Assembly (NCBI RefSeq): GCF_937129525.1
Contig: NZ_CAKZNK010000022.1
Coordinates: 1-51,931 of the forward strand
DNA length: 51,931 nt
Direction: 5' to 3'
Source of the DNA: an uncultured Chloroflexus sp.
GTDB taxonomy: Bacteria > Chloroflexota > Chloroflexia > Chloroflexales > Chloroflexaceae
The stretch's first letter is position 1, and each line of letters starts with the position of its first letter. The position numbers and the translations under genes are program-made. This document shows, one piece after another, positions 1-51,931 of the stretch. The notes below the pieces were generated by a model. That model was not told where the DNA came from. It did not search any database and was given only the letters and a program-made list of their open reading frames with translations.

Positions 1-255
1 ATTCCGGTCATCAGGTTGGGTGTCATCGCGGTAACGATTGGCTCGTTCATCGTTGTCAGGAGAGATGATGCCTGGAATGCGTTGTTGGTCGTTGCCAGTC
101 AAGCTGGTTGGCTGAACAGTCGGCTTGCGTTGAGCTTGTGATAACGACGTAGCTTCTAACCAATGAGCGGCGACGTTGCCACCAAATACGATCAACAATC
201 CCAAACTTACGGCCAGCGCAACCGGGATCAAGCGAGTGTAGCGTTGCGAATTCAT
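1..255 (-). CDS. N-terminal part of a membrane-anchored or secreted protein, cut by the window edge
   Basis: An open frame of 85 codons runs leftward from an ATG at 253-255 to the window edge without a stop. The start is preceded by a good ribosome site (AAGGGGAATGAC before ATG). The protein begins MNSQRYTRLIPVALAVSLGL and continues with LIVFGGNVAAHW, giving a short basic N-terminus and one hydrophobic segment at about residues 9-30, so a signal peptide or an N-terminal membrane anchor. After that comes a polar, Gln/Asp/Arg-rich linker (about residues 35-85), typical of the stretch before an extracytoplasmic domain. The functional domain lies outside the window, so no family can be named. Base composition and the ribosome site make it a convincing real gene. 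Confidence 0.75.
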   Translation of the reverse strand, partial: MNSQRYTRLIPVALAVSLGLLIVFGGNVAAHWLEATSLSQAQRKPTVQPTSLTGNDQQRIPGIISPDNDERANRYRDDTQPDDRN

Positions 256-402
256 GTCATTCCCCTTTCATACAACCAACGCTTCCACTCTTGTAGTCGC
301 GCAGTCCGGCGATAGGTTACGGGCAAGATCGAGGTTGAGTGTTATTGGCTGATGAGGAGAGCAACCCGGCTGAATGTAGCGCAGACGCACGTCAGCATGA
401 CA

Positions 403-436
403 CAACCGCCGAGACACAACGGTATCTCGGCGGTTG
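403..436 (-). terminator. Hairpin downstream of the BMP lipoprotein gene
   Basis: A perfect 12-bp inverted repeat (CAACCGCCGAGA at 403-414, TCTCGGCGGTTG at 425-436) with a 10-nt loop lies 29 bp past the stop of the BMP gene. No U tract follows on either strand, so it is either a weak intrinsic terminator or an RNA 3'-end stabilising hairpin. The rest of 256-464 shows no gene. Confidence 0.5.
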
Positions 437-464
437 CGGTATGGAGCAGGAGGTTTTCAATCAG

Positions 465-2606
465 CTACGGTTGGAACGGCTGCGGGGCAGGAATGGTAGC
501 CGGATCAACATCACCGCTGACCGGATCGACACCGGTCGTCAATTCACCCCTGGTCAATGCGACAAGGATCTCTTCCATGCGACGCTTGACCGCATCGGGC
601 ACGACGCTGGCCGTGTCGTGGTAATCGGCGTAGCCGATACCGCCGTTGGCTGCCTCATACATGGCGATGCCGTTGCCCTTGAAGGTGCCGTTGACGACAG
701 CCTTAATCTGGTCGTACACGGCGACATCGACCCGCTTGATAGCCGAGGAGAGGATCTTGTCGGCGCCGGGGGCGGAGCCGTTGGCGAAGGTGGTCACGTA
801 CTCGTCCTGGTCAACGCCGATGACGTAGACGCCGCGGGCGGCAGCTTCTTTGATAGCGCCCGAACCGGTGGGGCCGCCAGCGCCGAAGATGACATCAGCG
901 CCGTCGCCGATCATCTGCTGCGCCGTGCTGGCGCCAAGGGCAGGGTCGATGAAGGTGGGCAGATAGACGCCGAGCAGGTTAATGTCCGGCTTGACGAAGC
1001 GAGCGCCGTTATCGAAGGCATTCTTGAAGCGCTTGACCGGCGGGATCTCAACCCCGGCAACCACGCCGACGGTGCCGGTCTGGGTCATCATACCGGCCAG
1101 GGCGCCAGCCAGGAAGCCGGCCTGGTCTTCGCGGAACTGCAAGCCGACCAGATTGTCGGTGACGGTGCCCGGCTCGTAGAACTGGTCAACACCGATGAAG
1201 ATCACGTCGGGATGCTCGGCAGCAAACTTCTTGGTGGCATCGGCAATCAGGAAGCCGACGGTAACGATGACATCGAAACCCTCATCGATGAAGGTCTGAA
1301 TATTCTTTTCGTAATCAGCCTGGGCCTGGGTCTCGATGTACTTGTACTCCAGCCCAAACTCTTGCGCGGCTCGCAATGCGCCGAGGTGGGCAAACTCGTT
1401 AAACGTCCCGTCGTTCACCTTCCCCAAATCGGTCACCAGCGCGATCCGGGGCAACTCGATCTCTGACGAGCGGAACGGCTGCGGGGCAGGAATGGTAGCC
1501 AGATCAACATCACCGCTGACCGGATCGACACCGGTCGTCAAAGTACCGTTGGTCAGTGCGGCAAGAATCTGCTCCATCCGCACCTTGACTTCAGCCGGCA
1601 CATCGTCAGCCGTGTCGTGGTAATCGGCGTAGCCGATACCGCCGTTGGCTGCCTCATACATGGCGATGCCGTTGCCCTTGAAGGTGCCGTTGACGACAGC
1701 CTTAATCTGGTCGTACACGGCGACATCGACCCGCTTGATAGCCGAGGAGAGGATCTTGTCGGCGCCGGGGGCGGAGCCGTTGGCGAAGGTGGTCACGTAC
1801 TCGTCCTGGTCAACGCCGATGACGTAGACGCCGCGGGCGGCAGCTTCTTTGATAGCGCCCGAACCGGTGGGGCCGCCAGCGCCGAAGATGACATCAGCGC
1901 CGTCGCCGATCATCTGCTGCGCCGTGCTGGCGCCAAGGGCAGGGTCGATGAAGGTGGGCAGATAGACGCCGAGCAGGTTAATGTCCGGCTTGACGAAGCG
2001 AGCGCCGTTATCGAAGGCATTCTTGAAGCGCTTGACCGGCGGGATCTCAACCCCGGCAACCACGCCGACGGTGCCGGTCTGGGTCATCATACCGGCCAGG
2101 GCGCCAGCCAGGAAGCCGGCCTGGTCTTCGCGGAACTGCAAGCCGACCAGATTGTCGGTGACGGTGCCCGGCTCGTAGAACTGGTCAACACCGATGAAGA
2201 TCACGTCGGGATGCTCGGCAGCAAACTTCTTGGTGGCATCGGCAATCAGGAAGCCGACGGTAACGATGACATCGAAACCCTCATCGATGAAGGTCTGAAT
2301 ATTCTTTTCGTAATCAGCCTGGGCCTGGGTCTCGATGTACTTGTACTCCAGCCCAAACTCTTGCGCGGCTCGCAATGCGCCGAGGTGGGCAAACTCGTTA
2401 AACGTCCCGTCGTTCACCTTCCCCAAATCGGTCACCAGCGCGATCCGGGGCTTACCAGAATCTGTTGCCGCAGTTGTGGGCGTAGCAGCCGGCGCGGCGG
2501 TGGGCGCCGGCGTGGCAGTCGGTTGTGCCGCAGGCTGACCACATGCAGCCAGCATCGGCACAAGTAGCGCAAACAGCGCTACCAGCATTGAGAGAGTCTT
2601 TCGCAT
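465..2606 (-). CDS. BMP/PnrA-family nucleoside-binding lipoprotein with two tandem binding domains
   Basis: Predicted extracytoplasmic substrate-binding lipoprotein, probably for a purine-nucleoside ABC importer (BMP/Med/PnrA family). The start at 2606 is chosen over an upstream frame start because it gives a proper lipoprotein signal (MRKTLSMLVALFALLVPMLAAC, lipobox LAAC with Cys22) and is preceded by AGGAGAAGGCGAC. After a Pro/Ala/Thr linker come two complete BMP domains. Each begins PRIALVTDLGKVNDGTFNE, the family's ligand-loop region, and contains a GVDQ motif. The protein is 713 aa, about twice the usual family length. Domain 1 and domain 2 are identical over about 280 residues and differ only in the last about 45 residues of each unit. 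No ABC permease or ATPase gene is adjacent in the window, so the transporter partner is elsewhere or to the left. Substrate is inferred from the family only. Confidence 0.88.
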   Translation of the reverse strand: MRKTLSMLVALFALLVPMLAACGQPAAQPTATPAPTAAPAATPTTAATDSGKPRIALVTDLGKVNDGTFNEFAHLGALRAAQEFGLEYKYIETQAQADYEKNIQTFIDEGFDVIVTVGFLIADATKKFAAEHPDVIFIGVDQFYEPGTVTDNLVGLQFREDQAGFLAGALAGMMTQTGTVGVVAGVEIPPVKRFKNAFDNGARFVKPDINLLGVYLPTFIDPALGASTAQQMIGDGADVIFGAGGPTGSGAIKEAAARGVYVIGVDQDEYVTTFANGSAPGADKILSSAIKRVDVAVYDQIKAVVNGTFKGNGIAMYEAANGGIGYADYHDTADDVPAEVKVRMEQILAALTNGTLTTGVDPVSGDVDLATIPAPQPFRSSEIELPRIALVTDLGKVNDGTFNEFAHLGALRAAQEFGLEYKYIETQAQADYEKNIQTFIDEGFDVIVTVGFLIADATKKFAAEHPDVIFIGVDQFYEPGTVTDNLVGLQFREDQAGFLAGALAGMMTQTGTVGVVAGVEIPPVKRFKNAFDNGARFVKPDINLLGVYLPTFIDPALGASTAQQMIGDGADVIFGAGGPTGSGAIKEAAARGVYVIGVDQDEYVTTFANGSAPGADKILSSAIKRVDVAVYDQIKAVVNGTFKGNGIAMYEAANGGIGYADYHDTASVVPDAVKRRMEEILVALTRGELTTGVDPVSGDVDPATIPAPQPFQP
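610..1452 (-). repeat. Direct repeat copy encoding the second BMP domain
   Basis: This 843-bp segment matches 1609-2451 at an offset of exactly 999 bp. I found no mismatch by eye, and frames on both strands translate identically in the two copies. Identity stops sharply at both ends, where the flanking coding sequence differs at many positions. Confidence 0.9.
1609..2451 (-). repeat. Direct repeat copy encoding the first BMP domain
   Basis: Partner of 610-1452 (offset 999 bp = 333 codons, so the repeat preserves the reading frame). Between the copies, at 1453-1608, sits the diverged tail of domain 1 and the short linker. Confidence 0.9.
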
Positions 2607-2803
2607 GTCGCCTTCTCCTGATCTACAACGATCGGATCCTTGCAGAAGCGCCATGGGGCGCGCATGGCCCTTCTGTTGTTGACGCGCTCGTTAATGCGTC
2701 CGGTCATTTGCGAGTCGGCGCGATTATAGCATATTTGGCGCAACCTTATCAGAGCGAATGCGTATGATATAATGAGAGCATCGAGTACCGGAGAGGGATA
2801 GCT
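2607..2803. promoter_or_regulatory. Divergent promoter region between the BMP gene and the SPFH operon
   Basis: The region is AT-rich around 2720-2775. On the minus strand TATAAT lies at 2728-2723 and could be the -10 box of the BMP gene, though no good -35 is seen. On the plus strand TTATCA (2746-2751), a 16-bp spacer and TATAAT (2768-2773) form a good sigma-70-type promoter pointing at the SPFH genes. Boxes were found by eye. Confidence 0.5.
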
Positions 2804-2941
2804 ATGGAGATTTCTCTTACGAATGCGATAGATGCGCTATCATTGGCCTCCATTGCATACCGGAGAAGGCATTCTGACTCCTGGATAATGATAACACTCC
2901 AGGTCACGGCAGTTGCAACTTGCGCGAGTTCACTGCACTGA
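2804..2941 (+). CDS. Possible small ORF (45 aa) ahead of the SPFH pair
   Basis: An ATG at 2804 preceded by GGAGAGGGATAGCT opens a 46-codon frame (MEISLTNAIDALSLASIAYR at the start) that ends at 2941, 59 bp before the first SPFH gene. It sits about 30 bp downstream of the best promoter in the region, so it would be the first translated frame of that transcript. I do not recognise the product. It could be a leader peptide, a small membrane-associated protein or chance. The rest of 2607-3000 holds no other convincing gene. Confidence 0.22.
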   Translation: MEISLTNAIDALSLASIAYRRRHSDSWIMITLQVTAVATCASSLH

Positions 2942-3000
2942 TGCCGTGAACTCTTTCGTTTGTAGTTCATAGGTTCACTCAAAGCAGGTGAGGAGGGTCT

Positions 3001-3990
3001 ATGTCGGTACCATTGGGAATTGCGCTTGGGTTGCTGGCCTGGTTTATCGTTCGTTACATCGCATTTAGTTTCTACACCGTTGATCAAAACGAGCGAGCCG
3101 TTGTCACCAGTTTTGGTAAGGCCAAACGGATGCCAGGGCCGCCGGCAGAAGATCCATTTGCCGAATACTTGCGCCCTGAGGAGCGTGAGCGGTATCGCTA
3201 TCCGCAGGTGCAGGTCATTCCACCTGGCGGACCTTACTTCAAGTGGCCTTGGGAACGGGTCTACAAGGTATCAATTGCGACCCAGACGATCAATATGGCG
3301 CTTGATCTGGAAGACCCGACGGCTAATCAGGGTGGGCGAATCCTGGAAGCGGTAACCAAAGATCAGCTCAATGTTGGCCTGAAAGGGCAGATCCGTTATC
3401 GCGTTTCCGAGCGGCATCTCTACGCCTACCTGTTTGGCGTAAAGAATCCGGTCGTGCATGTGATGGGCTATTTCATCTCGATTTTGCGCGAACGGATTGC
3501 CAATTTTTCTGCGCCGGCCAGCGATACGGGCAAGTTGGCCACGATGTCGGGCGATAGCGCCGAAGTCAGTGGGGTTTCGATCAACGATCTGCGCAAGAAC
3601 CTGCGCGATCTCAACGAGCTGATGGATCGCGAGTGTCTATCGTCGGCAGCGCGCTATGGCATCATTCTCGATGCGTCGCTGATCACCGAAATCGACGCGC
3701 CGCCAGAGGTCGAGTCGGCGATGGCCGCAATCAACACTGCCCACAATCAGGTCTCATCAGACATCAGTCTGGCCCAGGCCGCTGCCGATCAGAAGATCGT
3801 GCAGTCGAAGCGAGCGGTCGAGATCGAGACCTTGAAGGTTCAGGCCGAGGTTGAACCGTTGCTGGCGCTGGCCGAGCAGTTGCGCGCGTTAAAGACGAAC
3901 GGTTCGGATGCATTGCAGGCCTATCTGCGCAATGTTCGGTTAGGGCTTTACCAGCAGGCCGAGCGAGTGATTATGGAGGTAGAGCAATGA
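3001..3990 (+). CDS. SPFH/band-7 domain membrane protein (first of a pair)
   Basis: Prohibitin/HflK-like membrane scaffold protein of 329 aa. ATG at 3001 follows GGTGAGGAGGGTCT, a strong ribosome site. An N-terminal membrane segment (about residues 4-26, LGIALGLLAWFIVRYIAF) is followed directly by the SPFH start YTVDQNERAVVTSFGK, the band-7 signature for a protein facing one side of the membrane. The SPFH domain covers about residues 27-250, and a helical Ala/Glu/Gln-rich tail (about 235-329) would form the coiled coil for oligomerisation. An insertion rich in Pro and charged residues (about 43-75) is unlike classical HflK. The gene overlaps the next SPFH gene by ATGA, so the two are coupled, as in HflK-HflC. 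No protease or NfeD gene is adjacent. Role inferred: membrane-domain organisation or protease control. Confidence 0.82.
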   Translation: MSVPLGIALGLLAWFIVRYIAFSFYTVDQNERAVVTSFGKAKRMPGPPAEDPFAEYLRPEERERYRYPQVQVIPPGGPYFKWPWERVYKVSIATQTINMALDLEDPTANQGGRILEAVTKDQLNVGLKGQIRYRVSERHLYAYLFGVKNPVVHVMGYFISILRERIANFSAPASDTGKLATMSGDSAEVSGVSINDLRKNLRDLNELMDRECLSSAARYGIILDASLITEIDAPPEVESAMAAINTAHNQVSSDISLAQAAADQKIVQSKRAVEIETLKVQAEVEPLLALAEQLRALKTNGSDALQAYLRNVRLGLYQQAERVIMEVEQ

Positions 3991-4895
3991 CGTTCATGCT
4001 CTCAACAATAACGGTTGCTGCAATCACATTTGTTCTGGCATTCATTCTCGTGCCCATCTTTTTCGGTCTGCTCCGCGGGCTTGGTTTCTACACCATCGTG
4101 CATGAAGGCACATGTCACGTCTATACCCTCTTCGGTAGCGTGATTGGCGTCTTGCGCGAGCCGGGGCTGGTCATTCTACCCTTCCATCTTGGTGTTAATG
4201 CCTTCCTGATCGGCCTGTTCGGTCGGCGCTATGTCGTTGACATACGACTCGACCAGCGCTATCTGCGCAGCCTGCCGGTCAATTCGGAAGAGGGTGCGCC
4301 TATGGGCATCGGTGTCTGGTATGAAATGTCGATCAGCGATCCAGTGGCCTTTTTGTTCAAGAATGCTGATCCGCAGGGATCGCTGGCGGCAAATGTGAGC
4401 AACGCTGTGGTGCGCACTCTGAGCAATATGCCACTATCCGAGATGCTGGAAAACCGACACGCGATGAGCCAGGCGGTGCGCGCGGAGGTGTCACCAAAAG
4501 CAGCCGATTGGGGGTATCGACTGGGATCGGTCTACATCCGCAAAGTTCACTTCCGTGATCTGAACATGATCCGGCAAATCGAGGCGAAAGTGGTCAACCG
4601 GCTCCGCCAGGTTACCTCGGCAATCCTGCAAGACGGCGCCAACCGGGTGAATGTTATTACCAGCGCGGCTGAGCGGCAGGCGGCAATCGAGTTTGCGCGC
4701 GCGAAGGCAGTGCGGCCACGCATCTTAGGGCAGGCATTGGCCAGAATCGGCGCCGATCCTGAAGTGCGTGATGCGCTGTTTACTATTCTCGAGCTGCAAA
4801 ACCTGACGGAGAGCAAGGCGAGAGTAACGTTGGTGCCGGCGCAAACTGACAGCCGGATCATCCCTGCATTGATGGCATCACGAGACGGGCGGTGA
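3987..4895 (+). CDS. SPFH/band-7 domain membrane protein (second of a pair)
   Basis: Second SPFH-type protein (302 aa), starting inside the last codons of the upstream gene through an ATGA overlap at 3987-3990. The N-terminus (about residues 5-35) is strongly hydrophobic, ending in FFGLLRGLGFYTIVHEGTCH, where the band-7 domain starts. The middle part (about 60-200) keeps the band-7 layout, with LGSVYIRKVHFRD near the end of the domain, and the C-terminal third is helical (ANRVNVITSAAERQAAIEFA). It is clearly diverged from its partner, so this is an old hetero-pair rather than a recent duplicate. The likely partner is the 329-aa protein upstream in a hetero-oligomeric membrane ring. No catalytic residues are expected in this family. 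Transcription probably ends at the hairpin at 4954-4977. Confidence 0.8.
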   Translation: MTFMLSTITVAAITFVLAFILVPIFFGLLRGLGFYTIVHEGTCHVYTLFGSVIGVLREPGLVILPFHLGVNAFLIGLFGRRYVVDIRLDQRYLRSLPVNSEEGAPMGIGVWYEMSISDPVAFLFKNADPQGSLAANVSNAVVRTLSNMPLSEMLENRHAMSQAVRAEVSPKAADWGYRLGSVYIRKVHFRDLNMIRQIEAKVVNRLRQVTSAILQDGANRVNVITSAAERQAAIEFARAKAVRPRILGQALARIGADPEVRDALFTILELQNLTESKARVTLVPAQTDSRIIPALMASRDGR

Positions 4896-4953
4896 TGAGG
4901 CTCGCGCCACCTGTTCGATTGAAGAGTAATTTCTGAACGATCGGCAGGTTAGG

Positions 4954-4990
4954 AGGGACGACAACGATGTCGTCCCTTAATCTAATTTTT
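4954..4990 (+). terminator. Intrinsic terminator of the SPFH operon
   Basis: A 9-bp perfect stem (AGGGACGAC at 4954-4962, GTCGTCCCT at 4969-4977) with a 6-nt loop is followed by TAATCTAATTTTT. It is a good rho-independent terminator, and its right arm overlaps the stop codon of the convergent antitoxin-like gene. Confidence 0.75.
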
Positions 4991-5195
4991 GGCTCTGCTC
5001 AGCCTGCATCGCCAGCGCGCGCAATCGCTCGAACAGCTCGACATTGAGCAAGACAGCCGATGGGTAGCCTTTCTGGGTAATAACGATTGGTTGTCCGCTA
5101 ACCTTTGCGCGGCGAATAAGGGCCGCCAGACTGGCTGCCGCTTGTGAGATCGGCACTACACCTCCCTGCAAGTCAATATTAATTGAGCGAGTCAT
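4977..5195 (-). CDS. Phd/YefM-family antitoxin-like protein without adjacent toxin
   Basis: Small DNA-binding protein of 72 aa resembling Phd/YefM antitoxins. The start at 5195 is chosen over an in-frame start 24 bp upstream because GGAGGAG lies 7 nt before it. The sequence shows the family pattern: an N-terminal strand (MTRSINIDLQGGVVPISQAA), a helix with AALIRRAKVSG, then QPIVITQKGYPSAVLLNVELFERL, which matches the family's PVVVTxxGxPxAVL block. In this family the N-terminal half binds operator DNA and the C-terminal tail blocks the toxin. No toxin frame lies between the stop (4977) and the SPFH operon end (4895), nor within 300 bp upstream. It may be a solitary antitoxin, a remnant, or a regulator. 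Confidence 0.78.
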   Translation of the reverse strand: MTRSINIDLQGGVVPISQAAASLAALIRRAKVSGQPIVITQKGYPSAVLLNVELFERLRALAMQAEQSQKLD

Positions 5196-5237
5196 GTTTG
5201 CTCTCCTCCGCGTTAGCACTGGTGATAGTGTATTTGC

Positions 5238-5266
5238 ATTGTAGCACGTTGTATTCTTTCTGTATA
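5238..5266 (-). promoter_or_regulatory. Predicted promoter of the antitoxin-like gene
   Basis: On the minus strand TATACA (5266-5261), a 17-bp spacer and TACAAT (5243-5238) lie about 43 bp before the start codon. Each box matches the sigma-70 consensus at 4-5 of 6 positions. Confidence 0.5.
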
Positions 5267-5545
5267 GTCTGGGGTTTGACCCGCTTTATCTTACTCATTA
5301 TGACACTTATGTGTATTTGATATGTCAGTTTCTATAATGGAACAGATCCGATACAGGATTATTGTCTGAGCGTGGTACTATATCCTCGATAAACAAATAG
5401 TCGTCTCCGCTGTTAACGCAAACACAGACAGAGTTTTAATACTCTGCCAACGCCTTTCTAACAATCGTCTGCTAAGGTATAGCCAGGCTCAAATGAGAGC
5501 GCGATGAAATAAGAGAACAATCACGATGATGCAAGGAGGACGACT
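5267..5545. other. AT-rich intergenic region upstream of the small heat-shock gene
   Basis: No gene is seen on either strand. A TATAAT box at 5333-5338 could drive the heat-shock gene with a leader of about 200 nt, but no well-spaced -35 was found. A small inverted repeat (CAGAG ... CTCTG near 5430-5448) is present. I looked for the CIRCE heat-shock operator and did not find it. Confidence 0.4.
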
Positions 5546-5977
5546 ATGACGAACATCACCCGCTGGGATCCCTTCCGCGAGATGACTCAACTGCTCGATG
5601 ACACCTTCTTCACCGGTTTCACCGGTGTGCTGCCCCGCAATGGCAGCCTGGTGCCGGCGCTCGATCTGAGCGAGACGGCAGATGCCTATCACGTCGAAAT
5701 GGCGGTGCCCGGCATGACTGCTGATCAACTCAACATCACCTTCGAGAACAATGTGCTGACGATCAGCGGCGAAATTACGCAGAGCAGCGATCGTAAGGAT
5801 CGCCAATATCACGTCACCGAGCGCCGCTACGGTCGCTTCAGCCGCAGCATCCGCCTGCCCAATCAGATCCATCCGGATCGGATTGAGGCTCGGCTTGAGA
5901 ACGGTGTGCTGACGGTAACAGTACCGAAGGCTGAAGAGATCAAGCCGCGCAAGATTGCAGTCAATGTCGCTCACTAG
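5546..5977 (+). CDS. Small heat-shock protein (Hsp20/alpha-crystallin family)
   Basis: ATP-independent chaperone of 143 aa that holds unfolding proteins in the cytoplasm. ATG at 5546 follows GCAAGGAGGACGACT. The N-terminus ITRWDPFREMTQLLDDTF is typical of bacterial class-A Hsp20 proteins. The alpha-crystallin domain spans about residues 36-132, with VPALDLSETADAYHVEMAVPG at its start, the strand LNITFENNVLTISGE, and the hallmark near the end LENGVLTVTVPKAEE (the A-x-x-n-GVL motif). The C-terminal IxI/V-type anchor is represented by RKIAVNVAH. Length and domain order are normal. The gene stands alone with its own terminator. A heat-shock operator was not identified. Confidence 0.95.
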   Translation: MTNITRWDPFREMTQLLDDTFFTGFTGVLPRNGSLVPALDLSETADAYHVEMAVPGMTADQLNITFENNVLTISGEITQSSDRKDRQYHVTERRYGRFSRSIRLPNQIHPDRIEARLENGVLTVTVPKAEEIKPRKIAVNVAH

Positions 5978-6007
5978 TCGTCGCGCCAGCATCACCGGTT
6001 AACTATG

Positions 6008-6050
6008 ACGGCGCGCGGGGAACACTCTCCCCGCGCGCCGTTGTGTTTGT
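6008..6050 (+). terminator. Strong intrinsic terminator of the hsp20 gene
   Basis: A 14-bp perfect GC-rich stem (6008-6021 with 6028-6041, loop 6 nt) begins 31 bp after the stop codon and is followed by the T-rich run TGTGTTTGTCTTG. Confidence 0.85.
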
Positions 6051-6105
6051 CTTGCTCACAGCGACTGCGACAGTCTGCTTTTGACAGGCATTGGCGCTCC
6101 TCACA

Positions 6106-6134
6106 ATGACAGTGATCCCGTAATCGAGTACAAT
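6106..6134 (+). promoter_or_regulatory. Predicted promoter of the E1 alpha/beta operon
   Basis: ATGACA (6106-6111), a 17-bp spacer and TACAAT (6129-6134) match the sigma-70 consensus at 5 of 6 positions in each box. The start codon is about 75 bp downstream of the predicted transcription start. Confidence 0.55.
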
Positions 6135-6213
6135 ATCTTAGTACCCCAAACGCTGGTTGAACAACGGCAACGACTGCCGTGAGAGCGATCGCCTTCACCG
6201 GCAAGGAGACGGC

Positions 6214-7179
6214 ATGAAAGAGATTGATGACGATCTGCTACAGCAAGCCCATTACTGGATGCGCCTGACTCGCGCGCTTGACGACCGCGGCACGTTCCTG
6301 CACAAGCAAAGCAAGATTGTTGGCGGCTATTTTTCGCAAATCGGTCACGAAGCGCTTAGCGTGGCGGCAGCGCTCAATTTAGGCCCTGGCGACATCATCG
6401 CGCCGATGCATCGTGATTTGGGGGCGTACCTGGTGCGTGGCCTCACGCCGCGCCGAATTTTGGCCCAATGGTTGGGGCGCGAAACCGGCGTGACCCGCGG
6501 GCGAGATGCTAATCTTCACGGAATGGGCGATCTTAGTCTGGGAATTATCGGCTTTATCAGCCATTTGCCTGCCTCGACTGGCGTGATTGCCGGCGTTGCC
6601 CACGGGATCAAACTCAAGGGTGAACCGCGGGTAGCGATGTGCTTTTTTGGCGATGGCAGCGCCTCGCAGGGGCTGGCTCATGAGGCGATGAATTGGGCGA
6701 GTGTGTTTAAGCTGCCGATGGTGATCATTTGCGAAAACAATCAGTATGCCTATTCCACCCCGCTCAGCCGCCAGATGGCGATTGAGCATATCGCTCAGCG
6801 CGCCGCCGGTTACAATATGCCGGGGGTGATCGTGGACGGCAATGATTTTGGCGCCGTGTATCTCGCGGTCAAAGAAGCGGTGGCGCGCGCGCGGGCCGGC
6901 GGCGGTCCGACCTTCATCGAATGCAAGACGATGCGTATGCGCGGCCACGCTATTCACGACAATATGGCCTATGTGCCGAAAGAGCTGCTGCTGGAATGGG
7001 AGGCGCGCGATCCGATTATGCGTATCGAGACCGAGCTGCGCGCGCGCGGCCTGCTTGATGATGAGAAGCTGGCGGCATTGTTGGCCCGCATCGAGGCCGA
7101 ACTTGATGAGGCGCAGGCGTTTGCGGAAGCGTCGCCTTACCCTGATCCGGCTACCGTGACCGATGGTGTCTACGCTTGA
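6214..7179 (+). CDS. pdhA: 2-oxoacid (pyruvate) dehydrogenase E1 component, alpha subunit
   Basis: Thiamine-diphosphate-dependent E1 alpha subunit (321 aa). With the beta subunit it decarboxylates pyruvate or a related 2-oxoacid and passes the acyl group to the lipoyl E2. The start at 6214 is chosen because AAGGAGACGGC precedes it and the upstream frame is unlike the family. The TPP-binding motif is visible: GDGSASQG at residues 146-153 ending in CENNQYAYSTP about 30 residues later. The GDG...NN pattern is the family hallmark. The segment MRGHAIHDN corresponds to the phosphorylation-loop region of E1 alpha. The beta-subunit gene follows after 21 bp. No E2 or E3 gene is nearby, so the substrate (pyruvate, acetoin or branched-chain 2-oxoacid) cannot be fixed from context. 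Pyruvate is the most likely. Confidence 0.87.
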   Translation: MKEIDDDLLQQAHYWMRLTRALDDRGTFLHKQSKIVGGYFSQIGHEALSVAAALNLGPGDIIAPMHRDLGAYLVRGLTPRRILAQWLGRETGVTRGRDANLHGMGDLSLGIIGFISHLPASTGVIAGVAHGIKLKGEPRVAMCFFGDGSASQGLAHEAMNWASVFKLPMVIICENNQYAYSTPLSRQMAIEHIAQRAAGYNMPGVIVDGNDFGAVYLAVKEAVARARAGGGPTFIECKTMRMRGHAIHDNMAYVPKELLLEWEARDPIMRIETELRARGLLDDEKLAALLARIEAELDEAQAFAEASPYPDPATVTDGVYA

Positions 7180-7200
7180 ACGGCATCCAGGAGGCAGCTC

Positions 7201-8232
7201 ATGACATGGGATCAAGGATTGCACAAAGCGACTACCGTGCTGACCGGCGAGCAGGGCACGCGCGAGTTGACCTATCTTGAGGCGATTCGAGCGGCGTTAC
7301 GCTACGAGATGCAGCGTGACCGCCGGGTACTGATTATGGGTGAGGACATCGGTGTCTACGGTGGCGCATTTAAGGTGACGCAGGGGCTGATCGAGGAGTT
7401 TGGCGAAGATCGGGTAATCGATACGCCAATGACCGAGCTGGCGATGCTCTACGCGGCGATTGGGATGTCGTTTGAGGGGTTTTTGCCGGTGGTAGAGATG
7501 CAGTTTGCCGATTTCATCTCAACCGGTTTCGACGCGATTGTGCAATTTGCCGCTACCAACCATTTTCGCTGGCGGCAACCGGTGCCGATTACCGTGCGCG
7601 CTCCTGGCGGTGGCGGCTTGCGCGCCGGCCCGTTCCACTCGCAATCGAACGAAGCGTGGTTTGTGCATACGCCTGGCCTCAAAGTCGTGGCGCCGGCTAC
7701 GCCCGCCGATGCTTACGGCCTCCTGCTGAGCGCTATTCGCGACCCGAATCCGGTTATCTACTACGAAACCAAGTATCTGTACCGCTCGCTCAAGGGTATG
7801 GTGCCGGAAGGCGATGCGCCGGTACCGATCGGGCAGGCTGCACTGCGTCGAAGTGGCGAAGAGTTGAGTATTATTGCTTACGGCGCGATGGTGCAAGAGG
7901 CGCTCAACGCGGCAACCGAGCTGGAGCGTGAAGGGCACAGCGTCGAAGTGCTCGATTTGCGCTCGCTCAAGCCGCTTGACGAAGCCGCTATCCTGGCTAC
8001 CGCGCGGAAAACCGGTAAAGTATTGATTGTGCATGAGGCCAATCGTACCTGCGGGGTTGGTGGCGAGGTGGCAGCGATCATTGCCGAGCGCGCGTTCGAG
8101 TATCTCGACGGGCCGATTACCCGGCTGGCGGCGCCTGATACGCCGGTTCCCTATAGCCCGCCGCTCGAAGACGCTTACCGACCCAATGCGGCGAAAATCC
8201 TGGCTGTTGCGCGCGAGTTGCTAGCCTATTAG
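7201..8232 (+). CDS. pdhB: 2-oxoacid (pyruvate) dehydrogenase E1 component, beta subunit
   Basis: Beta subunit of E1 (343 aa), pairing with the preceding gene as an alpha2-beta2 enzyme. ATG at 7201 follows CAGGAGGCAGCTC. The family start LTYLEAIRAALRYEMQRD is at about residues 23-41, followed by VLIMGEDIGVYGGAFKVTQG with the conserved Glu that activates TPP. Other conserved blocks are DTPMTELAM, VEMQFADFI, and RAPGGGGLRAGPFHSQS. The C-terminal domain contains the swivel domain that binds E2 (about residues 210-343, with EVLDLRSLKPLDEAAI). Length is normal, apart from about 20 extra N-terminal residues. The operon ends here: 219 bp with no gene separate it from mutS, and no terminator was recognised in that gap. 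Confidence 0.9.
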   Translation: MTWDQGLHKATTVLTGEQGTRELTYLEAIRAALRYEMQRDRRVLIMGEDIGVYGGAFKVTQGLIEEFGEDRVIDTPMTELAMLYAAIGMSFEGFLPVVEMQFADFISTGFDAIVQFAATNHFRWRQPVPITVRAPGGGGLRAGPFHSQSNEAWFVHTPGLKVVAPATPADAYGLLLSAIRDPNPVIYYETKYLYRSLKGMVPEGDAPVPIGQAALRRSGEELSIIAYGAMVQEALNAATELEREGHSVEVLDLRSLKPLDEAAILATARKTGKVLIVHEANRTCGVGGEVAAIIAERAFEYLDGPITRLAAPDTPVPYSPPLEDAYRPNAAKILAVARELLAY

Positions 8233-8451
8233 GGATGTAAGCGCGCCAACCCGAAGTGGTCGCGCCGGCCTGTCATCTGGTGGCGCAGATGCCTGCGCAT
8301 CTGTTTTCTGGCGCTATCGCTCTAAGAAGCTCTGATCTGGTTCGTTACGCCACGCCCGGCGAGCGGCAAAATGGTGCCGTCGCGATAACTGCTCGATAGA
8401 ATGTGCTATCATAGCCCAGATGCAACGGACAAGACAACATGATCAAAACCC

Positions 8452-11364
8452 ATGGCCGCCATTGAACTGCATGCATGGTATCGCCAATATCGCAAACTCA
8501 AAGAAGAGGCTGCAGACGCGATCCTGCTCTTTCGTTTCGGTGATTTTTACGAAACCTTTGACGATGACGCCAAGCTGATCGCGGAATTGCTTGACGTAAC
8601 GTTAACGCGCAAAGAATACGCGGTCGATAAACGCGCGCCGAAAGATCAGCAAAAGCTCTACGCGCCGATGGCAGGAATGCCGTATCACGCGGTTGATCGC
8701 TATGTGAGTGAGCTGGTTGCGCGCGGCTACCGTGTTGCCATTGCCGAGCAGTTAAGCGAGACCGAAGCAATGCGCAACGATACCCGGCCCCGTTCGGTCT
8801 ATGCTGCCGGGCTTACGCCGGTTGAGAGCAGCGGCAAGATGGTGCAGCGCGCAATTGTGCGTGTCATCACGCCGGGGACGGTAATCGATCCGGCGATGTT
8901 GCCCGATCGCAGCAATAACTATCTGGCCGCAGTGCTGGTGGAACAGGGAAAGGTGGGGTTGGCCTATGCCGATCTCTCTACTGGTGAGTTTGCAGCGGCT
9001 GAGTTTACCGACGCGCGCGCGTTGATCCAGTTGCAGGCCGAGCTGGCCCGGGTGCGACCAGCAGAGGTGCTGGTGCCTGACGATGAAGCGCTGCGGCTGC
9101 CGAATCTGACTCCAGTGCAGGCCCGGCTCAGTCAGGATTTGGCCCCATTAACCAGGGAAGAACGCGAGGCTTTGTTGCCCCACGAGCGAGTTGCGCGACG
9201 ACTGGAAGGGTCGAGCGCGGCCAGTTGGACGCAGGGACACGTGACCGAATGGCCGGCGTGGCGGTGGGAGCTGGCGACTGCCGCTGAAGTCGTGCGTGAA
9301 CAATTGGCGGTTGCTTCACTGGCGGTATGTGGCCTCGATGACCGGCCACTGGCCACCCGCGCTGCCGGGGCGCTGATCCAGTATGCGCAGACGACGCAGC
9401 GTCAGCGCGTGGGTCAACTGCGCTCGTTGCGGGTCTACCACACCAGCGCGTATATGCTGCTCGATCCACAAACGCGGCGCAATCTCGAACTGCTTGAGAG
9501 CAGTGGCAGGCAGGGGGCGAAAGCGTCGCTCATCGGCGTGCTTGACCGTACCTGTACGGCGATGGGCGCGCGCCTCCTGCGGCGCTGGATTACCCAACCG
9601 CTGATCGTGCTGGAACCGTTGCAGGTGCGACAGCATGCGGTAGCTCGACTGGTAGCCGAAACGATGGCCCGGTTAGAGGTGCGCTCGGCGCTGAACGAGT
9701 TGCCTGATATGGAACGAGCGTTAAACCGGATCGCGCAAGGGATCGCGGTGGCAACGCCGCGTGATATGACCCAGCTCCGGGCAGCATTGCGCAAGCTGTC
9801 GGCAGTGGCGCAGGCTGTTGAGCGTTTGCTTCCCGAACTGCTCGCGCCTGAAATGGCGGGTGAACCGGCGCTGACGCTTGATCTGTGCAGCGATGTGCTG
9901 GATTTGCTGGAACGCGCGCTCGATGAAGATCCGCCGGCGTTGCTCGGTTCATCGAACTATCTGCGCGCCGCCGAAGAGGGTGGCGAGCGACCTCGTCGCG
10001 TGATCCGGCCCGGCTACGACCAGCGGCTCGATTCGTTGATCAAAGCCAGTCGCCACGCGCAAGAGTTTATTGATCGCCTTGAAACCAAAGAGCGGGAACG
10101 CACCGGGATTCGCTCGCTGAAGGTGGGCTACAATCAGGTCTTTGGCTACTATATCGAGATCTCACGGGCAGTTGATGCCAAACTGATCCCGCCGCATTAC
10201 GAACGCAAACAGACCCTGGTCAATGCCGAACGTTACGTCACCGAAGAGCTGAAGTACTATGAAGGGCTGCTCAGCGATGCGCGCCTGAAGCTGGTTGATC
10301 TCGAACGCGACATCTTCCAGCATCTGTGTGAATCGATCCAGCAGCATCTTGATCGATTGCGCGCAACCGTAGCAGCGGTAGCACGGATCGATGCGCTGGC
10401 GGCGTTGGCCGAGGTTGCGGTGCGCGGGCGCTACGTTCAGCCAGTGTTGCGCGCCGATCGCGTCTTGCGGATCAAGCAGGGGCGTCATCCGGTCGTAGAG
10501 CGCGCGCTCGGCGAACCGTTTATCGGCAATGACATTGACCTTGATGGCGACAATGTGCAGATTTTGATTATCACCGGCCCGAACATGGCCGGCAAGAGCA
10601 CCTTCTTGCGCCAGGTGGCACTCATTACGCTGATGGCGCAGATTGGTTCGTTCGTGCCGGCTGATGAAGCAGAGATTGGGCTGGTGGATCGCATCTTCAC
10701 CCGAATCGGGGCGCAAGATGACATTGCCACTGGTCAGAGCACCTTCATGGTTGAGATGACCGAGACTGCGGCCCTGTTGATGCAGAGCACACCGCGCTCG
10801 CTGATTATTCTTGACGAAGTTGGACGTGGTACCAGCACCTACGACGGGATGGCAATCGCGCGGGCAGTGGTAGAGTATATTCACGACGATCCCCGGTTAG
10901 GTTGTCGTACTCTCTTTGCGACTCACTATCACGAGTTGACTGCGCTTGAGGAGACATTGGCGCGGGTGCGCAACTATCATATGGCGGCAGTCGAGCGTGA
11001 TGGTCGGGTGGTCTTTCTACACGAACTGCGGCGTGGTGGCGCTGACCGATCGTATGGAATCCACGTGGCCGAGCTGGCCGGTATTCCGGCGCCGGTGATT
11101 CGGCGGGCCACCGCTCTGCTGGCCGAGCTGGAAGGGCGCGCTGCAACAGCGTCGTCGGTTACGCATCATGAACAGGTTGAGCCGGTAGCGGTCATTGCGC
11201 CACCGCCAACCCGCTCACCGGTAGCAGAAATACAACTGTCGTTCTTTGATCTTGCCCCGCATCCGGTGGTAGAGTATTTGCGACGACTACGGATCGAAGA
11301 GCTGACCCCATTAGAGGCATTAAACCGGCTGGCCGAGTTGCAGCGGTTAGCCGATCAAAAATAG
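8452..11364 (+). CDS. mutS: DNA mismatch repair protein MutS
   Basis: Mismatch-recognition ATPase, 970 aa, slightly longer than the usual about 850-900 aa. The ATG at 8452 lacks a clear ribosome site, but family alignment supports it: the mismatch-reading Phe-x-Glu motif is at GDFYETF (Phe32, Glu34), close to its usual position. The lever and clamp domains follow in the middle third (for example RRNLELLESSGRQGAKASLI). The Walker A motif is GPNMAGKST (709-717) and Walker B is LIILDEVGRGTS with Asp788-Glu789. The signature FATHYHEL lies after it. The C-terminal about 60 residues carry the beta-clamp-like sequence IQLSFFDL, which fits the QLsLF-type clamp-binding motif. It is followed after 18 bp by ribF, so the two are probably cotranscribed. 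No mutL is in the window. Confidence 0.97.
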   Translation: MAAIELHAWYRQYRKLKEEAADAILLFRFGDFYETFDDDAKLIAELLDVTLTRKEYAVDKRAPKDQQKLYAPMAGMPYHAVDRYVSELVARGYRVAIAEQLSETEAMRNDTRPRSVYAAGLTPVESSGKMVQRAIVRVITPGTVIDPAMLPDRSNNYLAAVLVEQGKVGLAYADLSTGEFAAAEFTDARALIQLQAELARVRPAEVLVPDDEALRLPNLTPVQARLSQDLAPLTREEREALLPHERVARRLEGSSAASWTQGHVTEWPAWRWELATAAEVVREQLAVASLAVCGLDDRPLATRAAGALIQYAQTTQRQRVGQLRSLRVYHTSAYMLLDPQTRRNLELLESSGRQGAKASLIGVLDRTCTAMGARLLRRWITQPLIVLEPLQVRQHAVARLVAETMARLEVRSALNELPDMERALNRIAQGIAVATPRDMTQLRAALRKLSAVAQAVERLLPELLAPEMAGEPALTLDLCSDVLDLLERALDEDPPALLGSSNYLRAAEEGGERPRRVIRPGYDQRLDSLIKASRHAQEFIDRLETKERERTGIRSLKVGYNQVFGYYIEISRAVDAKLIPPHYERKQTLVNAERYVTEELKYYEGLLSDARLKLVDLERDIFQHLCESIQQHLDRLRATVAAVARIDALAALAEVAVRGRYVQPVLRADRVLRIKQGRHPVVERALGEPFIGNDIDLDGDNVQILIITGPNMAGKSTFLRQVALITLMAQIGSFVPADEAEIGLVDRIFTRIGAQDDIATGQSTFMVEMTETAALLMQSTPRSLIILDEVGRGTSTYDGMAIARAVVEYIHDDPRLGCRTLFATHYHELTALEETLARVRNYHMAAVERDGRVVFLHELRRGGADRSYGIHVAELAGIPAPVIRRATALLAELEGRAATASSVTHHEQVEPVAVIAPPPTRSPVAEIQLSFFDLAPHPVVEYLRRLRIEELTPLEALNRLAELQRLADQK

Positions 11365-11382
11365 AAACGGAGCAAGAGTCCT

Positions 11383-12318
11383 GTGCAGATTGCCCGCGAT
11401 CTGACCCCCGGCCTGGCCAGCCGGGCGACCGTCTTGACCATTGGCCGTTTTGATGGTGTCCACCTCGGCCATCAACAACTTATTCGCACAACTGTCGAAC
11501 GCGCGCGCGCGCTCGATATGCTAAGCGCTGTGCTGACGTGGGAACCACATCCGCGCGCTGTGCTCCAGCCTGGTCAGCCATTGCAATTACTCAGTGATCT
11601 TGATGAAAAGATTGAACAGATTCAACGGCTTGAGCCGGACATCCTGATCGTTGCGCCATTTACCGATGAGATTCGCCGACTGACAGCGGCTGAATATCTG
11701 ACACGAATTTGCGCGGCATTGCCGGTGCGCGAGATCTGGGTAGGAGAAGATTTCGCGATGGGGCGGGGCCGTGAGGGTGATATTCCGCGTTTGATGGAGA
11801 TTGGGCGCGAGATGGGTTTTGCAGTCGGCGCGTTGAGCAAGTATACCGTGGCCGGCATTCCGGTCAGCTCATCGCGTATCCGTGAACTGGTGCTGGCAGG
11901 GAATGTTGCTGGCGCGGGTGCATTGCTCGGTCGTCCCTTTGCCTTGCGCGGGATTGTTGCTCGTGGCGACGGACGTGGTCGCCAGATCGGTTTTCCCACT
12001 GCCAATGTGCAGGTGAGCAATGATGTGGCGCTGCCGGCGAATGGCGTTTATGCCTGCCGGGTCAGGTTGGTTTCAGGTGAGATGGTACCGGCGGTGACGA
12101 ATATTGGTGTGCGCCCGACATTTGACGGCACTCGGCGAGTGGTTGAGGCCCATCTACTCGATTGGGAGGGTGATCTGTACGATCAGGTGTTGCGGGTCGA
12201 ACTGTTGATGCGCTTGCGGAACGAACGCAAATTCAGCAGCGTGAATGAACTGGTTGCCCAGATTCGTCAAGATGTGCTGGAAGCGCGCGCAATGCTCGGG
12301 TTGCCCAACACCGGGTGA
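11383..12318 (+). CDS. ribF: Bifunctional riboflavin kinase / FAD synthetase
   Basis: Cytoplasmic enzyme (311 aa) that phosphorylates riboflavin to FMN and adenylates FMN to FAD. It starts with GTG at 11383 (CGGAGC upstream), 18 bp after mutS. The N-terminal FAD-synthetase domain (about residues 15-170) has the nucleotidyltransferase motif IGRFDGVHLGHQ, the later TWEPHP block and the ISSSRIR-like motif as VSSSRIRELV. The C-terminal riboflavin kinase domain (about 180-305) shows GRQIGFPTANV, the flavin/ATP-binding PTAN motif, and ends with LRNERKFSSVNELVAQI, typical of RibF. Length and domain order are standard. Confidence 0.96.
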   Translation: MQIARDLTPGLASRATVLTIGRFDGVHLGHQQLIRTTVERARALDMLSAVLTWEPHPRAVLQPGQPLQLLSDLDEKIEQIQRLEPDILIVAPFTDEIRRLTAAEYLTRICAALPVREIWVGEDFAMGRGREGDIPRLMEIGREMGFAVGALSKYTVAGIPVSSSRIRELVLAGNVAGAGALLGRPFALRGIVARGDGRGRQIGFPTANVQVSNDVALPANGVYACRVRLVSGEMVPAVTNIGVRPTFDGTRRVVEAHLLDWEGDLYDQVLRVELLMRLRNERKFSSVNELVAQIRQDVLEARAMLGLPNTG

Positions 12319-12325
12319 TAAGCGA

Positions 12326-12361
12326 GTGCCCGGCAACCCATAATCATGGTTGGTCGGGCAC
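12326..12361 (+). terminator. Imperfect hairpin downstream of ribF
   Basis: GTGCCCG (12326-12332) pairs with CGGGCAC (12355-12361), with a further interrupted inner stem. It begins 8 bp after the ribF stop. There is no T run, so the call as terminator is moderate. Confidence 0.45.
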
Positions 12362-12413
12362 ATTGGCGCTTCATCTCTTTGCGGCGGTTTCAAATGTCGT
12401 GTCATCTGAGTCA

Positions 12414-12441
12414 ACCCAGGCACGGGATCCCGTGTCTGGGT
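12414..12441. terminator. 28-bp near-perfect palindrome between convergent genes
   Basis: A self-complementary block with 13 Watson-Crick pairs and one G-T pair, centred on GGGATCCC, lies between the ribF and SDR stops. Its position suits a bidirectional terminator or 3'-end hairpin. A protein-binding palindrome cannot be excluded. No T run is present. Confidence 0.4.
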
Positions 12442-12474
12442 CATAGCGCATCACTACCACAACCGTAACCGCCG

Positions 12475-13233
12475 TTAGCGTGCCGTCCATCCCAGAGCAA
12501 TTTCGTACACCGAGCCGGTAATTGCGCTGGCAGCATCAGAGCACAGGAACGCTGCTAACCCGGCTACTTCAGCCGGCTCGATCAGGCGCTTGATCGCTGC
12601 CGGTTCGAGCATCACCTTCTCGATCACCTGATCTTCGGGAATACCGCGCGTGCGGGCCTGATCGGCAATCTGTTTTTCAACCAGCGGTGTGCGCACATAG
12701 GCCGGCGCAATCAGATTGACGGTAATGCCATAAGGCCCACCCTCAAGCGCAGCGGTACGGGTAAGGCCGAGCAAGCCGTGCTTGGCCGAAATATAGGCGC
12801 TCTTGAAGGGTGAAGCGCGCAGGCTATGCACCGAGCCGATATTGACAATGCGACCGCGCCTATTGGATTTCATGCCCGGCCAGACATACTTCGTCAGACG
12901 GAAAGGAGCGGTAAGCATCACCGCGATCATCGTTTCCCAGCGATCCTCGGGAAAATCTTCAATCGAATCGATATGCTGGAAACCGGCGTTGTTGATCAGC
13001 GCATCGACGCGGCCATACGTGTCAAGAGCTGCATCGACAGTAGCCCGACAACCAGCCTGTGTTGCGAGATCGGCACCGACAAAGATTCCTCCCAATCGCT
13101 CGGCAGCCGCTTCGCCTGCCGGATTAGGCAAATCGACCATCACCACGCGATACCCGTCAGCGGCGAAGCGTTCAGCGCACGCCAGACCAATCCCGCTGGC
13201 AGCGCCGGTAATCAGCGCCACATACTCGCTCAT
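12475..13233 (-). CDS. Short-chain dehydrogenase, 3-hydroxybutyrate-dehydrogenase-like
   Basis: NAD-dependent short-chain dehydrogenase (252 aa), most like D-3-hydroxybutyrate dehydrogenases. ATG at 13233 follows GAGGAGGTTGCAGG. The classical SDR features are all present: the cofactor loop TGAASGIG (residues 9-16), NNAG (81-84), catalytic Ser134, Tyr147 and Lys151 in the order S...YxxxK. The blocks [20 protein letters not shown] and [20 protein letters not shown] are characteristic of the 3-hydroxybutyrate dehydrogenase group. It would interconvert 3-hydroxybutyrate and acetoacetate, which fits an organism that stores polyhydroxybutyrate, but no PHB genes are adjacent. Substrate assignment rests on similarity to family blocks I remember, not on a search. 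Confidence 0.85.
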
Positions 13234-13286
13234 CCTGCAACCTCCTCTGGCACATCCGCAATCCGCTTTATTGTATCATAGTAGTT

Positions 13287-13970
13287 TCAGGATCCCGCGC
13301 GACCGATCTCAAATTCATTTGCCCGTTGCAATGCGGCGCGGATAGCCGCCACGATTGCGGCTGGCGGTTGCTCGGCATCAATGTAGTGGGTCAGGTTGCG
13401 GGTGGCGTAGAAATGAAGGATGGGCGCCGTCTCGTATTCGTAGAGATGTAGCCGTGCCTTAATCACTGCCGGTTGATCATCGTCGCGTTGAATGAGCACA
13501 CCGCCGCGCGCCAGACATTCTGCTACCATCGCTGTATCGTCGATATGCAACGTTATATTGTTTCCATCTGGAGTGCGACACACGCGACGACCACTTAATC
13601 GATGCATGATGGTGTCTTCGCTGAGATCCAGCACGATGATCGCGTCAACCTGGCGACCGTGTTCGGCCAGAATGGTGTCAAGTAACTTCGCCTGGGTAAT
13701 AGTGCGCGGAAACCCATCGAGGAGACACGGTTGTGATGGAGGGATGTCGCGCAACCACGATCGCAGTAAATCGGCCATCAACGAGTCGGGTGCGAGCTGA
13801 CCTTGGGTGAGCAACTGCTCGATCTGTTTCCCGATCGGACTCTGGGCCTGAATTTCCGCTCGCAAACGCTGGCCGGTGGCGATAATAGCCATACCCGTTT
13901 CCTGGGCCAGTTGGGTCGCAATCGTGGTTTTGCCGGCACCTGGCGGGCCAATAAGGAGCACTGTTTGCAT
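13287..13970 (-). CDS. Adenylate-kinase-like nucleoside monophosphate kinase
   Basis: P-loop kinase (227 aa) of the adenylate kinase family. The start at 13970 is chosen over an upstream in-frame start because MQTVLLIGPPGAGKTT then aligns with the family and AAGGGGGCGTCT precedes it. The P-loop is GPPGAGKTT (8-16). The NMP-binding segment is IIATGQRLRAEIQ, where family members usually have STGDMLR. The DGFPRTITQA block is intact. The LID region is GRRVCRTPDGNN followed by a loop without the zinc-binding Cys set, so it is a LID of the non-zinc type but longer than minimal. Arg residues at IQRDDDQPAVIKARL match the conserved RxDD block. It may be the main adenylate kinase or a paralog, because adk usually lies in the ribosomal-protein cluster, which is not here. 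Confidence 0.8.
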   Translation of the reverse strand: MQTVLLIGPPGAGKTTIATQLAQETGMAIIATGQRLRAEIQAQSPIGKQIEQLLTQGQLAPDSLMADLLRSWLRDIPPSQPCLLDGFPRTITQAKLLDTILAEHGRQVDAIIVLDLSEDTIMHRLSGRRVCRTPDGNNITLHIDDTAMVAECLARGGVLIQRDDDQPAVIKARLHLYEYETAPILHFYATRNLTHYIDAEQPPAAIVAAIRAALQRANEFEIGRAGS

Positions 13971-14120
13971 AGACGCCCCCTTATGGTAAAGAGCTGATGG
14001 CCTGCACACCTGTGACCTGTGACAACCACTCGATTGCTCTGATGACAGGTCTGGCTAGAGGAGCGCAGACGAATTGTCCGCTACATCTCTGGCTAGCTGT
14101 TGCTCAAGTTTCGGTGCCGG

Positions 14121-16676
14121 TTAGTTTGAAACCCGAGCAATCGCATCATCGATCCCAAAATAATTGGCGTTCAACCGCTTTGTCTCAAGAAAAGCCGCCA
14201 GCGCCTCGGCGCGCCGTCCCTGTTCTTCATAGGTGCGCCCTAACCCGAAGTGGGCATCGGCATAGGTTGGATCAAGCTCGATAGCGCGCCTGAACATTGG
14301 TTCCGCTTCATCGTAGCGATTGCTGAGAAAGAGACTCCAGCCCAGACCGTTAAAGATCTCTTCTTCCTGATCGTCGAGCTGGCGCGCGATTTCAAAAGCG
14401 GCGATCGACTCTGCGTAACGCTCCTGATATTGCAGGATCCAGCCGAGGCCGTTATGCGCCGATGCCAGATAGTTGTCGCGGTCGATAGCGGCTCGATAAG
14501 CCGCTTCTGCCTGCTGGTAGAGCGTAGTTTGTTCGGTTTGATCGTCGCTGTTGAATCCGGCAAACAGACTTGCCTCTCCCAGATAGACATGCGCAGTGGC
14601 CGAATGTGGATTGATGTCGGTAGCCTGCTGGAAGTAGTCAATAGCAGTCTGCCAGTCGCCATCATCGAAAGCGATGCGACCTAACCCGATCAAGGCCAGG
14701 CTTTCGTCAGCATTCAATTCAAGCGCCTGCGAAAATGCCTGCTGCGCCTCCTGGATCCGATCTTTGAAGTAGGCGACCCAACCCAACCCGGCTTGAGCCG
14801 GGCTAAAGGTGGGATCGATTTCAAGCGCGGCGCTGAATTCGGCGGCGGCGACCTCTTGATCGTCGCTGACACTGAGGTAGATGGTTGCCAGCTCATAGTG
14901 GAAAAATGCCAGCGTCGGATACTGGTCAATGGCGGCTTCGACACTGGAGATGGCTTGTTCAAGCAGGTTCGGATCGCTGCTGAGCCGAAAGTCTTGCCCG
15001 AATGCCCAACCGATCAGGGCCTGCGCGAGGGCGCGATCGAGTGGATCGGCGGCGGCAAGGCGATCTTCCGCGTTGCCAATCGCTGTGAAAGCCTGCGTCA
15101 TGAGATCGTTATCGCGACTATCAGCCGCGTTTGAAGCCAGCACGGCAGCATGCAAAGCGTGGCCGAGAGCAACATCGCTGTTGGTCGCGATAGCGCGTTG
15201 ACTTGAAGCGAGCGCTTGCGCCACATCACCCAACTGAAAGTAGGCATAACCGGCAATGGCATGGCCGATAGCTTGATCCCGAGAATCGGTCGCGCGAGTC
15301 AACGCTTCGGTAGCGGTAATAGCCTCTTGCCATTGGCCCTGCGCCAGCAGTGTGCCTGCCAGGCGAGCATGAGCTGTCATATTTGTGGGGGTTTCAGCAA
15401 CCGCCGAGCGGTAGACCGCAATCGCCTCAGCCAGGCCTCCCGCGCGAGTCAGCGCCGCATCACCTTCGGCAATGAGTGTGGTCGCTTTGTCTGGTGTTGG
15501 TTCTGAGCCGCGCGACAGAAAAAAGGCAATTCCCCCGCCACCAAGCAGTAATACGACAATGATGAACCCAACAATCATTCCCACCCGCGATCGAGAACTG
15601 GTTTTTGATTGTGGGGTAGTTGGTATATCGAACGGGTTGGGCACCGGGACTGTTGCTGGAGTGGTATCGGTATACGGATGTGCAGCCGGTGTTGCACTCT
15701 TCTGGACGTAAACCGGTGGCGGGGGGGCGGGCTGACCGTAGGCCGGTGGCGGGGTGGAACCGGCCCGAAGTGGCGTGTTGCCGGCTACAGCCGGTATGCC
15801 ACGCTGAGGCGTGAGCGGTCGACTCAATTCACTCTCGCTCATCCCAACCGCCTGACGCAGCGCAGCCACCATCTCGCTTGCGGAGGCAAAACGGGCTTCC
15901 GGTTTGCGGGCCAGGGCGCGCATAATCACATCTTCTACTGCCGGCGGCAGATCGCCGCGCACATCGCGTGGCGGGATCGGCGCATGAACGAGACGCGCCG
16001 CCAGCATTGCCATCGGTGTTTCGGCTTTGAAAGGAAAGGCGCCGGTCAACAGTTCGTAGAGCATGACACCGAGGGCGTAAATATCGGTTGGTGGGCCGAC
16101 ATTGGGCAATCCCTGGGCCTGTTCGGGTGACATATACTCTGGCGTTCCCATGACCGTACCGGCCATCGTTAATCCACCAGCGCTGCTGCCCACACCACGA
16201 GCAAGACCGAAATCGGTGAGGTAGATCCAGCCATCATCGGTGATCATCACGTTTGATGGCTTAATATCGCGGTGAATGATGCCCTGCCGGTGAGCGTAAT
16301 CAAGCGCTTCACCCACCTGCGCCAGAATCTGCGCTGCGCGCGCGATCGGCAATGCGCCTTCTTGTTCGAGCACCTGCTTGAGCGTGCGCCCTTTGATAAA
16401 CTTCATTGCGATGTAGTGGTAACCGGCTACCTCGCCGACTTCGTAAATCGGCATAATGTGGGGATGTTCTAACTGGGCGGCGCTCCGCGCCTCTTGCCGG
16501 AAGCGCGCGATATAGCTTTGATCACTGGTCAAACTTGGCGGTAGAATCTTTAGCGCCACAATCCGATCCAGATCGGTCTGGCGGGCTTTGTACACAACCG
16601 CCATTCCGCCACGTCCCAATTCAGACAAGATCTCGAACCGACCGAGAGTCTGACCAACAAGTGACACATCGCTCAT
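14121..16676 (-). CDS. Membrane-anchored serine/threonine protein kinase with TPR repeats
   Basis: PknB-type (Hanks) Ser/Thr kinase, 851 aa. The kinase domain (about residues 12-275) has all active-site motifs: glycine loop LGRGGMAVVY, Lys43 in VALKIL, Glu62 in the C helix, HRDIKPSN with Asp137, DFG at 155-157, and the activation-loop end GTPEYMSPEQ. A Pro/Ala/Thr-rich linker (about 290-355) leads to one transmembrane helix (about 366-388, MIVGFIIVVLLLGGGGIAFF). The outer part (about 395-851) consists of tandem TPR-like repeats, for example AQAGLGWVAYFKDRIQEAQQ and THFGLGRTYEEQGRRAEALA-like units. A sensor domain made of TPRs suggests protein-protein signalling at the cell surface. The ATG at 16676 has only a distant GGAG. 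No partner phosphatase is adjacent. Target unknown. Confidence 0.93.
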   Translation of the reverse strand: MSDVSLVGQTLGRFEILSELGRGGMAVVYKARQTDLDRIVALKILPPSLTSDQSYIARFRQEARSAAQLEHPHIMPIYEVGEVAGYHYIAMKFIKGRTLKQVLEQEGALPIARAAQILAQVGEALDYAHRQGIIHRDIKPSNVMITDDGWIYLTDFGLARGVGSSAGGLTMAGTVMGTPEYMSPEQAQGLPNVGPPTDIYALGVMLYELLTGAFPFKAETPMAMLAARLVHAPIPPRDVRGDLPPAVEDVIMRALARKPEARFASASEMVAALRQAVGMSESELSRPLTPQRGIPAVAGNTPLRAGSTPPPAYGQPAPPPPVYVQKSATPAAHPYTDTTPATVPVPNPFDIPTTPQSKTSSRSRVGMIVGFIIVVLLLGGGGIAFFLSRGSEPTPDKATTLIAEGDAALTRAGGLAEAIAVYRSAVAETPTNMTAHARLAGTLLAQGQWQEAITATEALTRATDSRDQAIGHAIAGYAYFQLGDVAQALASSQRAIATNSDVALGHALHAAVLASNAADSRDNDLMTQAFTAIGNAEDRLAAADPLDRALAQALIGWAFGQDFRLSSDPNLLEQAISSVEAAIDQYPTLAFFHYELATIYLSVSDDQEVAAAEFSAALEIDPTFSPAQAGLGWVAYFKDRIQEAQQAFSQALELNADESLALIGLGRIAFDDGDWQTAIDYFQQATDINPHSATAHVYLGEASLFAGFNSDDQTEQTTLYQQAEAAYRAAIDRDNYLASAHNGLGWILQYQERYAESIAAFEIARQLDDQEEEIFNGLGWSLFLSNRYDEAEPMFRRAIELDPTYADAHFGLGRTYEEQGRRAEALAAFLETKRLNANYFGIDDAIARVSN

Positions 16677-16769
16677 AAGACGATTGCTCGCTCTCCAGCG
16701 TAGAGCATCATGCGCTCGCGGGTAAACACTATCTGCCCGAGTAGATCATGTCGTCGAGTCGATAAACGA

Positions 16770-17537
16770 TCAAGCTCCTGCTGCATAGGTATAACGACTG
16801 ATCAGGTTGCCATTCGCATCGCGCAACACAGCGCTATCGCCGGAATTATTCCAGATCGGGCGACGCGATCCCCAATACAGATTGGTCGCATCGTTCACGC
16901 CGGCCTTTGTCCACAACTTAATCTCCGCGCCGCCGGCAAGAATATACTCTGGAAACGTGTAGGTATGCTTGCCACCCTCATCGATCAATGTCCAACCGGC
17001 GAGATTAACCGGCTCGTGAGACGCGTTCGTAATCACCACAAATTCGCCATCGAGATCGTTACCGGGTGGATCATACTCAATGTAAGTGATACTCACATTG
17101 GGTGGTTCGGCGACCAGACGCTCAAGATCGACAATTGAACTAGACACCTCATCGGTCAGCAACTCGGCGACATCTTCTTCAATCGGCTCTTCTGGTTCTT
17201 CCCGTTTAGGGTCGGATGCTGCTACCCCCTTTATTGCTTCCGGTGTAATCTCAACAGTCAGATGTTGTTCGGTTTCAGGTACCCGCCGGCGCGCGACCGG
17301 TGGGGTCTCATCGATCCAGTGCCGAATTTCCCGTTCTGCAATCCGGGCAAAATCGCCGGGCAGGCTGGCGAAGCCGCGACTCAGCTCGCACAGAGCGCGT
17401 TCCATGTGGGTACGGCTTTGCGCCGGCAAAAGCCCGAGCGGCAGACGGATGATACCATACCCCAATCGACCAATCCGAACCGTCGTTTCTTCAATTGCAT
17501 CGTAGAGCGGATCGTTGAGCTTTGTACGGTTAGACAT
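16770..17537 (-). CDS. Lamin-tail-domain (LTD) protein
   Basis: A 255-aa protein whose C-terminal half (about residues 148-255) is a lamin tail domain: VSITYIEYDPPGNDLDGEFV, then VVITNASHEPVNLAGWTLID, a TYTFPEYIL strand and ISRYTYAAGA at the end. This Ig-like fold occurs in bacterial surface or secreted proteins. Unusually, there is no signal peptide or membrane helix. The N-terminal about 90 residues (MSNRTKLNDPLYDAIEETTV onward, with helix-forming stretches) are not recognised, and residues 90-145 are an acidic linker. ATG at 17537 follows AAGGAGGGTGCG. It lies 42 bp after the GDP-mannose pyrophosphorylase-like gene on the same strand and may be cotranscribed with it. Its function is unknown; a cytoplasmic scaffold or DNA/carbohydrate-binding role is only a guess. 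Confidence 0.72.
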   Translation of the reverse strand: MSNRTKLNDPLYDAIEETTVRIGRLGYGIIRLPLGLLPAQSRTHMERALCELSRGFASLPGDFARIAEREIRHWIDETPPVARRRVPETEQHLTVEITPEAIKGVAASDPKREEPEEPIEEDVAELLTDEVSSSIVDLERLVAEPPNVSITYIEYDPPGNDLDGEFVVITNASHEPVNLAGWTLIDEGGKHTYTFPEYILAGGAEIKLWTKAGVNDATNLYWGSRRPIWNNSGDSAVLRDANGNLISRYTYAAGA

Positions 17538-17579
17538 CGCACCCTCCTTGCGCAGACGGCGGTCGCCAATCGACCGGCT

Positions 17580-20072
17580 TCACTGCAAACTGGTGACTAA
17601 ACCGGCATATTTTTCGGTCAAGATGCGAGCGTGTTCTTCACTACTTCCCTCGGCAATGACATGGAAGAACGGCCCATCGGGATCAGGCAGAATCAAAACC
17701 CATTCCTGTCCTAATTCGATTTTAATCCCGTCAATCTGTTCGCCGTGGCGTTCCTGGTACTGCTGATTGAGAATGCGCATGACCTTGCCTTTGCTCTCCC
17801 AGCGGCAGGGCACACGGGTTTGCCAGAGGTAATATGGTGGTAAATCGACCAGCACTTCACTCAGGGTCGTCTGATTAAGGGTCAGCAGTTCCATGAGGCG
17901 AGCGATCGCAAACATCCCATCCGCGACAGGGTAGAAATGGGGGAAGATATAGTTGCCAGTACCGTCGCCGAGCAGCAGCAGATCGGGCCGTTCTGCGGCC
18001 AGATTCATCAGTGCGCCGAGATTGGTTCGGGTACGAATGATGCTCCCGCCGTAGCGATTGGCAATATACTCAAAGACGCGCGGAGCAGTGACCGGCACAG
18101 CAACAATCCCGCCACCGTGAGCGCGCATAATCAGGGCGGTAATGGCAGCCAGAGCGCGCAGTGGATGGAGGCGTTGGCCGCGATCATCGATCAAAAAGAT
18201 CTTCTCGCTGCCTGGATCAAGGCGGACACCGAACTGCGCCTCCACTACCGGGGTGATTTTGGTCAGGCGAGTCATGGCCGCCTCGAAGTCGGCGCTCGTC
18301 TGAAATACCATCCGCTCATCGAGGTTAACGTTAAGTTCAACTGCATCAGCCTGCATCCGACGTAAAATCTCGGCCATAACCACGCTGGCGCTGGTATTGG
18401 CATAGTCGATCACGATCGGGAAACCCTTCCCGAAAGCTGCGTTCTGGCCGAGCGCTTTCATATAGGCAGTGCGATAAGTCTCTTCAACATCTTCGCCGTA
18501 AAAGATGCGACCAATTTCATCGAGATAGGCGCGACGGTAATCTTCGCGGAAGAAGGTGCTCTCGATTTTGCGTTCGGTAGCGCTATTGATGTCAAGGCCG
18601 AGGTGGTTGAAAAACTTAATCTCGGCCACGCGATTATCAAAGGGCGAGATACGCACGTGTACGCCGCCAGCAGCGCCGATAGCATAGGTATAGTAGCGCG
18701 CCAACGGAATAGGGACATTACGCAGGTCACACACATTGATCCCTGCCGAAGGCAGGCCAGCGATGATGGCTCGTTTCAACATGCGCGGCGTGAAGTGGGC
18801 ATCACGATTAATCGTAACGGTCGCGCCGCGTGGCAGAGTAGCGCCGTAAGCTGCGCCGAGGCGGGCGCACATCTCTGGTGTAATTTCAATGTTCACCAGA
18901 CCGGTGATACCGTAGCGACCAAACAGCACCCGCCGTCCTTGACTGCCCCAGATGATGCTAGAGGTAACGGTTGCACCTTCATCGACCTCTTTCGAGGGCC
19001 AAATCTTAACGTTGGGTTGGACAACAGCGCCGGCGCCGATCTGCACGCCATCGCCGATGACGGCGCCTTCGAAGATCATGGCTCGTGAACGAATATTGCA
19101 CTGGCGCAACACGATAGCGCCGCGCAGTTCGGCGCGCTCGCCAATATACGAATTGCGCCAGATAATCGAGCGGTCAATATTGGCGCGTGAGTCTACAATC
19201 GTGTAGTCACGGATGACTGATGGCCCATGAATAATGACCCCGCCTTTGATTTTGGCGCCATGCCCGAGATAGATCGGCCCGTGCAACTGGGCGTCGGGCG
19301 CAATCTCGGCGTCGCGATCCACCCAGACATCGCCACCGATATTATGCCCAATGCGCGGCAGATTGACCTTGCCCAACAGATAGTCGCTGCAAGCGCGCAT
19401 ATACTCCTCAATCGTGCCGACATCAGTCCAGTAGCCGTTGGCAATATAGCCATACAGGCGGTCGCCACGGTGAAGCATGCGCGGAAAAACATCTTTCGAC
19501 CAGTCGGTTACTTTGCCGCGTTCGATGTAGCTGAAGATGTCGGGATTAAAGACGTAGATGCCGGTATTGACGGTATCAGAAAAGACTTCGCCCCAACTGG
19601 GTTTTTCAAGAAGCTGGCGAATGCGGCCCTGTTCGTCGGTGATGATCACCCCGTATTCGAGCGGGTTGGCAACGCGGGCCAGGGTGACGGTTGCGGTTGC
19701 GCCGGAGGCAATGTGATAGTCAATGATCTGGCTGAGATTAAAATCGGTCAACGCATCGCCCGAGATGACCAGAAACGGCTCGGTCAGCAAATGTTCGGCG
19801 TTCTTGACGCTACCGGCAGTGCCAAGCGGCACTTCTTCAAGCGAATAGGTGATATTAACACCATATGCACTACCATCGCCGTAGTAATCCTGAATGACAT
19901 TTGCCAGGTACTGGACGGTAATAATAATGTCGGTAATGCCGTGAAGTTTGAGTAATTCAATAATATGCTGGATCACCGGTCGATCGACCAGTGACACCAT
20001 TGGTTTTGGGCGATTGATCGTAAGCGGTCGCAGGCGAGTACCCTCGCCGCCGGCCATCACAACGGCTTTCAT
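17580..20072 (-). CDS. Mannose-1-phosphate guanylyltransferase-like protein fused to a degenerate phosphomannomutase domain
   Basis: An 830-aa three-part protein. Start at 20072 is chosen because [18 protein letters not shown] begins the nucleotidyltransferase domain and CAGGAGCCGCC precedes it. Domain 1 (about 1-235) has the GGEGTRLRP signature (8-16) and Lys23, and should make GDP-mannose or a similar NDP-sugar. Domain 2 (about 250-370) is a left-handed beta helix of hexapeptide repeats. Domain 3 (about 385-830) has the phosphohexomutase layout, but the phosphoserine motif TASHNP is replaced by RISPFD, the metal loop DGDGDR-type by DPGSEK, and the sugar loop GExSGH by GDGTGN. Mutase activity is therefore unlikely, and this domain may bind sugar-phosphate and regulate. 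The gene is probably the promoter-proximal member of a unit with the LTD gene. Exact substrate is inferred. Confidence 0.85.
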
Positions 20073-20180
20073 GGCGGCTCCTGCTGGCTGTCGATACCGC
20101 GACGACGGTGCTGCGCGGCGGAGAGGCGGCAATGTAAATTGGCCAATCGGCCTCCTCAGTATATCACGTTACGAACCTGA

Positions 20181-20220
20181 CCGGCAACCTCTTGCCGGAA
20201 GTAGCCTGTCATGCTATACT
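20181..20220 (+). promoter_or_regulatory. Promoter of tRNA-Leu(UAG) with inverted repeat over the -35 box
   Basis: TTGCCG (20192-20197), a 17-bp spacer and TATACT (20215-20220) with an extended TGC before it lie just upstream of the tRNA. The -10 box ends 6 bp before the mature 5' end. A 7-bp perfect inverted repeat, CCGGCAA (20181-20187) and TTGCCGG (20192-20198), overlaps the -35 box. Confidence 0.6.
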
Positions 20221-20226
20221 CGCAGC

Positions 20227-20310
20227 GGGGACGTGGCGGAATGGCAGACGCGCATGACTTAGGATCATGTGCCGCAAGGCGTGTGGGTTCAACTCCCATC
20301 GTCCCCACCA
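20227..20310 (+). tRNA. tRNA-Leu, anticodon UAG
   Basis: An 84-nt tRNA including an encoded CCA. The acceptor stem GGGGACG pairs with CGTCCCC. The anticodon stem CATGA/TCATG carries loop CTTAGGA, so the anticodon is UAG and the tRNA reads CUA-type leucine codons. A long variable arm (TGCCGCAAGGCG) is the expected class II feature of tRNA-Leu, and the T loop TTCAACT is standard. It is a single gene with its own promoter and terminator. Confidence 0.96.
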
Positions 20311-20315
20311 CTTCT

Positions 20316-20346
20316 GCCGCACATCACTGATGTGCGGCGTGTTGTT
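20316..20346 (+). terminator. Terminator of tRNA-Leu(UAG)
   Basis: A 10-bp perfect stem (GCCGCACATC at 20316-20325, GATGTGCGGC at 20329-20338, 3-nt loop) starts 5 bp after the tRNA and is followed by GTGTTGTTG. The right arm extends into the end of the convergent HEAT-S1 gene. Confidence 0.65.
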
Positions 20347-21979
20347 GCAACTCCTCGTGTAAACTCAAGGCAATCCGTCGTCGTTCACTATCAATATTGC
20401 GCACAATCACGCTGATCCGACGCCCGGTGGCAAAATGTTCGCGGAGTGGCCGTTGATGAGGTGGGATCTGACTGGTGTGGATCAGGCCTTGCACACCGGT
20501 CAGTAATTCGACGAACACACCAAATCCGGTCACACCGGTAATCACGCCGTTGATATGCATGCCAACAGCGAGACGCTGGTGGATGTCTGCCCACGGATCG
20601 GGGGACAAGCGTCGTATACTCAGGTTGACGCGCAGTCTGGTTTCGTCGATACCGGTCACCACCGCGCGCACCGTTTGACCTGGTTGCAAAGCGGCGCGGG
20701 CATCGTTAATCCAGCGCCAGTCAATGTCACGCGCATGGACAAAGCCTTCGACGCTGCCCAGATCGATCACTGCGCCGTAACTTAAGACGCGCAAAACTGT
20801 TCCCTCTACGATGCTGTCAAGCGTGAAGCGACCTATCCGTTGGCGCCGCTGTTGCAGACGGTTACTGAGTGAGAGCGGTAAAGTTAGCTCCGGCAGTGAT
20901 GCTGGTGGTTGCTGTACCGGCAATGAATGACATGTCTGATTCTGTAACGCCTCAAGGCAGCGAGCAGCATAGTGACGCAACTCGGGTTGGGAGGCGTTCT
21001 CAGCAATGCGCGCGATGAGCGGTAGGCTTTCTCGATCGTGCCATTCGACCAGGACATGCATCACTTTTATCAGCAAGCGCCAGCGGTTGGGTGCCGATCG
21101 GTGCAAGAGCGCGCGCAATTCCGGCAAAGCAGCGCGATAATTGGCCATGTGCAGAAAGCGAACAACTTCGAGCACGAGATGGCTACCCTCTTCGTTGAGT
21201 AACGGCGCAATAGCTGGCGCAGCTTCAACCGCCTGTAACTGGATCAATGCGCGCGTGGCCAGCGTGCGCAGGCCAACGACGTAACGAGCGATCTCGATCA
21301 GCAGCGGCACCGCAGCGCGGGCGCGCATGCGAGCCAGCGTCTGCATGGCAACACTGGCAGCGCGGCTGGGCATGCGCGGCTGACCTTCATGCCAGGCAAT
21401 GAGGCAATCTTCAAGCAGACGGAGCAATCCGGGAACGGCGGCTGGAGCCTGCAGGATACCGGCAGCTTCAGCAGCGGCAATCCGAATAGTGAGATGAGGA
21501 CTGTTGAGAAAGTCGGGCAGTGCCACTGCCAGCGCGGTATCATTAAGGCGCGCCAGCGCAACGATAGCGGCAGCCACGATGGGTGGTTCCGGATCATCGA
21601 GGCAGGCCGCGATTTGCTGCCGCGCTTCGTTGACCTGTCGCCGCCCGAGTGTCCGGATTGCTGCCGCAGCCACAAATGGTTGCGGATCATCGATGGCTGC
21701 CAGTAAAGCGTCAATTGCAGTCGCGCTGAGCGGTTTGCTACTATACCCAATTGCTTCTGCCGCGACCTCACGCACCTTCCCTCGTCGATGGTTGAGCGCC
21801 GGCAGGGCCAGTTCGGGTTCCACATCGAGATTGACCAGTTGACTGGCAGCGCGAGCGCGCACCAACTGATCGCGCGAGTGAATGGCGCGCGTTAGCTCTT
21901 CAAGCTGGTCGGTGAGCAATTGACTCAGACGCTCACGTTCCAGCGCCGGATCGCCTTCATAATCGTCGAGATCGTTCAT
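20324..21979 (-). CDS. HEAT-repeat protein fused to two C-terminal S1 RNA-binding domains
   Basis: A 551-aa protein with a rare domain order. Residues about 30-345 are HEAT/armadillo-like helical repeats, with units such as VRARAASQLVNLDVEPELAL and PFVAAAAIRTLGRRQ. After a short linker, two S1-type OB folds follow: one at about 385-460 (LDSIVEGTVLRVLSYGAVID onward, GFVHARDIDW) and one at about 470-545 (VGMHINGVITGVTGFGVFVE, GLIHTSQIP, then RRIALSLHEE). S1 domains bind RNA and HEAT repeats bind proteins, so an RNA- or ribosome-associated scaffold is the natural inference. The start at 21979 overlaps the stop of the upstream acyl-CoA synthetase gene by ATGA, indicating translational coupling. 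Genuine function unknown. Confidence 0.82.
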   Translation of the reverse strand: MNDLDDYEGDPALERERLSQLLTDQLEELTRAIHSRDQLVRARAASQLVNLDVEPELALPALNHRRGKVREVAAEAIGYSSKPLSATAIDALLAAIDDPQPFVAAAAIRTLGRRQVNEARQQIAACLDDPEPPIVAAAIVALARLNDTALAVALPDFLNSPHLTIRIAAAEAAGILQAPAAVPGLLRLLEDCLIAWHEGQPRMPSRAASVAMQTLARMRARAAVPLLIEIARYVVGLRTLATRALIQLQAVEAAPAIAPLLNEEGSHLVLEVVRFLHMANYRAALPELRALLHRSAPNRWRLLIKVMHVLVEWHDRESLPLIARIAENASQPELRHYAARCLEALQNQTCHSLPVQQPPASLPELTLPLSLSNRLQQRRQRIGRFTLDSIVEGTVLRVLSYGAVIDLGSVEGFVHARDIDWRWINDARAALQPGQTVRAVVTGIDETRLRVNLSIRRLSPDPWADIHQRLAVGMHINGVITGVTGFGVFVELLTGVQGLIHTSQIPPHQRPLREHFATGRRISVIVRNIDSERRRIALSLHEELQQHAAHQ

Positions 21980-23481
21980 AACCTGTCTCTGGCTCCGGGT
22001 GAATCGGTAACCAGTAAATGACGTTGGACTTTACCGAGCGCGTTGCGTGGTAAATCGGCCACGAACCGAATCTGTCGTGGCCGTTTGTAGGCGGCGAGAT
22101 ATGCGCGGCAATGTTCAATCAACTCGCCGGCTGTTACCATAGCGCCAGCCTGCACAACAACGGCTGCTACCGGCACTTCACCGAGATCGGGATCGGGTTG
22201 GCCGTAAACGACACATTCGGCGACAGCAGGGTGACGCGCAAGCACCTCCTCAACTTCGCGGGGGTAGATATTGTAGCCGCCGCTGATGATCAGCTCACGA
22301 CCGCGACCGGTAATGTGAAAATAGCCGTCACGATCAACGAAACCCAGATCACCGGTATTGAACCAGCCATCAGCGGTGAAAGCGTCGGCGGTGGCGCTGG
22401 GATTGCGCCAGTAGCCGCGGAAGAGATGCGGCCCACGCACCTGGATCTCGCCAACCTGTTCGGGTGGCAACGGTTGCCGTGTCTCGCGATCAACGATTCG
22501 CGCCTCTTGACCGGGAAACGGCATCCCAACACTGCCGGGTCGTCGTTCGCCGTCGTAGGGATTGGTGAGATTCATCCCGGTTTCCGTCATTCCATAGCGT
22601 TCGAGGATGGGCTGACCGAAGAGCGCGGCAAATTCGGCAAAGGTTTGCGGACTGAGCGGAGCCGATCCTGACACAAAGAGGCGCATATGATGGGCAGGCG
22701 CGCCAGACCGGCGCGCCGCTTCGATCAACCGCCCATACATCGTTGGCACGCCAAAAAAGAGGGTAATGGCTGGATCGGTCATCCGCTGTAAGGCAACCTC
22801 AGCATCAAAGCGGGGATGAAGTTCAAGGCTGGCCCCGCTGCGAATAGTTCCATGCACACCTACCCCAAGCCCATGGACATGAAAGAGCGGCAGCATCAAG
22901 AGCAGGCGGTCGGCAGATGTCCAGCGCCAGGCGGCAATGATCGCATCACAGTTAGCGGCAAGGCTGGCGTGAGTATGCACTGCTCCTTTGGCGCGCCCGG
23001 TCGTGCCTGACGTATAAGCAATGAGCGCCATCTCGTTGGGGTTGGGTGGTGCAAAGGCGGCAGGATCGGCAGGTGGCGCGCCAAAGCGACTCTGCTCGGG
23101 TTTGAGCAGGGGCAACCTTGCCGGCATCACTTCGCGCAGCAGGGTCTCGTTTTCATCGGTTGCAATCACTATGGCCGGTTCGGCATCAGTGATCAGGTGG
23201 TTTAGTTCAGTCTGACGGTATTGTGGATTAACCAGAACAACTGCGGCGCCGGTCAGTTGCGCGCCAAAGTAGGCGGCAATGAACGCTGGCGAATTGGGGA
23301 GCGCGAGCGCCACTCGATCGCCGCGGGCAAGGCCGATGGCTTGCAATCGCTTAGCCCAGCCTGCGACTGCGCCGGCCAGGTCAGCATAGGTGAGTGTCTG
23401 GTTGCCGGCAATAATGCAGGCTTGCTCTGGTGTGGTGAGCGCGTGTTGCAGCAGGGTGGCAATAATAGGTTGTGGCGGCAT
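21976..23481 (-). CDS. AMP-forming acyl-CoA synthetase, malonyl-CoA synthetase (MatB)-like
   Basis: ANL-superfamily adenylate-forming ligase, 501 aa. The start at 23481 is preferred over an upstream TTG because AGGAGG lies 9 nt before it. The ATP-binding P-loop-like motif is AYTSGTTGRAKGA (about residues 158-170), the A5 motif is LERYGMTETGMNLTNPYDGE, then GYWRNPSATADAF, the hinge TADGWFNTGDLG, and the catalytic Lys region PRNALGKVQRH near the C-terminus. The block around YGMTETGMNLTNPYDGERRP closely recalls malonyl-CoA synthetases (MatB/ACSF3), so malonate plus CoA plus ATP to malonyl-CoA is the best guess. Other short or medium acyl substrates remain possible. It is coupled by ATGA to the HEAT-S1 gene downstream. 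Confidence 0.8.
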   Translation of the reverse strand: MPPQPIIATLLQHALTTPEQACIIAGNQTLTYADLAGAVAGWAKRLQAIGLARGDRVALALPNSPAFIAAYFGAQLTGAAVVLVNPQYRQTELNHLITDAEPAIVIATDENETLLREVMPARLPLLKPEQSRFGAPPADPAAFAPPNPNEMALIAYTSGTTGRAKGAVHTHASLAANCDAIIAAWRWTSADRLLLMLPLFHVHGLGVGVHGTIRSGASLELHPRFDAEVALQRMTDPAITLFFGVPTMYGRLIEAARRSGAPAHHMRLFVSGSAPLSPQTFAEFAALFGQPILERYGMTETGMNLTNPYDGERRPGSVGMPFPGQEARIVDRETRQPLPPEQVGEIQVRGPHLFRGYWRNPSATADAFTADGWFNTGDLGFVDRDGYFHITGRGRELIISGGYNIYPREVEEVLARHPAVAECVVYGQPDPDLGEVPVAAVVVQAGAMVTAGELIEHCRAYLAAYKRPRQIRFVADLPRNALGKVQRHLLVTDSPGARDRL

Positions 23482-23566
23482 ATGCGAAGGCCTCCTATCG
23501 GGCAAACATCAACTATACAAGCAGCAATGCTAACGGTTTTGTGTTCTCACGCGCGTTTGGTTTGAG

Positions 23567-23608
23567 AACCGACTGACAGCGAGCGCTGATGCTCGTTGTC
23601 AGTCGGTT
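23567..23608 (-). terminator. Long perfect hairpin in the gap after ppdK
   Basis: An 18-bp stem (23567-23584 with 23591-23608, one G-T pair, 6-nt loop) lies between ppdK and the acyl-CoA synthetase gene, both on the minus strand. It has no T run on either strand. It may end ppdK transcripts together with the hairpin at 23708-23741, or act as RNA 3'-end protection. Confidence 0.5.
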
Positions 23609-23707
23609 TCGGTGTGGTCGCCAGTATGCCCTCTTTAGCGCTCATCACGTCGTTATTGTCTTGCATTATAGCGAGCGCGGTCACTAATGTTAGTTATAAG
23701 ATCACGA

Positions 23708-23741
23708 CGAACGGCGAAGCTCTGACGAGCCTCGCCGTTCG
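23708..23741 (-). terminator. Hairpin directly downstream of ppdK
   Basis: CGAACGGCGA (23708-23717) pairs with TCGCCGTTCG (23732-23741), with inner pairs. It begins 21 bp after the ppdK stop on the minus strand and is followed by a moderately T-rich stretch (TCGTGATCTTATAAC). The remaining bases of 23482-23761 show no gene. Confidence 0.55.
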
Positions 23742-23761
23742 GGTTACCAGATCAGTTGCAA

Positions 23762-26392
<2,631 letters not shown>

Positions 26393-26863
26393 AAACTGTT
26401 TCCTCCTTGGACAAGGCGGCTCAAAACAAGGCTCTCACACGGCGTCGCGCGCTGCTATGGCACACGGCTCGTTGCCGGCAGGACAGCTACCCTTACCGGC
26501 GCAGGATGATTGCACACGTTGTTCGTGGCCCCGTTGCACATCATGGTATTAAGCTATTGTTGGAATGAACAATGGTAAGTAACGCAACTATACCACGTTG
26601 TATCACAACTATGCTCCTTCGCAGTTATCTATCCACACTCAGATTCCCCGACAGCCCGAACGAGACATCAGTTTGCGGAACGATCCAGCAGACCAGCCAT
26701 GCGCGGGCATTCGGCCCGACCTCTGGAACTACATCCTGCAAATCAGTCTGATGGCCTGAGTCTGATCCAGTGTGATTTGAAAAATCCTGCGGTAACAGTA
26801 TAGTATTTGTGGGCGTGATATGCAAAATGTCGCCTGGCCTGACGACCAGTGTGCCAGGCCGGT
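26393..26863 (-). promoter_or_regulatory. Long leader/promoter region upstream of ppdK
   Basis: About 470 bp without a convincing gene. On the minus strand TTGCAT (26825-26820), a 17-bp spacer and TATACT (26802-26797) form a promoter that would give a leader of nearly 400 nt. A perfect 6-bp inverted repeat with 6-nt spacer, ATTGTT (26556-26561) and AACAAT (26568-26573), could be an operator inside it. A closer second promoter may exist but was not clearly seen. A 66-codon TTG-started frame here (26625-26825) was judged noncoding. Confidence 0.45.
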
Positions 26864-27703
26864 TTACCCAGGAGCGCTAAACCGGCGTGAAATCAGCGAG
26901 ATGATCTCGTCGGCGCTCTCTTCGATGGATTTATCGGTCACATTGAGCATCGTCCAACCGTGTTGGCGAAAGATGCGCCTGGCCCACTCTACTTCTTCAA
27001 TTGCAGCTTCGAGGTTGGTATAGACGTTGCCGAGACTAACCCCCATGCGACGTTGACGCCAGCGTCGTCGAGCAGCGATCTGCTCAGCTTCGACAATCAG
27101 GCCGATCACGCGACGGGGATCGACCTGAAACAGGTCGGCGGGCAGCGGGATTTCGCGCACCAGCGGCACGTTTGCCACCTTCCAGCCCAGCACGGCGAGA
27201 TACATGCTGAGCGGTGTCTTGCCGACCCGCGAGACGCCAACCAGGACAATATCGGCCTGATGCAACTCGCGAGGTTTATTGCCATCGTCGTGATCAACGG
27301 TATATTCGATGGCTTCCAGCCGGGCAAAATACGATGATCGGCGCATTTGGTACAAACCCGGTTTGCCGAGCGGCTCTTTCTGGAGCACGGTTGCCAGGCG
27401 CGACAACACGCTCCCAACGAGATCGATCTCGGCGACGCCCATCTCGCGGGCCAGTCGCATCAGTTCGCGGCGCAGCGCCGGTTCCATCAGTGTGTGCAGG
27501 ATGGTGCCATTCTGCTGCGCGGCTTGCGCGACAACGTCGGCAATCTGTTCCGGTGTGCGCACATTTGGCACAATAATAAGGGGCACTTCGGCCCCTTCAA
27601 ATTGGGAAAGAGTCAGGCGCGCCACCTGCTCACCGACGGCGCCGGCACCGCCAGAAACTATGTAGAGAGGTGGCGCTGGATGGGAGCCAGTTGACTCGCT
27701 CAT
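26864..27703 (-). CDS. PPSR: bifunctional kinase/pyrophosphorylase regulator of PPDK or PEP synthase
   Basis: DUF299/Kinase-PPPase family protein of 279 aa. It switches PPDK (or PEP synthase) off by ADP-dependent phosphorylation and on by phosphate-dependent dephosphorylation. Start at 27703 (MSESTGSHPAPPLYIVSGGA) is chosen over an upstream TTG; the ribosome site is weak. Family hallmarks: the N-terminal YIVSGGAGAVGEQVARLTLSQF, the middle LVGVSRVGKTPLSMYLAVLG, which is the P-loop-like nucleotide site, and VPLVREIPLPADLFQVDPRRVIGL following. The C-terminal ARRIFRQHGWTMLNVTDKSIEE is also characteristic. The target is very probably the PPDK encoded next downstream on the same strand, which carries the required Thr/His pair. 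Confidence 0.92.
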   Translation of the reverse strand: MSESTGSHPAPPLYIVSGGAGAVGEQVARLTLSQFEGAEVPLIIVPNVRTPEQIADVVAQAAQQNGTILHTLMEPALRRELMRLAREMGVAEIDLVGSVLSRLATVLQKEPLGKPGLYQMRRSSYFARLEAIEYTVDHDDGNKPRELHQADIVLVGVSRVGKTPLSMYLAVLGWKVANVPLVREIPLPADLFQVDPRRVIGLIVEAEQIAARRRWRQRRMGVSLGNVYTNLEAAIEEVEWARRIFRQHGWTMLNVTDKSIEESADEIISLISRRFSAPG

Positions 27704-27755
27704 TCCGAAAACGTTTCGTAATCCACAATTTGCCTGCAATCAGGCACAATACCGA

Positions 27756-27791
27756 TAGACAAATCAGTGCGTGTGTTAGTATGATAACACA
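27756..27791 (+). promoter_or_regulatory. Promoter with overlapping palindromic operator before the hydrolase-cNMP gene
   Basis: TAGACA (27756-27761), an 18-bp spacer and TATGAT (27780-27785) form a sigma-70-type promoter. A perfect 7-bp inverted repeat with 6-nt spacer, TGTGTTA (27772-27778) and TAACACA (27785-27791), covers the -10 box, in the divergent region between the PPSR and hydrolase genes. A repressor or CRP/FNR-like regulator site is plausible. Confidence 0.5.
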
Positions 27792-27824
27792 TAACAGGTT
27801 GCTTAACGCGCAAAGCTAAAAGGT

Positions 27825-29225
27825 ATGGAAGTCTTTTCGATCGATAACGCGAAGATCCACGCGCTCGACGTAGGGCCACGACAGGCCCAGGTGGCGATAT
27901 TGATTCATGGATGGTCGAGTTCATCGTTTGCTATGTCGCCACTCATACCGCTGCTGAGCAGGCGGTTCCGTTGCGTGGCGCTTGATTTGCCTGGCTACGG
28001 CGAATCTCCTCCATTGCGCGAACGAGCAACCATTGGTCGCTATGCCCAACTGGTGGCCCGACTGATTACCAGTCTGAGCGACCATCCGGCAGTGCTGGTC
28101 GGTCATTCGATGGGAGGCATGATCAGCGCGACCGTAGCCTTGCAGGTTCCCCAACTGGTGGATCGAATGGTCTTGATCTGTCCAACTATTTCTGGTCGCC
28201 TCTCATTCTGGATCAACACATTTGTGTCACCGATCACGATGATCGAACGTTTTCCGATCTTTAGTCGATTGCTCGCGTTGCTCGAACCGTCGATGCTCTC
28301 GGTGACCGATAGCCTGATGAAACCGGCCTCATTTGCTGAACGCTCTGCCATTTCAGAGGCGGATTACCTGCGTCTGCGCGCCGATGCGCGCCGACCGGGG
28401 CAAGGGCGTGTGCGGGCTGAATGTTTTGTGGCAATGCGCAAGCAAGACCTTAGTGGTCGGCTACGCGAGCTAGAGACACCGGCGCTGGTCATCTGGGGCG
28501 CTGAAGATAATACTGTGCCGCTGCGCGATGCCGGTGTTGTGGCCGATGAATGGCGCAACGCCGATCTGCGCATCGTGCCTAAGGCCGGTCACTGGCCGCA
28601 TTTCGAAACTCCCGACGTGACGATGCGCTATATTGCGAGTTATCTCGGTTTACCTTCCATCATTGGTCAGCCTGATACACTGGTGCAGCCAGCGGAGGTA
28701 ACAGCGCAAGTTGCTGAATTTTTGGCCAATTCGCAAGTCGGCAATGGCCTAAGCCTGGCTCAGCGCACCCGGCTGGCGGCCCATCTTGAGCGACGGCGCT
28801 ACCCGCCTGGAGCAATGATTGACCGCACAAACCAGGAATCGACCGATCTGTATCTGGTGCAGGAAGGTTCGCTAGAAGTCTGGAGCCCACCCATCGATCA
28901 TGATCCGAACAGTCAACGGCTGTTAACCACGGTCGTGGTCGGCCAGATTACCGGCGAGATGTCGCTCCTCGATGGAGGTCGGCGCAGCGCCGATCTTCGC
29001 GCCGGCGAAGATGGCGTGACCATTCTGGCGTTGCGACGTGAGCGATTGCGCGCATTGGTCGAAGACGATCCAGTTTTGGGTAATGCGGTATTGTGGAATA
29101 TTGCCAGCGCGCTGGCCTTGCGTTTGCGGTTGGCCAACTGGCAACAGCAAGGGCTGGCACGCGAATTGCAGGCGATAAAGGGCATATCTTCGGTGGATGC
29201 AGGCACAGGTGGTCGCTTGTCTTAG
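27825..29225 (+). CDS. Alpha/beta hydrolase fused to a C-terminal cyclic-nucleotide-binding domain
   Basis: A 466-aa two-domain protein. Residues about 1-275 are an alpha/beta hydrolase: oxyanion region ILIHGWSSSS, nucleophile elbow GHSMGG with Ser95, acid Asp228 in WGAEDNTVP and His256 in KAGHWPHFE, so the triad is complete. After a linker, residues about 310-440 resemble a cNMP-binding (CRP-like) beta barrel, with DLYLVQEGSLEVWS, ITGEMSLLDGGRRSADLRA (the phosphate-binding cassette GEMSLL...RSA) and LALRRERLRALVEDDP. There is no helix-turn-helix, so this is not a transcription factor. An enzyme switched by a cyclic nucleotide is the inference. The start ATG at 27825 has a weak site (AAAGGT). 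Substrate unknown. Confidence 0.83.
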   Translation: MEVFSIDNAKIHALDVGPRQAQVAILIHGWSSSSFAMSPLIPLLSRRFRCVALDLPGYGESPPLRERATIGRYAQLVARLITSLSDHPAVLVGHSMGGMISATVALQVPQLVDRMVLICPTISGRLSFWINTFVSPITMIERFPIFSRLLALLEPSMLSVTDSLMKPASFAERSAISEADYLRLRADARRPGQGRVRAECFVAMRKQDLSGRLRELETPALVIWGAEDNTVPLRDAGVVADEWRNADLRIVPKAGHWPHFETPDVTMRYIASYLGLPSIIGQPDTLVQPAEVTAQVAEFLANSQVGNGLSLAQRTRLAAHLERRRYPPGAMIDRTNQESTDLYLVQEGSLEVWSPPIDHDPNSQRLLTTVVVGQITGEMSLLDGGRRSADLRAGEDGVTILALRRERLRALVEDDPVLGNAVLWNIASALALRLRLANWQQQGLARELQAIKGISSVDAGTGGRLS

Positions 29226-29258
29226 TCTGTTGATTGATAAAGCAGGGCAGCTATTGTT

Positions 29259-29669
29259 ATGGATACAACCAATCGTTCATTTATTACGGTGTCATGGTCA
29301 CGGTTGATTGCGCTCGTAGTGGGCGATGCGCTGGTGTTCATAATCTTCGCATTCCTGGGGCGCAGTTCACACGGTCTGGTTGATGAAAATCCGTTGCTCG
29401 CCTCGTTGCGGGTGGGGTTGCCATTCTTCATCGGATGGCTGCTCATCGCGCCCTGGTTTGGCTTATTTCGCCAGCAGCCGCCATTGCGGATGCTCTGGCT
29501 CACGCTCGGCGCATGGTTGATTGCGCTGCCGTTGGGGCTTGGCCTGCGCTGGCTGCAACTGGGTCGTTCCAGTCCTTTTAGCTTTGCGCTGGTCACGTTT
29601 CTGACCGTAGCGGCCTTGCTGCTGATCTGGCGCGGCGCTTATAGCTGGTGGATGGCGCGGCGCGCTTAG
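29259..29669 (+). CDS. DUF3054-family integral membrane protein
   Basis: A 136-aa membrane protein with about four transmembrane helices: SRLIALVVGDALVFIIFAFL (about 14-33), LPFFIGWLLIAPWFGLF (about 54-70), a third around LWLTLGAWLIALPLGLGLRW and a fourth FALVTFLTVAALLLIWRGAY. The layout and the FxxxGRSSHG motif fit the DUF3054 family, common in Actinobacteria and Chloroflexi and of unknown function. It starts 33 bp after the hydrolase-cNMP gene and is probably cotranscribed. The ribosome site is weak, so the exact start is uncertain by a few codons. Confidence 0.75.
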   Translation: MDTTNRSFITVSWSRLIALVVGDALVFIIFAFLGRSSHGLVDENPLLASLRVGLPFFIGWLLIAPWFGLFRQQPPLRMLWLTLGAWLIALPLGLGLRWLQLGRSSPFSFALVTFLTVAALLLIWRGAYSWWMARRA

Positions 29670-29686
29670 TGACAAAGTTCAATGCA

Positions 29687-29725
29687 ACAAGAGCACGCTT
29701 GATTGTTTCAAGCGTGCTCTTGTTT
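29687..29725. terminator. Strong bidirectional terminator
   Basis: A 17-bp perfect stem (29687-29703 with 29709-29725, 5-nt loop) lies 17 bp after the DUF3054 gene and ends in T-rich sequence on the plus side. Between two convergent genes, it can serve both. Confidence 0.85.
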
Positions 29726-29752
29726 TGTGATGCGCACCGCTATCTACCCTGC

Positions 29753-30682
29753 TCACCTGCCGACACCAACGGCCAGTTCAATCGGTAGCCGTTCATCAAT
29801 CCAGTAGCGGAGACTGGGGTAGTGAAGTTCAAGTCCTAGATCGTGGCGCATCCGGGCATTGCTCAGCCGAACCGATGCAGTCAGCATACCGATCACTGAA
29901 CGATCGAGGCCGGCGCGCAGGCCCACTTGTGGATCGAACACGCGCGGTGGCAACATGCCAAGCCGACGGCGTACCTCACCGACAATCTCGATCAAGCGCA
30001 TTGGTTCATCATCACAAACGTTGTAGATAGAGCCGATCTGACCGATTTCGGCGACACGGATCAACGCCTCTACTGCGTCATCGATGTGAATGTGCGGCAC
30101 AAAATTACGCCCATTGCCGTAGATAGTAAGCTGGCCGCTGGCGATAGCTTCCACCGGGTCGCGGTCAGGGCCGTAGATGGTTGCCATCCGCAGGATGATT
30201 GCCGGGAAGCGGTAGGCGCGCACCGCTTGTAAGATGGCCTGCTCGGCAGTGGCAAGAATTGTGCCTAGCGGGTATGATGGCGCAATCGGGCTGTCTTCAT
30301 CTACCCAGCTCTCGCCGTGATCGCCGTAGGGGGCAACACTGGAAGCCCAAACGTAGGCGCGAACAGTGCGAGAGCGAACAGACATCGCAATCAGGTGTTG
30401 ATTGCCATCAACGTAGAGAGAGCGGAGCAGAGCGGAGCCATCAATCGGCATGCGATTGGTGAGGTTGTAGACAACCTCGATCTCGTCGGTCACACCGTCA
30501 ATGGTTTCGGGGCGAGTCAGGTCACCAATCCAGACCGCCATGCCACGGGCGGCAAGGCGTTCGACTACCGGATCTTCGGCGCTATAGACAAGACCGCGCA
30601 CACGATGACCAGCGGCGAGGAGGCGCGCTGCCAGGCGTGAGCCGATGTATCCCCCTGCGCCAGCAATCAGATAACTCGTCAT
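29753..30682 (-). CDS. NAD(P)-dependent epimerase/dehydratase-like protein with altered active site
   Basis: Extended-SDR fold protein, 309 aa. ATG at 30682 follows GAGGTGACCT. The cofactor motif GAGGYIGSRLA (residues 7-17) is intact, as are GDLTRPE and the NLTNR-like strand. The catalytic region reads PSYPLGTILATAEQAI where active epimerases have PYGxSK: both the catalytic Tyr and Lys of YxxxK are replaced (Leu and Leu), although a Tyr occurs two residues earlier. The Ser strand ASSVAPYG is present. NAD-binding is likely, but epimerase or dehydratase activity is doubtful. Related atypical SDRs act as reductases, redox sensors or assembly factors. It stands alone. Substrate unknown. Confidence 0.8.
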   Translation of the reverse strand: MTSYLIAGAGGYIGSRLAARLLAAGHRVRGLVYSAEDPVVERLAARGMAVWIGDLTRPETIDGVTDEIEVVYNLTNRMPIDGSALLRSLYVDGNQHLIAMSVRSRTVRAYVWASSVAPYGDHGESWVDEDSPIAPSYPLGTILATAEQAILQAVRAYRFPAIILRMATIYGPDRDPVEAIASGQLTIYGNGRNFVPHIHIDDAVEALIRVAEIGQIGSIYNVCDDEPMRLIEIVGEVRRRLGMLPPRVFDPQVGLRAGLDRSVIGMLTASVRLSNARMRHDLGLELHYPSLRYWIDERLPIELAVGVGR

Positions 30683-30883
30683 AGGTCACCTCGTCGTGTA
30701 GGGGCGGGTGACTGCTCTGTAACCGCCCGACTTGTAGAGCAGGCTGCACATCGGCGAGTGCGGTGCTTGTCTGTGTAGGTGCAGCGGGTTATTGAACATT
30801 GTAGCATGCAGCCGCATCTGTTGCCAGCGGAAATTTACCTGACAAAAGTTGGGCAAATGGTGGATGGGAAGTGGCGAAACGGT

Positions 30884-30913
30884 GGTCGAGACGCACTCAA
30901 GCGCGTCTCGACC
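30884..30913 (-). terminator. Terminator hairpin of malate synthase
   Basis: GGTCGAGACGC (30884-30894) pairs perfectly with GCGTCTCGACC (30903-30913), loop 8 nt, 24 bp past the stop of the malate synthase gene. The downstream minus strand has only a short T run (CCGTTTCG). Confidence 0.6.
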
Positions 30914-30937
30914 GAACATCAACCTGATGGTGGTGAG

Positions 30938-32536
<1,599 letters not shown>

Positions 32537-32577
32537 ACAACGCTCCTTTCATCATGTGGAAAAACTTTCCGTGGTTT

Positions 32578-32586
32578 ATTATACCA
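32578..32586 (-). promoter_or_regulatory. Extended -10 promoter of malate synthase
   Basis: On the minus strand TGGTATAAT (32586-32578) is an extended -10 element placed about 40 bp before the start codon. A good -35 box is not seen, which is usual for extended -10 promoters. Confidence 0.55.
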
Positions 32587-32634
32587 GAAAATGTCGTACC
32601 GAATGTTTTTGGTGTGTAAGCCTTGTACTTCCAT

Positions 32635-32727
32635 TCAATGGCAAAAGGGCGTGATGGAGGGCCGCGCGCAGTGGGAGCCGGTGACGCTCATCGATGCGCG
32701 TGGAATAGCCGGAATGATGCGCTGCAT
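32635..32727 (-). CDS. Possible 30-aa small ORF upstream of the malate synthase promoter
   Basis: ATG at 32727 has a strong ribosome site (CGAGGAGGCAAAGC) and opens a 30-codon frame (MQRIIPAIPRASMSVTGSHC first) ending at 32635. It lies upstream of the predicted malate synthase promoter, so it would need its own transcript. Not recognised; could be chance or a decayed gene. The rest of 32728-33041 holds no gene except the -10-like box of gatB. Confidence 0.15.
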   Translation of the reverse strand: MQRIIPAIPRASMSVTGSHCARPSITPFCH

Positions 32728-33004
32728 TGCTTTGCCTCCTCGATACATGACCTGAGGGGTGAACGATGGCCGGTTATCGGTCGCCATTGTGCCGGTGCGT
32801 CGCAATGTCTCTGATGTGGGTCGTGAGTAGAGGGGGGCGGCTACTCTGCACAGCCGCATGGCGCCGCAATCGAACAGAATGAGTGTCATTCGCAACCTTT
32901 TCTGCCACATCGTTGACACTTCATCGCAAACACCGGGAGGACATCACAGAGCGGGGGAAGGGGATTGTCGCCGCCCATTTCGCGCAAGGTCGCTGAAAAC
33001 CGGG

Positions 33005-33010
33005 TACAAT
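33005..33010 (+). promoter_or_regulatory. Candidate -10 box of the gatB operon
   Basis: TACAAT at 33005-33010 lies about 31 bp before the gatB start. No well-spaced -35 was found, so this is a weak call. Confidence 0.35.
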
Positions 33011-33041
33011 AGGGGCGAGGTGACATTGCGTGAGGAAGGCT

Positions 33042-34496
33042 ATGCCAGAATATATTGCCACAATTGGGCTGGAGATCCACGCTCACGTCTTAACGGTTTC
33101 CAAGATGTTTGACGGTTGTAGCACCGATTACGCCGGTGCGCCGCCTAATACGCGCGTGTCGGTGGTGAGCCTGGGCTTGCCAGGCGCGCTGCCGGTGCTC
33201 AATGCCCGCGCTGTCGAGCTGGCCGCTCTCTGCGGGCTGGCGCTGGGTTGTCGAGTGAATGAACGCTCGATCTTTGCTCGTAAATCGTACCCGTATCCCG
33301 ATTTGCCCAAGGGTTTTCAAATAACTCAATATGATGAGCCACTCTGTAGTGATGGCGCAATCGAGATCCGCACTGCTGCCGGCGAAGTGCGTCGGATCGG
33401 GATCGAGCGTCTGCATATTGAAGAAGACACGGGTCGTTTGATCCATAGTCCTGATGGCTCTTCACTGATCGACTACAATCGCAGCGGCATGCCGTTAATG
33501 GAGATTGTCACCCGACCCGATATTCGCACACCGGAAGAGGCGCGGCTCACCTTCGAGAAGATCCGCCAGATTCTGGTCTGGATCGGGGCGAATAGTGGCA
33601 ATCTGGAAGAGGGGGCGTTGCGCTGTGACGCCAACGTAAGCGTGCGTCCGGTCGGCTCTGACCGTTACGGGGCAAAGGTTGAGATCAAGAATATTAATTC
33701 ATTCCGCTTTGTTGAGCGGGCGCTGGCATATGAAATTGAGCGGCAGATTCGCGTGCTCGAAGCGGGTGGCGTTATCGAACAAGAGACGCGCGGTTGGCGT
33801 GAAGACCTTGGTCGCACAGAGGGTCAACGTTCCAAGGAGTATGCTCACGATTACCGCTATTTTCCTGAACCTGATATTCCACCGCTGGTGCTGTCGCCGG
33901 AATGGATTGCTGCGCGCAAAGCCGAATTACCCGAGCTGCCTGATGCCCGGCGGGCGCGCCTGATGGCTACGCATGGTTTGTCGTGGCAGGATGCCGATCT
34001 GCTCACTCAGGAACGGGCGATTGCCGATTATTACGAAACCGCAGTGGCGGCAGTCAATCGGCCCGACGGAGCGAAAGAGGTCGCGAACTGGGTGCTTAAC
34101 GAGGGTTTTCGCCTGCTGAAGGACCGCGGTGAGCCGGCGACCGCCCTGATCGAGCGGATGCCGGTAAACCGATTGGCGACGCTGATTGATCTGGTGCAAC
34201 GCGGCACGATCACGCGCGCTGTCGCCAAGCAGCTCTTCGAAGAAGTCTTTACCACCGGCGTCGATCCGGCGACTTTGGTGGCTGAACGAGGGCTGACGCA
34301 GATCAGCGACGATGGGGCATTGCTGGAAGCGGTGCGGGCCGCGTTAGCCGATGAAAAAGCGGCCAAAGCGATTGCCGAATACCGCAAAGGGAAGACCACG
34401 GCGATCCAGTTTCTGGTTGGCATGGTGATGCGGGCAACCAAAGGGCAGGCTAACGCGCAACGGGTGCGCGAACTGTTAGAGGCAGAACTTGGATGA
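33042..34496 (+). CDS. gatB: Aspartyl/glutamyl-tRNA amidotransferase subunit B
   Basis: GatB (484 aa), the kinase/tRNA-binding subunit of GatCAB, which amidates Glu-tRNA(Gln) and Asp-tRNA(Asn). The start at 33042 is chosen over a GTG 12 bp upstream because GAGGAAGGCT precedes it and the protein then begins MPEYIATIGLEIHAH, as usual. Conserved blocks: LPGALPVLNARAVE, FARKSYPYPDLPKGFQITQY, HIEEDTGRL, DYNRSGMPLMEIVTRPDIR, EEGALRCDANVSVRP and EIKNINSFRFVERAL. The C-terminal Yqey-like tail domain (about 400-484) is present with KTTAIQFLVGMVMRATKGQA. gatA and gatC are not in the window. The next gene overlaps its stop by ATGA. Confidence 0.98.
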   Translation: MPEYIATIGLEIHAHVLTVSKMFDGCSTDYAGAPPNTRVSVVSLGLPGALPVLNARAVELAALCGLALGCRVNERSIFARKSYPYPDLPKGFQITQYDEPLCSDGAIEIRTAAGEVRRIGIERLHIEEDTGRLIHSPDGSSLIDYNRSGMPLMEIVTRPDIRTPEEARLTFEKIRQILVWIGANSGNLEEGALRCDANVSVRPVGSDRYGAKVEIKNINSFRFVERALAYEIERQIRVLEAGGVIEQETRGWREDLGRTEGQRSKEYAHDYRYFPEPDIPPLVLSPEWIAARKAELPELPDARRARLMATHGLSWQDADLLTQERAIADYYETAVAAVNRPDGAKEVANWVLNEGFRLLKDRGEPATALIERMPVNRLATLIDLVQRGTITRAVAKQLFEEVFTTGVDPATLVAERGLTQISDDGALLEAVRAALADEKAAKAIAEYRKGKTTAIQFLVGMVMRATKGQANAQRVRELLEAELG

Positions 34497-35524
34497 CCTT
34501 GACCGGTGATGAGTCAACTACGCTGAATCCGCTTACCTTGATGGAGTCGGCGCGCGAAAAGTATACGCTGGCGCGCGCGCGGCGTGAGGTGCCGGAACTG
34601 GCGCTGCTCAGTATTCACGGCGCCATCGAAGATACTTTGCGCGCTCATCTCCTGCGCTTGCATTCGCCGGCGGCGCTCGGTCCGTTTGCCGGCGTGATCG
34701 CGGCGATGCAGGCGCTCGAACAGCATCCGCTTAGCGCCGATGAAGCCGATGCCGTGCAGCGGCTTCATCGATTGCGCGGACGGATCGCGCGCGGCGAGCA
34801 TCTGGCCGTAACCGGTGAAACGCTGGCGGCGTATCAGCGCCTGGCGGTGATGCTGTTGCCGCGCTATGGCGTGCAGGTTGTGCCGGATACCGAGCCGGCA
34901 CGTCGGCGCGCAACGCAACCGATGCGATCGCAGACAGCCTTGCCCGACGACCAACCGGTGCGGGTGCAGGTGCGCGATCGCCATACTGCCTACGAGGAAG
35001 CGTATCGTATCCGCTCATTGGGCCATCGCGCCTTCGAAGCCAACGAGGATCGTCGTCTGCTTGTGCCCGGCTGGGTTGCGCCTGCGCTGATTGTGGTCAG
35101 CATCTTTGTGATCGGTCTGGCTATCGCGTTAAGTCTGCAAAATCCAGCTCCGGTTGCGCCGCCGGTCGCGCCGATTGTTACGCCTTCGCCGGCGGCGACC
35201 GCGATGCCGACTTCGGCGCCGACAATTGCCCCTGGCGCGGCAGTAACACCCGTTGCAGAGCCGACTATCACGGTTGAGCCAACACCTTTGCCGGAAGGAT
35301 TGGCTGTCGGACGCATCGCTTTTGTCGTAGAGGGGATTCCCGCGCTTAACATGCGTGCCCAACCCGGCCTCAGAGCCGATATTCCCGTCTTGTTAGTCCT
35401 GGCGCCGGGCACACAGGTTGAGATTATCGGCGGCCCAGTCGAGCAGGATGGGCGGGTGTGGTGGCAGGTGCGCAGTGCCGGCACAGAAGGCTGGTGCGCC
35501 GGTGATTTTCTGGAGGTGCGGTAA
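34493..35524 (+). CDS. Membrane protein with C-terminal bacterial SH3 domain
   Basis: A 343-aa single-pass membrane protein, not recognised as a whole. ATG at 34493 overlaps the gatB stop (ATGA), so translation is coupled to gatB. Residues about 1-130 are a cytoplasmic helical region (ESAREKYTLARARREVPELA and following). A transmembrane helix covers about 200-222 (APALIVVSIFVIGLAIALSL), followed by a Pro/Ala/Thr-rich outer linker (about 225-275). The end (about 280-343) is a bacterial SH3 domain: VVEGIPALNMRAQPGLRADI, VLAPGTQVEIIGGP, and RVWWQVRSAGTEGWCAGDFL with the typical GWxxxxxL end. Such SH3 domains bind peptidoglycan or surface ligands. The N-terminal part may be a DNA- or protein-binding element. 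Function unknown. Confidence 0.75.
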   Translation: MTLTGDESTTLNPLTLMESAREKYTLARARREVPELALLSIHGAIEDTLRAHLLRLHSPAALGPFAGVIAAMQALEQHPLSADEADAVQRLHRLRGRIARGEHLAVTGETLAAYQRLAVMLLPRYGVQVVPDTEPARRRATQPMRSQTALPDDQPVRVQVRDRHTAYEEAYRIRSLGHRAFEANEDRRLLVPGWVAPALIVVSIFVIGLAIALSLQNPAPVAPPVAPIVTPSPAATAMPTSAPTIAPGAAVTPVAEPTITVEPTPLPEGLAVGRIAFVVEGIPALNMRAQPGLRADIPVLLVLAPGTQVEIIGGPVEQDGRVWWQVRSAGTEGWCAGDFLEVR

Positions 35525-35614
35525 GGCATAGCCTCCCTCCCCACGTAGCTGCCCGCTCTTGTTCATCGCGTGATCGGCGCTATCGCCTGAACGTGATACC
35601 GGTAGTCGCAAATT

Positions 35615-35623
35615 TGCTATAAT
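35615..35623 (+). promoter_or_regulatory. Extended -10 promoter of tRNA-Leu(UAA)
   Basis: TGCTATAAT at 35615-35623 is an extended -10 box 14 bp before the tRNA. No clear -35 box is visible. Confidence 0.6.
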
Positions 35624-35637
35624 AGAGGGGCATTTGC

Positions 35638-35723
35638 GCCGGAGTGGCGAAATGGCAAACGCTGCGGTCTTAAAAACCGCTGGGGGAAACCCCTTACGGG
35701 TTCGAGTCCCGTCTCCGGCACCA
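35638..35723 (+). tRNA. tRNA-Leu, anticodon UAA
   Basis: An 86-nt tRNA including an encoded CCA. Acceptor GCCGGAG pairs with CTCCGGC. The anticodon stem GCGGT/ACCGC carries loop CTTAAAA, so the anticodon is UAA, reading UUA/UUG leucine codons. A long variable arm (GGGGGAAACCCC region) marks it as class II. It is a second leucine tRNA in the window, unrelated in sequence to the UAG gene apart from family features. Confidence 0.96.
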
Positions 35724-35743
35724 AACGTTGTGATGTTCCAACG

Positions 35744-35781
35744 GCAGGTCGATCGCGCTGATCGACCTGCTGTCATTTTCG
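35744..35781 (+). terminator. Terminator of tRNA-Leu(UAA)
   Basis: An 11-bp perfect stem (GCAGGTCGATC at 35744-35754, GATCGACCTGC at 35760-35770, 5-nt loop) is followed by TGTCATTTTCG, a short T run. Confidence 0.75.
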
Positions 35782-35939
35782 TGATGAAATGAGGGGGAAG
35801 AAGGAGGAGAAGCCACGCATAGCGCGCGCTGGTTGTGGCTCAACGATCTCTGCTTCTCTTAACAAAGCGCCTCGGCGCAGTGCTGAAACCGTTCGCCCGG
35901 CGCGTAAGCCCAAGCGCAATGTCCGGCTGGCAGCATCGC

Positions 35940-37577
35940 TTAACTTCCGTTCTGTTGCTCTAGTTGTTGTCGCTTCTGATCGATCCGTTGCTCGGCAGCC
36001 AGCCGTTCAAGGTCGTAGTCGCGCTGATCAACGAAACGCATGCCGGCGGCGAGCGCAGGATGCACGGCGCTAATGGCGCGGAACATCATCTGCGCAACTG
36101 CTCGATACGATGGGTGACCCTGCCGCGCGCTGCGTAGCTCGATCAGATGGTAGGCTTCGCGCAAGTTGAGCTTGACCCGCCAGCGGATGCGGAAGGCGAA
36201 CGGCACTGCATATTGCGCCTCGTGGGGGAAGTGGCGTTCCAGATCGGTCACCAGTTCGGCAGCCTGCTCAAGTGCCGCGCGGTACTGGTCGGCAACGCCG
36301 ATGAGCTCCAGCTCTGGTGGCGTCACGAAGCCGTGGACGACCGTAAACCGTTGCCGCTCTTGCGTTAACACCCGATGGCGCTGGAGATCGCGATAGGCGC
36401 CGATGTCGGCCAGAATGTCAAAGGTGTAGTATGGTTCTTCAAAAGCGCGTCCAGGTCGATGGAAGCGACTGACCCGTTCCCCCACAGCCGCGGCGATGAT
36501 TGTCTGGCGTTCATGATCGGGCATCGCCGCTACCAGCTCACGAATGGCTGTCAGGGGCAGGTCAAGGTGCGGGTAGAAAATGGCAGCGACGAGCTTCTCT
36601 TCCGCCTGAGGATCGTAATCAACCAGTTGAACCGTAACGGTATCACCTGGGGGCAATTCCGCATCGATCTGCGCTGCCAGTCGAGCCGCTTGTTCGCGTG
36701 TAGCGGACAGGTAGGCAGCATACGCGCGTCCACGTTCGCTCCGCGCCCGTTTCACAAACGCCGGAATAACGTAATCAAGTTCGGTCTGAATAGCTTCGCT
36801 CAGCGCGCGCGCTTCGGCGAACGGCGCTGCCGCCAGTTTGATAATCAGATATTCAAAGGCGCGTCCATTGCCAAACAGACCGACATTTGTCTGCGTGGCC
36901 ATCGGCAACAATCCACGCAGCATATCGAGCGCTTTGGCTTGAATTGCCTGGCGGTACGCGCGCGGCGTCGTTGTTTCATCGCGCGGGAACTGGTGTTGCA
37001 ACCATGCCTGAACCGGCGCCAGCAGTGCGCTGTAGGTGGCGAAGAGTCGATCCATCCCGGCTACGTACCGGGCAGCAAATGGCGAACCCATAATGACCGG
37101 TTCACGCAGGTACGGGTATCCATCTGGTCCGGGCAGATCGAAGCGCACATAACGAGTAGACTTCTCAAGTGGTGACAGTCCGAGTCGGCTATCTTCGAGC
37201 AGTTTGGCGGCGATATTACTGACACCCTCACAGGCGAGATGAGCGCCGCCAAGCTCAGCGACCGAGTCGTCACCATAGCCGATCAATACCCGCTCATAAA
37301 ACGCTTCAGCCTGACGGGCTGCGATCAGTTGGGCGGCAGGACTCTCGCCGACAGCCGATACGATAGCAGCGAAACCCGACTCTGGTTCGCTGATGAATTC
37401 GTCAAGCAAAAGACGGCGCAGGCTTTTCGTGCTCCGGCTATAGCGGGCAAAGAGCGCTCCTTTCACCACTTCCGGCAGATTGCGCAGACAGAAGACGGGC
37501 CGGTCAACGTTGGTGACAAACGGTTGCAACAACGCGCGCTCTTGGGGCGTGAAGTCTTCAGGGTAATATCCAAACAT
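35940..37577 (-). CDS. Double ThyX-like protein (FAD-dependent thymidylate synthase family)
   Basis: A 545-aa protein made of two ThyX-like halves. The first half (about residues 35-280) has YGDDSVAELGGAHLACEGVS, which corresponds to ThyX GHxSVxEH...EGVSR, then LEKSTRYVRFD, but the RHR motif that holds dUMP is replaced by EDSR. The second half (about 305-530) has ADIGAYRDLQRHRVLTQERQ, in which RHR (400-402) is kept but the usual Ser seven residues later is not. Standard ThyX is about 220-250 aa and RHRx7S. FAD or dUMP binding by the C-terminal half is possible; activity is uncertain. A canonical thyA or thyX is not in the window. ATG at 37577 has a weak site (CGAGAAGTG). It stands alone downstream of a leucine tRNA on the other strand. 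Confidence 0.8.
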   Translation of the reverse strand: MFGYYPEDFTPQERALLQPFVTNVDRPVFCLRNLPEVVKGALFARYSRSTKSLRRLLLDEFISEPESGFAAIVSAVGESPAAQLIAARQAEAFYERVLIGYGDDSVAELGGAHLACEGVSNIAAKLLEDSRLGLSPLEKSTRYVRFDLPGPDGYPYLREPVIMGSPFAARYVAGMDRLFATYSALLAPVQAWLQHQFPRDETTTPRAYRQAIQAKALDMLRGLLPMATQTNVGLFGNGRAFEYLIIKLAAAPFAEARALSEAIQTELDYVIPAFVKRARSERGRAYAAYLSATREQAARLAAQIDAELPPGDTVTVQLVDYDPQAEEKLVAAIFYPHLDLPLTAIRELVAAMPDHERQTIIAAAVGERVSRFHRPGRAFEEPYYTFDILADIGAYRDLQRHRVLTQERQRFTVVHGFVTPPELELIGVADQYRAALEQAAELVTDLERHFPHEAQYAVPFAFRIRWRVKLNLREAYHLIELRSARQGHPSYRAVAQMMFRAISAVHPALAAGMRFVDQRDYDLERLAAEQRIDQKRQQLEQQNGS

Positions 37578-37732
37578 TGATCACTTCTCGGATGTGTTTC
37601 GGTTACACAGCGTTTATTGTATACCACACTACTGGCGATAGATGCAAAGGCGCGCGCTGCAGGTTTTAACATATCGGTCGCAACTCTGTGCTACCATAGA
37701 ATTGATGACAGCAGCTTTATCAGGGGAATATC

Positions 37733-38404
37733 ATGACCATCGTCTACTTGATCCGTCACGGCGAGACCGACTGGAACATGGAAGGCCGCTGGCAGGGCCA
37801 TATTGATGTTCCACTGAATGAAATTGGATACCGACAGGCCCGGTTACTGGCAAATCGGCTGGCGCGCGATGGAGTGCAGTTTCAAGCCATTTACAGCAGC
37901 GATCTCTCGCGCGCATATCAGACGGCGTGGGAGATTGGGGCAGTGTTGAAGGTGCCGGTGCAATTGTTGCCGGCATTGCGCGAGATTGACACCGGCGAGT
38001 GGAGTGGCCTGACCACAAATGAGGTGCGTGACCGGTTTCCAGCCGAGTGGGAGCAGATCATGCAAGGGGTTGACCTGCCACGCGGCGGCGGAGAGACGAC
38101 TGCAGCGTTGCGGCGGCGGGTGGTGACAGCAGTTGAGGCGATGGTTGCGCAGCATCGTGGTAAGACGCTTGCTTTTGTAACCCATGGCGGGTGCATTCGC
38201 GCGCTGCTGGCTCACGCAGAAAACTTTCACGACACGAACTTTGGGCGTTACCCACATATCGGCAACACGTCGGTGACGGTGCTTGAGATCGGATACAAGC
38301 ACTGGCGGGTGAAGACGGTGAATGATATGCAGCATTTGGAAGTCGAACATCTGCCAGAGCTGGTTTCGACGCCACCCGATGATGCCGAGCTTCCAGCTCA
38401 ATGA
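37733..38404 (+). CDS. Histidine phosphatase (phosphoglycerate-mutase-like)
   Basis: Histidine phosphatase superfamily enzyme, 223 aa. ATG at 37733 follows AGGGGAATATC. The catalytic RHG motif is VYLIRHGETDWN (about residues 4-15, His9), followed by the substrate loop QGHIDVPLNEIG, YSSDLSRAYQTA (conserved Arg) and the second His in THGGCIRALLAH. The acidic catalytic Glu is in LREIDTGEWSG. The family contains cofactor-dependent phosphoglycerate mutases, alpha-ribazole phosphatases and broad phosphatases; the sequence does not decide between them. The stop is 31 bp before the start of the RDD-family gene, so the two are likely cotranscribed. Confidence 0.88.
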   Translation: MTIVYLIRHGETDWNMEGRWQGHIDVPLNEIGYRQARLLANRLARDGVQFQAIYSSDLSRAYQTAWEIGAVLKVPVQLLPALREIDTGEWSGLTTNEVRDRFPAEWEQIMQGVDLPRGGGETTAALRRRVVTAVEAMVAQHRGKTLAFVTHGGCIRALLAHAENFHDTNFGRYPHIGNTSVTVLEIGYKHWRVKTVNDMQHLEVEHLPELVSTPPDDAELPAQ

Positions 38405-38435
38405 GCGGTATCAGGTTCAGGTGGGCACCATTGCT

Positions 38436-39272
38436 ATGACGCAAACAAGCTTGCCGGCACAGAGTAACGATCTGTCGGCGCGTGAGATAATATCGCTGTA
38501 TCACGTTGAAACGCCAGAAGGCGTTGTGCTTGTTTACACTCCTGCCGGTCCGGCCAGTCGGACAATGGCGGCAGTTGTTGATTACACGATTCTGGCATTC
38601 TTGTTCGTGATCGGATTAACTGCTTTTGCTGTAACCGGTGATACCGGTCTGCTCAATAATGATCTGGGGCTGGCATTATTTGGCCTGTTTTCCTTCGGGC
38701 TCAATTGGGGCTACTACGTCTTCTTTGAACTGATCTGGAATGGGCAAACGCCAGGTAAGCGTCTGGTAGGGTTACGTGTCTTGCGTGAGGGTGGCCGACC
38801 TGTCGATGTGGTCGCAGTCATCACGCGCAATCTGATGCGCGCAATCGATTTTTTGCCCCTCGGGTATGGGATCGGATTGCTTTCCCTCTTCATCGATCGT
38901 TACAACCGGCGGCTTGGTGATCTGGCTGCCGGCACTGTCGTCGCGCGTGAAGGCGAGCCGATCATACTTGACAACATTCTCAAGCCGGTGGAGGTGCGCG
39001 TGCCGCAGCGCGCGCCAGATGCGCCGCCAACGCCGCTGTTGCCCAACATCGAACGGTTAACCCCTGCCGAACGGACGCTGATAACTGATTTTTTGCAGCG
39101 TCGCGACAGTTTAAGCGCTGGCGCGCGCGCAGCTTTGGCTGCGCAGCTTGCAGTACTGATTCACCAGCGCCTGGAATTACCGCTGGCCGGTGGGCATCCC
39201 GAACGATTTTTGGAACACGTTGAGCGTGAATATCGCGTCTTTCAGGCTATGATGGAGCGCCATTCTGGGTGA
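38436..39272 (+). CDS. RDD-family integral membrane protein
   Basis: A 278-aa membrane protein. The start at 38436 (GTGGGCACC upstream) is preferred over in-frame upstream starts that lie inside the preceding phosphatase gene. The RDD core spans about residues 45-180: TPAGPASRTMAAVVDYTILA (Arg-Asp-Asp family start), a first hydrophobic helix near 60-80, GYYVFFELIWNGQTPGKRLV with the conserved G-x-T-P-G-K-R, and FIDRYNRRLGDLAAGTVVAR closing the domain. A C-terminal cytoplasmic helical tail of about 80 residues follows. Function of RDD proteins is largely unknown, often transport-related. Its end overlaps the convergent miaA end by 31 bp. Confidence 0.82.
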   Translation: MTQTSLPAQSNDLSAREIISLYHVETPEGVVLVYTPAGPASRTMAAVVDYTILAFLFVIGLTAFAVTGDTGLLNNDLGLALFGLFSFGLNWGYYVFFELIWNGQTPGKRLVGLRVLREGGRPVDVVAVITRNLMRAIDFLPLGYGIGLLSLFIDRYNRRLGDLAAGTVVAREGEPIILDNILKPVEVRVPQRAPDAPPTPLLPNIERLTPAERTLITDFLQRRDSLSAGARAALAAQLAVLIHQRLELPLAGGHPERFLEHVEREYRVFQAMMERHSG

Positions 39273-40132
39273 TCGGGTGTCCAGATTTCCAGATTGGGCA
39301 AACGGCGAAACCACATCTCTTGCCGGCGGATGAAAGCGTGGGTGTCGAAACGCAAGCGCTCGATGCAGGCTGCAAGATCGGCTGTGCCTTCGAAATAAGG
39401 CCGAAACTGGATATAGCCGAGACTCGACATTGCCGGGAGCGACCAGTCGTAGCCACGCGCCAGCAGGCTGGCAACCTCGTCAACCAGGCCGGCGGCGATC
39501 ATGCGCTCGATCCGGGCATCGGCGCGGGCGTATAGTTCAGTCCGTGGCCGATGAAGCCAGATTGTCCGTGGGCGAAACGGCGGTGGTCGTCGTTCTTGCA
39601 GGCGCGAAATCGGTTCTCCGCTGACCAGGTAGACCTCAAGCGCGCGCACAACACGCCGAATGTTGGTGGGAGGGATGCGAGCCGCAGCCACCGGATCGAC
39701 TGCGGCAAGGCGAGCGTGGAGTGTTTCCGGCCCTTCACGCGCCGCCAACTGTTCGAGTTCGGCGCGCAATGCCGGCTGCGGCGCCACGCGCGGAATCTGC
39801 CAGCCTTCCAGCACTGCTGCCAGGTATTGTCCGGTGCCACCGACCAGGAGCGGAGTGCGCCCGCGCGCCTCAATGTCGGCAATAGCTGCAAGCGCCAGAT
39901 CCTGAAATTCGGCCAGCGAGAAGGATTGATCCGGATCGCGAATATCGATCAGGTGGTGTGGGGCATAGGCCTGTTCATCCGGTGTTGGCTTGGCGGTGCC
40001 AATATCCATGCCCCGATAGATCTGACGCGAATCGGCTGAAACAATCTCGCCGTCAAGGCGCTGCGCCCATGCGATTGCCAGTTCGGTTTTACCGGTGGCG
40101 GTGGGACCAACAATGGCTATCAAGTCGCGCAA
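39242..40132 (-). CDS. miaA: tRNA dimethylallyltransferase
   Basis: MiaA (296 aa) transfers dimethylallyl to A37 of tRNAs reading U-starting codons. It starts with TTG at 40132, supported by AGGGGAAGCCT upstream and by the family start LIAIVGPTATGKTELA. The P-loop is GPTATGKT (9-16). The catalytic/prenyl-binding region SADSRQIYRGMDIGTAKP is intact, as are PHHLIDIRDPDQSFSLAEFQ and LVGGTGQYLAAVLEGW. The C-terminal part has RRQEMWFRRLP, the tRNA-binding end. The two leucine tRNAs include UAA, a natural MiaA substrate. The gene end overlaps the convergent RDD gene. Confidence 0.97.
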   Translation of the reverse strand: MRDLIAIVGPTATGKTELAIAWAQRLDGEIVSADSRQIYRGMDIGTAKPTPDEQAYAPHHLIDIRDPDQSFSLAEFQDLALAAIADIEARGRTPLLVGGTGQYLAAVLEGWQIPRVAPQPALRAELEQLAAREGPETLHARLAAVDPVAAARIPPTNIRRVVRALEVYLVSGEPISRLQERRPPPFRPRTIWLHRPRTELYARADARIERMIAAGLVDEVASLLARGYDWSLPAMSSLGYIQFRPYFEGTADLAACIERLRFDTHAFIRRQEMWFRRLPNLEIWTPDHPEWRSIIA

Positions 40133-40176
40133 AGGCTTCCCCTGTTGCTGATGATGGTGTGTCGTGGCGTGTCAGT

Positions 40177-40251
40177 TTGTTCACTTTTGTTGTGTCTTTA
40201 TAATGCAATGCGTCATAAAGATATGACCCTGTATCACTCCCATGCTACAAT
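40177..40251 (+). promoter_or_regulatory. Two tandem promoters upstream of the GNAT-hydrolase-trmD operon
   Basis: Promoter A: TTGTTC (40177-40182), 16-bp spacer, TATAAT (40199-40204). Promoter B: ATGACC (40223-40228), 17-bp spacer, TACAAT (40246-40251). Both point to the GNAT gene, giving a leader of about 125-175 nt. The 40252-40383 stretch has no gene. Confidence 0.5.
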
Positions 40252-40383
40252 ATCTTTAGCGACGTGCTTGCAGTGTAGCGGCAGCAGCAGCTCAGCGCTC
40301 AGGGTGGCATTCACTGCGATATTTCTGCGCTGCTCATCATCTACCTGATCTATCTGAGCGCGAGCGATGTGCGGAGGTTAATT

Positions 40384-40971
40384 ATGAACGATCAACATCA
40401 CAGCCCTGCAATGCCGCTCACGATCACAACCCGCGACGGTCGCGCGCTGCGGGTGCGTCACCTCGTGGCCGCGGATGCCGGGTTACTCGAGCGCATGTTT
40501 TACCGCCTTTCCCCTGAGTCGATCTATCGCCGCTTCTTCATTGCTGCCGAGCATGCTTCGCCGGAACTGGTGCATAAATCGGCCCAGCGGTTAGCGGCAA
40601 TTAATCCTCGCCGCGAAGCGGCTCTGGTCGCGCTGGCCGATGAGCAGGGACAGGAAGAGGCCATTGCCGTCGCGCGTTTTGCCCGTCTACCACACCAGCC
40701 GCAGGCGGCTGAGGCATCTATCCTAGTGCGCGATGATTATCAGGGAACAGGTGTAGGCCGTCAGTTGCTCGAATTACTGCTCGAAGAGGCGCGGGCTGCA
40801 AACATCGAGCGGTTGATCTTCTTGACCCACGCTGACAATACGGCTATGATCCGACTGGCTACCGGTCTGGGGTTGCCGTTTCATGGCCGACATGCCGATG
40901 GCCTTTACGAGATACAGTTGCTGTTACAGCCCCAGGCCAGGCCGGTCTTTGAGTTTATCGGGACTGCTTGA
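40384..40971 (+). CDS. GNAT-family N-acetyltransferase
   Basis: A 195-aa acetyltransferase. Start at 40384 is chosen over an upstream GTG because GGAGGTTAATT lies just before it. The fold is recognised from ITTRDGRALRVRHLVAADAG, LSPESIYRRFFIAAEHA, which resembles the C-terminal GNAT domain of protein acyl-transferases of the Pat type, and the acetyl-CoA-binding loop DDYQGTGVGRQLLELLLEEA (Q/R-x-x-G-x-G/A). Substrate unknown; lysine acetylation of metabolic enzymes is one option given the FxFF-type block. It is followed after 10 bp by the alpha/beta hydrolase gene on the same strand and is therefore likely first in a three-gene unit ending in trmD. Confidence 0.85.
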   Translation: MNDQHHSPAMPLTITTRDGRALRVRHLVAADAGLLERMFYRLSPESIYRRFFIAAEHASPELVHKSAQRLAAINPRREAALVALADEQGQEEAIAVARFARLPHQPQAAEASILVRDDYQGTGVGRQLLELLLEEARAANIERLIFLTHADNTAMIRLATGLGLPFHGRHADGLYEIQLLLQPQARPVFEFIGTA

Positions 40972-40981
40972 GGATACCGTT

Positions 40982-41899
40982 ATGGCGAAAACATCTGGCT
41001 GGAAACTTTTGCCGATGGCGCTGACCGGCGCCATCGGTGTGTTAGGTGGGATCATTGGCACAGCGTACTATGTGAGTCTGCGGGTGAGTGCCCAACCGCG
41101 TCGCACCTATCTCGACAGTTATACCTTTACTCCCTGGGAACTGGGGGTGCCGTTTGAAGTAGTTGAGTTTCGTAGCAGCGACAATCTGCGGCTGGCAGGC
41201 TGGTGGTTACCGCGACCAGAGACGAACGCCGTGATCGTGTGCAGTCATGGTCACTCCGGCAGCAAAGATGAATTGCTGGGTATCGGGAGTTATTGCTGGC
41301 GTTCTGGCTACAATGTGTTGCTGTTCGATTATCGTGGTCGCGGCGATTCTGATCCTTGGCCGAAGACATTGGTGAGCCGTGAAGTGGATGATCTGCTGGC
41401 TGCGCTGGCGTATGTCCGGCAACGGATGCCCGATGCTACCATCGGGGTCATTGGCTACTCAATGGGGGCAGCGGTTGGCATTCTTGCCACAGCTCGCGAT
41501 CAGTCGGTCAAGGCACTGGTAGCCGATAGTTCGTTTACCGCCGGTGATGATGTGGTTGCGCACAGCATTACGCAGGTGTTACCGATCCCGCCGAAGCCGT
41601 TGGTGCGACTGGCTGATGCAATTGTGGCCCGTCGCCACGGCTACCGCTTCAGCCAGGCCCGTCCGATTGATGCTATTGGTCAGATTGCGCCCCGTCCTAT
41701 CTTTCTGATTCACGGTGTGGATGACTCAATCGTGCCGGTAAGTCACACGCGCCAGCTCTACGCCGCGGCTCGCGAACCGCGGATGGTATGGGAAGTTCCC
41801 GGCGCGGAACATTGCGGCGGCTATTTTGTTGATCGAGTCACCTATTGCCGGCGAGTGGTTGAGTTTTTTGATCAGTACTTGCGTAGCGTTGAGGCATGA
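40982..41899 (+). CDS. Membrane-anchored alpha/beta hydrolase
   Basis: A 305-aa alpha/beta hydrolase. ATG at 40982 follows GAGGATACCGTT, which decides the start over a frame extending into the upstream gene. A hydrophobic segment (about residues 9-30, [20 protein letters not shown]) forms an N-terminal anchor. The hydrolase domain has the [11 protein letters not shown] loop, [11 protein letters not shown], nucleophile elbow GYSMGA with Ser160, Asp in HGVDDSIVP and catalytic His in GAEHCGGYF, so the triad is complete. It resembles the BAAT/acyl-CoA thioester hydrolase or DUF-type peptidase-like family; substrate not resolved. It lies in one operon with the GNAT gene before it and trmD after it. 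Confidence 0.83.
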
Positions 41900-41904
41900 C
41901 CGGC

Positions 41905-42660
41905 ATGCGGTTTGACATTCTCACCCTCTTCCCGGCAATGTTTCAAGGGCCGCTCACCGAGAGTATTCTCAAGCGAGCGCAACAGGCAGGGAAGATCGTT
42001 ATTCATTTGCACGACATTCGCCAGTGGGCAACCGATCGCCATCGCACAGCCGATGATACGCCGTATGGCGGTGGCGCTGGGATGGTGATGAAGGCAGAGC
42101 CGCTGGCGGCAGCGATTCGCGCGGTACGCGCTGCTGATGCGCATCCCGGTCTGACGGTTTTGTTGACCCCCGATGGAGAGCTGTTTACCCAAAGTATGGC
42201 CCGTGAACTGGCGACCTTGCCGCGTCTTTTGCTGGTTTGCGGTCACTACGAAGGAATCGATGAACGGGTGCGCGCAACGCTGATTGACCGTGAAATCAGC
42301 ATTGGAGATTACGTATTGACCGGTGGCGAACTGGCGGCAATGGTGGTGGTGGATGCGGTGGCGAGGTTGGTACCGGGGGTGATCGATAGCGAATCGATTG
42401 TCGAGGAGAGTCACAGCGACTTTTTGCTTGAATACCCACATTACACCCGTCCGGCGGTATGGGAGGGTCTGGAGGTGCCGCCGGTGTTGTTGTCAGGTCA
42501 TCACGGCGAGATTGCCCGCTGGCGGCGGGCTGAGCGGTTACGGCGGACAATGACTCGCCGACCCGATCTGCTGGCCCGCGCTGCCGCTGCCGGGGTGTTG
42601 ACCAAAGCAGATCTGGCGTTACTGGCGGAGTGGGGTTGGCAGCCTGAGCGTCAAGATTGA
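41905..42660 (+). CDS. trmD: tRNA (guanine-N1-)-methyltransferase
   Basis: TrmD (251 aa) methylates G37 of tRNAs reading CUN, CCN and CGG codons, preventing frameshifting. Two start codons exist. The ATG at 41905 is preferred because GAGG lies 10 nt before it and [13 protein letters not shown] is the usual family start; an ATG at 41896 would leave only one base between GAGG and the codon and would overlap the previous stop. Conserved blocks: [27 protein letters not shown] and [20 protein letters not shown], with the trefoil knot, and [15 protein letters not shown]. The C-terminal domain is complete. No rimM or rpsP neighbours, which is unusual for trmD. Confidence 0.97.
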
Positions 42661-42807
42661 CAGCTATCGTGCTCAGGGCTGAGGATTGTGCCGGCATCGA
42701 TATGTGTTCGGTGCTTGATAGCCGCGCATGGGTAAGGATGCCTCTTTCATACCCGGAGGACTGTGCTCTGGCCTGGCGCGTGTTGGTTAGAGAGGAGCAG
42801 GAGCCGG
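42661..42807. other. Intergenic region after trmD
   Basis: No gene or clear terminator is seen. It forms the first part of a roughly 380-bp gap (42661-43041) between trmD and the convergent glycosidase-like gene; the remainder holds only the uncertain small ORF described next. Confidence 0.4.
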
Positions 42808-43083
42808 ATGCCGACTGCCATCCCCGCTGAGAAGCGGGAGCGGCGTCGGCAAGCGTTCGTTTACCGCCAATGCGGGGAATTGTTTTGCTGCGCTTGCAAT
42901 CACCGGTGGAACGATGGGGTGCGCAGCGCGGTCACTCGCCTGCGCCGCTTGCCACAACATTCAGGTGGCACAACTGCGCCGACCGATCTCAATGTGCCCG
43001 GGCAGTGGGGAGTATGGCAGAGATTGCGGTTTCAGGGCAGACTACACCGCCTCTGCCCGGTACTCACGCCAGAGACGGCGTAA
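42808..43083 (+). CDS. Uncertain Cys-rich small ORF
   Basis: ATG at 42808 has AGGAGCAGGAGCCGG upstream and opens a 91-codon frame with a cluster of Cys residues (YRQCGELFCCACNHRW). The three forward frames in this segment are all open for long stretches, and the frame overlaps the end of the glycosidase-like gene on the other strand. The Cys pattern is suggestive of a small zinc-binding protein, but I do not trust it as coding. Confidence 0.15.
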   Translation: MPTAIPAEKRERRRQAFVYRQCGELFCCACNHRWNDGVRSAVTRLRRLPQHSGGTTAPTDLNVPGQWGVWQRLRFQGRLHRLCPVLTPETA

Positions 43084-44313
43084 TTCTGCCGCCGGATTGC
43101 GCCAGAATCGATCAGGATCAATTGGCAGCGTGGGCAACGACTCCTTTGCCGGCAGACTGCCAATTGCCTCGCGCAAGGCCTCCCATCCGGCCTTCGCTCG
43201 CCCATCTCCAGTCCATAATCCCCAGGTACGCGCCATCCAGCTCCGGTCGAAAGGTGGGACGTGCCAGTGCTCTTCGGCAGGATCGACCATGCCGATGAAC
43301 CAGACGGCTGCTGCTCCAGCGCTGGCCAGGGTTTGCACAGTCGTTTGCACTGCGGTTGCGACAGTCTCTTCATCGGCCAGGAAGGTTTGAGCTGAGCGGG
43401 CAAAGATCTCATCGGATTGCCAGCCGCGCAACTGCGGGCGCGGCGCAGTTGGCCAGCCTACATCGGCCACTACAACCTGCGCGGCGGCAGTATCGTTGAC
43501 CTCCTCGGCCAGCAGACCGGCTACGACTGCGTGCAGGAAGCATACCACTGCGCCACGGTCAGGTGAGCCGTCACCTGGTGACGACCACGGCCCGGCGCTC
43601 ACCACCACTGCGCCACCGGCCATCGCAATATCGTAGGGTCGTAGGCCAGCGTGGTTACTCAAAGAAGCGGCATCAACCTGACCAAACAACTGTTTGGCCC
43701 CGTGACCACGCGCTCGGTCGGCCAGATCGGCCCACCAGGCTGCCATGTCGCGGTGATTGACCGGCGGTCGCGCGCGCTCAAAGCCGGCGCCCAATATCCA
43801 GCCGTGGATAGCCGGATGGGTAGCAAAGTTACCAATGACTTCGCGCAACAGGTAACGCTGTGCTGCGCGCATTTCCGGATCGGCATAGAGATCGCGCGCC
43901 GGTTCGTGCCGGTAGAAGTTGTTGTCAAGAATGGACACGGCTGGCGACGCCAGTAATTCACTCACTCCCTGCGCTGTCAAGGCCTGAGCTGGCAGGCCAA
44001 GTGCCCAATCGGGCAGGTGCAGGGCAGGGCCGAAGGTGGCGCTGAGTAGCGAGACGACAACTTGTAGTCCATTGGCCTGAGCCAGATCGAGGCCACGGTG
44101 AAACCCATCGAGGGTCGCAACCGAGATGCGTTGGGTTCCCGGCTGGACTTCAGCCCAACGCAGATCGAAGCGTACCTGTTGGATCCCGATTTCGCGAGCG
44201 CGTTGCAAGAATTCACGCAACGCACCCCGGTCATAGCTCGACCAGCTTGCGGCCAGCGCCTGTGGTCGCGCCGGCAAAGGTGGCCAGATTGTTGTTCCGA
44301 CGTACATAGGCAT
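43042..44313 (-). CDS. Glycoside-hydrolase-like (GH5/clan-A type) protein with altered catalytic residues
   Basis: A 423-aa protein with the pattern of a (beta/alpha)8 glycosidase, without signal peptide. The blocks FLQRAREIGIQQVRFDLRWA, GFHRGLDLAQANGLQVVVSL, and a late RTWGLWTGDGRAKAGWEALR match the clan-A layout. The acid/base position at the end of strand 4, usually Asn-Glu, reads GWILGAGFERARP; the nucleophile position at strand 7, usually EFGWPT, reads VADVGWPT with Asp. Both catalytic glutamates therefore appear missing or moved. It may be a carbohydrate-binding pseudoenzyme or a divergent enzyme. The start ATG at 44313 lacks a ribosome site and may be leaderless. Also possible is the ATG two codons later. 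Confidence 0.7.
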   Translation of the reverse strand: MPMYVGTTIWPPLPARPQALAASWSSYDRGALREFLQRAREIGIQQVRFDLRWAEVQPGTQRISVATLDGFHRGLDLAQANGLQVVVSLLSATFGPALHLPDWALGLPAQALTAQGVSELLASPAVSILDNNFYRHEPARDLYADPEMRAAQRYLLREVIGNFATHPAIHGWILGAGFERARPPVNHRDMAAWWADLADRARGHGAKQLFGQVDAASLSNHAGLRPYDIAMAGGAVVVSAGPWSSPGDGSPDRGAVVCFLHAVVAGLLAEEVNDTAAAQVVVADVGWPTAPRPQLRGWQSDEIFARSAQTFLADEETVATAVQTTVQTLASAGAAAVWFIGMVDPAEEHWHVPPFDRSWMARTWGLWTGDGRAKAGWEALREAIGSLPAKESLPTLPIDPDRFWRNPAAELRRLWREYRAEAV

Positions 44314-44319
44314 TTTGCG

Positions 44320-44347
44320 TGTATACTGACAAGAAGCCGTTGGTTAA
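44320..44347 (-). promoter_or_regulatory. Promoter placing the transcription start at the GH-like start codon
   Basis: On the minus strand TTAACC (44347-44342), a 16-bp spacer and TATACA (44325-44320) end 6 bp before the ATG at 44313. The transcript would begin at or next to the start codon, fitting the absence of a ribosome site. Confidence 0.4.
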
Positions 44348-44431
44348 GACTTTGCCGACAAATGTTGTGACGAAAGCGTCAACGGATTTCATAAGGCGAT
44401 AGCGTTACCTGATCACCGTGACAGATTACCG

Positions 44432-44437
44432 TATAGT
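44432..44437 (+). promoter_or_regulatory. -10 box close to the RNA methyltransferase start
   Basis: TATAGT at 44432-44437 lies 6 bp before the ATG at 44444. No ribosome site is visible, so the mRNA may be leaderless. No good -35 was found. Confidence 0.3.
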
Positions 44438-44443
44438 ATAACA

Positions 44444-45478
44444 ATGTCTTATCGAGTTGAAATCATTGTTCCGGCTGGTCTCGAAGAACTGGCCCGGGCT
44501 GAAGCACAGCGAATCGTCGGTCTCCGGCTTGAGCCTCCTCGTGAGAGTGGCGTTATCGAAGCGACAATGCGCGGCCCTTTGCCAGCATTATTTGAGTTGC
44601 GTTGCGCCATCTCAGTGTTTCTCGTCCGCAGTTTCACCATTCCTCGCCCGCGCGCTTTGCTTGGCGATGAGCATTTTCGCGCCGTTCTCGCGCTCATCGA
44701 AACAGTTCGCCACCTGCATCCAGCCGGGACATTTCAGACGCTCTTTCTGAGCGCTGCTGGCGCTGATAGCAGTGTGCTGCGGCGCTTCAAGCATGAGTTG
44801 AGTGTCCGGTTGGGGCTGGCAATCGGTGACGAAGATGGCGATCTGGTGTTGCGCCTTCGTCCCAGTCGCGAACGAAACGGTTGGGATCTGCTGGCGCGGC
44901 TTACGCCGCGACCCCTGGCGACTCGCCCGTGGCGGGTGTGTAACCGGGAAGGGGCGTTAAATGGCCCGGTAGCGCATGCAATGGCGCTGTTAAGCAAACC
45001 GCGCCCGAATGACAGGATATTGAATATCGGTTGTGGTTCCGGAACCCTGTTGATCGAGCGATTGTTAATCGGGCCGGCAGCGCAGGCTATCGGCTGCGAT
45101 ACCGATCCGGAAGCGCTCACATGCGCCTATCGCAATCTGGCTGCCGCTCGTCTCAGTCATGCTGTTGAATTGTACGATTGGGATGCGCGGCAATTACCGT
45201 TACCGCCGGCCAGTTTCAATGTAGTGCTGGCCGATTTACCATTTGGGCACTTAGTTGGGTCTCATGCCGACAATCTCACGTTATACCCGGCGTTACTGCG
45301 TGAAGCTGCTCGTGTTACCCGCCCCGGAGGGTGTGCCGTGCTGATCAGCCACGAAGTGCGCTTGATGGAGCGCACACTGACCGACCTGCCTGTCTGGCGC
45401 AAAGAACAATGTTTACGAGTCGATCTGGGCGGACTATATCCGCGCATCTTCGCGCTGCGACGAATTGATAGCGCGTGA
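44444..45478 (+). CDS. THUMP/UPF0020-type RNA (guanine-N2) methyltransferase
   Basis: A 344-aa SAM-dependent RNA methyltransferase. The N-terminal part (about 1-155) shows the THUMP-like start VEIIVPAGLEELARAEAQRI seen in this family. The C-terminal Rossmann domain (about 160-344) has the SAM loop ILNIGCGSGTLLIE (around residue 188-201), and the catalytic motif is LADLPFGHLVG, corresponding to D/N-P-P-Y/F-G of N2-guanine methyltransferases. Trm14/RlmL-like activity on tRNA or rRNA is the inference. ATG at 44444 lacks a ribosome site. It ends 29 bp before the coiled-coil gene on the other strand. Confidence 0.86.
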   Translation: MSYRVEIIVPAGLEELARAEAQRIVGLRLEPPRESGVIEATMRGPLPALFELRCAISVFLVRSFTIPRPRALLGDEHFRAVLALIETVRHLHPAGTFQTLFLSAAGADSSVLRRFKHELSVRLGLAIGDEDGDLVLRLRPSRERNGWDLLARLTPRPLATRPWRVCNREGALNGPVAHAMALLSKPRPNDRILNIGCGSGTLLIERLLIGPAAQAIGCDTDPEALTCAYRNLAAARLSHAVELYDWDARQLPLPPASFNVVLADLPFGHLVGSHADNLTLYPALLREAARVTRPGGCAVLISHEVRLMERTLTDLPVWRKEQCLRVDLGGLYPRIFALRRIDSA

Positions 45479-45507
45479 TCCGCCACACATAGGCACGACA
45501 CCTTATA

Positions 45508-46602
45508 TCACTCTTGTTCGCCGCCAAGCTCAATCCGCGCTGCCTTCACCTGCTCAAGGCGTTGGCGTAGAGCGTTAAATTGCGCGTTAAGGGTTTCCAT
45601 TTCACGTCGCTCCAATTCCATGATGCGAAGCAACTGAGCTTTCTGCTCAAGTTCGAGCCGATCAGTTGAGCGGCTGATACGTTGTTCTAGCTCGCGCAGC
45701 CAGCTATCAATGCGTTCAAGCCAGGAAGTCAATTGGCGGAGATACTGCTCGTCAGTCTCTTGCAAAGCGCTCATCCGTTCGTCGGCCATCTGACGCAGTT
45801 CTTCTAACCGCTCTTGATTCATTAAGAAGCGCTCGGTGGAGATGCGTTCGATCCGCCGCATTTCGGCGGCAATTTCAGATAATTGCGCGTTTATCTCCTT
45901 AATTTGCACTGGCAACTCTTCGGCAAAGAGATCAATGCGCTGGCGAATCTCTTCCAGGCGCTCGATTCGGGAACGCAACTCATCGATAGCCGGTTGCAGA
46001 TCGGCGGCGAATTGTTGCGCCTCAACCGCCAGCCGCCGCATCTGGTGTTTTTCCACCTGTAGTTCGTCGTTTAGTCGACGCGCTTCCTGCATAACTGCTG
46101 CGTCAGCTTCGCGCAATCGCTCAAGCTGAAGAGCAAACTGCCGTTGTCGCTCGTCAATTTCTTTGATTTGCGATGATAGAGCTGCAATCTGCCGCTCAGC
46201 CTGCTCGATGCGACTCAGCCAGCCGGCCAGGAAGTCGCGGTCTTGTTTGCGCGCCTCGGCAATCTGCTGGATCTGCGCTTGCATATCGCGAAGCGGACGC
46301 GTGCCTTCTTCAATTTTGACCAGCGCTGCCGCTACTTCCCGGCGCAGCGTGACCACATCACGGCGCACGATCTCGTTAGCCTGAGCAACGTCGCCGGTAT
46401 GACGCTCAAAGAGCGTTTGGATCTGGGCGATTGTGCCTTCATTCTTGCGCACCTGTTCCATTGCCCACTGGTACTTATTGGTCTGGTCTTTGAGCAGGCG
46501 GCGCAATTCATCGATCTGGCCTTGCAGATACACCAGTTGTGATTGCTCTTGCGCGCGCAGCCGTTCTTCTTCATAACGCGCCGTTAAGTCTGAGTTAGTC
46601 AT
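45508..46602 (-). CDS. Long coiled-coil protein
   Basis: A 364-aa protein that is almost entirely predicted coiled coil, with Leu/Ile heptads and many Glu/Arg/Gln residues from about residue 20 to 350 (LVYLQGQIDELRRLLKDQTN at the start, NALRQRLEQVKAARIELGGE at the end). No globular domain, signal or membrane helix is seen. ATG at 46602 follows GAGGTAATT. It is the last gene of the operon with the deacetylase, hisH and hisA, 27 bp after hisA. A structural or scaffold function (cell shape, chromosome, filament) is the inference; SMC-like or Scy-like but not assignable. Confidence 0.75.
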   Translation of the reverse strand: MTNSDLTARYEEERLRAQEQSQLVYLQGQIDELRRLLKDQTNKYQWAMEQVRKNEGTIAQIQTLFERHTGDVAQANEIVRRDVVTLRREVAAALVKIEEGTRPLRDMQAQIQQIAEARKQDRDFLAGWLSRIEQAERQIAALSSQIKEIDERQRQFALQLERLREADAAVMQEARRLNDELQVEKHQMRRLAVEAQQFAADLQPAIDELRSRIERLEEIRQRIDLFAEELPVQIKEINAQLSEIAAEMRRIERISTERFLMNQERLEELRQMADERMSALQETDEQYLRQLTSWLERIDSWLRELEQRISRSTDRLELEQKAQLLRIMELERREMETLNAQFNALRQRLEQVKAARIELGGEQE

Positions 46603-46629
46603 AATTACCTCGGATTGTTGCTGGTCTGA

Positions 46630-47361
46630 CTATTGCGACAGCGTTGCGGTTTGCGCGGTCGCGATTGCTTCCGGGAGACTGATTGCTCCCACGTACAATG
46701 CTTTGCCGATAATCGCGCCCTCGACTCCAAGCCGGGCAAGTTGACGCAGATGGTCGAGCGAGGCGATACCGCCACTGGCAATGATTGCCGGGCCATTGGC
46801 AGCAACAAGCTCGGCCAGCGCGGTGAAGTTGGGGCCGCTCAGGGCGCCATCGCGACTGATGTCAGTATAGACGATCCGTCGCGCGCCGAGCGCAGCCATC
46901 TGCGCCGCCAGGTTCGTCGCCGATACCGTGGAAGTGACTGTCCAGCCATCGGTAGCAACCATCCCATTGCGGGCATCTATGCCGATCACAACTCGCTCGC
47001 CGAACCGGTTGAGTAAGCGGGCAACCAGCCCGGTTTCGGCGATAGCGGCAGTGCCAATGATCACGCGCTCAACCCCTAGCGCCAGGGCTGCTTCAACATC
47101 TTCTTCGCGGCGCAAGCCACCGCCGAGCTGCACCGGGATGCTGACAGCCTGCGTGATGGCCAGCACCGCATCGACATTCTGTGGTCGTCCGGCGCGCGCG
47201 CCATCGAGATCGACAAGATGCAGTCGCGTTGCGCCTTGCGCTTCCCAATTGCGGGCTACGCCAACCGGATCATCGGCATAGACCGTCATCTGGTTGAAAT
47301 CGCCCTGATATAACCGCACGCAACGTCCATCTTTCAAATCAATCGCAGGAATAATTTCCAT
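46630..47361 (-). CDS. hisA: 1-(5-phosphoribosyl)-5-[(5-phosphoribosylamino)methylideneamino]imidazole-4-carboxamide isomerase
   Basis: HisA (243 aa) isomerises ProFAR to PRFAR in histidine synthesis. The ATG (47361) shares one base with the TAA of hisH (TAATG), so the genes are coupled. Conserved blocks: [20 protein letters not shown] with catalytic Asp8, [31 protein letters not shown], and the second catalytic Asp in VIGIDARNG. The final [20 protein letters not shown] and GAIIGKALY carry the phosphate-binding loops. hisF, hisB and others are not in the window. Confidence 0.97.
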
Positions 47362-47996
47362 TATGCTGCTCTCCCTGAGCTACCGCTCCAGGCAACAAAG
47401 TTGGCCAGCAAGCGCAGCCCGTAATCGCCGCTCTTTTCAGGGTGAAACTGCACCGCCGCTAACCGGTCGCGAATGATGATGCTGGGGAAGTCTAGACCGT
47501 AGCCGGTGTGAGCTGCGATAATCGATTGATCGGTCACGTCACAGTAATAGGAATGGACAAAATAGACATCAGCTCCGTCAGGAATGTCATTCAGAAGCGG
47601 ATGGTTGCGAAAGGAAGGGGCGATCTGGATCTGGTTCCAGCCAATCTGGGGAATCTTGCCGGCGCTATCGGGTAACCGACGCACAGTGCCGGGCACAATG
47701 TTCAGACAGGGGTGAGGCCCGAATTCTTCACTTTCGCTCAGCAACACCTGCATGCCAACACAGATTCCAAGAAAGGGCACTCCTGCCGCTACCACATCCG
47801 GCAAGATGTCAGCAATGCCAAGCTGTTGCAAACTTGCCATCGTGTCGGCGGTCGCGCCGACTCCGGGTAAAACGACGGCATGCGCCGAGCGAATCAGATC
47901 GGGCTGATCGGTAACGATTAAATCAGCGCCAACCCGCCGCAAAGCTCGCGTGACATTGGGCAGGTTACCGGCGCCATAGTTAATGACTGCAATCAT
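47361..47996 (-). CDS. hisH: Imidazole glycerol phosphate synthase glutaminase subunit
   Basis: HisH (211 aa) supplies ammonia from glutamine to HisF in histidine biosynthesis. ATG at 47996 overlaps the deacetylase stop by ATGA. Triad: nucleophile Cys in GICVGMQVL, His in VQFHPEKSG, and Glu in the same block. The start [20 protein letters not shown] and the oxyanion-associated [10 protein letters not shown] are typical. Length is normal. Confidence 0.97.
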
Positions 47997-49051
47997 GGTT
48001 CTCCCTGATAACCGGTTTGCATCAAGAGCGGGTGTTGGTTGCGCAACGTATTGATGATATGATCAATTGCCGGTTCTGGTGTGTCAACGCCGCCAATTGG
48101 ATCGGGGCCAGGATCCAGACCGAGCAGTAAGCGAAAGATTGTGACAACACCGGCAGCGAGGGCGGGCAGGCTGTATCCACCCTCAAGCACGAAGCCGATT
48201 TTGCCCTGGCACAGTTCATCGGCCCAGTTAAGCAGATGTTGTCCGATGCGGGCAAAACCCTTGATCGAGAGCGCCATCGGCCCGATCGGATCGCTCCAAT
48301 GGGCATCGAAACCGGCTGAGATCAGGATCATCTCCGGCTGGAAACGACGTAGCGCCGGGCCGACAATCTGGCGAAAGATGCGGTCGTAGCCCTGATCGCC
48401 CGTACCGTAAGGCAATGGCACATTGAGCGTTGTGCCGGGGGCAGTGCGTGGATCGCCGGTTTCGTGAACAGCGCCGGTGCCTGGATAGAGAGGGGATGCA
48501 TGCGTCGAGCAGAAAAATACTCGCTCGTCGCGATAGAAGATATCCTGGGTACCGTTGCCGTGATGGACATCGAAATCGATAATGGCAATGCGCCGGTAGT
48601 TGTGCCGGTCAAGTAAGACCCGCGCCGCAATCGCAATGTTGTTGAAGAGACAAAATCCCATCGAGCGAATATCGGTGGCGTGGTGGCCGGGTGGTCGGAC
48701 CAGGGCAAAGCCATTCTCGCATTGTCCGGTAGCAATCGCTTCAACCAGACCGATGGTCGCGCCTGCTGCCAGTAACCCAACCTCCCACGAGTCGGCAGTA
48801 ACATAGGTGTCGCTGTCGATCTGTCCGCCGCCGTAGCTGGCTAACTGGCGCACCCGTTGCAACATGTGGGGGCTGTGGACGGCCAGCAGTTCGGCTTCGG
48901 TGGCGGGCCGGATTGGGAGCGTAGTTAATCTGGACATCAGACCCGACGCTTGCAATGCGCGCTGGATAGCGTGCAGACGACTTGCCTGCTCGACGTGTCC
49001 GTGCCAGGTGTGCAAATCGAACCGTTGATCGGTCACAATGGCAGTAGTCAT
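47993..49051 (-). CDS. HDAC-like zinc-dependent amidohydrolase (histone deacetylase superfamily)
   Basis: A 352-aa class-II-like deacetylase. The family motifs are complete: [18 protein letters not shown] with two zinc ligands, ICSTHA-like [22 protein letters not shown] with the third ligand Asp, and the catalytic Tyr in EGGYSL. Substrates in bacteria include acetylated polyamines, acetoin-pathway proteins or lysine-acetylated proteins; the sequence does not decide. It overlaps hisH by ATGA, making it first gene of a four-gene operon with hisH, hisA and a coiled-coil protein. A GNAT acetyltransferase is encoded elsewhere in this window. Start ATG 49051 has a weak site. Confidence 0.9.
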
Positions 49052-49268
49052 ATCAGGTCATGAGTGTCATGGCGCGCGTGTAGCGCTACCGAGCTGATGT
49101 GCCTGCGATGTTCGCGGCGTGCTGCTCTGACGCGCGATGCACGATCTAAGCTGTTCTTTGGCTGCGTGGATCGACCGGCCAGATGGTATTATCACCTCAC
49201 CTGCTTATCGGCGTTGCCTCCCATTGTACCACGAGGCAACCGGATGGCGGGAAGAGGCGCGCTGACCG

Positions 49269-49277
49269 TGGTATAAT
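49269..49277 (+). promoter_or_regulatory. Extended -10 promoter of polA
   Basis: TGGTATAAT at 49269-49277 is an extended -10 element 72 bp before the polA start. No clear -35 box. The 49052-49348 divergent gap has no other gene. Confidence 0.55.
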
Positions 49278-49348
49278 CCGATGCGCAGCAGTGGCGGCAA
49301 CGGGAATGCCGTGGCCCAATGTCCCGATCGATGAGAAGGAGACACAGC

Positions 49349-51931
49349 ATGTCGCGCCCGCTTTTGGTATTGGTTGATGGCCATGCGCTGGCGTATCGGG
49401 CGTTTTTCGCCTTGCGCGAGAGTGGCTTGCGTTCGTCGCGGGGTGAGCCGACGTATGCCGTCTTCGGCTTCGCGCAAATCCTTCTCACCGCGCTGTCAGA
49501 CTATCGGCCCGAGTATGTCGCAGTGGCTTTTGATGTTGGGCGCACCTTTCGCGATGATCTGTACGCCGAGTACAAAGCCGGTCGCGCCGAGACGCCGGAA
49601 GAGTTTCATCCACAGTTCGAGCGGATCAAACAACTCCTCGAGGCGCTGGCCATCCCGATTTATACTGCCGAGGGGTATGAGGCCGATGATGTGATCGGCA
49701 CGCTGGCCCGGCAGGCGACCGAACAGGGTCTTGATACGATCGTTCTGACCGGCGATTCTGACGTGTTGCAATTGGTAAACGATCACGTTCGGGTGGCCCT
49801 GGCAAATCCCTACAGTGGTAAAACGAGCGTGACACTGTACGATCTCGATCAGGTGCGCAAGCGTTACGATGGTCTTGAACCGGGCCAGTTAGCCGATCTA
49901 CGCGGGCTGAAAGGCGATCAATCCGACAACATTCCCGGTGTGCGCGGAATCGGTGAAAAGGGGGCAATTGCCCTACTTAAACAGTTTGGTTCGCTTGACC
50001 AACTGCTGGAAAATATCGCTGCTGCGCCGAAGCGTTATCAATCATTGCTCAGCGAACAAGCCGATACGGCGCGCTTCTCGCGCCAACTGGCAACCATTGT
50101 GACTGATGCGCCGGTTCAGCTCGATCTGGAAAAGGCCCGGCTGGGGGCGTACGATCGCGCCGCAGTGATGGCGCTGTTGCAAGAGCTGGAGTTCGGTGTC
50201 AGTTCAAACCTGATCAAGAAGTTACCGCCGGTCGTGCAACCACCGGTTCTAGCCGAACTGCCAGCCGATCTGCCGGCAGCGCCGACGGTTCAAGTCGGGC
50301 CGACTCAGCTCTCATTGTTTGATGGTGACGCTCCGCCGGCGCCGGCTACCACGGCTGCCATGTCGTTACCGGCTCAAATTGTGTGCGACGCAACTGCTTT
50401 GGCTGAAGTGGTTGCGCGCCTGCAAGCAGCGCCGGCCTTTGCCTTTGATACTGAGAGTACCAGCCTTCAAGCCGTTAGCAGCGATCTGGTTGGGATTTCA
50501 CTCGCGATCTCGCCTGAGGAAGCCTGCTACATCCCGGTCGGCCACGAGACTGGCGAACAGTTGCCATTAGCCGAAGTAGTTGCGGCCCTGCACCCGCTCT
50601 TTGCCGATCCCAATAAGCCAAAATTTGCGCACAACGCCAAGTTCGATGCCGAGGTGCTGGCCGGTGCCGGTATCAAAGTGGCCGGTCTGGCTTTTGATAC
50701 GATGATTGCCGCTGCAATGCTGGGCAAGCGACAGGGGTTGAAGGATTTGGCCTTCTATGAGCTGAAAATCCCCGAACCACCCACCACGATTGAAGACCTG
50801 ATCGGTCGCGGGAGTAAACAGATTAGCTTTAGCGCAGTGCCGATTGACCAGGCTGCGCCTTACGCTATCGCCGATGCCGTGCATACGCTGCGTCTGACCG
50901 ATGTGTTGCGCCGGCAACTTGATGCTGATCCGCCATTGCGTGATCTCTTTTATCGCGTAGAACTGCCGTTGATCGAGGTGTTGACCGAGATGGAGCTGGC
51001 CGGTATCCTGCTCGATCAGGAATATTTGCGCGAACTCGGCCAGCGCTTCGCGCAGCGGATCGATGCGCTGGTCGAGCGCATCTACGAACAGGCTGGTGGA
51101 GAGTTTAATATCAATTCCGGTCAGCAGTTGAACGAGGTGCTGTTTGAGCGGATCGGGATTGATCCGCGGGCCTATGGATTGAGCAAACTGAAGAGTGGCG
51201 GTTTCTCGATCACCGCAGAGGTATTAGAAGAACTGAGTCAGCTCTATCCGATTGCCGCCGATATTCTGGCCTACCGCCAGTTAACCAAACTCAAGAGCAC
51301 CTACATTGATGCGCTGCCAGCGCTGGTCAATCCGCGCACCGGTCGGATCCATACTTCGTACAATCAGATCGGCGCTGCCACCGGTCGGTTGTCGTCGAAC
51401 AATCCAAACCTGCAAAACATCCCTGTGCGCACTGAAGAGGGCCGGGAAATTCGCCGGGCATTTGTCGCTGCGCCGGGTCACCGTTTCGTCGCCGCTGATT
51501 ACTCGCAGATTGAGTTGCGCGTTCTCGCGCATATCAGCGGTGATGAGAACCTGATCGCTGCGTTCCAGCAAGGTCTCGATATTCACGCTGCGACTGCCAG
51601 CCGGTTATTCGGCGTCGAGCCAGAGCAGGTTGACAAGAATCAGCGGCGGGTGGCCAAAACAGTGGTCTTTGGAGTGATCTATGGTATCAGCCCCTTTGGT
51701 CTGGCGCAGCGACTGGGCATCGAGCGCGAGATGGCGCGTCAACTGATCGATAACCTGTTCGCTCAATTCCCCGGCATCCGGCGTTATATCGATCAGACGC
51801 TTGCTTTTGGCCGCCAGCACGGCTATGTGCAGACCCTGTTTGGGCGGCGGCGCATGATGGAAGATTTGCGCGCGAGTGGCGTCCGGCGCGCGGCAGCGGA
51901 ACGCGAAGCAATCAATGCGCCGATTCAGGGT
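49349..51931 (+). CDS. polA: DNA polymerase I, truncated at the window end
   Basis: An open frame of 861 codons from ATG 49349 (GAGAAGGAGACACAGC upstream) to the window edge. Three domains are present in order. The 5'-nuclease (about 1-290) has LVLVDGHALAYRAFFALRES, YEADDVIGTLA and GLKGDQSDNIPGVRGIGEKG. The 3'-5' exonuclease (about 345-530) keeps DTE (Asp367, Glu369), a HNAKFD block and Tyr-x3-Asp in YAIADAV, so proofreading may be active. The polymerase domain has motif A DYSQIELRVL (Asp717), and the O-helix with Arg767, Lys770 and Phe774, followed by YG. Phe at the position of E. coli Phe762 predicts discrimination against dideoxynucleotides. The interdomain linker carries QLSLFDGD, a beta-clamp-binding-like motif. 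The last about 60 residues (motif C and C-terminus) lie beyond the window. Confidence 0.97.
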   Translation, partial: MSRPLLVLVDGHALAYRAFFALRESGLRSSRGEPTYAVFGFAQILLTALSDYRPEYVAVAFDVGRTFRDDLYAEYKAGRAETPEEFHPQFERIKQLLEALAIPIYTAEGYEADDVIGTLARQATEQGLDTIVLTGDSDVLQLVNDHVRVALANPYSGKTSVTLYDLDQVRKRYDGLEPGQLADLRGLKGDQSDNIPGVRGIGEKGAIALLKQFGSLDQLLENIAAAPKRYQSLLSEQADTARFSRQLATIVTDAPVQLDLEKARLGAYDRAAVMALLQELEFGVSSNLIKKLPPVVQPPVLAELPADLPAAPTVQVGPTQLSLFDGDAPPAPATTAAMSLPAQIVCDATALAEVVARLQAAPAFAFDTESTSLQAVSSDLVGISLAISPEEACYIPVGHETGEQLPLAEVVAALHPLFADPNKPKFAHNAKFDAEVLAGAGIKVAGLAFDTMIAAAMLGKRQGLKDLAFYELKIPEPPTTIEDLIGRGSKQISFSAVPIDQAAPYAIADAVHTLRLTDVLRRQLDADPPLRDLFYRVELPLIEVLTEMELAGILLDQEYLRELGQRFAQRIDALVERIYEQAGGEFNINSGQQLNEVLFERIGIDPRAYGLSKLKSGGFSITAEVLEELSQLYPIAADILAYRQLTKLKSTYIDALPALVNPRTGRIHTSYNQIGAATGRLSSNNPNLQNIPVRTEEGREIRRAFVAAPGHRFVAADYSQIELRVLAHISGDENLIAAFQQGLDIHAATASRLFGVEPEQVDKNQRRVAKTVVFGVIYGISPFGLAQRLGIEREMARQLIDNLFAQFPGIRRYIDQTLAFGRQHGYVQTLFGRRRMMEDLRASGVRRAAAEREAINAPIQG

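Follow-up and report, generated by a model that had tools for sequence, protein, structure and literature searches.

Probable intragenic gene conversion between the two domains of a tandem Bmp-type lipoprotein in Chloroflexus

Among bacterial paralogues, gene conversion is established for tufA/tufB and 25 other genes (PMC6053082), and partial conversion between RF1 and RF2, including an RF1-to-RF2 case in Chloroflexi, is described in the accessible part of PMC4530459. Tandem substrate-binding domains are known from GlnPQ of Lactococcus lactis (PMC8025302). Here we describe a lipoprotein gene whose nearest solved structures are Lbp, PnrA/TmpC, BmpA, and BmpD, and in which both themes appear to meet. 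A literature search for published work on this two-domain gene gave nothing specific.

We analyzed a stretch of 51,931 nucleotides (the window) from an uncultured Chloroflexus sp., a photosynthetic bacterium whose genome (G000) is a 4.48 Mb draft in 157 contigs. Located 465 bp from the end of its contig, the gene encodes a first and a second domain, D1 and D2 (Table 1). Its product scores 410 bits with the PF02608 profile against a curated cut-off of 24.1 (E 5.7e-123), in two stretches that cover both domains. The extent of the gene holds if translation starts at the ATG at 2606, ahead of MRKTLSML...LAAC. The sequence LVPMLAAC was read directly off the translation, and from general knowledge of the motif we take it to be a lipobox. 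For comparison, we used eight Chloroflexus genomes including that of the window, three of which (G003, G004, and G006) are single-contig.

Table 1 Features of the two-domain gene in the window (strand -, positions of the window)
Feature	Position	Strand	Basis
Two-domain Bmp/PnrA-like lipoprotein gene, 713 aa	465..2606	-	ORF list, PF02608 profile
Signal peptide, lipobox LAAC (MRKTLSMLVALFALLVPMLAAC)	2540..2606	-	Read off translation
D1 core, 843 bp, same as D2 core; putative donor	1609..2451	-	
D2 core, 843 bp, probably overwritten with D1 sequence	610..1452	-	
D1 diverged patch, D1-type tail, PAEVKVRMEQILAALTNG	1542..1608	-	
D2 diverged patch, D2-type tail, PDAVKRRMEEILVALTRG, apparently surviving original D2 sequence	543..609	-	
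D2 terminal 70 bp, 1 mismatch vs 1472-1541	473..542	-	
D1 terminal 70 bp, partner of 473-542	1472..1541	-	
Interdomain linker, no homology to leader upstream of D1	1453..1471	-	

When the window was aligned against itself at an offset of 999 bp, 610–1452 and 1609–2451 were identical base by base, with zero mismatches over 843 bp, as the original prediction had stated for the two domains. That prediction also had about 150 bp beside each copy differing at many sites; this is true of a 67-bp patch (543–609, 26 of 67 sites different from the partner), whereas the next 70 bp (473–542) differ at only one of 70 sites. Its sharp edge of identity is real at 609/610, the only true edge inside homologous sequence and hence the informative one. 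The edge at 1452/1453 and 2451/2452, by contrast, is merely the end of the duplicated unit, with no change of identity within homologous sequence, because linker and leader are non-homologous (in four genomes they are 28–33% identical over 60 nt). Were the differences scattered at random along the 979 aligned sites, they would all fall at one end with a probability of about 1e-22. The run length of the 843-bp tract was reached in 0 of 20,000 permutations, whether all sites or genus-variable sites were used; the permutation p is ≤5e-5 in G000 and G006, and 0.04 in G003, which has few differences overall.

Protein-level constraint cannot account for the identity of the cores, because none of the 149 fourfold-degenerate sites differs between D1 and D2 in the window core, as against 58/139 in G001, 33/139 in G002, 45/138 in G004, and 37/140 in G007 (24–42%), sister species whose copies are unconverted; in orthologous comparisons with the window, 34–53% of such sites differ. 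In the terminal 70 bp, 0/14 fourfold sites differ in the window and 2–7 of 14–15 in the unconverted species; 473–542 may be another conversion patch of smaller size. By the rule of three, an 843-site tract free of differences implies, at the 95% level, that no more than about 0.36% divergence has accumulated since the event, against a core divergence of about 10% between the window and its nearest sister, and the homogenization therefore appears recent relative to the divergence of the species.

The two-domain gene was found at the 999-bp offset in all eight members of the genus; the contig of G005 stops inside D2, which leaves seven complete loci. Since the tandem occurs at the same offset in every genome, including the three single-contig ones, the duplication of the 999-bp unit is older than the radiation of the genus Chloroflexus and not a product of assembly. 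Identity between D1 and D2 within a genome varies widely: 97.3% in the window (100% in the core), 98.1% in G003, 95.2% in G006, 88.3% in G002, and 86.0–87.1% in G001, G004, and G007. In the four species with both domains complete and unconverted, D1 and D2 are thus 86–88% identical and carry position-specific residues.

The core tree joins the two copies of one genome in G000, G003, and G006, whereas in G001 and G007 each copy joins its counterpart at the same position (D1 with D1, D2 with D2). As a refuting outcome, the original prediction had named related species in which each copy is closer to its orthologous position than to its partner; G001 and G007 behave in this way and G000, G003, and G006 do not, and the split favors conversion over recent duplication. 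In the tail tree, which has moderate support and mostly weak forks because it rests on 138 sites, the window D1 joins D1 of G001, G002, G004, G005, and G007 (93/95) and the window D2 falls outside. At ten amino acid positions of the core, D1 is distinguished from D2 throughout the five less homogenized species (20, 55, 189, 219, 224, 226, 232, 233, 235, and 238). The window D2 is D1-type at nine of these ten, site 55 being I, the D2 letter, in both window copies, and D2-type at all four diagnostic tail sites (286, 287, 290, and 294). Nearly all D2-specific core differences are gone from G003. In G006, which has two separate homogenized patches (154–344 and 571–902), M189 alone among the diagnostic sites still marks D2.

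From the tree groupings and the D2-type tail, we infer an ancestral duplication followed by homogenization of the core from D1 to D2; by its residues, D1 would be the donor and D2 the recipient in the window's species. The conversion of the central part proposed in the original prediction is thus supported by the trees and by the D1-type diagnostic sites in D2. In our preferred reading, to which we give a probability of roughly 85%, an ancestral two-domain lipoprotein of the nucleoside-binding type recently had its D2 core overwritten by D1 through intragenic gene conversion. The 999-bp unit would have been duplicated before the genus radiated, giving two tandem binding domains that then diverged and gained position-specific residues. 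Non-reciprocal homologous recombination between the domains, on sister chromosomes or within one chromosome, would later have copied D1 into D2, making the 843-bp block of D2 exactly D1 and leaving the tail D2-type. Separate, similar events with other tract limits presumably took place in the G003 and G006 lineages. The product would be a nucleoside-binding lipoprotein of the ABC-importer type that resembles PnrA/BmpA and carries two binding domains one after the other.

That both window cores are D1-type fits an unchanged donor, but two unequal crossovers between sister chromosomes, taking the gene from two to three and back to two domains, would have swapped the D2 core for that of D1 without classical conversion and led to an identical gene. 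Direct repeats spaced by 999 bp lend themselves well to such exchange. However, each of the seven complete loci has exactly two domains at the 999-bp offset, alleles with one or three domains did not occur among them, and the two separate patches of G006 are easier to obtain through short conversion tracts. We therefore consider this route improbable, though the best of the alternatives. It is considerably less likely still that a short-read assembler copied or merged a repeat consensus and that the identity, or the tandem itself, is absent from the cell. The fragmented state of the draft, the position of the gene near a contig end, and the break of one sister MAG contig (G005) inside D2 would all suit such an error, and window copies truly 98–99% alike could have been merged into one consensus. 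Merging could, however, turn about 99% into 100%, not erase a divergence of 12–14%. Moreover, the same tandem is present in three single-contig genomes, two of which are homogenized likewise (G003 and G006); the window D2 has kept its own tail, and its downstream neighbor matches that of a sister species; and no third copy or orphan D2-type core is present elsewhere in the 157 contigs of the G000 assembly. The original prediction, which had judged an artefact unlikely, is upheld on this point, as it is on the unlikelihood of a recent duplication: a tandem duplication confined to the window's species would explain the 100% identity of the core, but it is ruled out by the tandem at the same offset in all eight genus members and by the D1- and D2-type tails kept in the window's gene. 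Intragenic conversion thus remains our preferred reading.

What the homogenized domains bind can be approached through the pocket. Mapped through BmpA, nine positions of the pocket region show the same residue in every copy; F17, F142, F167, A191, V213, D214, and K239 show no variation. Because the nucleoside-pocket set of two stacking Phe, plus an Asp and a Lys on the ribose side, is present in both domains, a nucleoside is our best guess for the ligand of both, and the two pockets of the window's protein probably bind the same one. Two identical pockets would raise local capture capacity rather than widen the substrate range. The mixed-substrate binding envisaged in the original prediction is accordingly less plausible in the window's species, where the pockets are identical, and more plausible in the unconverted ones.

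Such a second specificity could reside in one part of the domain. In G001, G002, G004, and G007, we compared the fourfold divergence between D1 and D2 with the between-species level. Over domain bp 0–540 it lies below that level (ratios of 0.76, 0.45, and 0.55 in successive thirds), whereas bp 540–723 (1.09) and bp 840–906 (1.20) are at it; bp 540–723 differ from bp 0–540 with a pooled Fisher p of 2e-8, significant individually in three of the four species. Because this 183-bp segment was picked after the positions of the D2-specific residues had been seen, the sites are non-independent across species, and one between-species comparison (D2 of G002 and G004) itself gave a ratio of 1.95, we regard the escape of the segment, which surrounds the C-terminal lobe of the pocket, from homogenization in the unconverted species as a lead and not as proof. 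The segment (aa 181–241) carries the invariant pocket residues of that lobe (A191, V213, D214, and K239) together with most of the D2-specific substitutions, and beside the pocket positions D2 shows F189M, V219F, N224R/G, S226T, K232R, I233L, S235T, and I238L. Since minor changes by the conserved aromatic cradle are reported to tune, possibly, nucleoside preference among Bmp proteins (PMC13325309), a D2-specific ligand preference in the unconverted species is plausible by analogy, and the preference of D2 may have shifted in five sister species. Viewed post hoc, the pattern suggests that D2 evolved a preference of its own that conversion reset in the window's species. Tentatively, and with more doubt than confidence, we speculate that the tandem lipoprotein alternates over evolution between two states: a segment sheltered from conversion (bp 540–723), kept apart by selection rather than by chance, holds D2 to a second specificity, or a single conversion resets D2 to D1, as in the window's species.

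No permease or transporter gene adjoins the two-domain gene, so that the canonical ABC operon arrangement is absent; an operon with an ABC ATPase and two permeases marks that arrangement and not the PF02608 family itself. The neighbors in the window, named from their sequences, are an SPFH pair, Hsp20, and a dehydrogenase E1 subunit. The SPFH pair adjoins the Bmp gene in the sister loci checked, G001 having just a fragment of the first SPFH gene at its contig end, and an Hsp20 gene lies beyond the pair in the five loci that extend far enough. The canonical transporter of this kind in the window's genome is encoded on contig C29 (L075 2223–7133), with a Bmp-type lipoprotein, a double ATPase, and two permeases. 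The two-domain protein may feed this transporter or another. A permease pair on contig C63 was rejected as a partner: judged from the sequences, it is part of an ABC operon of the sugar type that includes a binding protein.

Downstream of the Bmp gene, window positions 1–254 encode the start of a secreted protein. The same protein in C. islandicus (L035 7528–8493) has many DDRGGDRDDGRGRGSDDTQP repeats; the window contig breaks off close to where this repeat region starts, and the repeats are likely the reason for the break. Also in C. islandicus, the product of L035 6095–7246, a gene adjoining the Bmp gene, contains multiple PNPSPTAEPGRGDGGxGG repeats; in the window, the Bmp gene and the gene of the secreted repeat protein leave no space between them for such a gene.

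Tandem Bmp domains also occur in three other genera of the family: L079 (G021:C9) 3516–5567, L080 (G023:C347) 1724–3741, and G016:C209 7560–9649. The spacing is 1035 bp in G021 and about 1029 bp in G023, and the frames of the G023 and G016 genes are broken inside a domain. In the tree, the G021 copies pair together on a long branch and the G023 copies pair together (86/91). With the copies pairing within each genome, common descent with the Chloroflexus tandem is doubtful; the tandems of these genera are probably separate duplications, though those of G021 and G023 may instead be older conversions. Domain 1 of L079 has, at aa 189–238, M189, F219, G224, and RLLTSA-type residues, as in Chloroflexus D2. 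In this different lineage, they reflect either convergence or an old state.

We conclude that the window's gene is a well-supported fresh case of a known process, gene conversion. It amounts to a natural experiment in which one gene, in eight species, has a D2 that is either diverged or reset, and in which donor and direction can be read off; it opens to direct test the question of whether a specialized binding site is lost when fused domains convert one another. It is also a warning that phylogenies and short-read assemblies are misled by such genes. Each of the elements is known already; their combination in one lipoprotein, with both states within one genus, is new to us. As in the concerted evolution of PMC6053082, likeness is greater within than between genomes, and the process is patchy, lineage-specific, and recurrent; the copies there are separate genes, whereas ours are domains within a single polypeptide, and neither transporters nor substrate-binding proteins turned up in a text search of that paper. 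The RF1/RF2 case, as given in the accessible part of PMC4530459, resembles ours in that part of a gene was converted, paralogue identity was kept outside the tract, and the phylum is the same; it differs in that RF1 and RF2 are separate genes whose functions are fixed and distinct, and in that the domain of shared function was the one converted. GlnPQ (PMC8025302) likewise has two substrate-binding domains per chain that are able to differ in specificity, but for another substrate class and fused to the transmembrane subunit, where our protein has a lipid anchor. PnrA/TmpC, BmpA, and BmpD (2FQW, 9Q1U, and 6SHU) are PF02608 lipoproteins like the present one and share its pocket residues (stacking F17 and F167, D214, and K239 in our numbering). 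They have one domain each, whereas here there are two, and PnrA, according to the accessible part of Deka 2006, is encoded within an ABC operon, unlike the gene described here.
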